DNA from: Prevotella sp.
GTDB lineage: Bacteria; Bacteroidota; Bacteroidia; Bacteroidales; Bacteroidaceae
Length of the DNA: 49,770 nucleotides
Assembly (NCBI GenBank): GCA_017476785.1
Contig: JAFUZD010000081.1
Coordinates: forward strand, 1-49,770
Direction of reading: 5' to 3'
The position numbers and the translations under genes were made by a program. Below are positions 1 to 49,770 of this stretch, piece by piece. Under the pieces are notes generated by a model, which saw only the letters and a program-made list of their open reading frames with translations, was not told where the DNA came from and did no database searches. Numbering within the stretch: the stretch's first letter is position 1; each line of letters starts with the position of its first letter.

Positions 1-1
1 C

Positions 2-1195
2 GAGCGTTACTGTACGGGTAAGGATACGAGCGACTGGGAAAAGTTTGAGAAGTGGGCCGAGACGGTGCCCTATACGTTCCGCAATCCGCTCTATCACTGG
101 ACCCATCTGGAGCTGAAGACGGCTTTCGGTATTGAGAAACAGCTCTCGCCCAAGACGGCACGCGAGATATTCGACGAGTGTAACGAGAAGCTGAAGTTGC
201 CGGAGTTCTCGGCTCGCGGACTGATGAAGCACTACAACGTGGAGTGCGTCTGCACGACCGACGACCCCGTTGACGACCTGCACAACCACATTGAGTACGC
301 CCGCAACAAGGCCGATGACGACCCGTTGATGATTCCCGCTTGGCGTCCTGATAAGGCGATGAACATTGAGAAGCCCGAGTTTGCAGCCTATGTCCACCAG
401 CTGGAGCAGGTGTCGGGTGTGACCATCACCAAGTTTGCCGATATGGTAGACGCCCTGCAGAAGCGTCACGACTTTTTTGCGGCCAACGGTTGCAAGCTGT
501 CTGATCACGGCATTGAGGAATTCTATGACGAGGAATACACCGACTCGCAGATTGAAATCATCTTCGAGAAGGCAATGCGCGGACAGCAGTTAGCCAATTT
601 GGAGATACGCCAGTACAAGAACTGCTTCCTCACTGTGATGGCTGAGATGGATGCCGATGCAGACTGGACGCAGCAGTTCCACTATGGTGCTATTCGCGAC
701 AACAATACAAAGATGTACAATCTTCTGGGTGCCGATACGGGCTTCGACTCCATCGGCGAGTTCAACACGGCAAAGGCTATGTCGAAGTTCTTGAACAAGC
801 TGAATATGGAAGACAAACTGACGCGCACCATTCTCTACACGCTGAACCCCTGCGCCAACGAGGTGATTGCCACGATGCTGGGCAACTTCCAAGGCGGTGA
901 GCCCGGAAAGATTCAGTTCGGATCGGGATGGTGGTTCAACGACCAAATGGACGGAATGGTGAAGCAGATGAACGCCCTGTCTGTCCTCGGCCTGCTGAGC
1001 CGCTTCGTCGGAATGCTCACCGACTCGCGCTCGTTCCTCAGCTATCCGCGTCACGAGTATTTCCGCCGCATTCTTTGCAACATCCTCGGCAACGATGTGG
1101 AGAAGGGACTGCTGCCCGACGACCGCGAGACGCTGGCACGGATGGTGGAGGACATCTCATACAACAATGCCCGTCGTTATTTCAAGTTCTATTAA
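2..1195 (+). CDS. uxaC: Uronate (glucuronate/galacturonate) isomerase, 5' end outside window
   Basis: Isomerises D-glucuronate to fructuronate or D-galacturonate to tagaturonate, the first cytoplasmic step of hexuronate breakdown. The reading frame is open from base 2 (ERYCTGKDTSDWEKFEKWAE), so the start lies upstream; an internal GTG at 65 is not the real start. About 397 residues are visible of a family usually near 470, so roughly 70 N-terminal residues, including the usual N-terminal metal-binding HxH, are missing from view. Family signatures seen include NPLYHWTHLELK, CTTDDPVDDL, PAWRPDKA, GSGWWFNDQMDGM and the C-terminal TDSRSFLSYPRHEYFRRI. A strong terminator follows, so it ends its transcript. 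The assignment is secure; the substrate preference cannot be read from sequence. Confidence 0.95.
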   Translation, partial: ERYCTGKDTSDWEKFEKWAETVPYTFRNPLYHWTHLELKTAFGIEKQLSPKTAREIFDECNEKLKLPEFSARGLMKHYNVECVCTTDDPVDDLHNHIEYARNKADDDPLMIPAWRPDKAMNIEKPEFAAYVHQLEQVSGVTITKFADMVDALQKRHDFFAANGCKLSDHGIEEFYDEEYTDSQIEIIFEKAMRGQQLANLEIRQYKNCFLTVMAEMDADADWTQQFHYGAIRDNNTKMYNLLGADTGFDSIGEFNTAKAMSKFLNKLNMEDKLTRTILYTLNPCANEVIATMLGNFQGGEPGKIQFGSGWWFNDQMDGMVKQMNALSVLGLLSRFVGMLTDSRSFLSYPRHEYFRRILCNILGNDVEKGLLPDDRETLARMVEDISYNNARRYFKFY

Positions 1196-1217
1196 ACCGA
1201 CGCATTCAATCCTTTCG

Positions 1218-1245
1218 AGGCCGACTTCCGAGTCGGCCTTTTTTT
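1218..1245 (+). terminator. Intrinsic terminator after uxaC
   Basis: A perfect 9-bp stem (AGGCCGACT with AGTCGGCCT) and a TCCG tetraloop are followed by a run of seven T. It begins 22 bases after the uxaC stop codon. Confidence 0.9.
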
Positions 1246-1352
1246 GTGTCAATCAGGAAAATCTCTTGGGAATTTGAAAGATTCGCGCGTAGATTCATCC
1301 TCGTTTGCTATATTGTTTTGTACAGCAAAAGTCTCATTTTCTGATTGAAATA

Positions 1353-1384
1353 CTTGTGTAATTAAAAAAATAGGTGTAATTTTG
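1353..1384 (+). promoter_or_regulatory. Bacteroidetes-type promoter for the export lipoprotein gene
   Basis: CTTG at 1353-1356, 20 bp, then TAATTTTG at 1377-1384 fits the primary-sigma consensus (TTTG, about 20 bp, TAnnTTTG). The predicted start of transcription is near 1391, just before the ATG at 1409. This argues against the in-frame TTG at 1382, which lies inside the -7 box. Confidence 0.7.
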
Positions 1385-1408
1385 CAGCCAATAAAAGCAA
1401 GTAACGAA

Positions 1409-2215
1409 ATGACGATGACCCGAAAAATCATTCTGCCGATAGTCTTGTTGGCTGTGGCGATGGTGCTTGGCAGTTGCGGAAGCACTAAGAACGTGGCTTA
1501 TTTCAAGAACAGTGACTCGATAGACCTCAGTGCATCGCGTATGCTCTATGATGCGCGCATTATGCCTAAGGACCAGCTGACCATCACCGTCAGCACTACC
1601 GACGATCAGGCTGCCGTCCCGTTCAACCTCACGGTGCCTACTCCCTACACCGCCAACCAACGCTCCAGTTACTCGCAGGCAATGCTGCAGAGCTATCTGG
1701 TAGACAACGAAGGCAACATCGACTTCCCCATTATCGGTACGGTGCATCTGGGCGGACTGACCAAGTCGGAGGCCGAACAGCTGATTCAGACCAAGATAAA
1801 GCCCTATATGAGTGCAACGGAGAACCCGATTGTAACAGTGCGAATGTCGAGCTATTCCATCTCGGTGCTTGGCGAGGTGACGCGTCCGGGCTCTTATCAG
1901 GTGTCGCGCGAGAAGATTACGATTCTTGAGGCACTGGCGCAGGCGGGCGACCTGACCATCTACGGTGTGCGCAACCGCGTGAAGCTGATTCGCGAGGATG
2001 CCAGTGGGCAGAAGGCCATCCACGTGCTGAACTTGAATGACGCCGGCATCATCAACTCACCTTATTATTATCTGCAGCAGAACGACGTGGTCTATGTAGA
2101 GCCCAATAAGGTGAAGGCACAAAACTCGAGCGTGGGTAGTATGACGACACTGTGGTTCTCGGCAACGTCGATTCTGATTTCGTTGACGTCGCTGTTATAC
2201 AACATATTGAAGTAA
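1409..2215 (+). CDS. Wza-like polysaccharide biosynthesis/export lipoprotein
   Basis: Probable outer-membrane component of a polysaccharide export channel. With the ATG at 1409 the product is 268 residues. It begins with a lipoprotein signal (VLLAVAMVLGSC, lipobox LGSC), so the mature protein starts at Cys. The Poly_export domain follows (MPKDQLTITVSTTD), then SLBB-type segments (VLGEVTRPGSYQVSREKITILEALAQAGDL and ALAQAGDLTIYGVRNRV regions, RNRVKLIRED, LQQNDVVYVEPNK). A hydrophobic C-terminal helix (TLWFSATSILISLTSLLYNIL) is usual in Bacteroidetes members. The normal partner, a Wzc-like chain-length tyrosine kinase, is not next to it; the gene stands alone between two terminators. It therefore probably serves a polysaccharide locus elsewhere or acts as a spare export subunit. 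The family is clear; the exported polymer is unknown. Confidence 0.85.
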   Translation: MTMTRKIILPIVLLAVAMVLGSCGSTKNVAYFKNSDSIDLSASRMLYDARIMPKDQLTITVSTTDDQAAVPFNLTVPTPYTANQRSSYSQAMLQSYLVDNEGNIDFPIIGTVHLGGLTKSEAEQLIQTKIKPYMSATENPIVTVRMSSYSISVLGEVTRPGSYQVSREKITILEALAQAGDLTIYGVRNRVKLIREDASGQKAIHVLNLNDAGIINSPYYYLQQNDVVYVEPNKVKAQNSSVGSMTTLWFSATSILISLTSLLYNILK

Positions 2216-2223
2216 CGATAACG

Positions 2224-2257
2224 AGAGATTGAGCGTAGCGGTTCAATCTCTTTTTTT
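2224..2257 (+). terminator. Intrinsic terminator after the export lipoprotein gene
   Basis: A 9-bp perfect stem (AGAGATTGA with TCAATCTCT) and a 10-base loop lead into seven T. Confidence 0.9.
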
Positions 2258-2295
2258 GGATATACACGATACAATACAAATACAAAAACAGATTT

Positions 2296-4140
2296 ATGTG
2301 TGGAATAGTAGGTTATATCGGGAAGCGCGAGTCGTATCCGATTTTGATTAAGGGTCTGAAGCGGCTGGAGTATCGCGGCTACGACAGTGCCGGTGTGGCA
2401 CTGGAGAGCACTACGGGAGCCCTGAACGTCTATAAGGCCAAAGGTAAGGTGTCCGACTTGGAAGGCTACTGTGCTGATAAGGATATCAGCGGCAGTGTAG
2501 GCATTGCCCACACGCGTTGGGCTACCCACGGCGAGCCATCGTCGCTGAATGCGCACCCCCATTACTCAGAGTCGAAGAATCTGGCCATCATTCACAATGG
2601 CATCATAGAGAACTATGCCGACATCAAGAAGAATCTGATAGAGAAAGGAGTGGAGTTCCGCTCCGACACCGACACCGAGGTGCTGGTGCAGCTGGTGGAG
2701 TATATCCAGCATCGCAAGAACCTCGACCTGCTGACGGCCGTTCGGGTGGCTCTGTTTCAGGTCATTGGTGCCTATGCCATTGCCATCCTCGACAAGAACG
2801 ACCCCAACCAGATTATTGCTGCCCGTAAGCAGAGCCCGCTCGTAGTGGGTATTGGTGAGAACGAGTTCTTCCTCGGCTCAGATGCAAGCCCCATTATTGA
2901 GTATACAGATAAGGTGGTCTATTTGGAAGACGGCAACATCGCCGTGATGCGAATGGGCGAGGAGTTGAAGGTAGTCAGCATCCTCAACGAGGCGCAGGAT
3001 CTTGAAATCAAGACGGTGGACATCGACCTCGGTCAGATAGAGAAAGGCGGCTATCCGCACTTTATGCTCAAGGAAATTTTCGAACAGCCCGAATGCCTGA
3101 CCAACTGTATGCGTGGCCGCGTCAATGTTGAGGCCGACCACGTGACGCTGAGTGCCCTCATCGACTATCGGCGCCAGTTGCTCAGTGCCAAGCGCATCCT
3201 GATTGTTGCCTGCGGAACCTCGTGGCACGCTGGCTTGATAGGCAAGCAACTCATTGAGACGCTCTGCCGCATCCCCGTAGAAGTAGAATATGCCTCTGAG
3301 TTCCGCTACCGCAATCCGGTGGTTACTGAGGAGGATGTGGTCATTGCCATCTCGCAGAGCGGCGAGACGGCCGACACGTTGGCTGCCGTCCAGCTGGCCA
3401 AGAGCAAAGGTGCTTTCATCTATGGTATCTGCAATGCCATCGGCTCGAGCATCCCGCGTGCAACGGATACGGGAACCTATATCCACGTAGGACCAGAAAT
3501 CGGTGTTGCTTCGACGAAGGCTTTCACGGGACAGGTGACGGTGCTCACGATGTTTGCACTGGCACTGGCCGATGCAAAAGGCACCATCGACCGCGAGGAA
3601 TATCTGAAGGTCGTAAAGGGACTGAGCCTCATACCAGAGACCATTAAGGAGGTGCTGAAGACCAATGAGAAGGTAGCCGACTTGGCACGCACGTTCACCT
3701 ATGCGCACAATTTCCTTTATCTCGGGCGCGGTTTCAGCTACCCCGTGGCATTGGAGGGCGCGTTGAAGTTGAAGGAAATCAGCTATATCCACGCCGAGGG
3801 CTATCCGGCAGCCGAGATGAAGCACGGCCCCATTGCCCTCATCGATTCGGATATGCCGGTGGTCGTCATTGCTACCCACAATGCGATGTACGAGAAAGTG
3901 CTCTCCAATATTCAGGAAATCAAGGCTCGTCAGGGTAGGGTGATTGCCTTAGTGAGCAAAGGCGACCAGACCATTGCGAAGATTGCCGACGAGGTGATTG
4001 AGCTGCCCGACGTCCAAGAGTGTCTCGAGCCGTTGGTGGCCACCATCCCCCTGCAGCTTCTGGCCTATCACGTTGCCGTATGTAAGGGTAAGGATGTCGA
4101 CCAGCCGCGCAATTTGGCAAAGAGCGTCACAGTTGAGTAA
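2296..4140 (+). CDS. glmS: Glutamine-fructose-6-phosphate aminotransferase (isomerizing)
   Basis: Makes glucosamine-6-phosphate from fructose-6-phosphate and glutamine, the entry to cell-wall and LPS amino sugars. It has 614 residues, normal for the family. The start at 2296 is fixed by the protein: Met is followed by Cys2 (MCGIVGYIG), the N-terminal nucleophile of the class II glutaminase domain (about residues 2-220; HTRWATHG, HNGIIENY, SDTDTE). Two SIS sugar-isomerase domains follow (about 285-425 and 460-605; CGTSWHAGLIGK, SQSGETADT, STKAFTGQ, EMKHGPIALID). It ends with the family tail NLAKSVTVE. A terminator follows before the purF-like gene, so it may be its own unit. I see no glmS ribozyme in the short leader. 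Confidence 0.98.
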   Translation: MCGIVGYIGKRESYPILIKGLKRLEYRGYDSAGVALESTTGALNVYKAKGKVSDLEGYCADKDISGSVGIAHTRWATHGEPSSLNAHPHYSESKNLAIIHNGIIENYADIKKNLIEKGVEFRSDTDTEVLVQLVEYIQHRKNLDLLTAVRVALFQVIGAYAIAILDKNDPNQIIAARKQSPLVVGIGENEFFLGSDASPIIEYTDKVVYLEDGNIAVMRMGEELKVVSILNEAQDLEIKTVDIDLGQIEKGGYPHFMLKEIFEQPECLTNCMRGRVNVEADHVTLSALIDYRRQLLSAKRILIVACGTSWHAGLIGKQLIETLCRIPVEVEYASEFRYRNPVVTEEDVVIAISQSGETADTLAAVQLAKSKGAFIYGICNAIGSSIPRATDTGTYIHVGPEIGVASTKAFTGQVTVLTMFALALADAKGTIDREEYLKVVKGLSLIPETIKEVLKTNEKVADLARTFTYAHNFLYLGRGFSYPVALEGALKLKEISYIHAEGYPAAEMKHGPIALIDSDMPVVVIATHNAMYEKVLSNIQEIKARQGRVIALVSKGDQTIAKIADEVIELPDVQECLEPLVATIPLQLLAYHVAVCKGKDVDQPRNLAKSVTVE

Positions 4141-4146
4141 TAGTAA

Positions 4147-4183
4147 GGGCGGACCGTCGCAAGAACGGTTCGCCCTCTTTTTT
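4147..4183 (+). terminator. Intrinsic terminator after glmS
   Basis: An 11-bp stem (4147-4157 with 4165-4175, one G-T pair) and a 7-base loop are followed by a T-rich tract ending in six T. Confidence 0.9.
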
Positions 4184-4205
4184 AACCATACTACTTTAAA
4201 GGATA

Positions 4206-6047
4206 ATGGAACCATTGAAGCACGAATGCGGCGTGGCGATGATTCGCCTGTTGAAGCCGCTGGACTATTACGAGCATAAATACGGCACACGGTTGTACGG
4301 ACTCAACAAGCTCTATCTGATGATGGAGAAACAGCACAATCGCGGTCAGGAGGGTGCTGGCATTGCCTGTGTCAAGCTGAACACGGAGCCGGGCAACGAG
4401 TATATGTTTCGCGAGCGGGCAGAGGGAAAGGATGCTATCACCGAGATCTTCGGCCAGATTGCCAATTACGACCATTTTGCCGGCGAGCTCTATATGGGGC
4501 ATCTGCGCTACTCCACCACCGGCAAGAGTGGGCTGAAGTACGTGCACCCTTTCCTGCGGCGCAACAACTGGAAAGCGAAGAACCTCTGCCTCTGTGGCAA
4601 TTTCAATATGACCAATATCGACGAGATATTCCATAAAATCACGTCGCAGGGGCAGTGCCCGCGTATCTACAGCGACAGCTACATTATGCTGGAATGGATG
4701 GGGCACCGGCTGGACCGCGAGGTGGAACGCAACTTCAACGAGGCGAAGGCATTGGGACTGGAGGGAACGGCCATCACCGACTATATCGACACCCACGTCC
4801 AGATGCGCAACGTGTTGCAGACCTCGATGCCCGACTTTGATGGCGGCTACGTGGTCTGCGGACTGACTGGCAGCGGTGAAATGTTCTCAATGCGCGACCC
4901 GTGGGGCATCCGGCCGGCGTTTTATTATCAGGACGACGAGGTGATAGCACTGGCCAGTGAGCGGCCGGTCTTGCAGACGACGTTCGACGTAGAGCGTGAC
5001 GGCATTAAGGAGTTGCAGCCGGGTATGGCCCTTATTGTCAATAAGAATGGGCTTTGCCAGATAGAGCGCATCTTGGAGCAGCGTGGCGACAGTGCCTGCT
5101 CCTTTGAGCGCATCTACTTCAGCCGGGGCAGCGACCGCGACATCTATCAAGAGCGCAAGCAGTTGGGCGAGCAGCTGACCGACGGAATCCTGAAAGCCAT
5201 CGACGGCGATGTAGACCACACCGTGTTCTCGTTCATTCCCAACACGGCCGAGGTGGCTTATTACGGGATGCTCGGCGGGTTCAAGCGCTATCTCAACGAC
5301 CAGAAGATAGCGGCCATAGAGCGGCTGGGACGCGTGCCGACGCGTGCAGAGCTGGAGGTGATTCTCAACAAGTACGTCCGCTCTGAGAAAGCTGCGTGGA
5401 AAGACATCAAGCTGCGCACCTTTATCACCGAAGGCAACTCGCGCAATGACTTGGCCAGCCACGTCTACGATATTACCTACGACGTGCTGGAGCGCAACGT
5501 GGACAATCTCGTCGTCATTGACGACAGCATCGTGCGCGGCACGACGTTGCGCGAGAGCATCATCAAGATTCTCGACCGCCTGCATCCCAAGAAGCTGGTC
5601 ATCGTGTCAAGTGCCCCTCAGATACGTTATCCCGACTATTACGGCATTGATATGGCCCGTCTTGAGGAGTTCATCGCCTTCCGTGCCTGCATCGAACTGC
5701 TGAAAGACCGCCGCCTTCACCGGCTCATTGACGATACGTACCGGCACTGCGTGGAGGAACTGAAGAAGCCGAAGGCTGAGATGCACTGCTGCGTGAAGGA
5801 ACTCTATCGGCCTTTCTCTGTGTCGGAGCTGAACGAAAAGATGGTGGAGATGCTCCGGCCTGAAGGAGTGACAACCCCCATCGAGCTGGTCTTCCAGAGC
5901 ATTGAGGGGCTTCACGCTGCCTGTCCCCGCCATCGGGGCGACTGGTACTTCACCGGCGACTTCCCCACACCGGGCGGAATGAAGCTGGTGAATCAGGCCT
6001 TCATCAACTATTACGAGAACATATATCAGTACCAACAGAAATTCTAA
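4206..6047 (+). CDS. purF: Amidophosphoribosyltransferase-like protein (long PurF family member)
   Basis: PurF enzymes transfer ammonia from glutamine to PRPP to start purine synthesis. The protein begins MEPLKHEC; Cys8 would become the N-terminal nucleophile after removal of a short propeptide, as in known PurF proteins. The class II glutaminase domain follows (QHNRGQEGAGIA, GHLRYSTTGKSG, CGNFNMTN, DPWGIRPAFY). The PRPP loop VVIDDSIVRGTTLRES lies near residues 433-450. At 613 residues it is about 100 longer than the E. coli enzyme, with extra sequence at the C-terminus and in the central part. It starts an operon: carA follows after 14 bp and carB 5 bp later. Linkage to pyrimidine/arginine genes rather than pur genes suggests it may be a paralog with a different role. 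The family is certain; the exact reaction is less so. Confidence 0.85.
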   Translation: MEPLKHECGVAMIRLLKPLDYYEHKYGTRLYGLNKLYLMMEKQHNRGQEGAGIACVKLNTEPGNEYMFRERAEGKDAITEIFGQIANYDHFAGELYMGHLRYSTTGKSGLKYVHPFLRRNNWKAKNLCLCGNFNMTNIDEIFHKITSQGQCPRIYSDSYIMLEWMGHRLDREVERNFNEAKALGLEGTAITDYIDTHVQMRNVLQTSMPDFDGGYVVCGLTGSGEMFSMRDPWGIRPAFYYQDDEVIALASERPVLQTTFDVERDGIKELQPGMALIVNKNGLCQIERILEQRGDSACSFERIYFSRGSDRDIYQERKQLGEQLTDGILKAIDGDVDHTVFSFIPNTAEVAYYGMLGGFKRYLNDQKIAAIERLGRVPTRAELEVILNKYVRSEKAAWKDIKLRTFITEGNSRNDLASHVYDITYDVLERNVDNLVVIDDSIVRGTTLRESIIKILDRLHPKKLVIVSSAPQIRYPDYYGIDMARLEEFIAFRACIELLKDRRLHRLIDDTYRHCVEELKKPKAEMHCCVKELYRPFSVSELNEKMVEMLRPEGVTTPIELVFQSIEGLHAACPRHRGDWYFTGDFPTPGGMKLVNQAFINYYENIYQYQQKF

Positions 6048-6061
6048 ATATTGCAAGAACA

Positions 6062-7174
6062 ATGAAGAAAGCAACACTTGTATTGGAAGACGGAAGCCGC
6101 TTCGAAGGCCATTCCTTCGGCTACGACCAGCCCGTCAGTGGAGAGGTGGTCTTCAATACGGCGATGACGGGCTATCCTGAGTCGCTGACCGACCCCTCGT
6201 ACGCCGGTCAGCTGATGACGCTGACGTATCCGCTGGTGGGCAACTACGGCGTGCCCCCCTTCACCTTCGAGGCTGATGGGCTGGCCAGCTATATGGAGAG
6301 CGACCGCATCTACGCCTCGGCCATCATCGTTTCCGACTACAGCGAGCAGTACAGCCACTGGAACGGAAACGAGAGCTTGGGCAGCTGGCTGAAGCGCGAG
6401 CACGTGCCCGGCCTGACGGGCATTGATACCCGCCAGCTGACTAAAGTCCTGCGTGAGCACGGCGTGATGATGGGGCGCATCGTTTTCTCGGAGAACTCGG
6501 AGGACTCCGAGAACTCCGAGCCCTCCGAGTCCTCCGAGCCCTCCGAGTTCCCCAGCTATGGCTCAGTCAACTGGGTCGATCGCGTATCCTGTAAGGAGAT
6601 GATCAGATACAACGAAGGAGCCGGCAAGAAGGTGGTGCTCGTGGACTGCGGCGTGAAGCACAACATCATCCGCTGTCTGGTTGGCCGGGGTGTCGAAGTG
6701 ATTCGCGTTCCGTGGAACTACGACTACACAGCATTGGACTTCGACGGCCTCTTCCTCGCCAATGGGCCGGGCGACCCCGATATGTGCGAGGAAGCAGTCA
6801 CCATCCTGCGCCGCCAGATGGCGCAGAGCCGCAAGCCCATCTGTGGCATTTGTATGGGCAATCAGCTGCTGGCAAAGGCCGGCGGTGCCACCATCTATAA
6901 GCTGAAATACGGTCACCGTTCCCACAATCAGCCCGTGCGCGAGGTGGGGACCAACCGTTGCTACATCACTTCGCAGAACCACGGCTATGCCGTCGATGCA
7001 TCATTGTTGGGGCGCGACTGGCGCGAACTGTTTGTCAATATGAACGACGGCTCCAACGAAGGCATCTGCCATACCGTCAATCCTTGGTTCTCCAGCCAGT
7101 TCCATCCGGAGGCCTGCAGTGGCCCCGTGGACACGGAGTTTATGTTCGACCGATTTGTAGAAAAGCTGAAATAA
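6062..7174 (+). CDS. carA: Carbamoyl-phosphate synthase small (glutaminase) subunit, with a repeat insertion
   Basis: Supplies ammonia from glutamine to CarB for carbamoyl phosphate, used for pyrimidines and arginine. It has 370 residues. The N-terminal CPSase small-chain domain (residues 1-140; [23 protein letters not shown]) is followed by a class I glutaminase domain: nucleophile Cys264 in GICMGNQ, and His348 and Glu350 in FHPEA. Between the domains, residues 143-163 are seven Ser-Glu-X tripeptides encoded by a 9-bp tandem repeat (6488-6550). The same repeat occurs in non-coding DNA near 21.2 kb. The insert lies in the interdomain linker and keeps the frame, so the enzyme is probably active. 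The gap to carB is 5 bp, so the two subunits are translationally close. Confidence 0.96.
6488..6550 (+). repeat. Nonanucleotide tandem repeat inside carA (7 units, Ser-Glu-X)
   Basis: There are seven 9-base units of the form TCSGAGNNC (TCGGAGAAC, TCGGAGGAC, TCCGAGAAC, TCCGAGCCC, TCCGAGTCC, TCCGAGCCC, TCCGAGTTC). They are translated as Ser-Glu plus Asn, Asp, Pro, Ser or Phe. The unit size keeps the carA frame whatever the copy number. It matches the array at 21165-21218. Confidence 0.9.
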
Positions 7175-7179
7175 CGATT

Positions 7180-8235
7180 ATGAAAGACGACAATATCAAG
7201 AAAGTGCTGCTCCTCGGAAGCGGAGCGTTGAAGATAGGCGAAGCCGGAGAGTTCGACTACAGCGGCTCGCAGGCACTGAAGGCACTGCGCGAAGAAGGCG
7301 TGGAGACCGTGCTCATCAATCCCAACATTGCCACTGTGCAGACCAGCGAGGGCGTGGCCGACCAGATTTACTTCCTGCCCGTGCAGCCTTATTTCGTGGA
7401 GCGTGTCATCGAGAAGGAACGACCCGACGGCATCCTCTTGGCATTCGGCGGCCAGACGGCACTGAATTGCGGCGTGGAACTCTACAAGAGCGGGGTGCTC
7501 GAGAAATACGGCGTCCGGGTGTTGGGCACGCCGGTGCAGGCCATTATGGACACCGAAGACCGCGAGCTCTTTGTGGAGAAACTGAACGAGATAGGTGTGA
7601 AGACCATCAAGAGCGAGGCCTGTGCCGACATAGCGAGTGCCCGCCGTGCGGCACGCGAGCTGGGCTATCCCGTCATCCTGCGTGCTGCCTATGCGCTGGG
7701 CGGACTGGGCAGCGGCTTCTGCGACAATGAGGAAGAGCTCGACCGCTTGGCCGAGAAGGCTTTCTCGTTCTCGCCGCAGGTGCTGGTGGAAAAGTCGCTG
7801 AAAGGCTGGAAGGAGATAGAGTACGAGGTGGTGCGCGACCGCTACGACAACTGCATCACCGTCTGCAATATGGAAAACTTCGACCCGCTGGGCATCCATA
7901 CGGGCGAGAGCATAGTCATTGCCCCGTCGCAGACGCTGACCAACAGCGAGTATCACAAGCTGCGCGCACTGGCCATCAAGATTATCCGCCACATCGGCAT
8001 CGTGGGCGAGTGCAACGAGCAGTACGCTTTCGACCCGCAGTCGGAAGACTATCGCGTCATCGAGGTCAACGCCCGTCTGAGCCGTTCGTCGGCACTGGCC
8101 AGCAAGGCCACGGGCTATCCGCTGGCTTTCGTGGCCGCCAAGCTGGGAATGGGCTACGGCCTGTTTGAGTTGAAGAACTCGGTGACCAAGACCACCAGCG
8201 CCTTCTTTGAGCCGGCACTCGACTACGTGGTGTGA
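7180..8235 (+). CDS. carB: carB 5' open reading frame (N-terminal fragment)
   Basis: These 351 codons run from the native ATG, 5 bp after the carA stop, to the premature TGA. The product would contain the pre-ATP-grasp domain ([24 protein letters not shown]) and most of the first ATP-grasp domain ([57 protein letters not shown]). It would stop before the end of that domain. Alone it should not be a working synthetase. Confidence 0.75.
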
Positions 8236-8295
8236 AAGATTCCGCGCTGGGACCTGTCCAAGTTCCACGGCGTTGACAAGGAGCTGGGGTCGTCG

Positions 8296-10458
8296 ATGAA
8301 GTCGGTGGGCGAGGTGATGGCCATCGGCCGCACGTTCGAAGAGGCCATACAGAAAGGCCTGCGGATGATAGGGCAGGGGATGCACGGCTTCGTGGAGAAC
8401 AAAGAGCTGAAGATTCCCGATATCGACGCGGCCCTGCGCGAGCCCACGGACAAGCGTATCTTTGTCATCTCGAAGGCGATGCATCTGCCCGAGTACACCA
8501 TCGACCGCATCCACGAACTGACCAAGATAGACCGTTGGTTCCTCGAGAAGCTGCGGCATATCATCGACATTGACGAGCGGCTGAAGAAATGTGCCATCCG
8601 CGGCGAGCGGCTCGGCGACATTGCCGTCCCGCCGTCAGAAGAACTGCTGCGCGAGGCTAAGGTCTATGGCTTCACGGACTTCCAGATAGCGCGGGCTGTG
8701 GGGCTGGAGGAAGAGCTGGGCAATATGCACCGTGCGCTGCTCGTGGTGCGCAAGTTGCGCCAGCAGCTGGGCATCCTGCCCGTGGTGAAGCAGATAGATA
8801 CGCTGGCGGCTGAATACCCGGCTCAGACCAATTATCTCTACGTCACCTATCCGTCGTCGCCTGCCCGTCAGGCGGCATCCGACATCCCCTTCGAAGCCGA
8901 CCGGCGCAGCATCATCGTGCTGGGTTCCGGTGCCTATCGCATCGGTTCGTCGGTAGAGTTCGACTGGTGTGGCGTGCAGGCACTCAACACGATTAGGAAA
9001 GAAGGCTGGCGGAGCGTGATGATTAACTATAACCCAGAGACCGTTTCGACCGACTATGATATGTGCGACCGGCTCTATTTCGACGAGCTGACGTTCGAGC
9101 GGGTGATGGATATCATCGAGCTGGAGCAGCCGCGGGGCGTCATCGTGTCGACCGGCGGCCAGATACCCAACAACCTCGCCGTCTATCTTGACGAGCAGCA
9201 CGTGCCCATCCTCGGCACGCAGGCGCAGGACATCGACGGGGCCGAGGACCGTGCCAAGTTCTCGCAGATGCTCAACGAGCTCGGCGTCAATCAGCCCGAG
9301 TGGAGCGCGCTCACCTCGATGCAGGACATCGATGCCTTTGTCAGCCGCGTGGGCTTCCCCGTGCTGGTGCGCCCCAGCTACGTGCTGAGTGGCGCAGCAA
9401 TGAACGTCTGCTCCAACCGCGAAGAGCTGGAGCGCTTCCTCCAGCTGGCGGCCAATGTCAGCGAAGACCATCCCGTGGTGGTGTCTAAGTTCATTGAGCA
9501 CGCTAAGGAGATAGAGATGGATGCAGTGGCGCGCGACGGCGAGATACTGGCCTATGCCATCTCGGAGCACATCGAGTTTGCCGGCGTCCACTCGGGCGAT
9601 GCTACCATCCAGTTCCCGCCACAGAAGCTCTACGTGGAGACCGTGCGCCGCATCAAGCGCATCTCGCGCCAGATAGCAGCCGCGCTCCACATCAACGGCC
9701 CGTTCAATATCCAGTTTATGGCACGCGACAACGACATCCTCGTCATCGAGTGCAACCTGCGCGCATCGCGCTCGTTCCCCTTCGTTTCAAAGGTGCTGAA
9801 GCTCAATCTGATAGAGCTGGCAACGAAAGTGATGCTTGGCCTGCCCGTGGAGAAACCGTCGAAGAACCTGTTCGACCTCGACTATGTGGGCATCAAAGCC
9901 TCTCAGTTCTCGTTCAACCGCTTGCAGAAGGCCGACCCCGTGCTGGGCGTTGATATGGCATCGACGGGCGAGGTGGGCTGCATAGGCGACAATACCGACA
10001 CGGCACTGCTGAAGGCAATGCTCAGTGTGGGGCACCGCATTCCCCGCAAGACCGTCCTGCTGTCCACCGGTTCGGCCAAGCAGAAGGCAGCGATGCTCGA
10101 CGCGGCACGGATGCTCGTGGCCAACGGCTATGAGCTCTACGCCACGGGCGGCACGTCGAAGTATCTGACTGACAACGGCATTCAGAATACCCGTGTGCTG
10201 TGGCCCAGCGACGAGCCTGCCGAAGGACTGCCGGGCGCACTCGACCTGCTGCACGCCCATCGGATTGATATGGTGGTGAACATCCCGAAGAACCTGACCT
10301 CGCACGAGCTGACCAACGGCTACAAGATTCGCCGCGCCGCCATCGACCTCAACATTCCGCTGATTACCAACTCGCGGCTTGCTTCGGCTTTCATCCACGC
10401 CTTCTGTACCGTCAGCCTCGAGCAGATAGGTATTAAGTCGTGGGCAGAGTATAAGTAG
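8296..10458 (+). CDS. carB: carB 3' open reading frame (C-terminal fragment)
   Basis: These 720 codons run from the first in-frame ATG after the TGA (MKSVGEVMAIGRTFEEA). AAGGAG lies 12 bp upstream, so re-initiation is conceivable though not proved. The fragment holds the oligomerisation domain, the second ATP-grasp half (IIVLGSGAYRIGSSVEFDWC, STGGQIPNN, VRPSYVLSGAAMNV, ECNLRASRSFPFVSK) and the MGS-like domain. By itself it lacks the bicarbonate-phosphorylating half. Confidence 0.7.
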   Translation: MKSVGEVMAIGRTFEEAIQKGLRMIGQGMHGFVENKELKIPDIDAALREPTDKRIFVISKAMHLPEYTIDRIHELTKIDRWFLEKLRHIIDIDERLKKCAIRGERLGDIAVPPSEELLREAKVYGFTDFQIARAVGLEEELGNMHRALLVVRKLRQQLGILPVVKQIDTLAAEYPAQTNYLYVTYPSSPARQAASDIPFEADRRSIIVLGSGAYRIGSSVEFDWCGVQALNTIRKEGWRSVMINYNPETVSTDYDMCDRLYFDELTFERVMDIIELEQPRGVIVSTGGQIPNNLAVYLDEQHVPILGTQAQDIDGAEDRAKFSQMLNELGVNQPEWSALTSMQDIDAFVSRVGFPVLVRPSYVLSGAAMNVCSNREELERFLQLAANVSEDHPVVVSKFIEHAKEIEMDAVARDGEILAYAISEHIEFAGVHSGDATIQFPPQKLYVETVRRIKRISRQIAAALHINGPFNIQFMARDNDILVIECNLRASRSFPFVSKVLKLNLIELATKVMLGLPVEKPSKNLFDLDYVGIKASQFSFNRLQKADPVLGVDMASTGEVGCIGDNTDTALLKAMLSVGHRIPRKTVLLSTGSAKQKAAMLDAARMLVANGYELYATGGTSKYLTDNGIQNTRVLWPSDEPAEGLPGALDLLHAHRIDMVVNIPKNLTSHELTNGYKIRRAAIDLNIPLITNSRLASAFIHAFCTVSLEQIGIKSWAEYK

Positions 10459-10480
10459 ACAGCCATTCTGCCGTGACCGC

Positions 10481-10569
10481 TTTTGTTTCCGTGGCAAAAA
10501 CAGCCTGTTTTCGCCACGGAAACACTTTGTTTTTGTACCGCAAACAGCCTGTTCCTGCCACGGAAACAA
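10481..10569. repeat. Double hairpin repeat downstream of carB
   Basis: TGTTTCCGTGGC (10484-10495) pairs perfectly with GCCACGGAAACA (10513-10524), which recurs as a direct copy at 10557-10568. Between the arms the near-palindrome AAACAGCCTGTT occurs at 10498-10509 and again at 10542-10553. Both elements repeat with a 44-bp period, so there are two successive hairpin units, the second with a degenerate left arm. It is probably a dispersed genomic repeat, and it may also end carB transcripts. Confidence 0.85.
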
Positions 10570-10599
10570 AGTCGGGACCACGCAATTTCGGCTAAAATA

Positions 10600-10631
10600 T
10601 TTGGCAGTGTCAGATAATTAATGTACATTTG
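10600..10631 (+). promoter_or_regulatory. Bacteroidetes-type promoter for the REC-histidine kinase gene
   Basis: TTTG at 10600-10603, exactly 20 bp, then TACATTTG at 10624-10631 is a full match to the consensus. The predicted transcript start is near 10638, about 26 bases before the ATG at 10664. Confidence 0.85.
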
Positions 10632-10663
10632 CATATTGATTAACTTAACCAAAGAAAAAGGCG

Positions 10664-11812
10664 ATGGATTTCGGCGATACATTAGAATCCAAAATCAACC
10701 GGAGTGACTATAAAATATTGATAGTTGACGATGTGGTAAGCAATGTGCTGCTACTTAAAATCTTGTTGACCAATGAGAAATTCCAAGTGTGCACGGCATC
10801 GAATGGCAATATGTGTATTGAGGTGGCCAAGAAGGAGCACCCCGACTTGATATTGCTGGACGTGATGAGGCCCGACATCAGCGGTTTCGACGCAGCGGTC
10901 ATCCTGAAGAAAGACCCGGAGACGCAGGAGATTCCTATCATCTTCCTGACGGCACTGAACAATCCGAGCGATCTCGTCCACGGATTCCAAGTGGGTGCCA
11001 ACGACTTCCTGACGAAGCCGTTCAATAAGGAAGAGTTGGTGATGCGCGTGATGCACCAAATCAGTCTGGTGGCTGCCAAACGAATCATCATTCAGCAGAA
11101 CGAGGAGCTGCGCCGCACCATCTCAAACCGCGACAAGATGTACTCCGTCATTGCCCACGACCTGCGCTCGCCGATGGCCAGCATCCGAATGGTGCTCAAT
11201 CTGGTGGTGAACGCCATCTCGCCCGACGTCATTGGGCCGGAGCTGTTTGAGCTGATTGACAAAGCCAACAGGGAGAGCGAGGAGACGCACGACCTGCTGG
11301 ACAACCTGCTGAAGTGGACGAAGAGCCAGACGGGACGACTGAACGTGGTCTATCAGGACTTAGACCTAAACGACATCGTGCCCGGTGTGGTGGACATCTT
11401 TATGATGATTGCCGAGACCAAGAAGATAAAGCTGGAGTACATTCCGGCTGCCGAGACGCTGACCGTCAGGGCCGACAACGATATGATGAAGACCGTAATC
11501 CGCAACTTCCTCTCCAATGCTATCAAGTTCTCTAACGAGGGCAGTTCAATAGAAGTGATGGTGACGCGGAAAGACGACTTTGCCAAAATCTCTATCCGCG
11601 ACCACGGCGTGGGTATTGCCCCCGACCGTCTGGCAGGACTCTTCCATAAGGGCGAAACGACCTACGGAACGGGTGGCGAGGAAGGCTCGGGACTGGGCTT
11701 GCAGCTCTGCGCCGACTTTGCACGCAAGAATGGCGGCGACGTGGAAGTGGAGTCGACGCTGGGCGAAGGCTCGACCTTCAGTGTGCTGGTTCCGCTGAAA
11801 AAAGACGAATAG
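10664..11812 (+). CDS. Response-regulator/histidine-kinase hybrid (REC-HisKA-HATPase), soluble
   Basis: A two-component protein with an inverted order: receiver first, kinase second. The receiver (residues about 17-135) has the acidic pair in LIVDDV, phospho-acceptor Asp66 (LILLDVMRPD), Thr in FLTAL and Lys in LTKPF. A coiled linker leads to HisKA with His165 in VIAHDLRSPMASI. The HATPase has N (RNFLSNAIKFSN), G1 (RDHGVGIAP) and G2 (GSGLGLQL) boxes. There is no signal peptide, membrane helix or PAS domain, so input is probably phosphotransfer onto the receiver, which then controls the kinase. It has its own consensus promoter. No partner regulator is adjacent; fabD downstream is probably unrelated. 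Confidence 0.9.
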   Translation: MDFGDTLESKINRSDYKILIVDDVVSNVLLLKILLTNEKFQVCTASNGNMCIEVAKKEHPDLILLDVMRPDISGFDAAVILKKDPETQEIPIIFLTALNNPSDLVHGFQVGANDFLTKPFNKEELVMRVMHQISLVAAKRIIIQQNEELRRTISNRDKMYSVIAHDLRSPMASIRMVLNLVVNAISPDVIGPELFELIDKANRESEETHDLLDNLLKWTKSQTGRLNVVYQDLDLNDIVPGVVDIFMMIAETKKIKLEYIPAAETLTVRADNDMMKTVIRNFLSNAIKFSNEGSSIEVMVTRKDDFAKISIRDHGVGIAPDRLAGLFHKGETTYGTGGEEGSGLGLQLCADFARKNGGDVEVESTLGEGSTFSVLVPLKKDE

Positions 11813-11895
11813 CAGGCCTGCCGCCCGCAAGCGGGCAGGGAGGGCTCATTGTAGACTTGAAACAAACATACGTAAATCAATTTTAAAAGAAAGAA

Positions 11896-12786
11896 ATGAA
11901 AGCATTTGTATTTCCCGGACAGGGAGCGCAATTCGTGGGAATGGGTAAGGACCTCTACGAGAACAACGCACAGGCAAAAGAACTTTTTGAAAGAGCAAAC
12001 GATATTTTGGGCTATCGCATCACCGACATAATGTTCGAGGGTACGGACGACGAGCTGAAACAGACTAAGGTGACGCAGCCGGCCGTGTTCCTGCACTCGG
12101 TGATTTCGGCACTCTGTATGGGCGATGCCTTCCAGCCGTCGATGACGGCCGGCCACTCGCTGGGCGAGTTCTCGGCACTGGTGGCTGCTGGCGCGCTGAG
12201 CTTCGAGGACGGACTGAAGTTGGTATATGCCCGCGCAATGGCAATGCAGAAGGCCTGCGAGGCTGCGCCTTCGACAATGGCTGCCATCATCGGACTGCCC
12301 GACGAGAAGGTGGAGGAAATCTGCGCTGCCGTGAGCGAGCTGGGTAAGGGTGTGGTGGTTCCGGCCAACTACAACAATCCCGGACAGCTGGTCATCTCGG
12401 GTAACATTGAGGCCGTTGGCGAGGCTTGCGAACAGTTGAAGGCTGCCGGTGCCAAGCGTGCCCTGCCGCTGAAGGTGGGCGGTGCCTTCCACTCGCCGCT
12501 GATGCAGCCGGCAAAGGACGAGCTGCAGGCCGCTATCGAGCAGACGGAGTTCGCAGCACCGAAGTGTCCCGTCTATCAGAATGTCGATGCCAAGCCGCAT
12601 ACCGACCCGGCAGAAATCAAAGCCAACCTGATAGCCCAGCTGACCAGCTCGGTGCGCTGGACGCAGATTGTGCAGAATATAATTGCCGACGGTGCCGACG
12701 ACTTTACCGAGTGCGGCCCCGGCAAGGCATTGCAGGGAATGATTGCCAAAATCAACCGTGAGGTCAGTGCTCACGGCATTGAATAA
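11896..12786 (+). CDS. fabD: Malonyl-CoA:ACP transacylase
   Basis: Loads malonyl groups from CoA onto acyl carrier protein for fatty-acid synthesis in the cytoplasm. It has 296 residues, typical of the family. The oxyanion motif FVFPGQGAQFVGMG is at the start. Catalytic Ser88 sits in GHSLGEFSAL, Arg113 (YARAMAMQ) binds the malonyl carboxylate, and His199 in GGAFHSPLM completes the dyad. It stands apart from other fab genes. It lies 83 bp after the kinase gene and ends at a strong terminator. Confidence 0.97.
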   Translation: MKAFVFPGQGAQFVGMGKDLYENNAQAKELFERANDILGYRITDIMFEGTDDELKQTKVTQPAVFLHSVISALCMGDAFQPSMTAGHSLGEFSALVAAGALSFEDGLKLVYARAMAMQKACEAAPSTMAAIIGLPDEKVEEICAAVSELGKGVVVPANYNNPGQLVISGNIEAVGEACEQLKAAGAKRALPLKVGGAFHSPLMQPAKDELQAAIEQTEFAAPKCPVYQNVDAKPHTDPAEIKANLIAQLTSSVRWTQIVQNIIADGADDFTECGPGKALQGMIAKINREVSAHGIE

Positions 12787-12799
12787 CCCAACAAGCAGC

Positions 12800-12844
12800 G
12801 AGGGCCGTCAGTCGTAGCAACGATTGATGGCCCTCCCTTTTCTT
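12800..12844 (+). terminator. Intrinsic terminator after fabD
   Basis: A 16-bp stem (12800-12815 with 12820-12835, two G-T pairs) and loop AGCA are followed by a T-rich tail. Confidence 0.9.
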
Positions 12845-12854
12845 GAACCTAACT

Positions 12855-14519
12855 ATGAAAGAGAAACTACTAATCTATCAAGTATTTACCCGCCTTTATG
12901 GCAACAGGAATACAACGCGTACGGAGAATGGTACGCTGGCCGAGAATGGATGCGGAAAGATGAACGACTTCAGCCCGAAGGCACTCAAGCAGATTGCCGA
13001 GCTGGGAATGACGCATATATGGTACACCGGCATCATCCGCCACGCCACGCAGACCGACTATACTCGCTACGGCATCCCGGCTAATCATCCGGCCGTGGTG
13101 AAAGGAAAAGCCGGCTCGCCCTATGCCATCACCGATTACTACGACGTAGACCCCGACCTCGCTGTCGACGTGGACAAGCGTATGCAGGAGTTTGAGCAGT
13201 TGGTGGAGCGCACGCATAAGGCGGGTCTGAAAGTGATTATCGACTTTGTGCCCAACCACGTGGCGCGCCAGTATCACTCTGTCTGCAAGCCCGAAGACGT
13301 GGAAGATCTGGGAGCGGACGACGACCCAGAGCAGGGCTTTGATCCGCAGAACAATTTCTACTATTGTCCCGGTCAGCGCTTTGACCCGTACTTCGACCTC
13401 TACCACGGACAGCAAGAGCCGTATATCGAAGAGCCGGCAAAGGCTACGGGCAACGACCATTTTGACAATGCTCCCTCAAAGACGGACTGGTATGAGACGG
13501 TGAAGCTGAATTACGGCGTGGACTATTATGCCGGTCGCATCGGTTATTTCAGCCCTATTCCTTCCACGTGGCTCAAGATGACGGAGATACTGCTCTTCTG
13601 GGCCTCGAAAGGGGTGGATGGCTTCCGCTGCGATATGGCGGAGATGGTTCCGGCCGACTTCTGGCGCTATGCCACCGGCATCGTGAAGCAGGAGTATGAC
13701 AACCTGATTTTCATCGGCGAGGTGTACAATCCCTATGAGTACCGTCGCTATCTGGCCAGCGGCTTCGACTATCTGTACGATAAGGTGGGGATGTACGACA
13801 CGATGCGCAGCGTCATCTGCCACAATGCACCGACTTCGGCCATTACGGGGGCTTGGCAGCAGACCGACGACATTCGCGACCAGATGCTCTATTTCCTCGA
13901 GAATCACGACGAACAGCGCATTGCCAGCGACTTCTTTGCCGGTTCGGCCCAGAAAGGTATGCCGGCGCTGATTGCCTCGGTGCTGATGCAGCAGAATCCC
14001 TTTATGCTCTATGCCGGCGAAGAGTATGGCGAGCGCGGAATGGACCGCGAGGGATTCAGCGGTAACGACGGTCGTACTACGATATTTGACTACTGGAGCG
14101 TGGACACGCTGTGCCGCGCAGCGTGGAAGACGCTGAAAGCCGACGAACGCCGGCTCTACGAGTTGCATCAGAAGGTGTTTGCCATTGCCCGTAAGGAGAA
14201 AGCCGTGGCCAATGGCTCTTTCTTCGACCTGATGTATGTGAACGGACATCTGGACCGCCAGTACGTATTCCTTCGTAAGGCAGGCAGTGACTTGCTGCTC
14301 ATCGCCGTCAACTTCGACGACCGGCCCGTCAGCATCGGCGTCAACCTGCCGGCTCACGCATTCGACTTCCTCTCGATTCCCGAGAAGAAGGCTATTGCCA
14401 CTGACCTGCTCTCTGGCGAGAAGCAGAGCTTGGAACTGGTGAAGGATGGCTGTGTGGCACTGAAGCTGGAGAGCCGTGGCGGCAGTGTGTGGAAAATCAA
14501 TGCTTCGAAACGGAAATAG
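12855..14519 (+). CDS. GH13 alpha-amylase family glycosidase, cytoplasmic
   Basis: Probably acts on alpha-glucans or maltodextrins inside the cell. With the ATG at 12855 it has 554 residues and no signal peptide; an in-frame TTG at 12843 overlaps the fabD terminator and is unlikely. The GH13 barrel shows region I (VIIDFVPNHVAR), nucleophile Asp260 in GFRCDMAEM, acid/base Glu289 in FIGEVYNPYEY, and His351-Asp352 in FLENHDEQRIA. A C-terminal beta domain follows (residues about 460-554). The N-terminus (LIYQVFTRLYGN) resembles intracellular Bacteroidetes enzymes of this family. It pairs with the AlaX-like gene 11 bp downstream. The exact specificity (amylase, maltogenic or transferase) is not decidable here. 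Confidence 0.88.
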   Translation: MKEKLLIYQVFTRLYGNRNTTRTENGTLAENGCGKMNDFSPKALKQIAELGMTHIWYTGIIRHATQTDYTRYGIPANHPAVVKGKAGSPYAITDYYDVDPDLAVDVDKRMQEFEQLVERTHKAGLKVIIDFVPNHVARQYHSVCKPEDVEDLGADDDPEQGFDPQNNFYYCPGQRFDPYFDLYHGQQEPYIEEPAKATGNDHFDNAPSKTDWYETVKLNYGVDYYAGRIGYFSPIPSTWLKMTEILLFWASKGVDGFRCDMAEMVPADFWRYATGIVKQEYDNLIFIGEVYNPYEYRRYLASGFDYLYDKVGMYDTMRSVICHNAPTSAITGAWQQTDDIRDQMLYFLENHDEQRIASDFFAGSAQKGMPALIASVLMQQNPFMLYAGEEYGERGMDREGFSGNDGRTTIFDYWSVDTLCRAAWKTLKADERRLYELHQKVFAIARKEKAVANGSFFDLMYVNGHLDRQYVFLRKAGSDLLLIAVNFDDRPVSIGVNLPAHAFDFLSIPEKKAIATDLLSGEKQSLELVKDGCVALKLESRGGSVWKINASKRK

Positions 14520-14530
14520 GATAGGAGAAA

Positions 14531-14998
14531 ATGGCAGTAATCATCCTGAACGAGCACAACAAAGAGGAGTTCCCGCCTGCACACACGGCGGAGCACCTGC
14601 TGAATCAGGTTATGATTCGGCTGTTCGGTTGCGGGCGTTCTCACAATGCCCACATTGAGCGGAAGAAGAGTAAGATGAGCTTCATTCTCGACCACAAGCC
14701 CTCGCGGCAGGAAGAGAAGGCCATCGAACGGGAGATGCAGCGGCTGATAGACGAAGACCTGCCCGTGACGTTCGACTATGTCACACGCGACGCGCTGCCA
14801 GAAGGCATCGCTGCCGACCGCCTGCCCGACGAGGCGAGCGACACGATTCGGCTGGTGCGCATCGGCGACTATGATGTCTGTCCCTGCATCGGCCGCCACG
14901 TGCGCTCCACTGCCCAGATTGGCCGCTTTGAGATGCTCGGCACCAACTGGGACGAGATGCAGCACTCCTTCCGCGTCCGCTTTAAGGTGGTGCAGTAG
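14531..14998 (+). CDS. AlaX-like trans-editing protein (tRNA-SAD domain)
   Basis: A 155-residue stand-alone relative of the alanyl-tRNA synthetase editing domain, which hydrolyses mischarged tRNA such as Ser-tRNA(Ala). The zinc site is visible: HTAEH (HxxxH) near residues 18-22, and Cys plus His in CPCIGRHVRSTAQIGRFEM, the counterpart of CGGTHVxNTxEIG in AlaRS. It lacks an AlaRS core or glycine-rich N-terminal domain, so it is a short AlaX type. The start at 14531 has GGAGAAA just upstream. It follows the GH13 gene by 11 bp and probably shares its transcript, with no obvious functional link. A strong terminator follows. Confidence 0.75.
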   Translation: MAVIILNEHNKEEFPPAHTAEHLLNQVMIRLFGCGRSHNAHIERKKSKMSFILDHKPSRQEEKAIEREMQRLIDEDLPVTFDYVTRDALPEGIAADRLPDEASDTIRLVRIGDYDVCPCIGRHVRSTAQIGRFEMLGTNWDEMQHSFRVRFKVVQ

Positions 14999-15014
14999 GG
15001 CAATGACAATAGAA

Positions 15015-15052
15015 AAAACGGGTTTGCAATATTGATTGCAAACCCGTTTTTA
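15015..15052. terminator. Bidirectional intrinsic terminator
   Basis: A perfect 16-bp stem (15015-15030 with 15035-15050) and loop ATTG, with T on the right and A on the left. It can end the plus-strand GH13/AlaX transcript and the minus-strand kinase/EEP transcript. Confidence 0.9.
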
Positions 15053-15122
15053 TTGGGATAAATCTTTTGCTTGCAAGAATGCGGATTAAAAAGAACTGGG
15101 TATGTGCCGCCCGCCCGTGGCG

Positions 15123-16181
15123 TCAGTCTAAGGCCAGCTTCATAAACACGGGGTAGTGGTCGGAGTAGCTCAGCTCCTGCTTGTAGTAGGTGATGCCTTT
15201 GAGCGACTTGTCGTGGAAGATGTAGTCAATGCGCACGCTCTTCTTGCCTCGGAAGGTGTACATCCAGCCACTGCCACACTCCTTAAATCCATCGGTCATA
15301 TTGCCCAGCAACGTCTTGTAGACGAACGAGTAGGGCACGTCGTTGAAGTCGCCGCACAGGATGGTGGACTTGGTGCTGCCCAGCTTCTCGTTGGCTACCG
15401 TGATGGCCTGTCCGGCGCGCACCAGCATTCCCCACATATAGTTGCCGTAGATGGCTTTCACCACCGAGTTTTCTTCAATATGAAAGCCCTGCTTCTGCAG
15501 CTTGGCAGCCTGATGCAGCGTGCCGTTGATGCCAGTGGTCTCCATATGTACGTTGAATACGCGTACCTGCGTGCCGTCAATGTCTACGTCGGCCCACATC
15601 GCGCTGTTGTTGGTTTCCTCAAACTCTATCGTCTTGTTCTCGCGGATGGGGTAGCGGCTGTAGATGACCATATCGCCTTTGCCCATCGCCATATAGGGGA
15701 AGTATTCCTTATAGCTGTCCGACACCTTCTTGTCGCCGCTGGCATCGGAATACTCTTGAATGCAGAAGATGTCAACTTTCTGCTTCTTCATCTCCGTGAG
15801 GATGTCTTCAGCCTTAAAGCCCGATGTCTCGCGCCCGAAGAGGGCCACGTTGTACGAAGCCACTTTGATGCCCGTCTGCGAGGGGATGTCGCTCGGCAGG
15901 GAGCGGAACTGGTAGAGCGTGCCGATGTAGGGGATGCAGCACAGGACGGTAATCAGCGGGATGAGTGCGATGATCCAGCGGCGGCGAATCAGCCAGTAGG
16001 GCAGCAGAATGACGTTGGCTGCGATGAGCAACGGCAGTACGTAGACGGTCATTGCCTTAGCCGTGTTGCCGGCAGGATTGAAATTGCCACCGAACAGGCC
16101 AATGATGGTGAAGATAGTGACTACTATCTGTAAAATCAGCATCATCAGCGCTACATATTTGTAAACAGCTAACTTACCCAT
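15123..16181 (-). CDS. Membrane-anchored endonuclease/exonuclease/phosphatase (EEP) family protein
   Basis: A 352-residue protein with three N-terminal membrane segments (about 9-32, 42-64 and 69-90) followed by a full EEP domain. Motifs seen are VASYNVALFGRE, DIFCIQEYSD (metal-binding Glu), MVIYSRYPI, RVFNVHMET, CGDFNDVPYS, RIDYIFHD and the terminal SDHYPVFMKL. The catalytic residues are therefore intact, and the domain should face the periplasm or cytoplasm depending on topology. Members of this fold cut DNA or remove phosphates from lipids or sugars, and the substrate cannot be read here. It starts 9 bp after the stop of the upstream kinase gene, so the two are very likely co-transcribed, which suggests linked function. 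Confidence 0.85.
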   Translation of the reverse strand: MGKLAVYKYVALMMLILQIVVTIFTIIGLFGGNFNPAGNTAKAMTVYVLPLLIAANVILLPYWLIRRRWIIALIPLITVLCCIPYIGTLYQFRSLPSDIPSQTGIKVASYNVALFGRETSGFKAEDILTEMKKQKVDIFCIQEYSDASGDKKVSDSYKEYFPYMAMGKGDMVIYSRYPIRENKTIEFEETNNSAMWADVDIDGTQVRVFNVHMETTGINGTLHQAAKLQKQGFHIEENSVVKAIYGNYMWGMLVRAGQAITVANEKLGSTKSTILCGDFNDVPYSFVYKTLLGNMTDGFKECGSGWMYTFRGKKSVRIDYIFHDKSLKGITYYKQELSYSDHYPVFMKLALD

Positions 16182-16190
16182 AGTTGATGA

Positions 16191-17444
16191 TTATTCCTTC
16201 AGATATTTGGCTACGGTGTCCAGCAAGTCCTCTACGCGGAAGGGCTTGGCCATAAAGTCGTCGCAGCCGGCAGCCTTAGCCTCGCGGATGCTCTCGTCGA
16301 ATGCATAGGCGCTCAGGGCGATGACAGGCACATCGTGGTTTACCTCTTTGATGATGCGTGTGGCATCCAGTCCGTTCATATCGGGCATACGGATGTCCAT
16401 CAGGATGAGGTCAGGTTTCTCGTCTTCGTTGATGGTGACTGCTTCGATGCCGTTCTTGGCACGCATCAGCCGATAGCGCTTGGCCAGCACAATCTTCACC
16501 AGCTCGTAGTTGCTGTCCTCGTCTTCTGCCACGAGAATCAGCTTGGCATTCTTCACGTCGGTCTTCGTGCTGACGCGGATGGTGCGCGAGTTGGTGGTGA
16601 TGCGCGAGTTCTTCTCCATTCCGCCGATAGTGCCTTCGAACGGCAGGGTGAACTTGAAGGTTGAACCTTCGCCCACGACCGACGACACGGAGATGTGGCC
16701 GCCCAGCTTCTCTACGATAATCTTGCTCAGGGGCAGTCCCAGTCCATAGCCGTTCTCCATCGTCTCGGCATCCTTCGATACGTAGGTCTGGAAGATGCGA
16801 TTGATGTCCTCCGGGGCAATGCCGGTACCCGTGTCGCTGACAAAGAACTCCACTTCGGTGCCATCGTTGATGAGCTTGTAGCCGAAGGTGATGTTGCCAC
16901 GCGACGTATGCTTCAATGCATTGCTGATGAGATTGGAGAATACTTGTGTGATGCGGTTCTGGTCGGTGTTCAGCGTGACGTTCATCGTCGGACGTGACCA
17001 CACCAGCTTGACCGTTTCGGGGCATCTGAACTTGAATATCAGCTTGATGCCTTTGCAGAGCTCGTTCAGGTCAGTCTGCGTTCGCTTGATGGATATTTCA
17101 CCGGCTTCAACGCGCGAAAGGTCGAGAATCTCGTCAATCAGATTCAGCACGCGGCCGTTGTTGCTTTCGATGATTTCCATATATTTCATTCGCTCTTCCG
17201 GCGAATCGGTCTCGGCCATAATGCGCGAGAATCCCTCGATAGCATTTAAGGGCGTACGTATTTCGTGGCTCATATTGGCCAGAAAGAGCGACTTCATCTT
17301 GCTTGCTCTTTCGGCTTTCTGAGCCATCTCGTCGTATTCTTTCAGCTTCTTGTTGGCCTGCTCCAGCTTAGCGTTTGCTTGGTGCAGCTTGCTATTAGCT
17401 TCTGCAATCTTCTGCAGAAGAATCTCACGTTCTGCTTGGTTCAT
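16191..17444 (-). CDS. Soluble hybrid histidine kinase (coiled coil-HisKA-HATPase-REC)
   Basis: A 417-residue hybrid sensor kinase without membrane segments. Residues 1-50 form a coiled coil of heptad-like repeats (NSKLHQANAKLEQANKKLKEY). HisKA carries His60 in LANMSHEIRTPLNAIEG. The HATPase shows the N box FSNLISNALKHT, G1 SDTGTGIAPED and G2 GYGLGLPLSKIIVEKLGG. The C-terminal receiver has LVAEDEDSNYELV, Asp350 in LILMDIRMPDMNG and Lys in MAKPF. I chose Met at 17444 over the upstream ATG at 17462 because the -7 box at 17471-17478 predicts transcription from about 17464. It is followed after 9 bp by the EEP gene, a likely co-transcribed partner. Confidence 0.88.
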   Translation of the reverse strand: MNQAEREILLQKIAEANSKLHQANAKLEQANKKLKEYDEMAQKAERASKMKSLFLANMSHEIRTPLNAIEGFSRIMAETDSPEERMKYMEIIESNNGRVLNLIDEILDLSRVEAGEISIKRTQTDLNELCKGIKLIFKFRCPETVKLVWSRPTMNVTLNTDQNRITQVFSNLISNALKHTSRGNITFGYKLINDGTEVEFFVSDTGTGIAPEDINRIFQTYVSKDAETMENGYGLGLPLSKIIVEKLGGHISVSSVVGEGSTFKFTLPFEGTIGGMEKNSRITTNSRTIRVSTKTDVKNAKLILVAEDEDSNYELVKIVLAKRYRLMRAKNGIEAVTINEDEKPDLILMDIRMPDMNGLDATRIIKEVNHDVPVIALSAYAFDESIREAKAAGCDDFMAKPFRVEDLLDTVAKYLKE

Positions 17445-17470
17445 CTTTTCGTGAAATGTCAAATACTCTG

Positions 17471-17502
17471 CAAAGTTATATATTTTTCTTCAGAAAACCG
17501 AA
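17471..17502 (-). promoter_or_regulatory. Bacteroidetes-type promoter for the hybrid kinase gene
   Basis: On the minus strand TAACTTTG (17478-17471) is a full -7 match, with TTCG (near TTTG) 20 bp upstream at 17502-17499. The predicted start is near 17464. Confidence 0.6.
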
Positions 17503-17518
17503 CGGATAGTCGATTTTT

Positions 17519-18703
17519 TTAGCCTCTCTTGGCTTTTTCCCACGTTCCTCCTCCTTTATGGTTGCGCAGATAGCTGATTCCGCGGAAGACGTTGATATTC
17601 ATAAACAGGAAGTAGTAGGGTATATAGAGCAGTTTGTTCTTGCGGCCTCGGCAGTCGAGCAGGTATCCGCCCAGCGCGGCGAGGTAGAAGAGTAGCTGCA
17701 ATATCCAGATAATGGTGTAGACGGTGCCGCCTTTCATTATGACCAACAGCACGTTGAGTGGGATGAGCAGCAGCATAGCAAACGGGGTGACGGTCCAGCG
17801 CAGCACGCGATGGGACACCAACTGGAAGGCGACGACGGGGCGGCGCAGCGGGTTCATCATACGGCGCAGCCACCAGCTGCTCTGCAGTCCGCCGGCTGCG
17901 ATGCGGCGTTTGCGCTTCGACTCTTCTGCAAGGTCGGCCGAACCGAACTCCATTGCATAGGCATCAGAGGTATAGGCAATCTTGTAGCCGGCATCGACCA
18001 TCTGCATTGACATCACGAAGTCGTCGAGCAGTGCGTTCTCGGGCATCGGGCTGTAGAGGGCTGTGCGGATGGCATTCAGTTCGCCGGCAGCTCCCATCGC
18101 AGAGTATAGCTCGCTGTCAAGACGTTTCAGTGTACTCTCGTATTTCCAGTAGAGCCCTTCGCCTTCAGCTGCTGTTTGGCTTTCGTTACGGGCAATCACG
18201 CGCTTCTCGCCAGCCACGCAGGCCACTTGCTCGTCTTGGAAGCAACGCACGATTTCGCGGATGGCTTCGCGGTTAATCATCGTATTGGCATCGGTCATTA
18301 TCGTGATGGGGGTCTTCACCTGACTGATGCCGTGGTTCAGCGCGGCCGTCTTTCCTTTGCGCTCGGGACTGAAGACGACGGTCACCTCTGGATAGGCTGC
18401 CAAACGCTCGTTCGTGGCATCGGTCGACCCGTCCGTCACCCACATAACGTTCAGGTGCTCAGCGGGATAGTCCAGCTCGTGCGTGTTCCTCATCTTCATC
18501 TCCACCACGTCTTGCTCGTTGTAGGCGCATACCATCAGCGTCACGTCGGGCAGAGCCTCGTCGGGCGGCAGCACCGGTGGAGTGGGGCGTCCTTTCACCA
18601 TTCGCTTCGCTTTGACCAGCAGCCACAGCAGCAAGCCATAGCCGAGATAGGTATAGAACACGACGAAGAGGCAGACCCAGAATGCAATTTTGAGCGTGAG
18701 CAT
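17519..18703 (-). CDS. Membrane glycosyltransferase, family 2
   Basis: A 394-residue processive-type GT2 enzyme. One N-terminal membrane helix (LKIAFWVCLFVVFYTYLGYG) precedes a cytoplasmic GT-A domain with VTLMVCAYNEQD, WVTDGSTDATNE, a DxN/DxD-like metal site in IMTDANTMIN, the acceptor region GELNAIRTALY, EDD-like LLDDFVMSM and a basic RKRRIAAGG motif in the place of QxxRW. C-terminal membrane helices follow (about residues 295-385). The Met at 18703 is used because the upstream TTG start at 18733 lies within the promoter -7 box. It is a single-gene unit with its own promoter and sits downstream of the RNase E/G gene. It probably elongates a surface polysaccharide; the product is unknown. 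Confidence 0.87.
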   Translation of the reverse strand: MLTLKIAFWVCLFVVFYTYLGYGLLLWLLVKAKRMVKGRPTPPVLPPDEALPDVTLMVCAYNEQDVVEMKMRNTHELDYPAEHLNVMWVTDGSTDATNERLAAYPEVTVVFSPERKGKTAALNHGISQVKTPITIMTDANTMINREAIREIVRCFQDEQVACVAGEKRVIARNESQTAAEGEGLYWKYESTLKRLDSELYSAMGAAGELNAIRTALYSPMPENALLDDFVMSMQMVDAGYKIAYTSDAYAMEFGSADLAEESKRKRRIAAGGLQSSWWLRRMMNPLRRPVVAFQLVSHRVLRWTVTPFAMLLLIPLNVLLVIMKGGTVYTIIWILQLLFYLAALGGYLLDCRGRKNKLLYIPYYFLFMNINVFRGISYLRNHKGGGTWEKAKRG

Positions 18704-18730
18704 AGTATCTATTTGTTTCAGTGATAGATG

Positions 18731-18762
18731 CAAAAGTACGAATTATTCTCCCAACAGCCAAA
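18731..18762 (-). promoter_or_regulatory. Bacteroidetes-type promoter for the GT2 gene
   Basis: On the minus strand TTTG (18762-18759), 20 bp, then TACTTTTG (18738-18731) is a full consensus match. The TTTG lies in the T-run of the RNase E/G terminator, so the two signals share bases. Confidence 0.85.
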
Positions 18763-18799
18763 AAAGCGGAAACATTTTTACGAATGTTTCCGCTTTTTT
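18759..18799 (-). terminator. Intrinsic terminator of the RNase E/G gene
   Basis: A 16-bp perfect stem (18784-18799 with 18760-18775) includes GCGGAAACAT and ends in six T on the minus strand. It touches the last base of the RNase E/G stop codon. Confidence 0.85.
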
Positions 18800-20373
18800 C
18801 ATTTGGTTTCTATCTCCTCTTGCATATCAATAAACTGCCGTTTCCTATCGTAGAATTCGTATTGCAGGAAAGCCAGTTTCTGCGAGGCGACAACGTTCAC
18901 GCCAAATCCGTATTTCATCTGCCACTTACGTTTCAGTGACACGAGGCCCTGATTGATGTAAGCAGCCACGTAAGGATGTACGTGCAGATAGAACTTCTTG
19001 ATGCCTATCTTGTTGACGAGACGGTCAATCTTACTTTCAAGCTGGTCGGTAAAGAGTATCGACGACTTGATTTTCCCTTTGCCGAAACAGGTGGGACAGG
19101 TTTCTTCTACGTTCACATCCATTGCCGGCCGTACGCGCTGACGCGTAATCTGCATCAGTCCAAACTTGCTCAGCGGCAGGATGTTATGTCTTGCTCTATC
19201 CTTCTGCATATTCTTGCACATCCGTTCATAGAGCAGCTGACGGTCTTCGGCCAGATTCATATCGATGAAGTCGACCACGATGATTCCTCCCATATCGCGC
19301 AGTCGCAGCTGGCGTGCCAGTTCGTCGGCAGCGCCCAGATTCACCTCCAGTGCATTGGCCTCTTGTCCGTTTTCGGAGCGGGTGCGGTTACCGCTGTTCA
19401 CGTCTACCACGTGCAGGGCTTCGGTGTGCTCGATGATGAGATAGGCACCGTGCTTGTAGTTCACGGTCTTTCCGAATCCCGACTTCATCTGCTTCGTGAC
19501 GTTGAAATTGTCGAAGATGGGCACGTTGCCGTTGTACAGCTTCACGATGTCCTTCTTCTCGGGGGCAATCAGCCCCACGTAGTCCTTCACTTGTTGGAAG
19601 ATTTCCTCGTCGTTGATGTGGATTCCGTCGTACGTGGGATTGAACAGGTCGCGCAGCAGTGCTACGGCGCGTCCCGTCTCCTCGAACACCATCTGCGGCC
19701 GTTCTGTGGTCTTCTGCACTTTAGTGATAGCGTCCTCCCAACGCTTCAGCAGCACCTTCATCTCGGCATCCAGCTCGGCCACTCGTTTTCCCTCGGCCGA
19801 TGTGCGCACGATGACTCCGAAGTTGCGGGGCTTAATGCTCTGGATGAGCTGCTTCAGCCGCGCCCGTTCTTCACCTTTTTTGATTTTAGAAGATACCGAA
19901 ACTTTATCGCCGAAAGGCACCAGCACGATGTAGCGCCCCGCGAAGCTCAGTTCGCACGTCAGTCGCGGTCCCTTAGTCGAGATGGGCTCTTTCACCACCT
20001 GCACCAGCACTTCCTGCCCCACTTTTAAGGTGGTTTGCACGCTGCCGTCCTTCTTCAGTTCCGGCTGTCGGCTGGCTTTCGAGATGGGATAAAGTTTCTT
20101 TCTGTCGCTCTGTACCTGTTTCAGGTACTTTTCGTAAGAATTGAATTGTGTCCCCAAGTCAAGATAGTACAAGAAAGCATCCCGTTCTGCGCCGACATTG
20201 ACGAAACACGCATTCAGTCCCGGCATCAGTTTTCGCACCTTTGCCACATAGATGTTGCCCACCGAGAACGATGCCGAGCGCTTCTCCGTCTGGTACTCCA
20301 CCAGACTCTTGTCTTCGAGCAGGGCTATCGCTATCTCTTTAGGCTGGACGTCAATGATTACTTCGCTTGTCAT
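18799..20373 (-). CDS. rng: Ribonuclease E/G family endoribonuclease
   Basis: Single-strand-specific endoribonuclease acting in rRNA maturation and mRNA decay. It has 524 residues, close to RNase G and without the long RNase E C-terminal scaffold. An N-terminal S1-like domain is seen (about 35-125; VGNIYVAKVRKLMPGLNACFVNVG). The RNase E/G catalytic domain has the acidic residues in VVDVNSGN and IIVVDFIDM, and the zinc-link motif CPTCFGKGK. Upstream on the same strand lie the 29-residue basic protein and HU. The 139-bp leader after the small gene contains two tandem hairpins. It ends in a terminator embedded in the promoter of the next gene. Confidence 0.95.
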   Translation of the reverse strand: MTSEVIIDVQPKEIAIALLEDKSLVEYQTEKRSASFSVGNIYVAKVRKLMPGLNACFVNVGAERDAFLYYLDLGTQFNSYEKYLKQVQSDRKKLYPISKASRQPELKKDGSVQTTLKVGQEVLVQVVKEPISTKGPRLTCELSFAGRYIVLVPFGDKVSVSSKIKKGEERARLKQLIQSIKPRNFGVIVRTSAEGKRVAELDAEMKVLLKRWEDAITKVQKTTERPQMVFEETGRAVALLRDLFNPTYDGIHINDEEIFQQVKDYVGLIAPEKKDIVKLYNGNVPIFDNFNVTKQMKSGFGKTVNYKHGAYLIIEHTEALHVVDVNSGNRTRSENGQEANALEVNLGAADELARQLRLRDMGGIIVVDFIDMNLAEDRQLLYERMCKNMQKDRARHNILPLSKFGLMQITRQRVRPAMDVNVEETCPTCFGKGKIKSSILFTDQLESKIDRLVNKIGIKKFYLHVHPYVAAYINQGLVSLKRKWQMKYGFGVNVVASQKLAFLQYEFYDRKRQFIDMQEEIETK

Positions 20374-20485
20374 TTTGGTCTTTAGTTAGCTTCTTGTTAC
20401 TGATCTCTCTTGTCGGTTGAATTACAGAAAAGGGTGTGCCGCGCCTGTTATCGCAACACACTCCTTTCATTTCCTTTTTTGCACA

Positions 20486-20512
20486 GACTGCCGGGCAGTC
20501 GGGCTTCAGCCC
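20486..20512 (-). promoter_or_regulatory. Tandem hairpins between the small basic gene and rng
   Basis: Two adjacent dyads lie directly after the small gene's stop codon: GGGC-loop-GCCC (20512-20501) and GACTGC-loop-GCAGTC (20500-20486). There is no T-run, so this is not a normal terminator. It could be an mRNA processing or stability element in the rng leader. Confidence 0.45.
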
Positions 20513-20602
20513 TTACTTGCTCTTATGTCTGTTCTTGCGCAGTCTCTTCTTGCGATTGTGAGTAGCCATCTTGTGGCCCTTCTTCTTTTTTCCGTTAGGC
20601 AT
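20513..20602 (-). CDS. 29-residue very basic small protein (ribosomal-protein-like)
   Basis: ATG at 20602-20600 to TAA at 20515-20513. The product starts MPNGKKKKGHKMATHNRKKR and continues with Leu-Arg-Lys-Asn-Arg-His-Lys-Ser-Lys. Sixteen of the 29 residues are Lys, Arg or His-flanked basic positions, as in tiny ribosomal proteins. It lies between HU and RNase E/G on the same strand. I recall a similar small gene at this place in other Bacteroidales, but cannot check it here. The composition and the translation/RNA context suggest a ribosome- or RNA-binding protein. It is too short for most gene callers, and the function is not established. Confidence 0.7.
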   Translation of the reverse strand: MPNGKKKKGHKMATHNRKKRLRKNRHKSK

Positions 20603-20657
20603 AATCTTTACTGTTTTTAAATATTTTATTCTTTAAATGTTGCTCCTGTTGCTGCGC

Positions 20658-20933
20658 TTATTGCATCTTGGCAATGAAGCTCTTCGAGGGCTTGAAGGCC
20701 GGCAGGTCGTGTGCGTCGATTACCAGCGTGGTGTTCTTCGAGATGTTGCGGGCCGTCTTCTGGGCACGGTGCTTCACGATGAAGCTGCCGAAGCCGCGCA
20801 GATAGACATTCTCCTTATTCGAAGCAAGACTCTGGCGAATCTCTTCCATAAAGGCCTCTACGTTTGCGGTGACGTCTTTCTTGGCAAGTCCCGTGTCCTC
20901 TACGATTTTGTTGATAATATCTGCTTTTGTCAT
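20658..20933 (-). CDS. hup: HU/IHF-family DNA-binding protein
   Basis: A 91-residue histone-like protein that bends and compacts DNA as a dimer. The N-terminal helices are seen (MTKADIINKIVEDTGLAKKDVTANVEAFMEEI). The DNA-binding beta arms follow (VYLRGFGSFIVKHRAQKTARNI), with the family signature GFGSF and the arm and tail LVIDAHDLPAFKPSKSFIAKM. The length is normal. It has its own promoter and heads a minus-strand group with the small basic gene and rng. Close repeats upstream (21165-21330) lie beyond its promoter. Confidence 0.95.
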   Translation of the reverse strand: MTKADIINKIVEDTGLAKKDVTANVEAFMEEIRQSLASNKENVYLRGFGSFIVKHRAQKTARNISKNTTLVIDAHDLPAFKPSKSFIAKMQ

Positions 20934-20989
20934 CTTTGTTTAATGCTTTTAATCATTCATCCCTATGGGATATTCTCGTTTTCGGACTG

Positions 20990-21021
20990 CAAAGATACTG
21001 ATTTTCAGTGTGAAACTGAAA
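20990..21021 (-). promoter_or_regulatory. Promoter for hup
   Basis: On the minus strand TATCTTTG (20997-20990) fully matches the -7 box, and TTTC lies 20 bp upstream (21021-21018). The predicted transcript start is near 20983, giving a leader of about 50 bases. Confidence 0.65.
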
Positions 21022-21164
21022 TGAATTGGCATTTTTTTTTGAAAAAAAAGCAAAACGTGCGCTTTTTGAGGCATTATGGGCAGTCAGCTTGCGGGCTCTA
21101 TACATTATTAATATATATGCGTGCGCGCACGCAGAGCCCGGGAGGGCTCGGAGGAAGCGGGGGC

Positions 21165-21218
21165 TCGGAGAACTCAGAGCACTCGGAGAACTCTGAGAAC
21201 TCCGAGAATTCGGAGCGT
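21165..21218 (+). repeat. Nonanucleotide tandem repeat, six units, intergenic
   Basis: Units TCGGAGAAC, TCAGAGCAC, TCGGAGAAC, TCTGAGAAC, TCCGAGAAT and TCGGAGCGT follow without gaps. It is the same consensus (TCNGAGNAC) as the array inside carA. Here it lies in the 533-bp divergent region between hup and pyk and runs straight into the 22-bp array. No start codon or promoter suggests translation here. Confidence 0.9.
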
Positions 21219-21220
21219 TC

Positions 21221-21330
21221 CGCGGCCTCGGGAGCGTTGCTTCGCAGCCTCCGTAGCGTTGCTCCGCGGCCTCGGGAGCATCGCTTCGCAGCCTCGGGAG
21301 CCTCGCTTTGCAATCTCCGGAGTGTCTTCA
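21221..21330. repeat. GC-rich tandem array of 22-bp units (five units)
   Basis: Five head-to-tail 22-bp units start at 21221, 21243, 21265, 21287 and 21309. The shared form is CGCRGCCTCGGGAGC followed by RTYGCTY; unit 5 is degenerate. Each unit carries a small dyad (GGAGC-3 bases-GCTYC). There are no spacers, so it is not a CRISPR. A second copy of the family is at 40391-40500. The rest of the 20934-21467 gap holds the hup promoter, an AT-rich stretch (21025-21060) and the pyk promoter. Confidence 0.9.
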
Positions 21331-21422
21331 GAAGGCTGCGCCCGATTCGCCGGCAGGGCGATTTTGTGGAATCCGCGTGCAAATTTTCTTTCAAGACGCG
21401 CGCGTGCTAACGATTTATTTCG

Positions 21423-21430
21423 TACCTTTG
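21423..21430 (+). promoter_or_regulatory. -7 box of the pyk promoter
   Basis: TACCTTTG fully matches the Bacteroidetes -7 consensus and lies 38 bases before the pyk ATG. I see no good TTTG at the expected upstream spacing, so it may need an activator or be weak. Confidence 0.5.
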
Positions 21431-21467
21431 CCGACGTAAAACGGACTTATATAGTATCACGACTTTT

Positions 21468-22907
21468 ATGAAACAGACTAAGATTGTAGCATCCATCAGC
21501 GACCGGCGCTGCGAGCCCGAATTCCTGCGCCAGCTGTTTGATGCCGGGATGAACGTAGTACGTATGAACACCGCCCACGCTTCGGAAGAGGGCATCCGCA
21601 CCATTATCCGCAACGTGCGCGCCGTGAGCCATCACATAGGAATACTGATTGACACCAAAGGTCCCGAGGTGCGCACCACGGGTTGCGCGGCTCCCATCGA
21701 GTACAAGACGGGCGACGTGGTGAAGATATTCGGTCGTCCTGAGATGGAAACCACCCACGACATTATCAACCTCAGCTATGCCAACTTCGCAGCCGACGTC
21801 AGCGAGGGCTGCCACGTGCTCTTCGACGACGGGGCACTGGATATGCTGGTCATCGGCATCAACGGCCCCGCCGTCATCGCTCAGGTGCAGAACGACGGTA
21901 CGCTGGGAGCGCACAAGAGCGTCAACGTGCCGGGTGTGCACATCGACCTGCCCACGCTGACTGAGCGCGACCGCAAGAACATAATGCTGGCCATCGACGA
22001 GGACATCGACTTCATTGCCCACTCGTTCGTGCGCTCGGCGGCCGACGTGCGTGCCGTGCAGGCCATTCTCGATGCCTACGACAGTGACATCAAGATTATC
22101 TCGAAGATAGAGAATCAGGAGGGCGTGGACAATATCGATGAGATTATCGACGCCTCGTATGGCATAATGATTGCCCGTGGCGATCTGGGCATCGAGATTC
22201 CCATAGAGCGCATTCCCGGCATTCAGCGCCGCATCATCCGCAAGTGCGTGCAGAAGCGCAAGCCCGTCATCGTGGCCACGCAGATGCTCCACACGATGAT
22301 TCATAACCCGCGTCCCACACGCGCCGAGGTGACCGACATAGCCAATGCCATCTACTACCGCACTGATGCCCTGATGCTCTCGGGCGAGACGGCCAGCGGA
22401 AAGTATCCCGTGGAAGCCGTGCAGACGATGGCGGCCATTGCCGAGCAGGCTGAGCGCGACAAGCTGCGCGAGAACGACATCGAAGTGCCTCTCTCGTCCG
22501 ACTGCGACATCCGCGAGTTTATGGCCCACAGTGCCATTGAAGCCACGGAGACGGTGGGCGTCAAGGGCATCATCACCGACTCCACCACTGGCATTACGGC
22601 CCGCAACCTCGCTGCTTTCCGCGGTCCCAACCCCGTGCTGGCCATCTGCTACGAGGACAAGCTGCAGCGTCTGCTGGCACTCTCGTATGGCGTCATCCCC
22701 GTCTATCAGAAGGAGCACATTGGCAGCGAGGAGCTCTTCCGTGCTGCCGTGCGTATGCTGCGCCAGAAAGGCTACATCGAGCTGGACGACAAGATTGCCT
22801 ATCTCAGCGGCAACATCGGTGAGGGCGGCGGCACTAAGTTCCTCGAGGTCAACACCGTGCGCGACGTGTTCAGCAAGAACTTCCAGTCGCACATCCCGAT
22901 AGTGTGA
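21468..22907 (+). CDS. pyk: Pyruvate kinase
   Basis: Converts phosphoenolpyruvate and ADP to pyruvate and ATP. It has 479 residues, normal for the bacterial enzyme. It starts MKQTKIVASISDRRCEPEFL, the usual substrate-binding N-terminus with Thr replaced in part. The barrel motifs are AGMNVVRMNTAHA, ILIDTKGPEVRTT, the catalytic Lys region IKIISKIENQEGVDN, the signature GIMIARGDLGIEIPIERIPGIQ, VIVATQMLHTMIHNPRPTRAEVTDIANAIYYRTDALMLSGETASGKYP and a C-terminal domain (about 350-479). It is the only plus-strand gene between 15.1 and 40.5 kb, with its own -7 box upstream and a bidirectional terminator downstream. Confidence 0.97.
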   Translation: MKQTKIVASISDRRCEPEFLRQLFDAGMNVVRMNTAHASEEGIRTIIRNVRAVSHHIGILIDTKGPEVRTTGCAAPIEYKTGDVVKIFGRPEMETTHDIINLSYANFAADVSEGCHVLFDDGALDMLVIGINGPAVIAQVQNDGTLGAHKSVNVPGVHIDLPTLTERDRKNIMLAIDEDIDFIAHSFVRSAADVRAVQAILDAYDSDIKIISKIENQEGVDNIDEIIDASYGIMIARGDLGIEIPIERIPGIQRRIIRKCVQKRKPVIVATQMLHTMIHNPRPTRAEVTDIANAIYYRTDALMLSGETASGKYPVEAVQTMAAIAEQAERDKLRENDIEVPLSSDCDIREFMAHSAIEATETVGVKGIITDSTTGITARNLAAFRGPNPVLAICYEDKLQRLLALSYGVIPVYQKEHIGSEELFRAAVRMLRQKGYIELDDKIAYLSGNIGEGGGTKFLEVNTVRDVFSKNFQSHIPIV

Positions 22908-22949
22908 GGAGCGGTTGCGCCGATATCTGATGCTCAACAGCCAACAAAA

Positions 22950-22984
22950 AAGCCGGGGCAAGCACCATCTGCTTGCCCCGGCTT
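22950..22984. terminator. Bidirectional terminator between pyk and rpiB
   Basis: A 15-bp perfect stem (22950-22964 with 22970-22984) and loop CCATC. A run of A on the left gives six T on the minus strand; TT-rich sequence lies on the right. It serves pyk and the end of the arabinose operon. Confidence 0.9.
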
Positions 22985-23038
22985 CTTCTTTGGGTGTAAT
23001 ATATCTCCTCACGCCAGAGGGGGAGGGCAGGGGAGAGA

Positions 23039-23491
23039 CTACTCTGCCGCTGCTTTCACGGGAATCTTTTCGACGCGCTTCTGATGGCGGCCGCCCTCGA
23101 AGGTAGCCGTGAAGAACTCGTCCATAATCTTGGCGGCCGTCTTGTTGTCGATGAAGCGGCCGGGCATTACGAGCACGTTGGCGTCGTTGTGCTGGCGGAT
23201 GAGATGGGCAATCTCGGGAATCCAAGCCAGACCGGCGCGCACGCCCTGATGCTTGTTGAGCGTGATGGAGATGCCCTCACCACTGCCGCAGATGCCGATG
23301 CCGGGATATACCTCGCCACTCTCTATGCCCTCGGCCAGCGCGTGGCCGTAGTCGGGATAGTCTACGGAGGCATCGCTCCACGTGCCATAGTCCTTATAGG
23401 GATAGCCGTGCTCCTCCAGATACTGCAGCACGAACTTCTTCAATGGATAGCCGGCGTGGTCGCAGGCTACTCCTACTGTCTTTATTTCCAT
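23039..23491 (-). CDS. rpiB: Ribose-5-phosphate isomerase B
   Basis: Interconverts ribulose-5-phosphate and ribose-5-phosphate. The ATG at 23491 gives 150 residues (MEIKTVGVACDHAGYPLKK); the longer frame to 23515 lacks support. Motifs seen are CDHAGYPLKKF, DYPDYGHALAE, the active-site loop GIGICGSGEGISITLNKHQGVRAGL, NDANVLVMPGRFI and a basic tail (GGRHQKRVEKI). It is the last gene of the minus-strand arabinose block after transketolase. It completes the non-oxidative pentose phosphate steps for the xylulose-5-phosphate made upstream. Between it and tkt lies a GC-rich inverted repeat, so some transcription may stop before it. Confidence 0.94.
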   Translation of the reverse strand: MEIKTVGVACDHAGYPLKKFVLQYLEEHGYPYKDYGTWSDASVDYPDYGHALAEGIESGEVYPGIGICGSGEGISITLNKHQGVRAGLAWIPEIAHLIRQHNDANVLVMPGRFIDNKTAAKIMDEFFTATFEGGRHQKRVEKIPVKAAAE

Positions 23492-23503
23492 ATTGCGTTG
23501 AGT

Positions 23504-23622
23504 ACCCACCCCCATCCCCTCCCGGCGGGAGGGGCGTTTGGTTTGTGGGGTGGGGGTCTTCTTGTTGATTGTTTTTATTACTGTTACATTTACAAACTCC
23601 CTCCGTCGGGAGGGGATGGGGC
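23504..23622. repeat. GC-rich inverted repeats between tkt and rpiB
   Basis: CCCCTCCCG pairs with CGGGAGGGG at 23516-23534, flanked by CCCACCCCCAT on the left and GTGGGGTGGGGGT on the right, which extend the pairing imperfectly. A second, shorter copy with CCCTCCG and CGGGAGGGG lies at about 23600-23616, just after the tkt stop. A related G-rich piece is at 23008-23035 after rpiB. These look like a dispersed genomic repeat that may also act as transcript ends. Confidence 0.75.
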
Positions 23623-25635
23623 TTAAAGCATAGCCTTCACCTGCTCGTAGACATTCTGACCGGTGTAGCCCAGCTTCTCGTCGAGCACCTTATAGGGCGC
23701 AGAGAAACCGAACGACGGCATACCCCAGACGCGGCCGTTGGCACCGACGAGGCCTTCGAGCGTGACGGGCAGACCAGCGGTCATACCGAATATCTTGCTG
23801 CCGGCGGGCAGGACGCTGTCCTGATACTCCTTCGGCTGCGTGCGGAACAGACCCTCAGAGGGAACGCTCACGATGCGCACCTTCACACCGTCCTGACGCA
23901 GCAGCTCAGCACCGGCCACGAGGGTAGACACCTCGGAACCGCTGGCCAGCAGGATGACATCGAAGTCGGCATCGCTGCCAGCTACGACGTAAGCGCCGCG
24001 GCGAGCCTGCTCGTAGTCGTTGCCTGCAGGCAGCTTGGCGATGTTCTGACGCGAGAAGATGAGTGCCGTCGGCGTCTCCATATTCTCCATTGCCATAGCC
24101 CAGCATACGGTGGTCTCGTCGGCATCGGCAGGGCGGAACACGCGGATAGAGTCTTTTCCGTGGTGGTTCTTCAACTTCTCCATCAGGCGAATCTGAGCCT
24201 CCTGCTCCACAGGCTCGTGGGTAGGACCGTCTTCGCCGACGCGGAAGGCATCGTGGGTCCAGATGAACTTGATGGGCACCTCCATCAGGGCGGCCATACG
24301 GGCGGCGGGCTTCATATAGTCAGAGAAGACGAAGAAGGTGCCGCAGGCGGGGATGACACCGCCGTGGAGATACATACCGATACACATACAAGCCATCGTC
24401 AGCTCAGCCACACCGGCTTGGAAGAATGCACCTTCGAAGTCGTTGCGCACGATAGACTTGGTCTTCTTCAGGAAGCCGTCGGTCTTGTCGGAGTTAGAAA
24501 GGTCGGCCGATGCGCAAATCATATTGGGCACCTGCTGAGCCAGCACGCCGAGGCAGGCGGCACTGGCAGCACGCGTGGCAGAGCCTTCCTTCTGGACGCA
24601 AGCGCTCCAGTCTACCTTCGGAGCATTGCCGCTGAACCACTCCTTCAGCTGGGCAGCCTTCTCGGGATTGGCCTTTGCCCATTCAGCCTCTGCGGCGTGG
24701 CGCTGAGCCACAATCTGCTTCAGCTCTTCGCGGCGGCGGGCATAGAGCTCGGCCACCTCAGGGAAGATAACGAAGGGATTCTCGGGGTCGCCGCCCAGAT
24801 TCTTGATGGTGTTGACATAGGCATCGCCGCCGAGCGGTGCACCGTGGGTGTTGATGCAGGCCTCGTAGCTGGTGCCGTCGGCACGCAGCGCGCCCTTACC
24901 CATCACGGTCTTGCCGATAATCAGCGTGGGGTGCTCCTGCTCCTGCAGGGCTGCATCGAGGGCTGCACGAATCTCGTCAGCATCGTTGCCGTTGCAGACG
25001 AGCACGTTCCATCCCCAAGCGCGATACTTGGCTGCCGTGTCCTCGCTCATTACGACACCGCACTCGGTAGAGAGCTGGATGTCGTTGGAGTCGTAGAACA
25101 TAATGAGATTGTTCAGGCCGAGGTTGCCTGCGATGCGACCCGTACCCTGCGAAATCTCTTCCTCTACACCGCCGTCAGAAATGTAGGCATAAATCTTGTG
25201 CTGCATCACTTCCTTACCCAGCTGGGCTGCGAGGAACTTCTCTGCAACGGCTGCACCGGCAGCGAAGGTGTGGCCCTGACCGAGCGGACCGGAGGTGTTC
25301 TCAATGCCGCGGTTGATGTCGCGCTCGGGGTGACCCGGGGTAGGAGAGCCCCACTGGCGGAACTGCTTCAGCTCTTCAAGCGTGAACCAGCCCTGCAGCG
25401 ACAGTGCGCTGTAAAGCATTGGCGACATATGACCGGGGTCGAGGAAGAAACGGTCGCGGCCTTCCCACTGGGGATTCTCGGGGTCGTAGACCAGATACTC
25501 GGAGAAGAGTACGTTGATGAAGTCGGCTCCACCCATTGCACCACCGGGGTGGCCAGAGTTTGCCTTTTCTACCATAGATGCAGCGAGGATACGGATGTTG
25601 TCAGCTGCACGTGTCATTAATTCTTTGCTGTTCAT
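23623..25635 (-). CDS. tkt: Transketolase
   Basis: Thiamine-diphosphate enzyme that moves two-carbon units between ketose and aldose phosphates. It has 670 residues, full length. The N-terminal pyrophosphate domain shows SGHPGGAMGGADF, FLDPGHMSPMLY, PGHPERDINRGIENTSGPLGQG, the metal-binding motif SDGGVEEEISQGTGRIAGNLGLNNLI and TLIIGKTVMGKGA. The pyrimidine domain shows AELTMACMCIGMYLHGG and DGPTHEPVEQ. The C-terminal domain shows SGSEVSTLVAGAELL. It is encoded within the arabinose operon 28 bp after the arabinofuranosidase gene. This suggests the copy is dedicated to arabinose-derived xylulose-5-phosphate; it may also be the only transketolase. Confidence 0.97.
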   Translation of the reverse strand: MNSKELMTRAADNIRILAASMVEKANSGHPGGAMGGADFINVLFSEYLVYDPENPQWEGRDRFFLDPGHMSPMLYSALSLQGWFTLEELKQFRQWGSPTPGHPERDINRGIENTSGPLGQGHTFAAGAAVAEKFLAAQLGKEVMQHKIYAYISDGGVEEEISQGTGRIAGNLGLNNLIMFYDSNDIQLSTECGVVMSEDTAAKYRAWGWNVLVCNGNDADEIRAALDAALQEQEHPTLIIGKTVMGKGALRADGTSYEACINTHGAPLGGDAYVNTIKNLGGDPENPFVIFPEVAELYARRREELKQIVAQRHAAEAEWAKANPEKAAQLKEWFSGNAPKVDWSACVQKEGSATRAASAACLGVLAQQVPNMICASADLSNSDKTDGFLKKTKSIVRNDFEGAFFQAGVAELTMACMCIGMYLHGGVIPACGTFFVFSDYMKPAARMAALMEVPIKFIWTHDAFRVGEDGPTHEPVEQEAQIRLMEKLKNHHGKDSIRVFRPADADETTVCWAMAMENMETPTALIFSRQNIAKLPAGNDYEQARRGAYVVAGSDADFDVILLASGSEVSTLVAGAELLRQDGVKVRIVSVPSEGLFRTQPKEYQDSVLPAGSKIFGMTAGLPVTLEGLVGANGRVWGMPSFGFSAPYKVLDEKLGYTGQNVYEQVKAML

Positions 25636-25663
25636 AAAAATGGATTATGTTTTTGTTGTTTTG

Positions 25664-27277
25664 TTATTTGATGTTCAGTACGATAATCGATTTGGCAGGA
25701 ATCTTAACTTTTACCGTGTTCTTGCTCCCCTTTGCCAGCGACAGCGACAACTGCTGGTTGCGGGCTACGGTGAAGTTGAACTTGCTGCTCTTCAGCGGGG
25801 TGTCGAAGCTGAGCGGCTGCACGCGGCTGGGATGCTCAAAGTCGTTGTAGTCGGTGATGTTGGCTGCATAGAGCACCTTGCCGGCCACGGTCTTGGGCGT
25901 AGCACCGTCGAGCGTGAGCTCAATCTCCTGTTCCTTATCCAGACTGACGTTGGCCAGCGAGACCACAATCGTACCGTCGGCCTTGCGGGCAGCAGAGGTG
26001 GAGACTACGGGAACGGTGCGGTTGTCGCGCACTTTGATGGAGTCAACCTCTACGTCGGCAGGCAGATAGGTGGCCTCTTGGAAGTCCTTATACATCTCGA
26101 AGACGTGATAGGTGGGGGTGAGCACCATATGGCCCGTGCCCTTCTGGTCGGTGAGAATCATCGACTGGAGCACGTTGACTACCTGTGCGATGTTGGCCAT
26201 CCGCACGCGGTCGGTGTGGCGGTGGAACACATTGAGCGAGAGGGCTGCCACGAAAGCGTCGCGCATCGAGTTCTGCTGGTACAGATGGCCGCGGATGGTG
26301 CCGGGCTCTTCGTCCCACCACGTGCCCCATTCGTCGACCATCAAGCCGATGCGGCGCTGCGGGTCCTTAGCGTCCATAATGGCTTTGTGGCGGATGATGA
26401 CATCCTCAATCTCAAGACACTTGCCCATTGTCCAGTAATAGTCGTCGTCGTTGAAGTTGAGCGCTGAGCCCTTAGAACCTTCCCAGCCCGTCACCGTGTA
26501 GTAATGGAGCGAAACGCCGTTCATCCGGTTGCCGATGCGGTCCATCAGCACGCTGGTCCAGTTGTAGTCGTAGTCGCTGGCACCCGAGGCAATCTTATAG
26601 AGGTGATTGCCGTCGTACTCGCGGCAGTAGACCGAGTAGCGGCGATACAGGTCGGAATAGTATTCGGGGCGCATATTGCCTCCGCATCCCCAGCTCTCGT
26701 TGCCGACGCCGAGGAACTTCACCTTCCACGCTTTGTCGCGGCCGTTCTGTCGGCGCAGCTTGGCCATCGGCGTGTCGCCGTCGCTGGTCATATACTCCAC
26801 CCACTTGGCCAGCTCCTCAACGGTGCCGGAGCCGACGTTGCCGCTGATGTAAGGCTCGCAGCCCAGCATCTCGCAGAGGTTCAGGAACTCGTGCGTGCCG
26901 AAAGAGTTGTCTTCAATCGTCCCGCCCCAGTTGTTGTTTTGCATCTTGGGGCGCTGACTCTTGGGACCGATGCCGTCCATCCAGTGGTACTCGTCGGCGA
27001 AGCATCCGCCGGGCCAGCGAAGCACGGGAATCTGCAGTGCCTTCAAAGCATCGAAAACGTCTTTCCGATAGCCGTTGACGTTGGGGATAGGAGAGGCTTC
27101 GCCCACCCATAAGCCGCCATAGATACACGAGCCGAGATGCTCGGCAAACTGTCCGTATATCTCCTTATGTATCTTTTGGCTGCCCTTATTGACGTGAATG
27201 GTAGCCTTCACCCCGTCGGCAACGGCCGATGTGGCAAACAGGGCTGCCATCGTTGCTGTAATCAGAATCTTCTTCAT
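25664..27277 (-). CDS. Secreted GH51 alpha-L-arabinofuranosidase
   Basis: Releases terminal alpha-L-arabinofuranosyl residues from arabinan or arabinoxylan. It has 537 residues with an N-terminal Sec signal (MKKILITATMAALFATSAVADG), so it is periplasmic or surface-exposed. The GH51 domain starts IHKEIYGQFAEHLG; further motifs are PVLRWPGGCFADEYHWMDGIGP, the acid/base Glu in FLGVGNESWGCGG, SGASDYDYNW, HYYTVTGWEGSKG and the nucleophile Glu in MVDEWGTWWDEEPGT. A C-terminal beta-sandwich follows (from about residue 420). It lies between araB and tkt in the arabinose operon and supplies the sugar that the downstream catabolic enzymes use. Confidence 0.94.
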   Translation of the reverse strand: MKKILITATMAALFATSAVADGVKATIHVNKGSQKIHKEIYGQFAEHLGSCIYGGLWVGEASPIPNVNGYRKDVFDALKALQIPVLRWPGGCFADEYHWMDGIGPKSQRPKMQNNNWGGTIEDNSFGTHEFLNLCEMLGCEPYISGNVGSGTVEELAKWVEYMTSDGDTPMAKLRRQNGRDKAWKVKFLGVGNESWGCGGNMRPEYYSDLYRRYSVYCREYDGNHLYKIASGASDYDYNWTSVLMDRIGNRMNGVSLHYYTVTGWEGSKGSALNFNDDDYYWTMGKCLEIEDVIIRHKAIMDAKDPQRRIGLMVDEWGTWWDEEPGTIRGHLYQQNSMRDAFVAALSLNVFHRHTDRVRMANIAQVVNVLQSMILTDQKGTGHMVLTPTYHVFEMYKDFQEATYLPADVEVDSIKVRDNRTVPVVSTSAARKADGTIVVSLANVSLDKEQEIELTLDGATPKTVAGKVLYAANITDYNDFEHPSRVQPLSFDTPLKSSKFNFTVARNQQLSLSLAKGSKNTVKVKIPAKSIIVLNIK

Positions 27278-27310
27278 TTGTTGTCCGGTTTTGTATATAA
27301 TACGGATGAA

Positions 27311-27327
27311 AGGGGGAGAATCCCCCT
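27311..27327 (-). promoter_or_regulatory. Hairpin between araB and the arabinofuranosidase gene
   Basis: AGGGGGA (27311-27317) pairs perfectly with TCCCCCT (27321-27327) around a 3-base loop; on the minus strand CTTTC follows. It has a 7-bp GC-rich stem but a poor T-run, so a partial terminator or mRNA-stability stem is more likely than a full stop. Confidence 0.5.
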
Positions 27328-27362
27328 ATTATTTATAATGAATAGGCAGAGAGAAGGCCCGC

Positions 27363-28955
27363 TTACTTCTTGAACTTGACGGCAGCCTCTTCGATGGCGA
27401 GCCCGCTCTTATAGTTCTCAATGTACTTATTGAAGCCTTCCACGTCCTCGGCCGTAGGCGCAATCTCCACACCCGTGTTGCCGCCAAAGACCACCTCTTC
27501 GAGGAAGTCGGCCAGTGACTGCTGCTGGGTGTTGTTGACGAGGAACGAGGCGAGCAGTGCAATGCCCCACGCACCGCCTTCGCCAGCCGTCTCCATCACC
27601 GAGATGGGCGAGTTGATGGCTGCTGCGAGGATGCGCTGTCCCACGCCTTTGGTCTTGAAGAGTCCGCCGTGGCCCGTGATTCGGTCAACCTTCACTTCCT
27701 CTTCCTTAAACAGGATGTCGTTGCCAATCTTCAGCACGCCGACCGAAGCATACAGGTTGGCACGCATAAAGTTGGCCAGATTGAACTTGTCGTTAGCCGA
27801 GCGCACGAACAGCGGCCGGCCTTCGGCCAGTCCTGTTACGGGCTCGCCCGAGATGTAGTTGTAGGCAATCAGTCCGCCACAGTCGGCATCGCCGTTGAGG
27901 GCGTTGTTGTAGAGCTTGCCGTACACCTCGTTCATATCCACGGGGATACCCAGCAGCTGCTGATACTCCTTAAAGAGGTTGACCCACGCGTTGAGGTCGC
28001 TGGTGCAGTTGTTGCAGTGAACCATTGCAACGAGACTGCCGTCGGGCGTCGTCACCATATCAATCATCTCGTAAGGTTTCGAGAGGTCTTTCTCCAGCAC
28101 AATCATTGAGAACGACGACGTACCGGCCGATACGTTGCCAGTGCGCTGCTTCACGGCATTGGTGGCCACCATTCCCGTACCAGCGTCGCCTTCGGGCGGG
28201 CAGACGGGGATGCCGGGCTTCAAGTGGCCGGAGACATCCAGCCGCTGGGCACCCTCGGGGGTGAGGAAACCGGCATTCTCGCCGGCAACGAGCACCTTAG
28301 GCAGAATGTCGAGCAACTTCCAGTCAAAGCCCTTCGGTGCCACCAGCTGGTCGAACTTCTGCACCATCTCGGCATTGTAGGTCTTGGTAGCGGGGTCGAC
28401 GGGAATCATACCCGAGGCATCGCCTACGCCCAGCACGAAGTTCCCGGTAATCTGCCAGTGGATGAAACCAGCCAGTGTGGTCAGGTATTTGATGTCCTTC
28501 ACGTGCTCCTCGTTGTTCAGGATGGCCTGATAAAGGTGCGAGATGCTCCAGCGGAGCGGGATGTTATAGACGAAGAGCTGCGACAGCTCGGCGGCGGCCT
28601 GTCCGGTATTGGTGTTGCGCCACGTGCGGAAAGGAACCAGAATCTCCTGCTTCTCGTTGAAAGCCATATAGCCGTGCATCATTGCGCTGACACCGATGCC
28701 AGCCAGAATCTCAATCTCTGTGTCGTATTGCTTCTTCACGTCGGCGCGTAGGTCGGCATAGCAGTCTTGCAGGCCGTACCAGATAGCCTCGGTGCTGTAA
28801 GTCCACAGGCCGTCCACCAGCTGGTTCTCCCACTCGTGGCTGCCCTGTGCTATGGGTTTGTTTTCTTGGTCAATCAGTACCGCTTTGATGCGGGTAGAGC
28901 CAAACTCAATGCCGAGGATGGCTTTTCCTGATTCGATGGTTTGTTTTGCGTTCAT
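27363..28955 (-). CDS. araB: FGGY-family carbohydrate kinase, probable L-ribulokinase
   Basis: Phosphorylates L-ribulose (from AraA) to L-ribulose-5-phosphate (for AraD). It has 530 residues. The FGGY N-domain begins [18 protein letters not shown], with the substrate and hinge regions [14 protein letters not shown] and [11 protein letters not shown]. The C-domain has [14 protein letters not shown], the ATP site [26 protein letters not shown] and [13 protein letters not shown]. It is not the E. coli AraB type; it is nearer to the Bacteroidetes ara kinases that databases often label xylulokinase. Its place between araA and the arabinofuranosidase gene supports L-ribulose as the substrate. Confidence 0.85.
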
Positions 28956-29103
28956 AGTCTGTTTCGCCCCCTAAGCTGTGGGGGCTGGAGGTCTGAACAA
29001 GCGGGAACCAGACCGATGTTAGGTAATAACTTGGAAAGTGAAGAAAGGGGGAGGATATCCGCGCTTGTCCGGACTCCCATCCCCCTGACTTGTGGTGCAC
29101 CGA
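28956..29103 (-). other. Structured intercistronic region between araA and araB
   Basis: No gene fits here. Three dyads are visible: GCCCCC/GGGGGC (28966-28985), GGTCTG/CAGACC (28990-29014) and a GGGGG...CCCCC pairing (29047-29085). ACAAGCG near 28998 is also complementary to CGCTTGT near 29063. The region may set relative araA and araB expression. Confidence 0.5.
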
Positions 29104-30645
29104 TTACTTCAGTGCTTTGTTCAGCATATAGTACACTTCATTGTTGCGAAGCTCTTGCTTCAGCGAGCTGATGGTCGTGCACTTGTTGATCTTCACGTGC
29201 TCTATGCCGAGAATCTCAGCAAAGTCCTCCCAGAACTCCTCGGTGATGTCGTAGGAGAATGCGCTGTGGTGCGTGCCACCGGCCAGAATCCACGCGCCGG
29301 CACCAATCTCGAAGGTGGGCTGCGGAACCCACAGGGCACTGGCAACGGGCAGATTGGGCATCGGTTTCGGCTCGATGCACTCCACTTCCTGCGATATCAG
29401 ACGGAAGCGGTTGCCCAGATCCACGACGGTTGCTTTGATGCCACGGCCGACCTTCGACGTGAAGACGAGGCGGGCTGTCTGCTGCTTGCGATAGCCAATG
29501 CCGAGGAAGTGAACCTCAAGTTTGGGTTTGTCAACAGCGATGAGCGGGCAGACCTCGAGCATATGGCTCTGCAGGCACGAGCTGCGGTCGCCAGCGAAGT
29601 TGAGCGTATAGTCCTCGAGGAACGAGCATCCGGTGGGCAGGCCCTGCGATGCGAACCACAGCGTGCGGTAGAGGCAAGCCGTCTTCCAGTCACCCTCGGC
29701 ACCGAAACCGATACCTTCAGCCATCAGGCGCTGCGAGGCCAGTCCGGGAATCTGGTCGAAGCCCGTGAAGTTCGGGTCGTCAATGTCGACGTCGCCCAAA
29801 TCGTCGAAGTTGGTCGTAAAGGCGGTAGCTCCCTCGTCCTTCAGTACACGGCGCAGGGCTATCTCGGCGCGGGCGGCATTGCGTACCTTCTGCCAATAGA
29901 CCTCCTCGCCGCTCTCGTCAATCTTGATGGTGTACAGTTGCTTGTACTCCTCGACCAGTGCGTCGACTTCAGCATCGGTCACCTTCTTCCAATACTCCAT
30001 CAGGCTGGAGACGGGATAGTAGTCTACGTGATAGCCCAGACGCTGCTCGAACTCCACGCGGTCGCCGTCCGTGACGGCCACGTTGTTCATATTCATACCG
30101 AACATCAGACAGCGCACGTTGTGGGCATCGGCGATACCGGCCGATACTCGTGCCCATACGGCAATCTTCTTCTGGGCTTCCTCGCTCTTCCAGTAGCCGC
30201 AGACCACCTTACGCGGAATGCGCATACGGGTGCAGATGTGGCCGAACTCGATGTCGCCGTGGGCACTCTGGTTCAGGTTCATAAAGTCCATATCCATCGT
30301 TTCCCAAGGAATCTCGGCATTGTACTGGGTGTGGAAGTGGAGCAGCGGCTTCTGCAGTGCCTGCAGGCCTTTGATCCACATCTTGGCCGGCGAGAAGGTG
30401 TGCATCCACGTGATGATGCCGATACACTTCTCATCGTTGTTGGCAGCCTTCATTATCTGCTCTACTTCCTTCGAGCTGTTGGCCGTGCCTTTATATACTA
30501 CCTTTACGGGGAGGTTGCCGCTGTTGTTCAGTCCGTCCACCATTTCCTTAGAGTGACCGTCTACCTGTACCACTGCGTCGCCTCCATAGAGAAGCTGCGC
30601 GCCGGTAACCCACCAAATCTCAAAGTTCTCAAATGCTTTAACCAT
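29104..30645 (-). CDS. araA: L-arabinose isomerase
   Basis: Converts L-arabinose to L-ribulose in the cytoplasm, with a divalent metal such as Mn. It has 513 residues, the usual length. Family motifs are IWWVTGAQLLYGG, GIITWMHTFSPAKMWI, PLLHFHTQYN, FMNLNQSAHGDIEFG and GYWKSEEAQ. Likely metal ligands are the Glu in EGIGFGAEGDWKTA, the His in SSCLQSHMLEVCP and the His in GTHHSAFSYD near the C-terminus. It is preceded by araD and followed by araB. Leader sequence before it (30646-30752) is AT-rich and shows no clear promoter, so it is probably expressed from the shared arabinose transcript. Confidence 0.97.
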   Translation of the reverse strand: MVKAFENFEIWWVTGAQLLYGGDAVVQVDGHSKEMVDGLNNSGNLPVKVVYKGTANSSKEVEQIMKAANNDEKCIGIITWMHTFSPAKMWIKGLQALQKPLLHFHTQYNAEIPWETMDMDFMNLNQSAHGDIEFGHICTRMRIPRKVVCGYWKSEEAQKKIAVWARVSAGIADAHNVRCLMFGMNMNNVAVTDGDRVEFEQRLGYHVDYYPVSSLMEYWKKVTDAEVDALVEEYKQLYTIKIDESGEEVYWQKVRNAARAEIALRRVLKDEGATAFTTNFDDLGDVDIDDPNFTGFDQIPGLASQRLMAEGIGFGAEGDWKTACLYRTLWFASQGLPTGCSFLEDYTLNFAGDRSSCLQSHMLEVCPLIAVDKPKLEVHFLGIGYRKQQTARLVFTSKVGRGIKATVVDLGNRFRLISQEVECIEPKPMPNLPVASALWVPQPTFEIGAGAWILAGGTHHSAFSYDITEEFWEDFAEILGIEHVKINKCTTISSLKQELRNNEVYYMLNKALK

Positions 30646-30752
30646 AGTCGTAATATTGTTTTAGTTGTTATTAAATACCGTTATTGTTGCTTTCTTTTCT
30701 TGCAGCCTAAGGCTCGGCTCCGCTCTGTTGCTTTGCCTGTCGGCCGTTCGGT

Positions 30753-31454
30753 TCAGTCCTTCTTCTTTTGTCCGTAGTAGGCGTTGGGGCCGTGCTTGCG
30801 CGAGAAGTGCTTCTCTACGAGCAGCGGATTCATCGTGGTCTGCGGATTGACCGTGAACGAGATGAAGGCCATCTTGGCCACCTGCTCGGCCACCACAGCG
30901 TGGTAGACGGCTTGGTCGGCGTCCTTACCCCACGCAAAGGGGCCGTGGTTCTTCACCAGTACGGCCGGTGTGTGGACGGGATTGATGTTGTCTTTCTTGA
31001 AGCGGTCCACGATGACCACGCCCGTCTCTTTCTCGTACTCCGGCATCTGCTCCTCGGTCATTGCGTCGGTGCAGGGGATGCAGTCGTGGAAGTAGTCGGC
31101 GTGAGTGGTGCCGATGTTGGGAATGTCCAGCCCAGCCTGTGCCCACGCCGTGGCGTAGGTAGAGTGGGTGTGCACGATGCCGCCCAGCTCAGGGAAGGCC
31201 TTATATAATATAAGGTGTGTCGGCGTGTCGCTCGATGGGTTCAGATCGCCCTCTACCACCTTTCCGGTCTCGAGGTCGACGACAACCATATCCGACGCTT
31301 TCATCACGTCATATTCTACGCCCGAGGGCTTGATGACTACCAGTCCCTTCTCACGGTCGATGGCCGACACGTTGCCCCACGTAAAGATGACGAGGTTGTG
31401 CTTCACGAGGTCGAGGTTGGCACGGAATACTTTTTCTTTCAGTTCTTCTAACAT
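30753..31454 (-). CDS. araD: L-ribulose-5-phosphate 4-epimerase
   Basis: Epimerises L-ribulose-5-phosphate to D-xylulose-5-phosphate, the last arabinose-specific step. It has 233 residues. It is a class II aldolase-fold protein with a zinc site in [15 protein letters not shown] and the third His in [11 protein letters not shown]. Substrate-loop motifs are [34 protein letters not shown] and [15 protein letters not shown]. The C-terminal tail ([12 protein letters not shown]) matches epimerases rather than fuculose aldolases. It follows araR after 29 bp and precedes araA by 107 bp. Confidence 0.96.
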
Positions 31455-31483
31455 ATAGCTTGTTCGTTTTTTTTAGTTCTTGA

Positions 31484-32161
31484 TTAAAGTTTGAAGTTCG
31501 GGTCTTCGTTGTAGGCTTTCTTGTTGAAACGGTAGAGGTAGGCTCCTCGCTTCGACCCAGTCTTGTCTATCAGTTCGGTCTTCTCGATGAAGTCCATTTC
31601 CTTAACGCGCTTGCGGAAGTTTCGCTTGTCCACTTCCTCGCCGTTCACTGCCTCGTAGAGCCGTTGTAGCTGTGTGAGCGTGAAGAGGTTGGGAAGCAGT
31701 CGGAAGCTGATGGGCTCGGTGGAGATCTTCTTCCTCATCATCCGGCGGGCATCGATTACCATCTGGTTGTGGTCAGAGTAGAGCTGGGGAATCTCGTTGA
31801 TGTTCACCCATTCCACACCGTGCTCACGCCGCAGCTGGTCGTCGTAGTCCTTCACGTTGATAAGGGCATAGTAGGCCACGGACACCACTCGTTCGCCCGG
31901 GTCGCGGTCTACACTACCGTAGGCACCGACCTGACGCATATACACATTGCGCAGTCCCGTCAGCTCGAACAGGGTGCGGGCGGCAGCATCGTCAACGCTC
32001 TCGTCGTTGCGGACGAAGCCTCCGTAGAGGCTCCATTCGCCGCGTCCGGGATCCATCTTGCGCCGGCCAATCAGTATCTTCAGCTTGTTCTCCTCGAACC
32101 CGAAGATGATACAGTCGACCGACACGAAGATTTTCTGATATTCAAAATAGTATGAGGTCAT
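31484..32161 (-). CDS. araR: Nudix-domain transcriptional regulator of arabinose genes (AraR type)
   Basis: Predicted repressor of arabinose use. It has 225 residues: a Nudix domain (about 10-150) and a winged-helix C-terminus (about 155-225; FTLTQLQRLYEAVNGEEVDKRNFRKRVKEM, ending RGAYLYRF). The Nudix box at residues 47-70 (GGFVRNDESVDDAAARTLFELTGL) has lost the catalytic Glu pair of REUXEEXGU: it reads RTLFELTG. So it should bind a sugar ligand rather than hydrolyse a nucleotide. A Nudix-type AraR working with L-arabinose is established for Bacteroides thetaiotaomicron, in a similar cluster. Dyads upstream of the operon (35410-35490) are candidate operators. Confidence 0.88.
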   Translation of the reverse strand: MTSYYFEYQKIFVSVDCIIFGFEENKLKILIGRRKMDPGRGEWSLYGGFVRNDESVDDAAARTLFELTGLRNVYMRQVGAYGSVDRDPGERVVSVAYYALINVKDYDDQLRREHGVEWVNINEIPQLYSDHNQMVIDARRMMRKKISTEPISFRLLPNLFTLTQLQRLYEAVNGEEVDKRNFRKRVKEMDFIEKTELIDKTGSKRGAYLYRFNKKAYNEDPNFKL

Positions 32162-32179
32162 TCTCGGATGAATGTTTAA

Positions 32180-34141
32180 TTACCACAGCAGTGCATAGAG
32201 CAGGAACGTGATGAGGCAGATGCCAAAGGCGCCCCAAGTGTAGCCACGCGTAGTGCTGAACAGGTTGAGGTTGATAGGCAGTGCTTTGGCGTCGCGCACC
32301 TTATCCACGGAGTTGCTGTAAAGCCATACGGCATTGCAGCCCACCAGCACACCGAAGAAGATGAATGCTTGGAAACCGATGTCGTTCAGATAGTCAATCA
32401 GGTTGTTCTCCGGGTCTTTCACTCCGTGGGTGGCACCGATGGCTACCACGGCGATGGCGATGACAATCATCGCAGCACCGGCAATACCCATAATCTTGGC
32501 CCACTTCAGCATCTGCTGCTGGTCGCCCTCAGCAGGCTTCTCGCAGCTGACATACTTCCGGTCGAAGTAAGACACGATGATGAAGAAAGTGACGAGGATG
32601 ATGAAGATGTAGCCGGCACGGAACTGGAAGGCCACCTCGGGGAAGCACACTTTGAACAGCACGCCCAGCGGGATGGTGATGATGGCCGACCACACGGCGG
32701 CAGTAGAGCTGGCGCGCTTCCACAGCAGACCCAGACCGAAGACGGTGATGATGCCCGGATAGATGAATCCACTGTACTCCTGAATGTACTGGAAGGCCTG
32801 ATCCAGACCGCCGAGCAGCGGCTTCACGGCTACCAGTGCGATGAGCAGGGCGCAGACGGCCACGACGCGGCCAATGTTCACCAGCTGCTTGTCGCCGGCC
32901 TGCTTGTTGATGTACTTCTTGTAGATGTCCATCGTGAAGAGGGTAGAGGTGGAGTTGAACATCGAGGCCAGTGAGCTGATGATGGCAGCGGTGAGGGCTG
33001 CGAAGCTCAGACCCTTGATGCCCGTCGGGGTGAAGTTGCGGATCAGCCACGGATAGGCATCGTCGGCCACGTTAATCTTACCGGCCAGATTCATCGATGC
33101 AAAGGTCTCGGGATTCTCCATAATATAGTAGGCGCAGATGCCGGGCAGTACCACGATGAAGGGGATGACAATCTTCAGGAAACCGGCGAAGATAAGACCC
33201 TTCTTGGCCTCGTCGATGCTCTTGGCAGCCAGTCCTTTCTGAATGATGTACTGGTTGAAGCCCCAGTAGCCTAAGTTGGTGAGCCATACACCGCCCACCA
33301 CGGCAGCGATACCGGGCACGTTGGTGAAGGCCTCGTGGTTGTGGCTGTCTTGGATGACGAGGTGGAAGTGCACGTCTTGAGCGTGTGCGCCCGTCGTCAT
33401 ATCGTTGTACACCTGTCCCAGTGCGCCCAGTGCATCGGTACCGAGGATGGCACCCATCTCGTGCAGGGCTACATAGGCCGTAATCAGACCGCCGCCCACG
33501 AGGAAGGTCACCTGCATCACGTCGGTCCAAGCCACGGATGCCAGACCGCCGTAGATAGAGTAGATACCGGCAATGACAAACAGACCGAGGATGATGAGCA
33601 TACGCATCGACACCTCAATGCCAAAGATGCTGACGGCCAGTCCCTGCAGACCCAGAATCTGCTCAATGGCCAGTGCGCCCAGCCAAGCTACCGAGGTGAG
33701 GTTGACAAACACGTAGAGGAACAGCCACAGGATAGAGAAGGCCAGACCCACTCCGTCGTTGTAGCGCTCGCGCAGGAACTGCGGTATGGTGAAAATCTTG
33801 CGGTCGAGCATTACGGGCAGCAGGAACTTGCCGATGACCACCAGCGTTACGGCGGCCATCACCTCGTAGGCAGCGATGGCAATACCGTCGCGGAAGCCCG
33901 TTCCCGACATTCCGATAAACTGCTCGGCAGAGATATTGGCTGCGATGAGCGAGGCACCTACAGCCCACCAAGTCAGCGTGTTGCCGGCCAAGAAGTAGTC
34001 GTTGGCACTCTTTTCTTTTCCGTCCTTGTTGCGGCTGAGAAACAGTCCCAGACACACAAGCAGAATCAGGTAAATGACGAGGATAATGAAGTCGATGGTC
34101 TTAAACCCCGACATACTTATCGCTTCTGAAATACTGTTCAT
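32180..34141 (-). CDS. araP: Sodium:solute symporter (SSS family), probable L-arabinose transporter
   Basis: An inner-membrane Na+-coupled sugar importer. It has 653 residues and about 14 hydrophobic segments from residue 14 (TIDFIILVIYLILLVCLGLFLS) to the C-terminal TWGAFGICLITFLLYALLW. SSS signatures include FLAGNTLTWWAVGASLIAANISAEQFIGMSG, NLTSVAWLGALAI, IYSIYGGLASVAWTDVMQV, GYWGFNQYIIQKGL and AALTAAIISSLASMFNSTSTLFTMDIYK, which contains the Na+-site Ser/Thr region. Residues 510-600 form a long C-terminal extension typical of SGLT-like members. It lies between the aldose epimerase and araR, so L-arabinose is the likely substrate. The start could also be Met10 (34114). Confidence 0.9.
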   Translation of the reverse strand: MNSISEAISMSGFKTIDFIILVIYLILLVCLGLFLSRNKDGKEKSANDYFLAGNTLTWWAVGASLIAANISAEQFIGMSGTGFRDGIAIAAYEVMAAVTLVVIGKFLLPVMLDRKIFTIPQFLRERYNDGVGLAFSILWLFLYVFVNLTSVAWLGALAIEQILGLQGLAVSIFGIEVSMRMLIILGLFVIAGIYSIYGGLASVAWTDVMQVTFLVGGGLITAYVALHEMGAILGTDALGALGQVYNDMTTGAHAQDVHFHLVIQDSHNHEAFTNVPGIAAVVGGVWLTNLGYWGFNQYIIQKGLAAKSIDEAKKGLIFAGFLKIVIPFIVVLPGICAYYIMENPETFASMNLAGKINVADDAYPWLIRNFTPTGIKGLSFAALTAAIISSLASMFNSTSTLFTMDIYKKYINKQAGDKQLVNIGRVVAVCALLIALVAVKPLLGGLDQAFQYIQEYSGFIYPGIITVFGLGLLWKRASSTAAVWSAIITIPLGVLFKVCFPEVAFQFRAGYIFIILVTFFIIVSYFDRKYVSCEKPAEGDQQQMLKWAKIMGIAGAAMIVIAIAVVAIGATHGVKDPENNLIDYLNDIGFQAFIFFGVLVGCNAVWLYSNSVDKVRDAKALPINLNLFSTTRGYTWGAFGICLITFLLYALLW

Positions 34142-34184
34142 TGTGATATAGATGTTTTAAGTGATTAATATTCGTTTCGTTGGC

Positions 34185-35366
34185 TTATTTGACAGAGAAG
34201 CGATAGGCAGCGTGGCTGAAATACTTCTCGCCCGGACGCAGCGTGGGGCTGGCCCATTCGGGATGGTTGGGGCTGTCGGGGAACTTCTGGCTCTCCAAGC
34301 ATACGCTGACGTGCTTGGGATACTTCACGCCGTGCTTGCGTATGATGTCGGCATCGCGGCCTACGCCTTGGAAGTTGCCGCTGTAGACCTGCACGCCCGG
34401 CTCGTTGGTGAACATCTCCATCAGGATGCCCGTCTTTGGCGAGTAGAGGCTGGCACACACCTGCGTGTCGTCGCCCTTACCGTCTTGATAGGTGTTCAGG
34501 CAGAAGTTATGGTCGTAGCCCGTGGCGTTCTGTATCTGGTCGTACTGCGACTGAATGCTGTCGCCTACGGCGTGAGGCTTGCGGAAGTCGAAGGGAGTGC
34601 CCTCTACGTTGCGAATCTCGCCCGTCGGGATATACTTGGCATCCGAGGCCGTGAAGCGGTCGGCATTGACGTAGAGCACTTGGTCGTAGGCTGCCTGTGT
34701 GAAGTCGCCCGAGAGGTTGTAGTAGTTATGGTTCGTCTGGTTGATGATGGTCTCCTTATCGGTTTCAGCCTCCCACGTGATGTCCAGCGTGTTGTCTGCG
34801 GTCACTTTATAGGTGGTCACGGCCTTCACCGTTCCCGGGAATCCGTTCTCGCCGTCTTCGGCCACGATGGTCAGCTTCAGGATGGAGTCGCCAATCTGCT
34901 CAGCCTCGTAGACTTGGTTCATCCAGCCCGTGGTGCCGCCGCCGTGCAGGCAGTTCTCGTTGTCGTTCACTTTCAGCTGATACGTGTTGTCACCCAGCTT
35001 GAACTGGGCGTTCTTGATGCGGTTGGCATAGCGGCCCACGCTGGAGCCGTAGTCGCTTGGCGAGTTGAGCGTATCGGCATACTGGGCAATGTTGTCGAAG
35101 CCCAGCACCACGTCGGTCGGCTTGCCGTCCTTATCGGGCACGACGAGCGACACCACGCGGCCGCCATAGTTTGTGATGCATACCTCCATACCGCTCTGGT
35201 TCTTGAGGGTGTAGAGCTTCACCGGTTTTTCTTGAATCGTTGTGTCAAACTTGGCCGGATCCAGACCCGATACCGTCAATGTCGGGGCCTGCTGGCTGCC
35301 GGCACAAGCAGAGAACATCAGCGTAGCCACGCCGAGTCCGAGGAAGATTCCTTTAAGTGTTTTCAT
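34185..35366 (-). CDS. Aldose 1-epimerase, lipoprotein form
   Basis: Interconverts alpha and beta anomers of a free aldose. It has 393 residues with a lipoprotein signal peptide (MKTLKGIFLGLGVATLMFSAC, lipobox FSAC), so it acts outside the cytoplasm. The mutarotase domain shows ITNYGGRVVSLVVPD, GSSVGRYANRI, NDNENCLHGGGTTGWMNQ, the catalytic His region INQTNHNYYNLSGD and PEWASPTLRPGEKY near the end. It is the first gene of the minus-strand arabinose operon, 43 bp before araP. It probably converts released arabinose to the anomer the transporter prefers. A second, cytoplasmic epimerase lies in the galactose operon at 44.5 kb. Confidence 0.93.
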   Translation of the reverse strand: MKTLKGIFLGLGVATLMFSACAGSQQAPTLTVSGLDPAKFDTTIQEKPVKLYTLKNQSGMEVCITNYGGRVVSLVVPDKDGKPTDVVLGFDNIAQYADTLNSPSDYGSSVGRYANRIKNAQFKLGDNTYQLKVNDNENCLHGGGTTGWMNQVYEAEQIGDSILKLTIVAEDGENGFPGTVKAVTTYKVTADNTLDITWEAETDKETIINQTNHNYYNLSGDFTQAAYDQVLYVNADRFTASDAKYIPTGEIRNVEGTPFDFRKPHAVGDSIQSQYDQIQNATGYDHNFCLNTYQDGKGDDTQVCASLYSPKTGILMEMFTNEPGVQVYSGNFQGVGRDADIIRKHGVKYPKHVSVCLESQKFPDSPNHPEWASPTLRPGEKYFSHAAYRFSVK

Positions 35367-35409
35367 TGCTATTAATGATTAGTAATTATAATGTATAGAT
35401 TTATTTGGG

Positions 35410-35490
35410 TGTAAATTTACAATTTATTTCCGATATGGCAAAAGAAAAAGCCATAAAACTTTTTCTAAAGTGTGATTTTTACACTTTAGA
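35410..35490 (-). promoter_or_regulatory. Candidate AraR operator/promoter region of the arabinose operon
   Basis: Two strong dyads lie upstream of the first ara gene. TCTAAAGTGT (35464-35473) and ACACTTTAGA (35481-35490) are perfect 10-bp arms 7 bp apart. TGTAAATTTACA (35410-35421) is a perfect 12-bp palindrome. Both share GTGTAAA. Between them TTTA (35469-35466) and TTCTTTTG (35446-35439) form a weak promoter 19 bp apart on the minus strand, so the first dyad covers the -33 box. A further short dyad (TATGGC/GCCATA, 35434-35455) surrounds the -7 box. Confidence 0.5.
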
Positions 35491-35562
35491 ACGTGTTTTT
35501 TAACGATTATAAACAAAAAAAATGAGCGGATGCGGGGGAATTGCCTCGGGTGGAAAATGGGG

Positions 35563-36162
35563 TCAAAAGAGTGGAAGGTCGCCTTCATATATGACATATT
35601 CGCGCGGTAGGGTGATGACTTTCAAGCGTTCGAACCACGTGCGCGACGAGTTGGAAAAGTGGCGTTTCGTGTGGCTACTGATGATGTAATAGCTGGCGCA
35701 GTATTCGTCCATCAGCTCGCAAAAGGTCTTTTTGATGCGTGAACACTTCTCGTTAATGGCATTGTCAAGCGGGTTGACGAGCCGGTCGACACTTTCTTCT
35801 ATGATCTGCTTGTCAAGACTGCGTGCCGTTGCCATATAGTAGCGCAGCAGTTCGGAACGATAGTTGGCCAGTTGCTTGAATTCGATGCCTTTGGGATGGG
35901 CGAGGAAGAGCAGATAAACCGCTTTGTGGATTGGCTGTAACTCGATGACAATGGGCTTCTGTCCGTCGATAATAAACTGATAATCAGCCGTAATCCGGAG
36001 TGGGCGCAACCTTCCCTTAGTTGCTTCGAGACGCAGTTCCTCGAGGAGCGGAGTGCCTATGGCTTGCAGCAGCAAGTCAATACGGCCAGCTGTCTGTAGA
36101 TGCTCAACGAGCCGTTTCAGCTCATTGGCTATTTCTGTGGGTGTGTTTGGAATCTTTTCCAT
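35563..36162 (-). CDS. Protein of unknown function encoded directly after ftsZ
   Basis: I do not recognise a named domain. The product has 199 residues with no signal peptide or membrane helix, so it is probably cytoplasmic. Residues 5-55 are helical and charged. A central segment (IIDGQKPIVIELQPIHKAVYLLFLAHPKGIEFKQLANYR) has the look of a small helix-turn-helix or winged domain. It is followed by LDKQIIEESVDRLVNPLDNAINEKCSRIKKTF and a terminal PREYVIYEGDLPLF. I recall Bacteroidetes proteins with this layout but no function. Its ATG begins immediately after the ftsZ stop codon (no gap), which implies translational coupling and perhaps a role with that FtsZ. It ends 197 bp before the arabinose operon. 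Confidence 0.8.
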   Translation of the reverse strand: MEKIPNTPTEIANELKRLVEHLQTAGRIDLLLQAIGTPLLEELRLEATKGRLRPLRITADYQFIIDGQKPIVIELQPIHKAVYLLFLAHPKGIEFKQLANYRSELLRYYMATARSLDKQIIEESVDRLVNPLDNAINEKCSRIKKTFCELMDEYCASYYIISSHTKRHFSNSSRTWFERLKVITLPREYVIYEGDLPLF

Positions 36163-37491
36163 CTATTCCGTCGTGTCTTGCAGCATTTCGTTCATTTTGC
36201 GGCTGAGCCAGTTGCTCCATCGCTGAATGGACGGTTGAGGCTGTACAGGCGTGTCGTCGCTGCCGGTTTCTGTTTCAGTGGCGACAGGTGTCGGCAGGGG
36301 CGTTGGCGGGATAGCAGGCTCTGGCTCTTGAGGCTGCTCAATAGTGAAATCCGGTTCGGACTGTGGGGGAACAGCCGTTGGTCCTTCCGTTTTGCTGACC
36401 GTACGCTTGATGGGCTTGTACAACTTGGGAATCAGACACTCATAGTAGTTGTCATCGTAGGTCTCGTTTACTGTGTCAGATTGCTGAATTTCGTCTTCAA
36501 TGCCTGTGGCGAGGATGATGACTTTGGCATCCTGCTCCAGTGTATTGTCGGTCGAAGTGCCCCAGATGACGTCGATATTCGGATCGAGCTGGTCGAAGAA
36601 GTCGTCGATTTCCATTATTTCGCGTACACAGATGGGCGCTTCGTCGCTGGCATAGATATTGAATAGAATGCGCTTGGCCTTGCTGATGTCGTTGCCGTAG
36701 AGCAGGGGCGAGTCAAGCGCATCGTTGATGGCCTGCTCTACGCGATGCTCGCCACTGGCACGTCCCATTGCCATAATGGCACCGCCGCCGTTGCGCATCG
36801 TGGCCTCCACATCGCGGAAGTCGAGGTTGATACCGCCTTCGCTGTTGACAGTAATGAGCTCGGAAATGCCTTTTACGGCGTCTTTTAGGATGTTGTCGGC
36901 TCGTTTGAACGCTTCTTTGATGGACAAGTCGGAGTCTGCGAAGACGTCGCACAGCCGCTCATTGTTGATGATGAGCAGGGCATCGACGTGCTTGCGCAGT
37001 TCATCAATGCCTTTCAGTGCTTTGACAATCTTGTTCTTCTTCTCGAAATAGAAGGGGATGGTGACCACACCGACTGTCAGAATGCCCAGTTTCTTGGCTG
37101 CCTCAGCTACAACGGGGGCTGCTCCCGTACCAGTTCCGCCGCCCATACCAGCCGTGATGAAAGCCATCTGTGTGCCGTCGTTCAGTAGCCGTCCGATGTC
37201 ATCGAGGTTGCTCTCGGCCTCCTGCCGCCCCAGTTCGGGGCGTCCACCTGCTCCCAGTCCTGTCTTGCCCAGCAGCAGTCTGTCGGGCACAGTGGCGCCT
37301 TTCAATGCCTGACTGTCTGTGTTGCAGACGGCAAAGGTCACCCCCTCAATGCCTTCTTGGTACATATTTCTGACAGCATTGCCGCCGCCGCCGCCCACGC
37401 CCACCACTTTAATGATGTTTTGTGACTGGTCCTCGATGGGAGGCTGTGCGATATCGATCATTGGTATCGAGTGTTCTTCTTTCTTTTTCAT
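36163..37491 (-). CDS. ftsZ: FtsZ-family tubulin-like GTPase, possible second FtsZ
   Basis: Self-assembling GTPase of the division ring family. The Met at 37491 gives 442 residues; a longer frame to 37575 spans the -7 box and is rejected. GTP-binding glycines are seen in [19 protein letters not shown] is at residues 117-123, and the T7 loop NLDFRD (Asn222, Asp224, Asp227) is intact, so it should hydrolyse GTP on assembly. After residue about 345 comes a Pro/Glu/Thr-rich linker, then a tail with [13 protein letters not shown] instead of the usual PAYLRR-like peptide. The gene is not in a division/cell-wall cluster and is co-transcribed with an unknown gene. It may be a paralog with altered partners; a genome with only this copy would argue otherwise. 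Confidence 0.9.
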
Positions 37492-37514
37492 ACGCGATGT
37501 GTTGATTGCAGTTG

Positions 37515-37522
37515 CAAAGATA
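37515..37522 (-). promoter_or_regulatory. -7 box of the ftsZ promoter
   Basis: TATCTTTG on the minus strand (37522-37515) is a full -7 match. The predicted start is near 37508, 17 bases before the ATG at 37491. No clear TTTG is found at the upstream spacing. Confidence 0.55.
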
Positions 37523-37612
37523 GGAAATAAAATCGGAACGGCCATCGCTCCGCAAGACTTGCGGCGAAAAAACAAGAGGCTGTGTTAAAATGATAAAGCC
37601 AGTTGTTCTGTT

Positions 37613-37678
37613 CAGTAATTTAAATTAAATTACTCAGCAATTTGATTTAAATTACCGAGCAATTTAATTTAAATTACT
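37613..37678. repeat. AT-rich tandem array of three 22-bp units
   Basis: Three contiguous 22-bp units begin at 37613, 37635 and 37657. Each has the form NAGYAATTTRAWTTAAATTAC plus one base and is itself a near-palindrome around AATTTAAATT. It lies between the ftsZ promoter and the flavodoxin gene in a 229-bp gap with no other gene. Confidence 0.85.
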
Positions 37679-37720
37679 TTTTAGGGACGCAGTAAAATGA
37701 ATGTCGTGCCACTGCCTCTT

Positions 37721-38134
37721 TCAGAGATTGAGGCTCTGGACGAACGTGCGCAGCTGCTGCAGGTCCTCGTCGTTGGGATGGCCGGCCTGAATGGGGCCCA
37801 TCGCACCGCGGCAGGTGAACTGACGCTCGTCTACGGTGATGCCCTGCTGTTCGAGCAGTGCCTTCACCTTAGGATAGTTGGACTCGATGATGGCCGCCGA
37901 GCTGAAGCAGATGACGCGCTTCACCTTCTCGGGCGTGAGCGTGCGGATAAACTTCTTCACGCGCCAGTCTACGACGGTAGCATAGACGGCCGAGCCCAGC
38001 AGCAGGATGTCTACGGGCTGCTCAATCGGTTCGTTGATGGTCTTGGCTTCGATGCCGAGGGCATCGGCCACTACGCCGGCCATCTTTCGGGTATGGCCGA
38101 ACTTGCTGTAATAGCGGATTTCTATATTCATCAT
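37721..38134 (-). CDS. Flavodoxin-domain protein
   Basis: A small FMN-binding electron carrier or oxidoreductase domain of 137 residues. The phosphate-binding loop is YYSKFGHTRKMAGVV (residues about 8-22), a variant of the TxTGxT motif. LLLGSAVYATVVDW matches the isoalloxazine-contact region of flavodoxin and menaquinone/protoporphyrinogen-oxidase-like flavodoxins, and VICFSSAAI follows. The second of two adjacent Met codons (38131) may be the start. It is the last gene of the peroxidase operon, 36 bp after the radical SAM gene. A flavodoxin could supply electrons to that radical SAM enzyme, but this is inference. Confidence 0.83.
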   Translation of the reverse strand: MMNIEIRYYSKFGHTRKMAGVVADALGIEAKTINEPIEQPVDILLLGSAVYATVVDWRVKKFIRTLTPEKVKRVICFSSAAIIESNYPKVKALLEQQGITVDERQFTCRGAMGPIQAGHPNDEDLQQLRTFVQSLNL

Positions 38135-38170
38135 TTTCTCGGTTAGGGATTTGTCGTGTTCTCTTTTTTC

Positions 38171-39270
38171 TCAGGCTGAGGGCTGGGCCACCATTGCCTC
38201 CACCTCCTCGCGGTGCTCCCACAGGGCGCAGCCGCCCGTGTGCTCTCCGCCCACGAGCTTCACCTCGCGCAGCCGGCGGAACAGGGGAGAGCGCAGTGCC
38301 CCGCGCACGCCCAGCTGCACCACGTTGCTGTCGGAATAGGGCGAGAAGGGGCAGGGCTCGGCCGAGCCGTCGGGGCCTATGTGGAAGAAGCCGCGGCCGG
38401 CAGCCAGACAGCCGCCCAGATGCTGCTCGTCGCCCGGGAAGGAGATGATAATCACGTCGGGGAAGCGTTCGCGCTGGTGGGCCTGCACGGCCTCCATCCG
38501 GGCAATGTCGGCGTCGCCGAAGGCCAGATGCTCGGTGCCGGGCTCCGTGGGCACATACTCCACGTAGATAATCATCCGGCAGCCCAGCGACTTCAGCTGC
38601 TCCACGTAGTCGTCGGACGTGACCAGCTCGAAGTTGGCCGTGGTCACGGTGATGCTGGCACCGAAGAAGAGGTCTTCGGCCTGCAGCTCGCCCATCGTGC
38701 GCAGGATGCGCTGGTAGATGCCGCGTCCGCGCCGGTCGTCGGTGCCGTTCTCGGTGCCTTCGATGCTGATGACGGGAATCATATTGAGGTGTTGCTTCAG
38801 AAAGCGGATGTAGGCAGGACCGAGCAGCGTGCCGTTGGTGAAGATGGGGAATATCATATCCTTTACCTCGGCCACTTGCTCCAGAATGTCCTTACGCATC
38901 ATCGGCTCGCCGCCGGCCAGCAGGGCAAAGTTGATGCCCATTCCGGCTGCCTCGGTGAACGTCTGTCGCCACTGCTCGGGGCTGAGGGTGGGGCGCTGGC
39001 TCTTGCCGGGGTCGTCGGCAATGCCGTTGGTGCGCGCATAGCAGCCCTTGCACGACAGGTTGCAGCTGGTAGAGATGCTGGCTATGAGAAACGGGGGGAC
39101 GTTAATTCCCTCGGCGTCGAGCAGTCGCTGGCGGCGCTTCTCTGATTTGGCAAACTCTGCTGCATCTTGAAGGCGAACTTGGCTTCGCGCGGATTGGTCA
39201 GCACGTTCTTGTAGGCCTTGATCATAATGTTGCGGATGGTGCCGCCCATATAGCTTTGTAAATCAATCAT
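38171..39270 (-). pseudogene. Radical SAM protein gene with a single frameshift
   Basis: Read across a frameshift near 39155-39157 the product is about 366 residues. It starts MIDLQSYMGGTIRNIMIKAYKNV in one frame and continues FAKSEKRRQRLLDAEG in another. The 4Fe-4S/SAM motif CNLSCKGC (CxxxCxxC) lies at about 39032-39055, in the downstream frame, with GGEPMM, FTNGT and PVISIEG as further radical SAM elements. The C-terminal part (GGCLAAGRGFFHIGPDGSAEPCPFSPYSD) resembles a SPASM-like cysteine region. A missing G after the CAGCAG codons explains the shift. The ATG overlaps the OhrR-like gene stop (ATGA), so it is in the peroxidase operon. Without the shift the start-coupled frame ends after 62 residues. 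It may be a real lesion or an assembly error. Confidence 0.8.
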
Positions 39271-39731
39271 TTTCCTCGTTGCTTGTCAGGTTGTTCTTTA
39301 AGTATGTCGATCAGCGTGTCGAGCGTGGGTGCCATTGCCGTAAGGTCGTTGAGACTGGCGCCCTGTTCGCTGAGCGCGCGGCTCAGGCATACGGGTATGT
39401 TCTTGGCTTCCTCCTCCAGCAGCCGGCCCTTTTCCGTCAGCGAGACCACCCGCTGGCGGGTGTCGGTAGTGCCGCGCTCGCGCACCACGATGCCCTCTTT
39501 CTCCATTCGCTGGATGAGCGGGGTTACGGTGTTGGTCTCCAGCACCAGCCGTTTGGCAATGTCGCCCACCAGCCGGTGGTCGTGCTCCCACAGCAGCATC
39601 AGCACGAGATACTGCGGGTAGGTGATGCCGAGGGGCTCGAGATAGGGGCGGTAGGCCTGTATCACGAGGCGCGAGACGGTGTAGAGGCGGAAGCAGATTT
39701 GGTTCTGCAAGTTCAGTTGTTCGTATGCCAT
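39267..39731 (-). CDS. ohrR: MarR-family regulator, OhrR-like peroxide sensor
   Basis: A 154-residue winged-helix repressor. The N-terminal segment LNLQNQICFRLYTVSRLV places Cys13 where OhrR proteins carry the hydroperoxide-reactive Cys (LxxQLCFALYxxSR). The wHTH follows (YPQYLVLMLLWEHDHRLVGDIAKRLVLETNTVTPLIQRMEKEGIV), with the wing RERGTTDTRQRVVSLT. It lies 7 bp after the glutathione peroxidase gene and overlaps the radical SAM start by 4 bp. It therefore probably regulates its own operon in response to organic peroxides. Repeated dyads at the operon promoter (40259-40324) are candidate binding sites. Confidence 0.88.
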   Translation of the reverse strand: MAYEQLNLQNQICFRLYTVSRLVIQAYRPYLEPLGITYPQYLVLMLLWEHDHRLVGDIAKRLVLETNTVTPLIQRMEKEGIVVRERGTTDTRQRVVSLTEKGRLLEEEAKNIPVCLSRALSEQGASLNDLTAMAPTLDTLIDILKEQPDKQRGK

Positions 39732-39738
39732 TGGGGGG

Positions 39739-40224
39739 TTATTGCTCTTGCAGGAATGCTTCGATGTCGGCCTTGAGCCGCTCCGGCTGGGTAGTCGGGG
39801 CGTAGCGCTTGACGGTCTTGCCGTCCTTAGCGACGAGAAACTTGGTGAAGTTCCACTTGACGCGCGAGCCCAGCAGGCTGCGCGTGCGGCTCTTCAGATA
39901 CTTGAACACGGGGTGGGCATCGTCGCCGTTGACGTCTACCTTCTTCATTATCTGGAACGTCACGCCATAGTTCAGCTGGCAGAAGCCCTCTATCTCGCTG
40001 TCGCTGCCGGGGTCCTGATGGGCAAACTGGTTGCACGGGAAGCCTATGACCACGAGGCCGCGGTCGCGGTAGGCTTGGTGGAGTTCTTCCAGTCCTTTGA
40101 ACTGCGGGGTGAAGCCGCACTTGCTGGCAGTGTTGACTATCAGCAGCACTTTGCCTTTGAAGTCGGCAAAGTCTATCTCTTTGCCCTTGCTCGTCAATGC
40201 TTTGAAATCATAGATGGTTTCCAT
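39739..40224 (-). CDS. Glutathione peroxidase-family thiol peroxidase
   Basis: Reduces hydrogen or organic peroxides in the cytoplasm. It has 161 residues, the short bacterial form. The peroxidatic Cys36 lies in NTASKCGFTPQ (Cys rather than selenocysteine), with the Gln/Trp/Asn partners in FKGLEELHQAYRDRG and VKWNFTKFLV and the conserved GFPCNQF. Bacterial members usually use thioredoxin rather than glutathione. It is the first gene of a four-gene operon with the OhrR-like regulator, radical SAM and flavodoxin genes, transcribed from a consensus promoter at 40278-40308. Confidence 0.95.
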   Translation of the reverse strand: METIYDFKALTSKGKEIDFADFKGKVLLIVNTASKCGFTPQFKGLEELHQAYRDRGLVVIGFPCNQFAHQDPGSDSEIEGFCQLNYGVTFQIMKKVDVNGDDAHPVFKYLKSRTRSLLGSRVKWNFTKFLVAKDGKTVKRYAPTTQPERLKADIEAFLQEQ

Positions 40225-40258
40225 ACATCTTCCTCTTTTATACGGTTCTTGTTCTTCG

Positions 40259-40324
40259 TTTTATATCGTTCGCGATGCAAATATACGTCTTTCTTTTTAT
40301 ATCGCAAGCGATTTATCGGTCGAT
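40259..40324 (-). promoter_or_regulatory. Promoter with repeated dyads, candidate OhrR operators
   Basis: The minus-strand promoter is CTTG (40308-40305), 19 bp, TATATTTG (40285-40278). Two similar 18-bp sites, TTTTATATCG plus three bases plus GCGAT, lie at 40259-40276 and 40295-40312, with dyad cores ATCGTTCGCGAT and ATCGCAAGCGAT. Their centres are 36 bp apart, one over the -33 box and one just past the transcript start. A third weaker dyad ATCGGTCGAT is at 40315-40324. This is a repressor-like layout for the adjacent MarR gene. Confidence 0.6.
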
Positions 40325-40390
40325 TTAACGTTGTTTTAGAAATTCATTCGTAATGAAGAAGGCGGCGACCCCAGCCAACTTGGGGCGCTT

Positions 40391-40500
40391 CGTGGCTTGC
40401 GAAGCAACACTCCGCGGCTTCGGGAGCGTTGCTCCGCGGCCTGCGGAGCATCGCTCCCCAGCCTCTGCAGCATTGCTCCGCAGCCTTTGAAACATTGGCG
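40391..40500. repeat. GC-rich tandem array of 22-bp units (five units), second copy
   Basis: Units begin at 40391, 40413, 40435, 40457 and 40479; the outer two are degenerate. The consensus is the same as at 21221-21330 (CGCGGCNTCGGGAGC then RTYGCTC). It lies in the 365-bp divergent gap between the glutathione peroxidase promoter and the FGE-fold gene. Apart from the two promoters and this array, I see nothing else in the gap. Confidence 0.9.
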
Positions 40501-40549
40501 GGGGCTTCACTTTTTCGTCTTTTTGCTGTCGTATTTCGCATTAATTACT

Positions 40550-40557
40550 TATCTTTG
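40550..40557 (+). promoter_or_regulatory. -7 box for the FGE-fold gene
   Basis: TATCTTTG is a full -7 match, 32 bases before the ATG at 40590. The nearest TTTG (40522-40525) is 24 bp upstream, somewhat too far. Confidence 0.5.
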
Positions 40558-40589
40558 CCACCGTAAACCAAAGATACCTAAAGGCAACA

Positions 40590-41741
40590 ATGATGAAATC
40601 AATCCGAATCTGGGGGCTGTTGCTGGCACTGCTGCTGGCCGTTCCCACAAGCGTTCTGGCGCAGATGCCGCCGTGCCCCGTATGCGGCAAGAAGATGAAC
40701 CTCTGCCCCTACCACGGCAAGCATCCTGCCCCGAAGCCCAAACCGAAACCCACGGCCAAGCCCAAACCGAAGCCACAACCGAAGCCGCAGGCGCAGCAAC
40801 CGCAGGTGCAGGCGGCTTATGAGGTGACGTTCACGTGCAACGTGCCGTCGGCTACGATGTATATCGACGATGCGAATATGGGCAATCCTACGGGTTCCAA
40901 ATATGTCAAGACCGGTACGCGCCGTGTCCGTCTGACGGCCGATGGCTACGAAGACTATGAGGGCACGTTCACCGTGGGCCCCAACAGCACTGCGGCCAGT
41001 TTTACGATGACACAACGTGCGCAGCCGCCGCTTTCCGATGAGACCATCACGGTCAATGGCGTCAGTTTTGTAATGAAGGGCGTGCAGGGCGGTACGTTCC
41101 AGATGGGCTCCAACGACAGTGAAGCTGAGAGTAATGAGAAGCCTGTGCATCAGGTGACGGTATCGTCGTTCCGCATCGGCCAGACGGAGGTGACGCAGGA
41201 GCTGTGGCAGGCCGTGATGGGTACGAATCCGTCAAAGTTTAAGGGCGCGAAGCGTCCCGTGGAATGCGTAAGCTGGGAGGACTGCCAGCAGTTTATCCAG
41301 CGGCTGAACGCGAAGACGGGCAAGCAGTTCCGCCTGCCCACGGAGGCCGAATGGGAATACGCAGCCCGTGGTGGCAACCGGAGCAGCGGCAGCAAGTATG
41401 CGGGCTCGTCTTCGATAGACGCAGTGGCTTGGTATACGGTGAATAGTTATAAAAAAGGAAGCAATAGTCCCGATTATGGCACGCACGAGGTGGGTACGAA
41501 GCAGCCGAACGAGCTGGGCCTGTATGATATGTCGGGCAACGTAAATGAGTGGTGCAGCGACTGGTATGGCTCTTATAGCAGCGCATCCCAGACGAATCCT
41601 GCTGGTCCGTCTTCGGGCTCTATCCCCGTGGTCCGTGGTGGCTGTTGGGACCTCGACGCGCAGAGCTGCCGCGTGTCGGATCGGGGCAACTGTTCGCCCG
41701 GCAGCCGCGTCCGCCGCATCGGACTGCGCCTCGCCCTTTAG
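40590..41741 (+). CDS. Secreted PEGA and formylglycine-enzyme-fold protein with a DGR-like variable C-terminus
   Basis: The product has 383 residues. A signal peptide (about 1-25, cleavage after VLA) precedes a possible metal knuckle (Cys29, Cys32, Cys39, His42 in CPVCGKKMNLCPYH). Then come a Lys-Pro-rich linker (47-72), a PEGA-type beta domain (about 75-142; ATMYIDDANMG, RRVRLTADGYEDYEG) and an FGE-sulfatase domain (about 155-383; GGTFQMGSNDSEAESNEKPVHQV, QTEVTQELWQAVMG, RLPTEAEWEYAARGG, YDMSGNVNEWCSDWY). This fold is C-type-lectin-like. Residues 348-383 resemble the variable region of retroelement-diversified proteins. It is the only plus-strand gene in this stretch. A catalytic role is doubtful; surface ligand binding is more plausible. 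Confidence 0.85.
   Translation: MMKSIRIWGLLLALLLAVPTSVLAQMPPCPVCGKKMNLCPYHGKHPAPKPKPKPTAKPKPKPQPKPQAQQPQVQAAYEVTFTCNVPSATMYIDDANMGNPTGSKYVKTGTRRVRLTADGYEDYEGTFTVGPNSTAASFTMTQRAQPPLSDETITVNGVSFVMKGVQGGTFQMGSNDSEAESNEKPVHQVTVSSFRIGQTEVTQELWQAVMGTNPSKFKGAKRPVECVSWEDCQQFIQRLNAKTGKQFRLPTEAEWEYAARGGNRSSGSKYAGSSSIDAVAWYTVNSYKKGSNSPDYGTHEVGTKQPNELGLYDMSGNVNEWCSDWYGSYSSASQTNPAGPSSGSIPVVRGGCWDLDAQSCRVSDRGNCSPGSRVRRIGLRLAL
41632..41738 (+). other. Candidate DGR variable region at the 3' end of the FGE-fold gene
   Basis: The frame around RGGCWDLDAQSCRVSDR to IGLRLAL fits a template rich in AAC/AAT codons. At the expected Asn positions the codons are GAC, CTC, GAC, AGC, GAT, GGC, AAC, TGT, GGC, AGC, GTC, CGC and CGC: all keep a pyrimidine third base and differ only at positions one and two. 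The invariant codons between them lack A. No template repeat or reverse transcriptase gene is in this window. Confidence 0.5.
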
Positions 41742-41849
41742 TTCACCCGCTTCCCCCTCAAAAAAGCGCGGTCTTAGCCAAAGAGGGGGCAAAACGTAAG
41801 CTTGCGGTTGGGCAACCTGCATCTGTAAGTTGTGCGGCCGCAGAAAGCA

Positions 41850-41901
41850 AAGAAAAGACCATTTCTGAACCTACCATCAAGTTCGGAAATGGTCTTTTCT
41901 T
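41850..41901. terminator. Bidirectional terminator between the FGE-fold gene and galK
   Basis: A 21-bp stem with one G-T pair (41850-41870 with 41881-41901) and a 10-base loop, carrying AAGAAAAG/CTTTTCTT ends. It separates two convergent genes. Confidence 0.9.
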
Positions 41902-41940
41902 ATTTGGAATGTTGCTGTTGCGCCATAGGCGCAGTGCCTA

Positions 41941-43104
41941 TTAGCAAATCTTGCGCGAGCCGTCGCCGATGACAACGTCGTAGACTTTCGGAGCGTGGCC
42001 GTACTTGGCCGCAAACTTCTCCGTGGCATCGGCAATGAACTTCTTGTACAGGTCGTTGCGCACGAGGTTGATGGTGCAACCGCCGAAGCCGCCACCCATA
42101 ATGCGGCTACCCGTCACGCCGTTCGCCTTAGCCAGCTCGTTCAGGTAGTCCAACTCCTCGCAGCTGACCTCGTACTCCTTCGACAGACCCTCGTGGGTCT
42201 CGTACATCTTCTGGCCCACCGTCTCGTAGTCGCCGGCATTGAGGGCGTCGCAGACAGCCAGCACGCGGTCTTTCTCACCGAGCACGAACTTGGCGCGCTT
42301 GTAGTCCTCTTCGCCTACTTCGGCACGCACTTCCTCCAGCTGCTCCCACGTGCAGTCGCGCAGGGTCTCGAATTGGCCTTCCGGATGCTTGGCCTGAATA
42401 TGCTTCACCACGTTCTCGCAGGAGTTGCGGCGGTCGTTGTAGGGCGAGCCGGCCAGCTCGTGCTTCACGACGGAGTCGAGCAGCACCAGCCGATAGCCGT
42501 CGGGCTTGAAGGGGAAGTATTCGAACTCACGGCTGCGGCAGTCGAGGCGCATCAGACAGTCGGACTTGCCGAAGACGCTGGCAAACTGGTCCATAATGCC
42601 GCAGTTGACGCCGCAGTAGTTGTGCTCCGTGGCCTGACCGGCCAGTACCATATCCCACTGGCTCACCTTATTGTCGCCGAAGAGGTCGTTCAGACCGAAG
42701 GCAAAGCAGCTCTCCATCGCTGCCGACGACGACATACCGGCACCGAGGGGCACGTCGCCGGCAAAGGCAATGTTGAAGCCCTTCACGGGCACGCCGAGCT
42801 TCTTCATCTCCAGCGCGATGCCGTAGATGTAGCGGGCCCAGCTGGCGCGCGGCCCGTTGGGGTCGCCCAGCTTGAAGTCTACGCGGTCTTTCAGGTCGAT
42901 GGCGTAGGCGCGCACGGTGTCTTCAGTGTCGTTCGGGCGAATCTCGGCCATAATGCCTTTGTCAACGGCTCCGGGGAATACGAATCCGCCATTATAGTCA
43001 GTGTGCTCACCAATCAGGTTAATACGGCCGGGAGAGGCATAGACGTGACCAGTCTTACCGTCAAAGTGCTTGATGAAGCGGCTTCTTACAAATTCAATAT
43101 CCAT
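41941..43104 (-). CDS. galK: Galactokinase
   Basis: Phosphorylates alpha-D-galactose with ATP, first step of the Leloir pathway. It has 387 residues of the GHMP kinase family. Motif 1 with the galactose-binding signature is GRINLIGEHTDYNGG, the ATP loop is PLGAGMSSSAAMES, the catalytic Asp region is NYCGVNCGIMDQFASVFG, and motif 3 is GSRIMGGGFGGCTINLV. It is the last gene of the operon galM-gluP-galK, 39 bp after the transporter. galT and galE are not in the window. Confidence 0.97.
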   Translation of the reverse strand: MDIEFVRSRFIKHFDGKTGHVYASPGRINLIGEHTDYNGGFVFPGAVDKGIMAEIRPNDTEDTVRAYAIDLKDRVDFKLGDPNGPRASWARYIYGIALEMKKLGVPVKGFNIAFAGDVPLGAGMSSSAAMESCFAFGLNDLFGDNKVSQWDMVLAGQATEHNYCGVNCGIMDQFASVFGKSDCLMRLDCRSREFEYFPFKPDGYRLVLLDSVVKHELAGSPYNDRRNSCENVVKHIQAKHPEGQFETLRDCTWEQLEEVRAEVGEEDYKRAKFVLGEKDRVLAVCDALNAGDYETVGQKMYETHEGLSKEYEVSCEELDYLNELAKANGVTGSRIMGGGFGGCTINLVRNDLYKKFIADATEKFAAKYGHAPKVYDVVIGDGSRKIC

Positions 43105-43143
43105 AATCGTTTGCTTTGTTTATAGGTTAATAATGTATTCTTC

Positions 43144-44457
43144 TTATTCAACAGGGATGTCCTTATTTACGTTCTTGCAGCCGAAGAGGGCGTAGTAGAA
43201 CATATAGGCCATTGCCAGCAGATAGACGAAATAGCTGGGCATATAGCCCATAAAGTTGGAGAACCAGCCTTGGATGAGGGGCAACACGCCGCCGCCTACT
43301 ACCATCATCATAAAGATACCGCTGGCCTGCGCCGTGTACTTGCCCAGTCCCTCGGTGGCCAGATTGAAGATGCTGGCCCACATAATAGAGGTGCACAAGC
43401 CGCAGAGCACCAGCAGCAGGGCACTGACGGGAACGACGGCCGAGGTGAACGAGAAGGTCATAATGCTGAAGAGCGGCATCGTGACGGTACTGGTCTTGGG
43501 CAGCACCATAGCGGCGAGGATAAGAATCATTCCGACACAGGTGGTGGCCAGCATCAGTTGGCGCGACGACACCTTTCCGGCAATGAAGCCCGAGACGAGT
43601 CGGCCGCAGAGCATCAGCAGCCAGTACATAGCGGCTACGGCTCCACCGATGGTGGCGGCATTCTCGAGCAGGCCGGCACCTTTCTCGGTCGTATCGGACA
43701 GGTAGAAGTTCAAAGCGCCCGGGATGCCCACCTCAACGCCTACGTAGACGAAGATGGGAATGACGCCCAGCGTGCAGTGGCGGAATGACCACGGCGAGTG
43801 CTCGAACTTGGTTTCGGCAGTGACCTTGCCCAGCTCAGGGTCTTGGATGGGGATGAAGGTCAGGGCGACAAAGGCTCCTGCGAAGACTGCCATTGCAATA
43901 TAGAGTACCAGATTGACGTCGGCCATCTGAGTGGACTTGGTCACTTCGCCGATGAGCGCACCGACCAGCATCGGGGTGAGCGTACCGGTCAGCGAGTTCA
44001 GCGTGCCGCCGATGAGGTTCAGCTGGTTGCCGCGGTTGCCGCCGCCGCCAAGCAGGTTGAGCATCGGGTTGACCACCGTGTTCAGGATGCAGACGGAGAA
44101 ACCGGAGATGAAGGCACCGAGCAGATAGACGCAGAAGCCGGCAATGCCCGTGGGGAAGCTGGAGATGAACTGCACCAGCACGCCAAAGAAACCGACGGCA
44201 ATACCAATCAGCGCCGACTTCTTATAGCCAATCTTGGTCAGCATCTTGCCTGCGGGAATACCCATAAACAGATAGGCGAAGAAGTTCATAAAGTTACCCA
44301 TCATTCCCAGCATATTGTTGCCGTCGATGCCGGGCTGGCTCTTCCAGATGACACCGATGGGTGCACCGAGGTTGGTGACGAACGCAATCATTGCGTAGAG
44401 GAAGAACATCGTGATGATGGCGATGATGCTTCCGTTTTGCTTTTGTGAATTAGACAT
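43144..44457 (-). CDS. gluP: MFS sugar transporter (FHS family, glucose/galactose type)
   Basis: An inner-membrane proton-coupled importer of 437 residues with about 12 hydrophobic helices. It has the FHS features: N-terminal ITMFFLYAMIAFVTNLGAPIGVIW, FAYLFMGIPAGKMLTKIGYKKSALIG after helix 2, GAFISGFSVCILNTVVNPMLNLLGG in helix 4, and a long central loop (PELGKVTAETKFEHSPWSFR). Its place between aldose epimerase and galactokinase supports galactose or glucose as substrate. A galK/transporter/epimerase cluster of this form is known in Bacteroides. Confidence 0.88.
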   Translation of the reverse strand: MSNSQKQNGSIIAIITMFFLYAMIAFVTNLGAPIGVIWKSQPGIDGNNMLGMMGNFMNFFAYLFMGIPAGKMLTKIGYKKSALIGIAVGFFGVLVQFISSFPTGIAGFCVYLLGAFISGFSVCILNTVVNPMLNLLGGGGNRGNQLNLIGGTLNSLTGTLTPMLVGALIGEVTKSTQMADVNLVLYIAMAVFAGAFVALTFIPIQDPELGKVTAETKFEHSPWSFRHCTLGVIPIFVYVGVEVGIPGALNFYLSDTTEKGAGLLENAATIGGAVAAMYWLLMLCGRLVSGFIAGKVSSRQLMLATTCVGMILILAAMVLPKTSTVTMPLFSIMTFSFTSAVVPVSALLLVLCGLCTSIMWASIFNLATEGLGKYTAQASGIFMMMVVGGGVLPLIQGWFSNFMGYMPSYFVYLLAMAYMFYYALFGCKNVNKDIPVE

Positions 44458-44495
44458 TGTTTCTTTCCTTTTTTAACATTATGAATAGTTGATAG

Positions 44496-45587
44496 TTATT
44501 TCTCCACTCCAAACCGATAGATGGTCTTCTGCTTGTACTGCTGCCCCGGATTCAGAATGACTGAGGGGAAGTAGGGGTGGTTGGGGGTGTCGGGGAAGTG
44601 CTGGCACTCGAAGCAGATGGCCGAGCGGCGGGGGAACGTGGCCCCGTGCTGGCCTTTGTAGCCGTCGGCCCAGTTGTCGCTGTAGACCTGCATACCCGGC
44701 TCGGTCGTATAGACTTCGAGCGTGCGGCCACTGACGGGCTCGGTCAGCTTGGCGGCATAGCTCAGCTCGCCCTCTTCCCGCTTGTTCAGCACGAAGCAGT
44801 GGTCGTAGCCGGCGCCGTTCTTAATCTGCTCGTCGTCGGCATCAATGTCCTGACCGACGGGCTTGGCCGTGCGGAAGTCGAACGGCGTACCGGCTACCTT
44901 CAGAATCTCGCCGGTAGGAATGGATGTCTCGTCGGTGGGAATGAAGAAGTCGGCATTGATTTGGCAAATCTGATTCTCAATCGTAGGAGTGGGATTGGCA
45001 ATGCCCGACAGTGAGAAGAAGGCGTGATGCGTCAGGTTGATGATGGTCTTCTTGTTGGTGGTTGCCATATACTCAATGATCAGCTCGTTCTGGTCAGTGA
45101 AGGTGTACTCTACGGCAATGCGGCACTCTCCGGTGAAGCCCTCTTCACCATAGGCGCTGGTATAAGTGAGTGCCAGCGCGCGCGGCCCCATTTGACGGGC
45201 ATCCCAGACGCGGGCGTGGAAGCCGGTGGGACCGCCGTGCAGGGCATTTGGGCCGTTGTTGATGGCCAGCTGATAGTCTTTGCCGTTGAGCGTGAACTGG
45301 CCGCGGCGGATGCGGTTGCCGTAACGGCCAATCAGTGTGGACAAATAAGGCTCGGGGCTGTTGATGACCTCCTGAATGTTGTCGTGCCCTTGAATGACGT
45401 TGGCCACGTTGCCATCTTTGTCGGGGACCATAATGGCCACGATGGCGCCGCCGTAATTGGTGATTGCAACTTCGTAACCTAAGCGGTTTCGCAGTATGTA
45501 TAAATCGGTTTTCTTTCCATTTACCGTGGTCTGGAAATCCTTACGGTTCAGACCACACAGGTTCGCGTTTTCCGTTGTGTTCGCCAT
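44496..45587 (-). CDS. galM: Aldose 1-epimerase, cytoplasmic
   Basis: Converts beta-D-galactose to the alpha anomer that galactokinase uses. It has 363 residues without a signal peptide, in contrast to the lipoprotein paralog at 34.2 kb. Mutarotase motifs are VAITNYGGAIVAIMVPD, STLIGRYGNRI, NNGPNALHGGPTGFHARVWD, the catalytic His region INLTHHAFFSLSG, GAGYDHCFVLN and the Glu in ICFECQHFPDTPNHPYFPS. It is the first gene of the galactose operon and has a near-consensus promoter directly upstream. Confidence 0.95.
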   Translation of the reverse strand: MANTTENANLCGLNRKDFQTTVNGKKTDLYILRNRLGYEVAITNYGGAIVAIMVPDKDGNVANVIQGHDNIQEVINSPEPYLSTLIGRYGNRIRRGQFTLNGKDYQLAINNGPNALHGGPTGFHARVWDARQMGPRALALTYTSAYGEEGFTGECRIAVEYTFTDQNELIIEYMATTNKKTIINLTHHAFFSLSGIANPTPTIENQICQINADFFIPTDETSIPTGEILKVAGTPFDFRTAKPVGQDIDADDEQIKNGAGYDHCFVLNKREEGELSYAAKLTEPVSGRTLEVYTTEPGMQVYSDNWADGYKGQHGATFPRRSAICFECQHFPDTPNHPYFPSVILNPGQQYKQKTIYRFGVEK

Positions 45588-45620
45588 AATCGATTGTTTT
45601 TAGTTATAATATCTTTTCTG

Positions 45621-45652
45621 CAAAGTAACCTAAAAAAAACGAATCTCACAAA
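45621..45652 (-). promoter_or_regulatory. Promoter of the galM-gluP-galK operon
   Basis: On the minus strand TTTG (45652-45649), 20 bp, then TTACTTTG (45628-45621) matches all but one consensus base. The predicted start is near 45614, giving a leader of about 27 bases. Confidence 0.7.
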
Positions 45653-45693
45653 CGAAACGCAGAAAAAAACGCCTTTCCGAATGTTAAAAACAA

Positions 45694-47010
45694 CTAAATG
45701 CAGTTTTTCAGGAAGTCTCCCACCACGTAGCTGCTGCCTCCGACGAAAACAAAATCGTCGTGCGCCGCATTGGCCATTGCGGCCTTATAGGCTTCGAAAA
45801 CAGACGGATAAGCCCCGCCGCCCAGCCCGTATTCGCTGGCGTATGTCTGGACTACGGTCTCGGGGAGTGCCCGTTTGTTGGCTGCCTTCGTGAAGTAGTA
45901 GATGGCGTCTTTCGGGAGCAGGGACAGCACGCCGCAGATGTCCTTATCGTCTACCATTCCGAAGACGATGTGCATCTGGCGGCATTTGACGGCCTTCAGC
46001 TGTTGGCTCAGGTAAGTCCATCCCGCCACGTTGTGACCGGTGTCGCAGACCACGTGCGGCGCATTGCGCACCGTCTGCCACCGTCCCTGCAGTCCTGTGA
46101 GTGCAGCCACGTTCTTCAGTGCCTCTGCCAGCTCTTTCTTGCTCTTCTCAATGTTGGCGGGGTGCTTGCATTCGCAGAGATAGCCCAGCAGCTCTAACTG
46201 TCGGAGGGCCGCCAGAATGGTGTTGGTGTTCTTGGCCTGATAGCTGCCGGCCAGCCCTCCCCGCAGCGTGCCGTAGCGGCGGGTCTGATACTGCATCGTG
46301 CCGTCGGGCTGGCTTTCTGCGGCGATGACCTCCTTCTCGTCTTCGGCAAAGACAATCGGGGCATTCACCTCTTGGGCCTTTGCCTCGAATACGGGGCGCG
46401 TCTCTTCCGTCGCTTCCCCAATGACTACGGGAACGCCCGGCTTGATGATGCCCGCTTTCTCAGCAGCAATGGCTGCCAGCGTGTTGCCGAGGAACTGGGT
46501 ATGGTCAAAGCTGATGTTGGTGATAACGGAGAGGATAGGGGAGATGATGTTCGTGCAGTCCAGCCGGCCACCCAGTCCTACCTCAATGACGGCAATGTCG
46601 ACCTGCATATCCTTAAAATACTTGAAGGCCATCGCCGTGGTGACTTCAAAGAAAGAGGGGTGGAGCGGCTCGAAGAATGCCCGCTCGCGGGCTACGAAAT
46701 CGACCACGTAGTCCTCGCTGACGGGGCGCCCGTTGACGCGGATGCGCTCCCGGAAGTCTACCAGATGGGGGGAAGTGTAGAGCCCCACCTTATAGCCGCA
46801 CGTCTGTAAGACGGCCGCAATGGTATGCGAGCACGAGCCTTTGCCGTTGGTGCCTGCGACGTGAATGGTACGAAAAAACTGGTGCGGATGACCGAAATGG
46901 TCATCCAGCACCAGTGTGTTGTCCAGTCCTTCCTTATAGCCCGATGCGCCCTGCTTTTCAAACATCGGCATCTGGCTGAAGAGATAGGCCGTAGTCTCTT
47001 GATAGTTCAT
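45694..47010 (-). CDS. folC: Folylpolyglutamate synthase / dihydrofolate synthase
   Basis: Adds glutamate to dihydropteroate and folates. It has 438 residues of the Mur-ligase-like fold. The P-loop is HVAGTNGKGSCSHTIAAVLQ, followed by GLYTSPHLVDFRERI, the Mg-site region DIAVIEVGLGGRLDCTNII, SFDHTQFLG and the C-terminal domain with LQGRWQTVRNAPHVVCDTGHNVAG. Its ATG shares one base with the dnaJ stop codon, so it is co-translated with the chaperone genes grpE and dnaJ. Confidence 0.95.
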   Translation of the reverse strand: MNYQETTAYLFSQMPMFEKQGASGYKEGLDNTLVLDDHFGHPHQFFRTIHVAGTNGKGSCSHTIAAVLQTCGYKVGLYTSPHLVDFRERIRVNGRPVSEDYVVDFVARERAFFEPLHPSFFEVTTAMAFKYFKDMQVDIAVIEVGLGGRLDCTNIISPILSVITNISFDHTQFLGNTLAAIAAEKAGIIKPGVPVVIGEATEETRPVFEAKAQEVNAPIVFAEDEKEVIAAESQPDGTMQYQTRRYGTLRGGLAGSYQAKNTNTILAALRQLELLGYLCECKHPANIEKSKKELAEALKNVAALTGLQGRWQTVRNAPHVVCDTGHNVAGWTYLSQQLKAVKCRQMHIVFGMVDDKDICGVLSLLPKDAIYYFTKAANKRALPETVVQTYASEYGLGGGAYPSVFEAYKAAMANAAHDDFVFVGGSSYVVGDFLKNCI

Positions 47011-48158
47011 TAATTGAAGTAGTTCTTGAATTTCTGGAATATCGACCGCTTGGTGGCTGCGTCGCCTCTGAAATTGTCGCTCTTCCGGAACTGCTCAATG
47101 GCGTTCTTCTCTTCTTTGCTCAGCGTCTTGGGTATGTAGACGCTCACGTTCACCACCAAGTCGCCGTTGCCGCGTCCGTAGCCCTGCACGGCGGGCAGTC
47201 CCTTGCCGCGCAGCCGCATTGTCTTGCCGGGCTGCGTTCCCGGCTCAATCTTCACTTTCAGCTTGTTCCCTTCGATGGTCGGAATCTCAATATCGCCGCC
47301 AAGTGCTGCTGTCGGAAAGTCGAGCAATAGGTTGTATATCAGGTCGTTATTATCTCGGATGAATGTGTCGTTGTCCTCTTCTTCGATGAAGACCTGAATG
47401 TCGCCGTTGATTCCTTTGTGTCGGCCGGCATTGCCTTTGCCCGGCACGTTGACAATCATTCCTTCGGCCACTCCTGCGGGAATCTTGATTTCTACCACTT
47501 CCTCGCCTTTCGTAATGCCCGAACCGCCACATTCGTGACACTTGTTCTGCACGACGCGGCCCTCGCCGCCACAGGTAGGACACACGCCCTGCGTCTGCAT
47601 CATTCCGAAAATACTCTGGGTGGTGTGGGTGATGACGCCCGAGCCGTGGCACGTCGGACAGTTCTCCATTCCGCTTCCGTCCTCGGCACCCGTGCCGTGG
47701 CAGTGCGAGCAGGTGACGTCCTTACGTACCTTAAACTTCTTCGTCACGCCGTGGGCAATCTCTTCGAGCGAGAGCCTGACCTTCAGTCGCAGGTCGCTGC
47801 CCCGATGCTTCTGCGGACCTCGGCTGCCTCCGCCGAATCCGCCGAATCCGGCTCTTCCGCCGAAGATGTCGCCGAACATCGAGAAGATATCGTCCATATT
47901 CATACTCGTACCGCCGAATCCGCCGAATCCGCCCGTCGGTCCGTTGAAGCCGAACTGGTCGTATTGCTGGCGTTTCTGCGGGTCGTGCAGCACGTCGTAT
48001 GCTTCGGCCGCCTCCTTAAATTTCTCCTCCGCCTCTTTGTTGCCGGGGTTGCGGTCGGGGTGATACTTGATGGCGATGGTGCGATACGCCTTTTTTATCT
48101 GGTCTTCGGTCGCATTCTTGTCGACGCCAAGCACCTCGTAATAGTCTCTTTTTGCCAT
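47010..48158 (-). CDS. dnaJ: Chaperone DnaJ
   Basis: Hsp40 co-chaperone that delivers substrates to DnaK and stimulates its ATPase. It has 382 residues with all parts: J domain (1-70; HPD in [11 protein letters not shown]), a Gly/Phe-rich segment (about 75-120), a zinc-finger domain of four CxxCxGxG repeats ([34 protein letters not shown]), and C-terminal substrate-binding domains ([20 protein letters not shown]). It starts one base after the grpE stop codon and overlaps folC by one base at its end. Confidence 0.98.
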
Positions 48159-48159
48159 T

Positions 48160-48744
48160 TTATTGTCCTACTGCCACTTTGGCGTGGCGGATTACTTTGT
48201 CGTTCAGGGTGTAGCCTTTGGCTACGCAGTCAATGACCTTTCCTTTCTTGTCGTCGCCCATCGGCAACAGCGCAACGGCTTCGTGCACGTCTGTATTGAA
48301 GTCGGCATCGTCGGTCTCGATGACTTTCACGCCCATTCCTTCCAGAATCTTTACGAATTTGTTGTATATCAGCTCCATTCCCTCGCGTAGCACGGCAGGG
48401 TCGTCGGTCTTCTCTCCATTCTCGAGGGCGCGCTCCATATCGTCGATGACGGGCAGGATGGCACTGACGGCACGCTCGCTGCCGTTCAGTATCAGTTCGG
48501 CTTTCTCCTTCAGCGTGCGTTTGCGGAAGTTGTCAAACTCGGCCACTGAGCGCAGATACTTGTCTTTCAGCTGCGCTATTTCTTCGTTGGCAGCCTCCAA
48601 CGGGTCTTTCTCCTCAGCCACTTCGGCCACTTCAGCCTCTTCGGCATTGCCTTCGGGCACATCGTTGTTTACTTCTTCCACCTCTACGGTCTGCTCTTCC
48701 TGTTCCAGAGCCTCGCCGTCGGTTACGTTTATCTTTTCATCCAT
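48160..48744 (-). CDS. grpE: Nucleotide exchange factor GrpE
   Basis: Releases ADP from DnaK. It has 194 residues: an acidic, low-complexity N-terminus (1-52), a long dimerising helix ([30 protein letters not shown]) and the C-terminal beta domain ([36 protein letters not shown]). It is the first visible gene of grpE-dnaJ-folC. The 52-bp gap upstream shows no good promoter, only a weak GGTTTTTG-like box on the minus strand. Confidence 0.97.
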
Positions 48745-48796
48745 AGTTGTTGATTTTAATGTCCTCTACTTGCCTTCTGCAAAAACCGTGCCGTTT

Positions 48797-49770
<974 letters not shown>

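Follow-up and report, generated by a model that had tools for sequence, protein, structure and literature searches.

Diversity-generating retroelements (DGRs) work through a reverse transcriptase (RT) that makes error-prone copies of a template RNA, the errors arising at adenines; such a copy, steered by its 3' end, takes the place of the variable repeat in a target gene. In Treponema denticola isolates, according to the available part of the report, one RT and one template serve two to seven scattered targets alongside an HRDC accessory gene, and some isolates have targets without RT or template, which were termed likely leftovers (PMC4891356). DGR targets fused to Ser/Thr kinases as well as remote targets were described in cyanobacteria (PMC7517822), and trans action was argued for a Thiohalocapsa DGR (PMC10907252), both as given in the accessible portions of these papers. 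In short, scattered and orphan targets are already known from T. denticola, and targets with kinases from cyanobacteria.

In the present work, we analyzed a gene at 40590..41741 (+) within a 49,770-nucleotide stretch of Prevotella sp. DNA (contig JAFUZD010000081.1 of assembly GCA_017476785.1), which is called the window throughout. Our analyses suggested that the variable 3' tract of this gene was made by a DGR and that the gene is a remote or left-over target of it, with a probability of roughly 0.93. The sequence-only reading had proposed such a distant target, and the proposal gained strength from congeners, whose template adenines predicted the variable columns and whose cassettes carried similar FGE targets.

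One of the closest known systems is that of T. denticola. Judged by sequence, the closest solved protein was TvpA (2Y3C), a DGR variable protein of T. denticola (E 4.2e-45), followed by PvdO (E 1.9e-20), and target residues 345-382 (38 aligned) matched the end of TvpA without a gap. Unlike TvpA, the Prevotella protein has a PEGA domain and a knuckle, and RT and template were not found in its own genome. Gene order differs as well. T. denticola, as far as the available text describes it, has its accessory gene flanked by template and RT; in the Prevotella congeners this gene is flanked by target and RT, and the template follows the RT. The cyanobacterial targets, in the portion of that paper at hand, are scattered C-type-lectin paralogues, many of them kinase-fused, as in the set described here (PMC7517822). 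In the same portion, however, the cyanobacterial kinase targets are mostly predicted to be cytosolic, whereas in one sister of the window gene a hydrophobic stretch separates kinase and FGE domain; the window protein itself differs from them in having a leader and no kinase. A search for literature joining diversity-generating retroelement, formylglycine and Prevotella found none within a scope that excluded most subscription papers, and we claim no priority.

The target gene and its copies

The gene encodes 383 amino acids. Reading of the translation alone showed a leader of the signal-peptide type (residues 1-25, 40590..40664, +) and, after it, a CPVC...CPYH knuckle (residues 29-42, 40674..40715, +), and a Lys-Pro linker was visible there too. 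A PEGA domain (residues 78-135, 40821..40994, +; PF08308, E 1.7e-7) and an FGE-sulfatase domain (residues 165-382, 41082..41735, +; PF03781, E 6.4e-51) were matched by profile, and the protein ends in IGLRLAL. The matches to PF03781 and TvpA predict a C-type-lectin/FGE fold at the C-terminus, where the predicted structure had pLDDT <50 across residues 315-383. Because of the leader, the PEGA domain and the fold, the protein would be secreted and surface-located and would probably bind a ligand through its variable FGE tip. Upstream of the gene, a 22-base imperfect tandem repeat occupies 40410-40497; at no more than two mismatches its motif occurred three times in the whole window, two of them in this array, against 0.03 expected, and it was also seen just downstream of the targets on contigs C51 (L245 8420-8436) and C42 (L246 189-205).

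The variable repeat spans 126 bases at 41616..41741 (+), about 42 codons including the stop, and varies mainly at columns that are adenine in the templates of congeners. Its last 22 bases (41720..41741, +) were invariant in all six copies described below and putatively form the 3' guide for retrohoming. Leader, knuckle, linker, PEGA domain and FGE fold had all been named in the sequence-only reading and were borne out here, as was the codon pattern that it described before the terminal IGLRLAL; the 36 codons that it allotted to the variable end were too few.

The genome is a 2.72-Mb draft in 139 contigs with a completeness of 89.07%, in which the window is contig C39. A blastn search with 41600-41741 (E<=10) gave 21 matches, namely the window, five further copies with 77-83% identity to it, and 15 short matches with E >= 0.05. 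The 3' tract was consequently counted six times on six contigs (C39, C36, C57, C85, C42, and C51), each copy terminating in GLRLAL and a stop, so that the protein is not the lone one it was first taken to be. The genome thereby shows a trait of the T. denticola type, several dispersed targets with a common kind of variable repeat. Full-length sisters of the window gene lie on C42 and C51, and both retain leader, knuckle and linker; together with the window gene, three targets have the PEGA-FGE layout, and the knuckle has the version CPTC...CPYH on C51, C42 and C85. The C85 protein possesses leader and knuckle and lacks a PEGA match, and its gene is followed by a separate Ser/Thr kinase gene. 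The C57 sister (L247 6503-8278, -) has 591 residues, with an N-terminal protein kinase domain (18-281), a C-terminal FGE domain and, separating them, a hydrophobic stretch around 322-341; this amounts to a receptor-kinase layout of Ser/Thr kinase, hydrophobic stretch and hypervariable FGE ectodomain. On C36, a short match that was suspected to be a template turned out to be a gene truncated by the contig end.

FGE matches numbered 10 in this genome; four of them, three located on C84 and one on C61, were not counted as copies, since blastn did not match the tract in them. C84 encodes a 795-residue protein with three tandem FGE domains (L035 537-2924, +), in which blastn gave no match to the variable tract. 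In addition, a PEGA-Sel1 protein with leader and knuckle like the window protein and without FGE is encoded on C51 (L245 14428-15708, +), about 6 kb from the target there.

Codon positions behaved differently in the tract and before it. Pairwise differences among the six copies at positions 1, 2 and 3 were 180, 165 and 38 over 615 codon comparisons of the tract, vs. 335, 232 and 667 over 2080 codon comparisons of the preceding FGE domain. Among the five copies with enough upstream sequence, the share of differences at position 3 was 0.10 in the last 42 codons; in the 170 windows of equal length that lay entirely upstream it ranged over 0.36-0.70, with a median of 0.55. Variable columns in the six copies amounted to 18, 18 and 7 at the three positions of 42 codons. 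Since pairs of copies are not mutually independent, the case rests on the template-adenine comparison, for which, as for the pairwise, column and drift counts, all six copies were used; one extra codon of the C57 copy was omitted from the column, template and drift counts to keep the columns in register.

Congener cassettes and the template adenines

Of 27 congeners, 14 had a match to PF00078, and in G009, G178 and G326 an RT followed shortly after an FGE target. Complete cassettes of these three comprised FGE target, accessory gene, RT and then template, and G393 and G228 showed the same gene order. The accessory gene codes for 160-165 residues, and the one that was scanned has an HRDC domain. 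The RT carries [LV]PIGNLTSQ and YMDD, which we take to mark the DGR type. The template, of about 134 bases, comes after the RT and overlaps the RT frame in G178. Mismatches between template and cis target fell at template adenines in 18 of 18 cases in G326, 23 of 25 in G009 and 20 of 21 in G178 (L136, L163, L175). The G326 cis target (L115 2549-2684) has lost one base of its variable repeat by comparison with the template, and this deletion puts the C-terminus into a different frame. Like the window gene, complete cassettes of congeners (L113, L114, L115; L136-L176) hold an FGE target with the same type of C-terminus, and their template adenines correspond to the columns that vary in the six copies; they differ in that their target adjoins accessory gene, RT and template, which none of the six copies does.

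The family reaches beyond these genomes. With one genome taken per species, the unmutated-template pattern was found at 41 loci, mostly titled Bacteroidales or its families and many of them from ruminants and other herbivores. An RT match to those of the congeners was present at 37 of the 41, although at L138 the match was confined to the segment that in G178 overlaps the template and did not include the RT domain. A second copy of the template occurred at 30 of the 41 loci, and over the 32 template-copy pairs listed 548 of 564 mismatches lay at template adenines and 16 at other bases. Matches to the target protein itself were detected in 192 of 200 genus genomes (E<=0.001), many of them weak; the relatives searched in this study were samples, of 200 or about 400 genomes, out of a larger genus.

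The template adenines of four congeners predicted which columns vary in the six tracts. With the G178 template, 30 of 33 adenine columns were variable vs. 13 of 93 others (Fisher p=1.4e-15); the corresponding counts were 32/38 vs. 11/88 for G009, 29/34 vs. 14/92 for G326 and 30/35 vs. 13/91 for G393, with p values over the four templates from 3.6e-13 to 1.4e-15. Taken alone, the window copy differed from the G178 template at 24 of its 33 adenines, compared with 17 of its 93 other bases. On the map given by these four templates, the tract thus varies at template adenines and is conserved elsewhere. Three changes in the window copy depart from the adenine rule (CGC to CCC, TGG to TGT, and CTC to ATC) and look like later drift. 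Taken together, the template-adenine prediction, the codon-position pattern, the congener cassettes and the TvpA match indicate that the tract was DGR-made, almost certainly by adenine-mutagenic retrohoming.

The course of events may be pictured as follows. A DGR RT at another locus would have copied an adenine-rich template with errors at the adenines, and in at least six genes dispersed over the genome the 3' end would have been exchanged for such a mutated copy, with the 22 invariant bases at 41720-41741 serving as retrohoming guide. The genes rewritten in this manner would be three of the PEGA-FGE layout, one FGE gene beside a kinase (C85), one of kinase-transmembrane-FGE layout (C57) and the truncated one (C36), and the outcome would be secreted or membrane proteins that present differing tips on one scaffold.

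Fate of the cassette

The sequence-only reading saw neither RT nor template in the window, and at the sensitivity of the searches run both were absent from the whole assembly too. PF00078 had no match in it, while 3 of 14 control genomes were matched. A profile of three RTs likewise found nothing at E<=10; its sensitivity was such that 17 of 398 congeners reached E<=1e-30 and five of these fell below 1e-100, three of them being the congeners from which the profile had been built. The accessory gene had no match in the genome at E<=0.01, against 7 of 13 genomes searched that had one, and tblastn 3' of the six copies gave chance matches only (best E 0.31), with just 337 bases available downstream on C42. 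No template was found in the genome by blastn with the tract, and a pattern for an unmutated stretch, at no more than two mismatches, matched six times, always with two mismatches, vs. 21 times in the reversed control; the search that the reading had called for, a template agreeing with the tract at non-adenine sites next to an RT gene, thus came back empty on both counts in a draft 89% complete. This outcome is one half of what the reading had named as refuting it, the other half being C-termini in closely related strains that are identical or vary only synonymously. Among 397 relatives, with at most two candidates scored per genome, nine matched at E<=1e-10 including the genome itself, and the best other reached 76% identity, so that no nearer relative with a template emerged.

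We favored the reading in which the cassette has been lost or has become idle in this lineage, which we consider reasonably probable; that it is present in the organism and missing from the draft appears the less probable of the two. The former is likely in view of drift at non-adenine bases and of decayed cassettes in congeners.

First, the cassette may have been deleted from the lineage, leaving six targets that now drift, an account that we rate a little better than even. RT, accessory gene and template were all unfound, and T. denticola isolates holding targets without RT or template, described as likely leftovers in the available text, offer a precedent (PMC4891356). At the 82 columns without an adenine in any of the four congener templates, non-majority bases numbered 3 in the window, 1 on C36, 0 on C85, 5 on C42, 2 on C51 and 2 on C57. 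Pairs of these copies differed at 2-8 non-adenine columns (mean 5.1, 15 pairs), compared with 0 in the single pair from each of two cassettes with two targets, which were scored on their own templates. The five copies of the congener G143 gave 2-6 such differences (mean 3.9, 10 pairs). As the adenine map was borrowed both for the own copies and for G143, some of the columns counted may in truth be adenines of their own templates; and because G143, with a tract position-3 share of just 0.03, still shows 3.9 per pair on the borrowed map, the contrast in drift is soft. The drift is therefore suggestive and falls short of proving cassette loss. Moreover, a draft that is 89% complete and in 139 contigs can lack a cassette of about 2 kb, which speaks against this account.

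Decayed cassettes in congeners lend this account further support. In G143 (89% complete), five targets are spread over four contigs; an RT was absent by PF00078 and by profile at E<=1e-30, a template query matched those five tracts and nothing else, and after one target only about 44 first residues of the accessory gene are left (L242 2375-2500). Its position-3 share was 0.32 with all seven genes and 0.03 for five after two clearly different paralogues were dropped. G009 has an intact cassette on its C18 and a broken one on its C2, where the accessory gene, up to about residue 32, is joined to the first 40-47 residues of the RT (L244 1841-2091). In G385, accessory residues 1-47 on its C24 stand directly before the template (L243 2832-3114), and an FGE target was absent from the 5.5 kb fetched. 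Decay in G143, G009 and G385 illustrates how a targets-only state can arise.

Second, an intact cassette may be unassembled or sit on a separately binned mobile element and rewrite the targets in trans at present; this is plausible, though we give it somewhat less than an even chance. Third positions of the tract are almost fixed (38/615) in genes that have diverged (667/2080), so that rewriting continued long after gene duplication, and the C85 copy has no non-adenine change over the 82 columns. Trans targets were inferred for T. denticola and Thiohalocapsa in the portions of those reports available (PMC4891356, PMC10907252). Against continued rewriting stands the drift in five of the six copies, and a mobile carrier was not seen: viral contigs contained neither the 3' tract nor the template pattern and a single RT, 34% identical, while no RT of at least 60% identity occurred in 148 phage records or among the 5000 plasmid records listed.

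Some results weigh against the DGR origin itself, among them the failure to find RT, accessory gene or template in the assembly. Non-adenine changes in the own copies exceed the 16 found over 32 template-copy pairs. In addition, seven multi-copy congeners showed no clear footprint when their paralogues were pooled, with tract position-3 shares (0.40 in G183, 0.36 in G182, 0.42 in G079, 0.43 in G049, 0.37 in G019, 0.39 in G165, and 0.41 in G140, that is, 0.36-0.43) vs. 0.46-0.59 upstream; such pools may combine targets served by different templates with old targets and with genes that are not targets. Genes obtained from the fetched loci were 7/8 in G143, 3/7 in G183, 8/9 in G049, 3/5 in G019 and 3/3 each in G182, G165 and G140, with seven genes in one stretch in G079. 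Third, the tract might have been shaped without any DGR, either by positive selection of the usual kind or by gene conversion between FGE paralogues, with codon use being biased, as the frequency of target-protein matches in the genus (192/200 genomes) and the assembly without RT would allow, but this is very improbable, given that neither process is expected to limit change to the template-adenine columns of other species or to leave third positions nearly fixed.

Kinase link and meaning for the genus

Kinases recur around these targets. In G178 a kinase gene lies directly upstream of the cis target, and a motif search found a kinase motif together with a hydrophobic stretch in 3 of 27 FGE frames from 29 congener loci. 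The kinase-transmembrane-FGE sister on C57 gives a hint at what the variable tips may signal to. It is conceivable, and on balance doubtful, that an unseen DGR, possibly on a mobile element, acts in trans on secreted PEGA-FGE binders and on transmembrane or neighboring Ser/Thr kinases; if so, the organism would own a repertoire of hypervariable sensors wired to kinase signaling.

Such findings demonstrated that, even where template and RT are missing, a DGR footprint can be recognized by comparing the paralogues within a single genome. Furthermore, congeners show several states, namely intact cassette, decayed cassette and targets only, so that it can be tested inside one genus how DGRs are gained and lost and what becomes of their targets.
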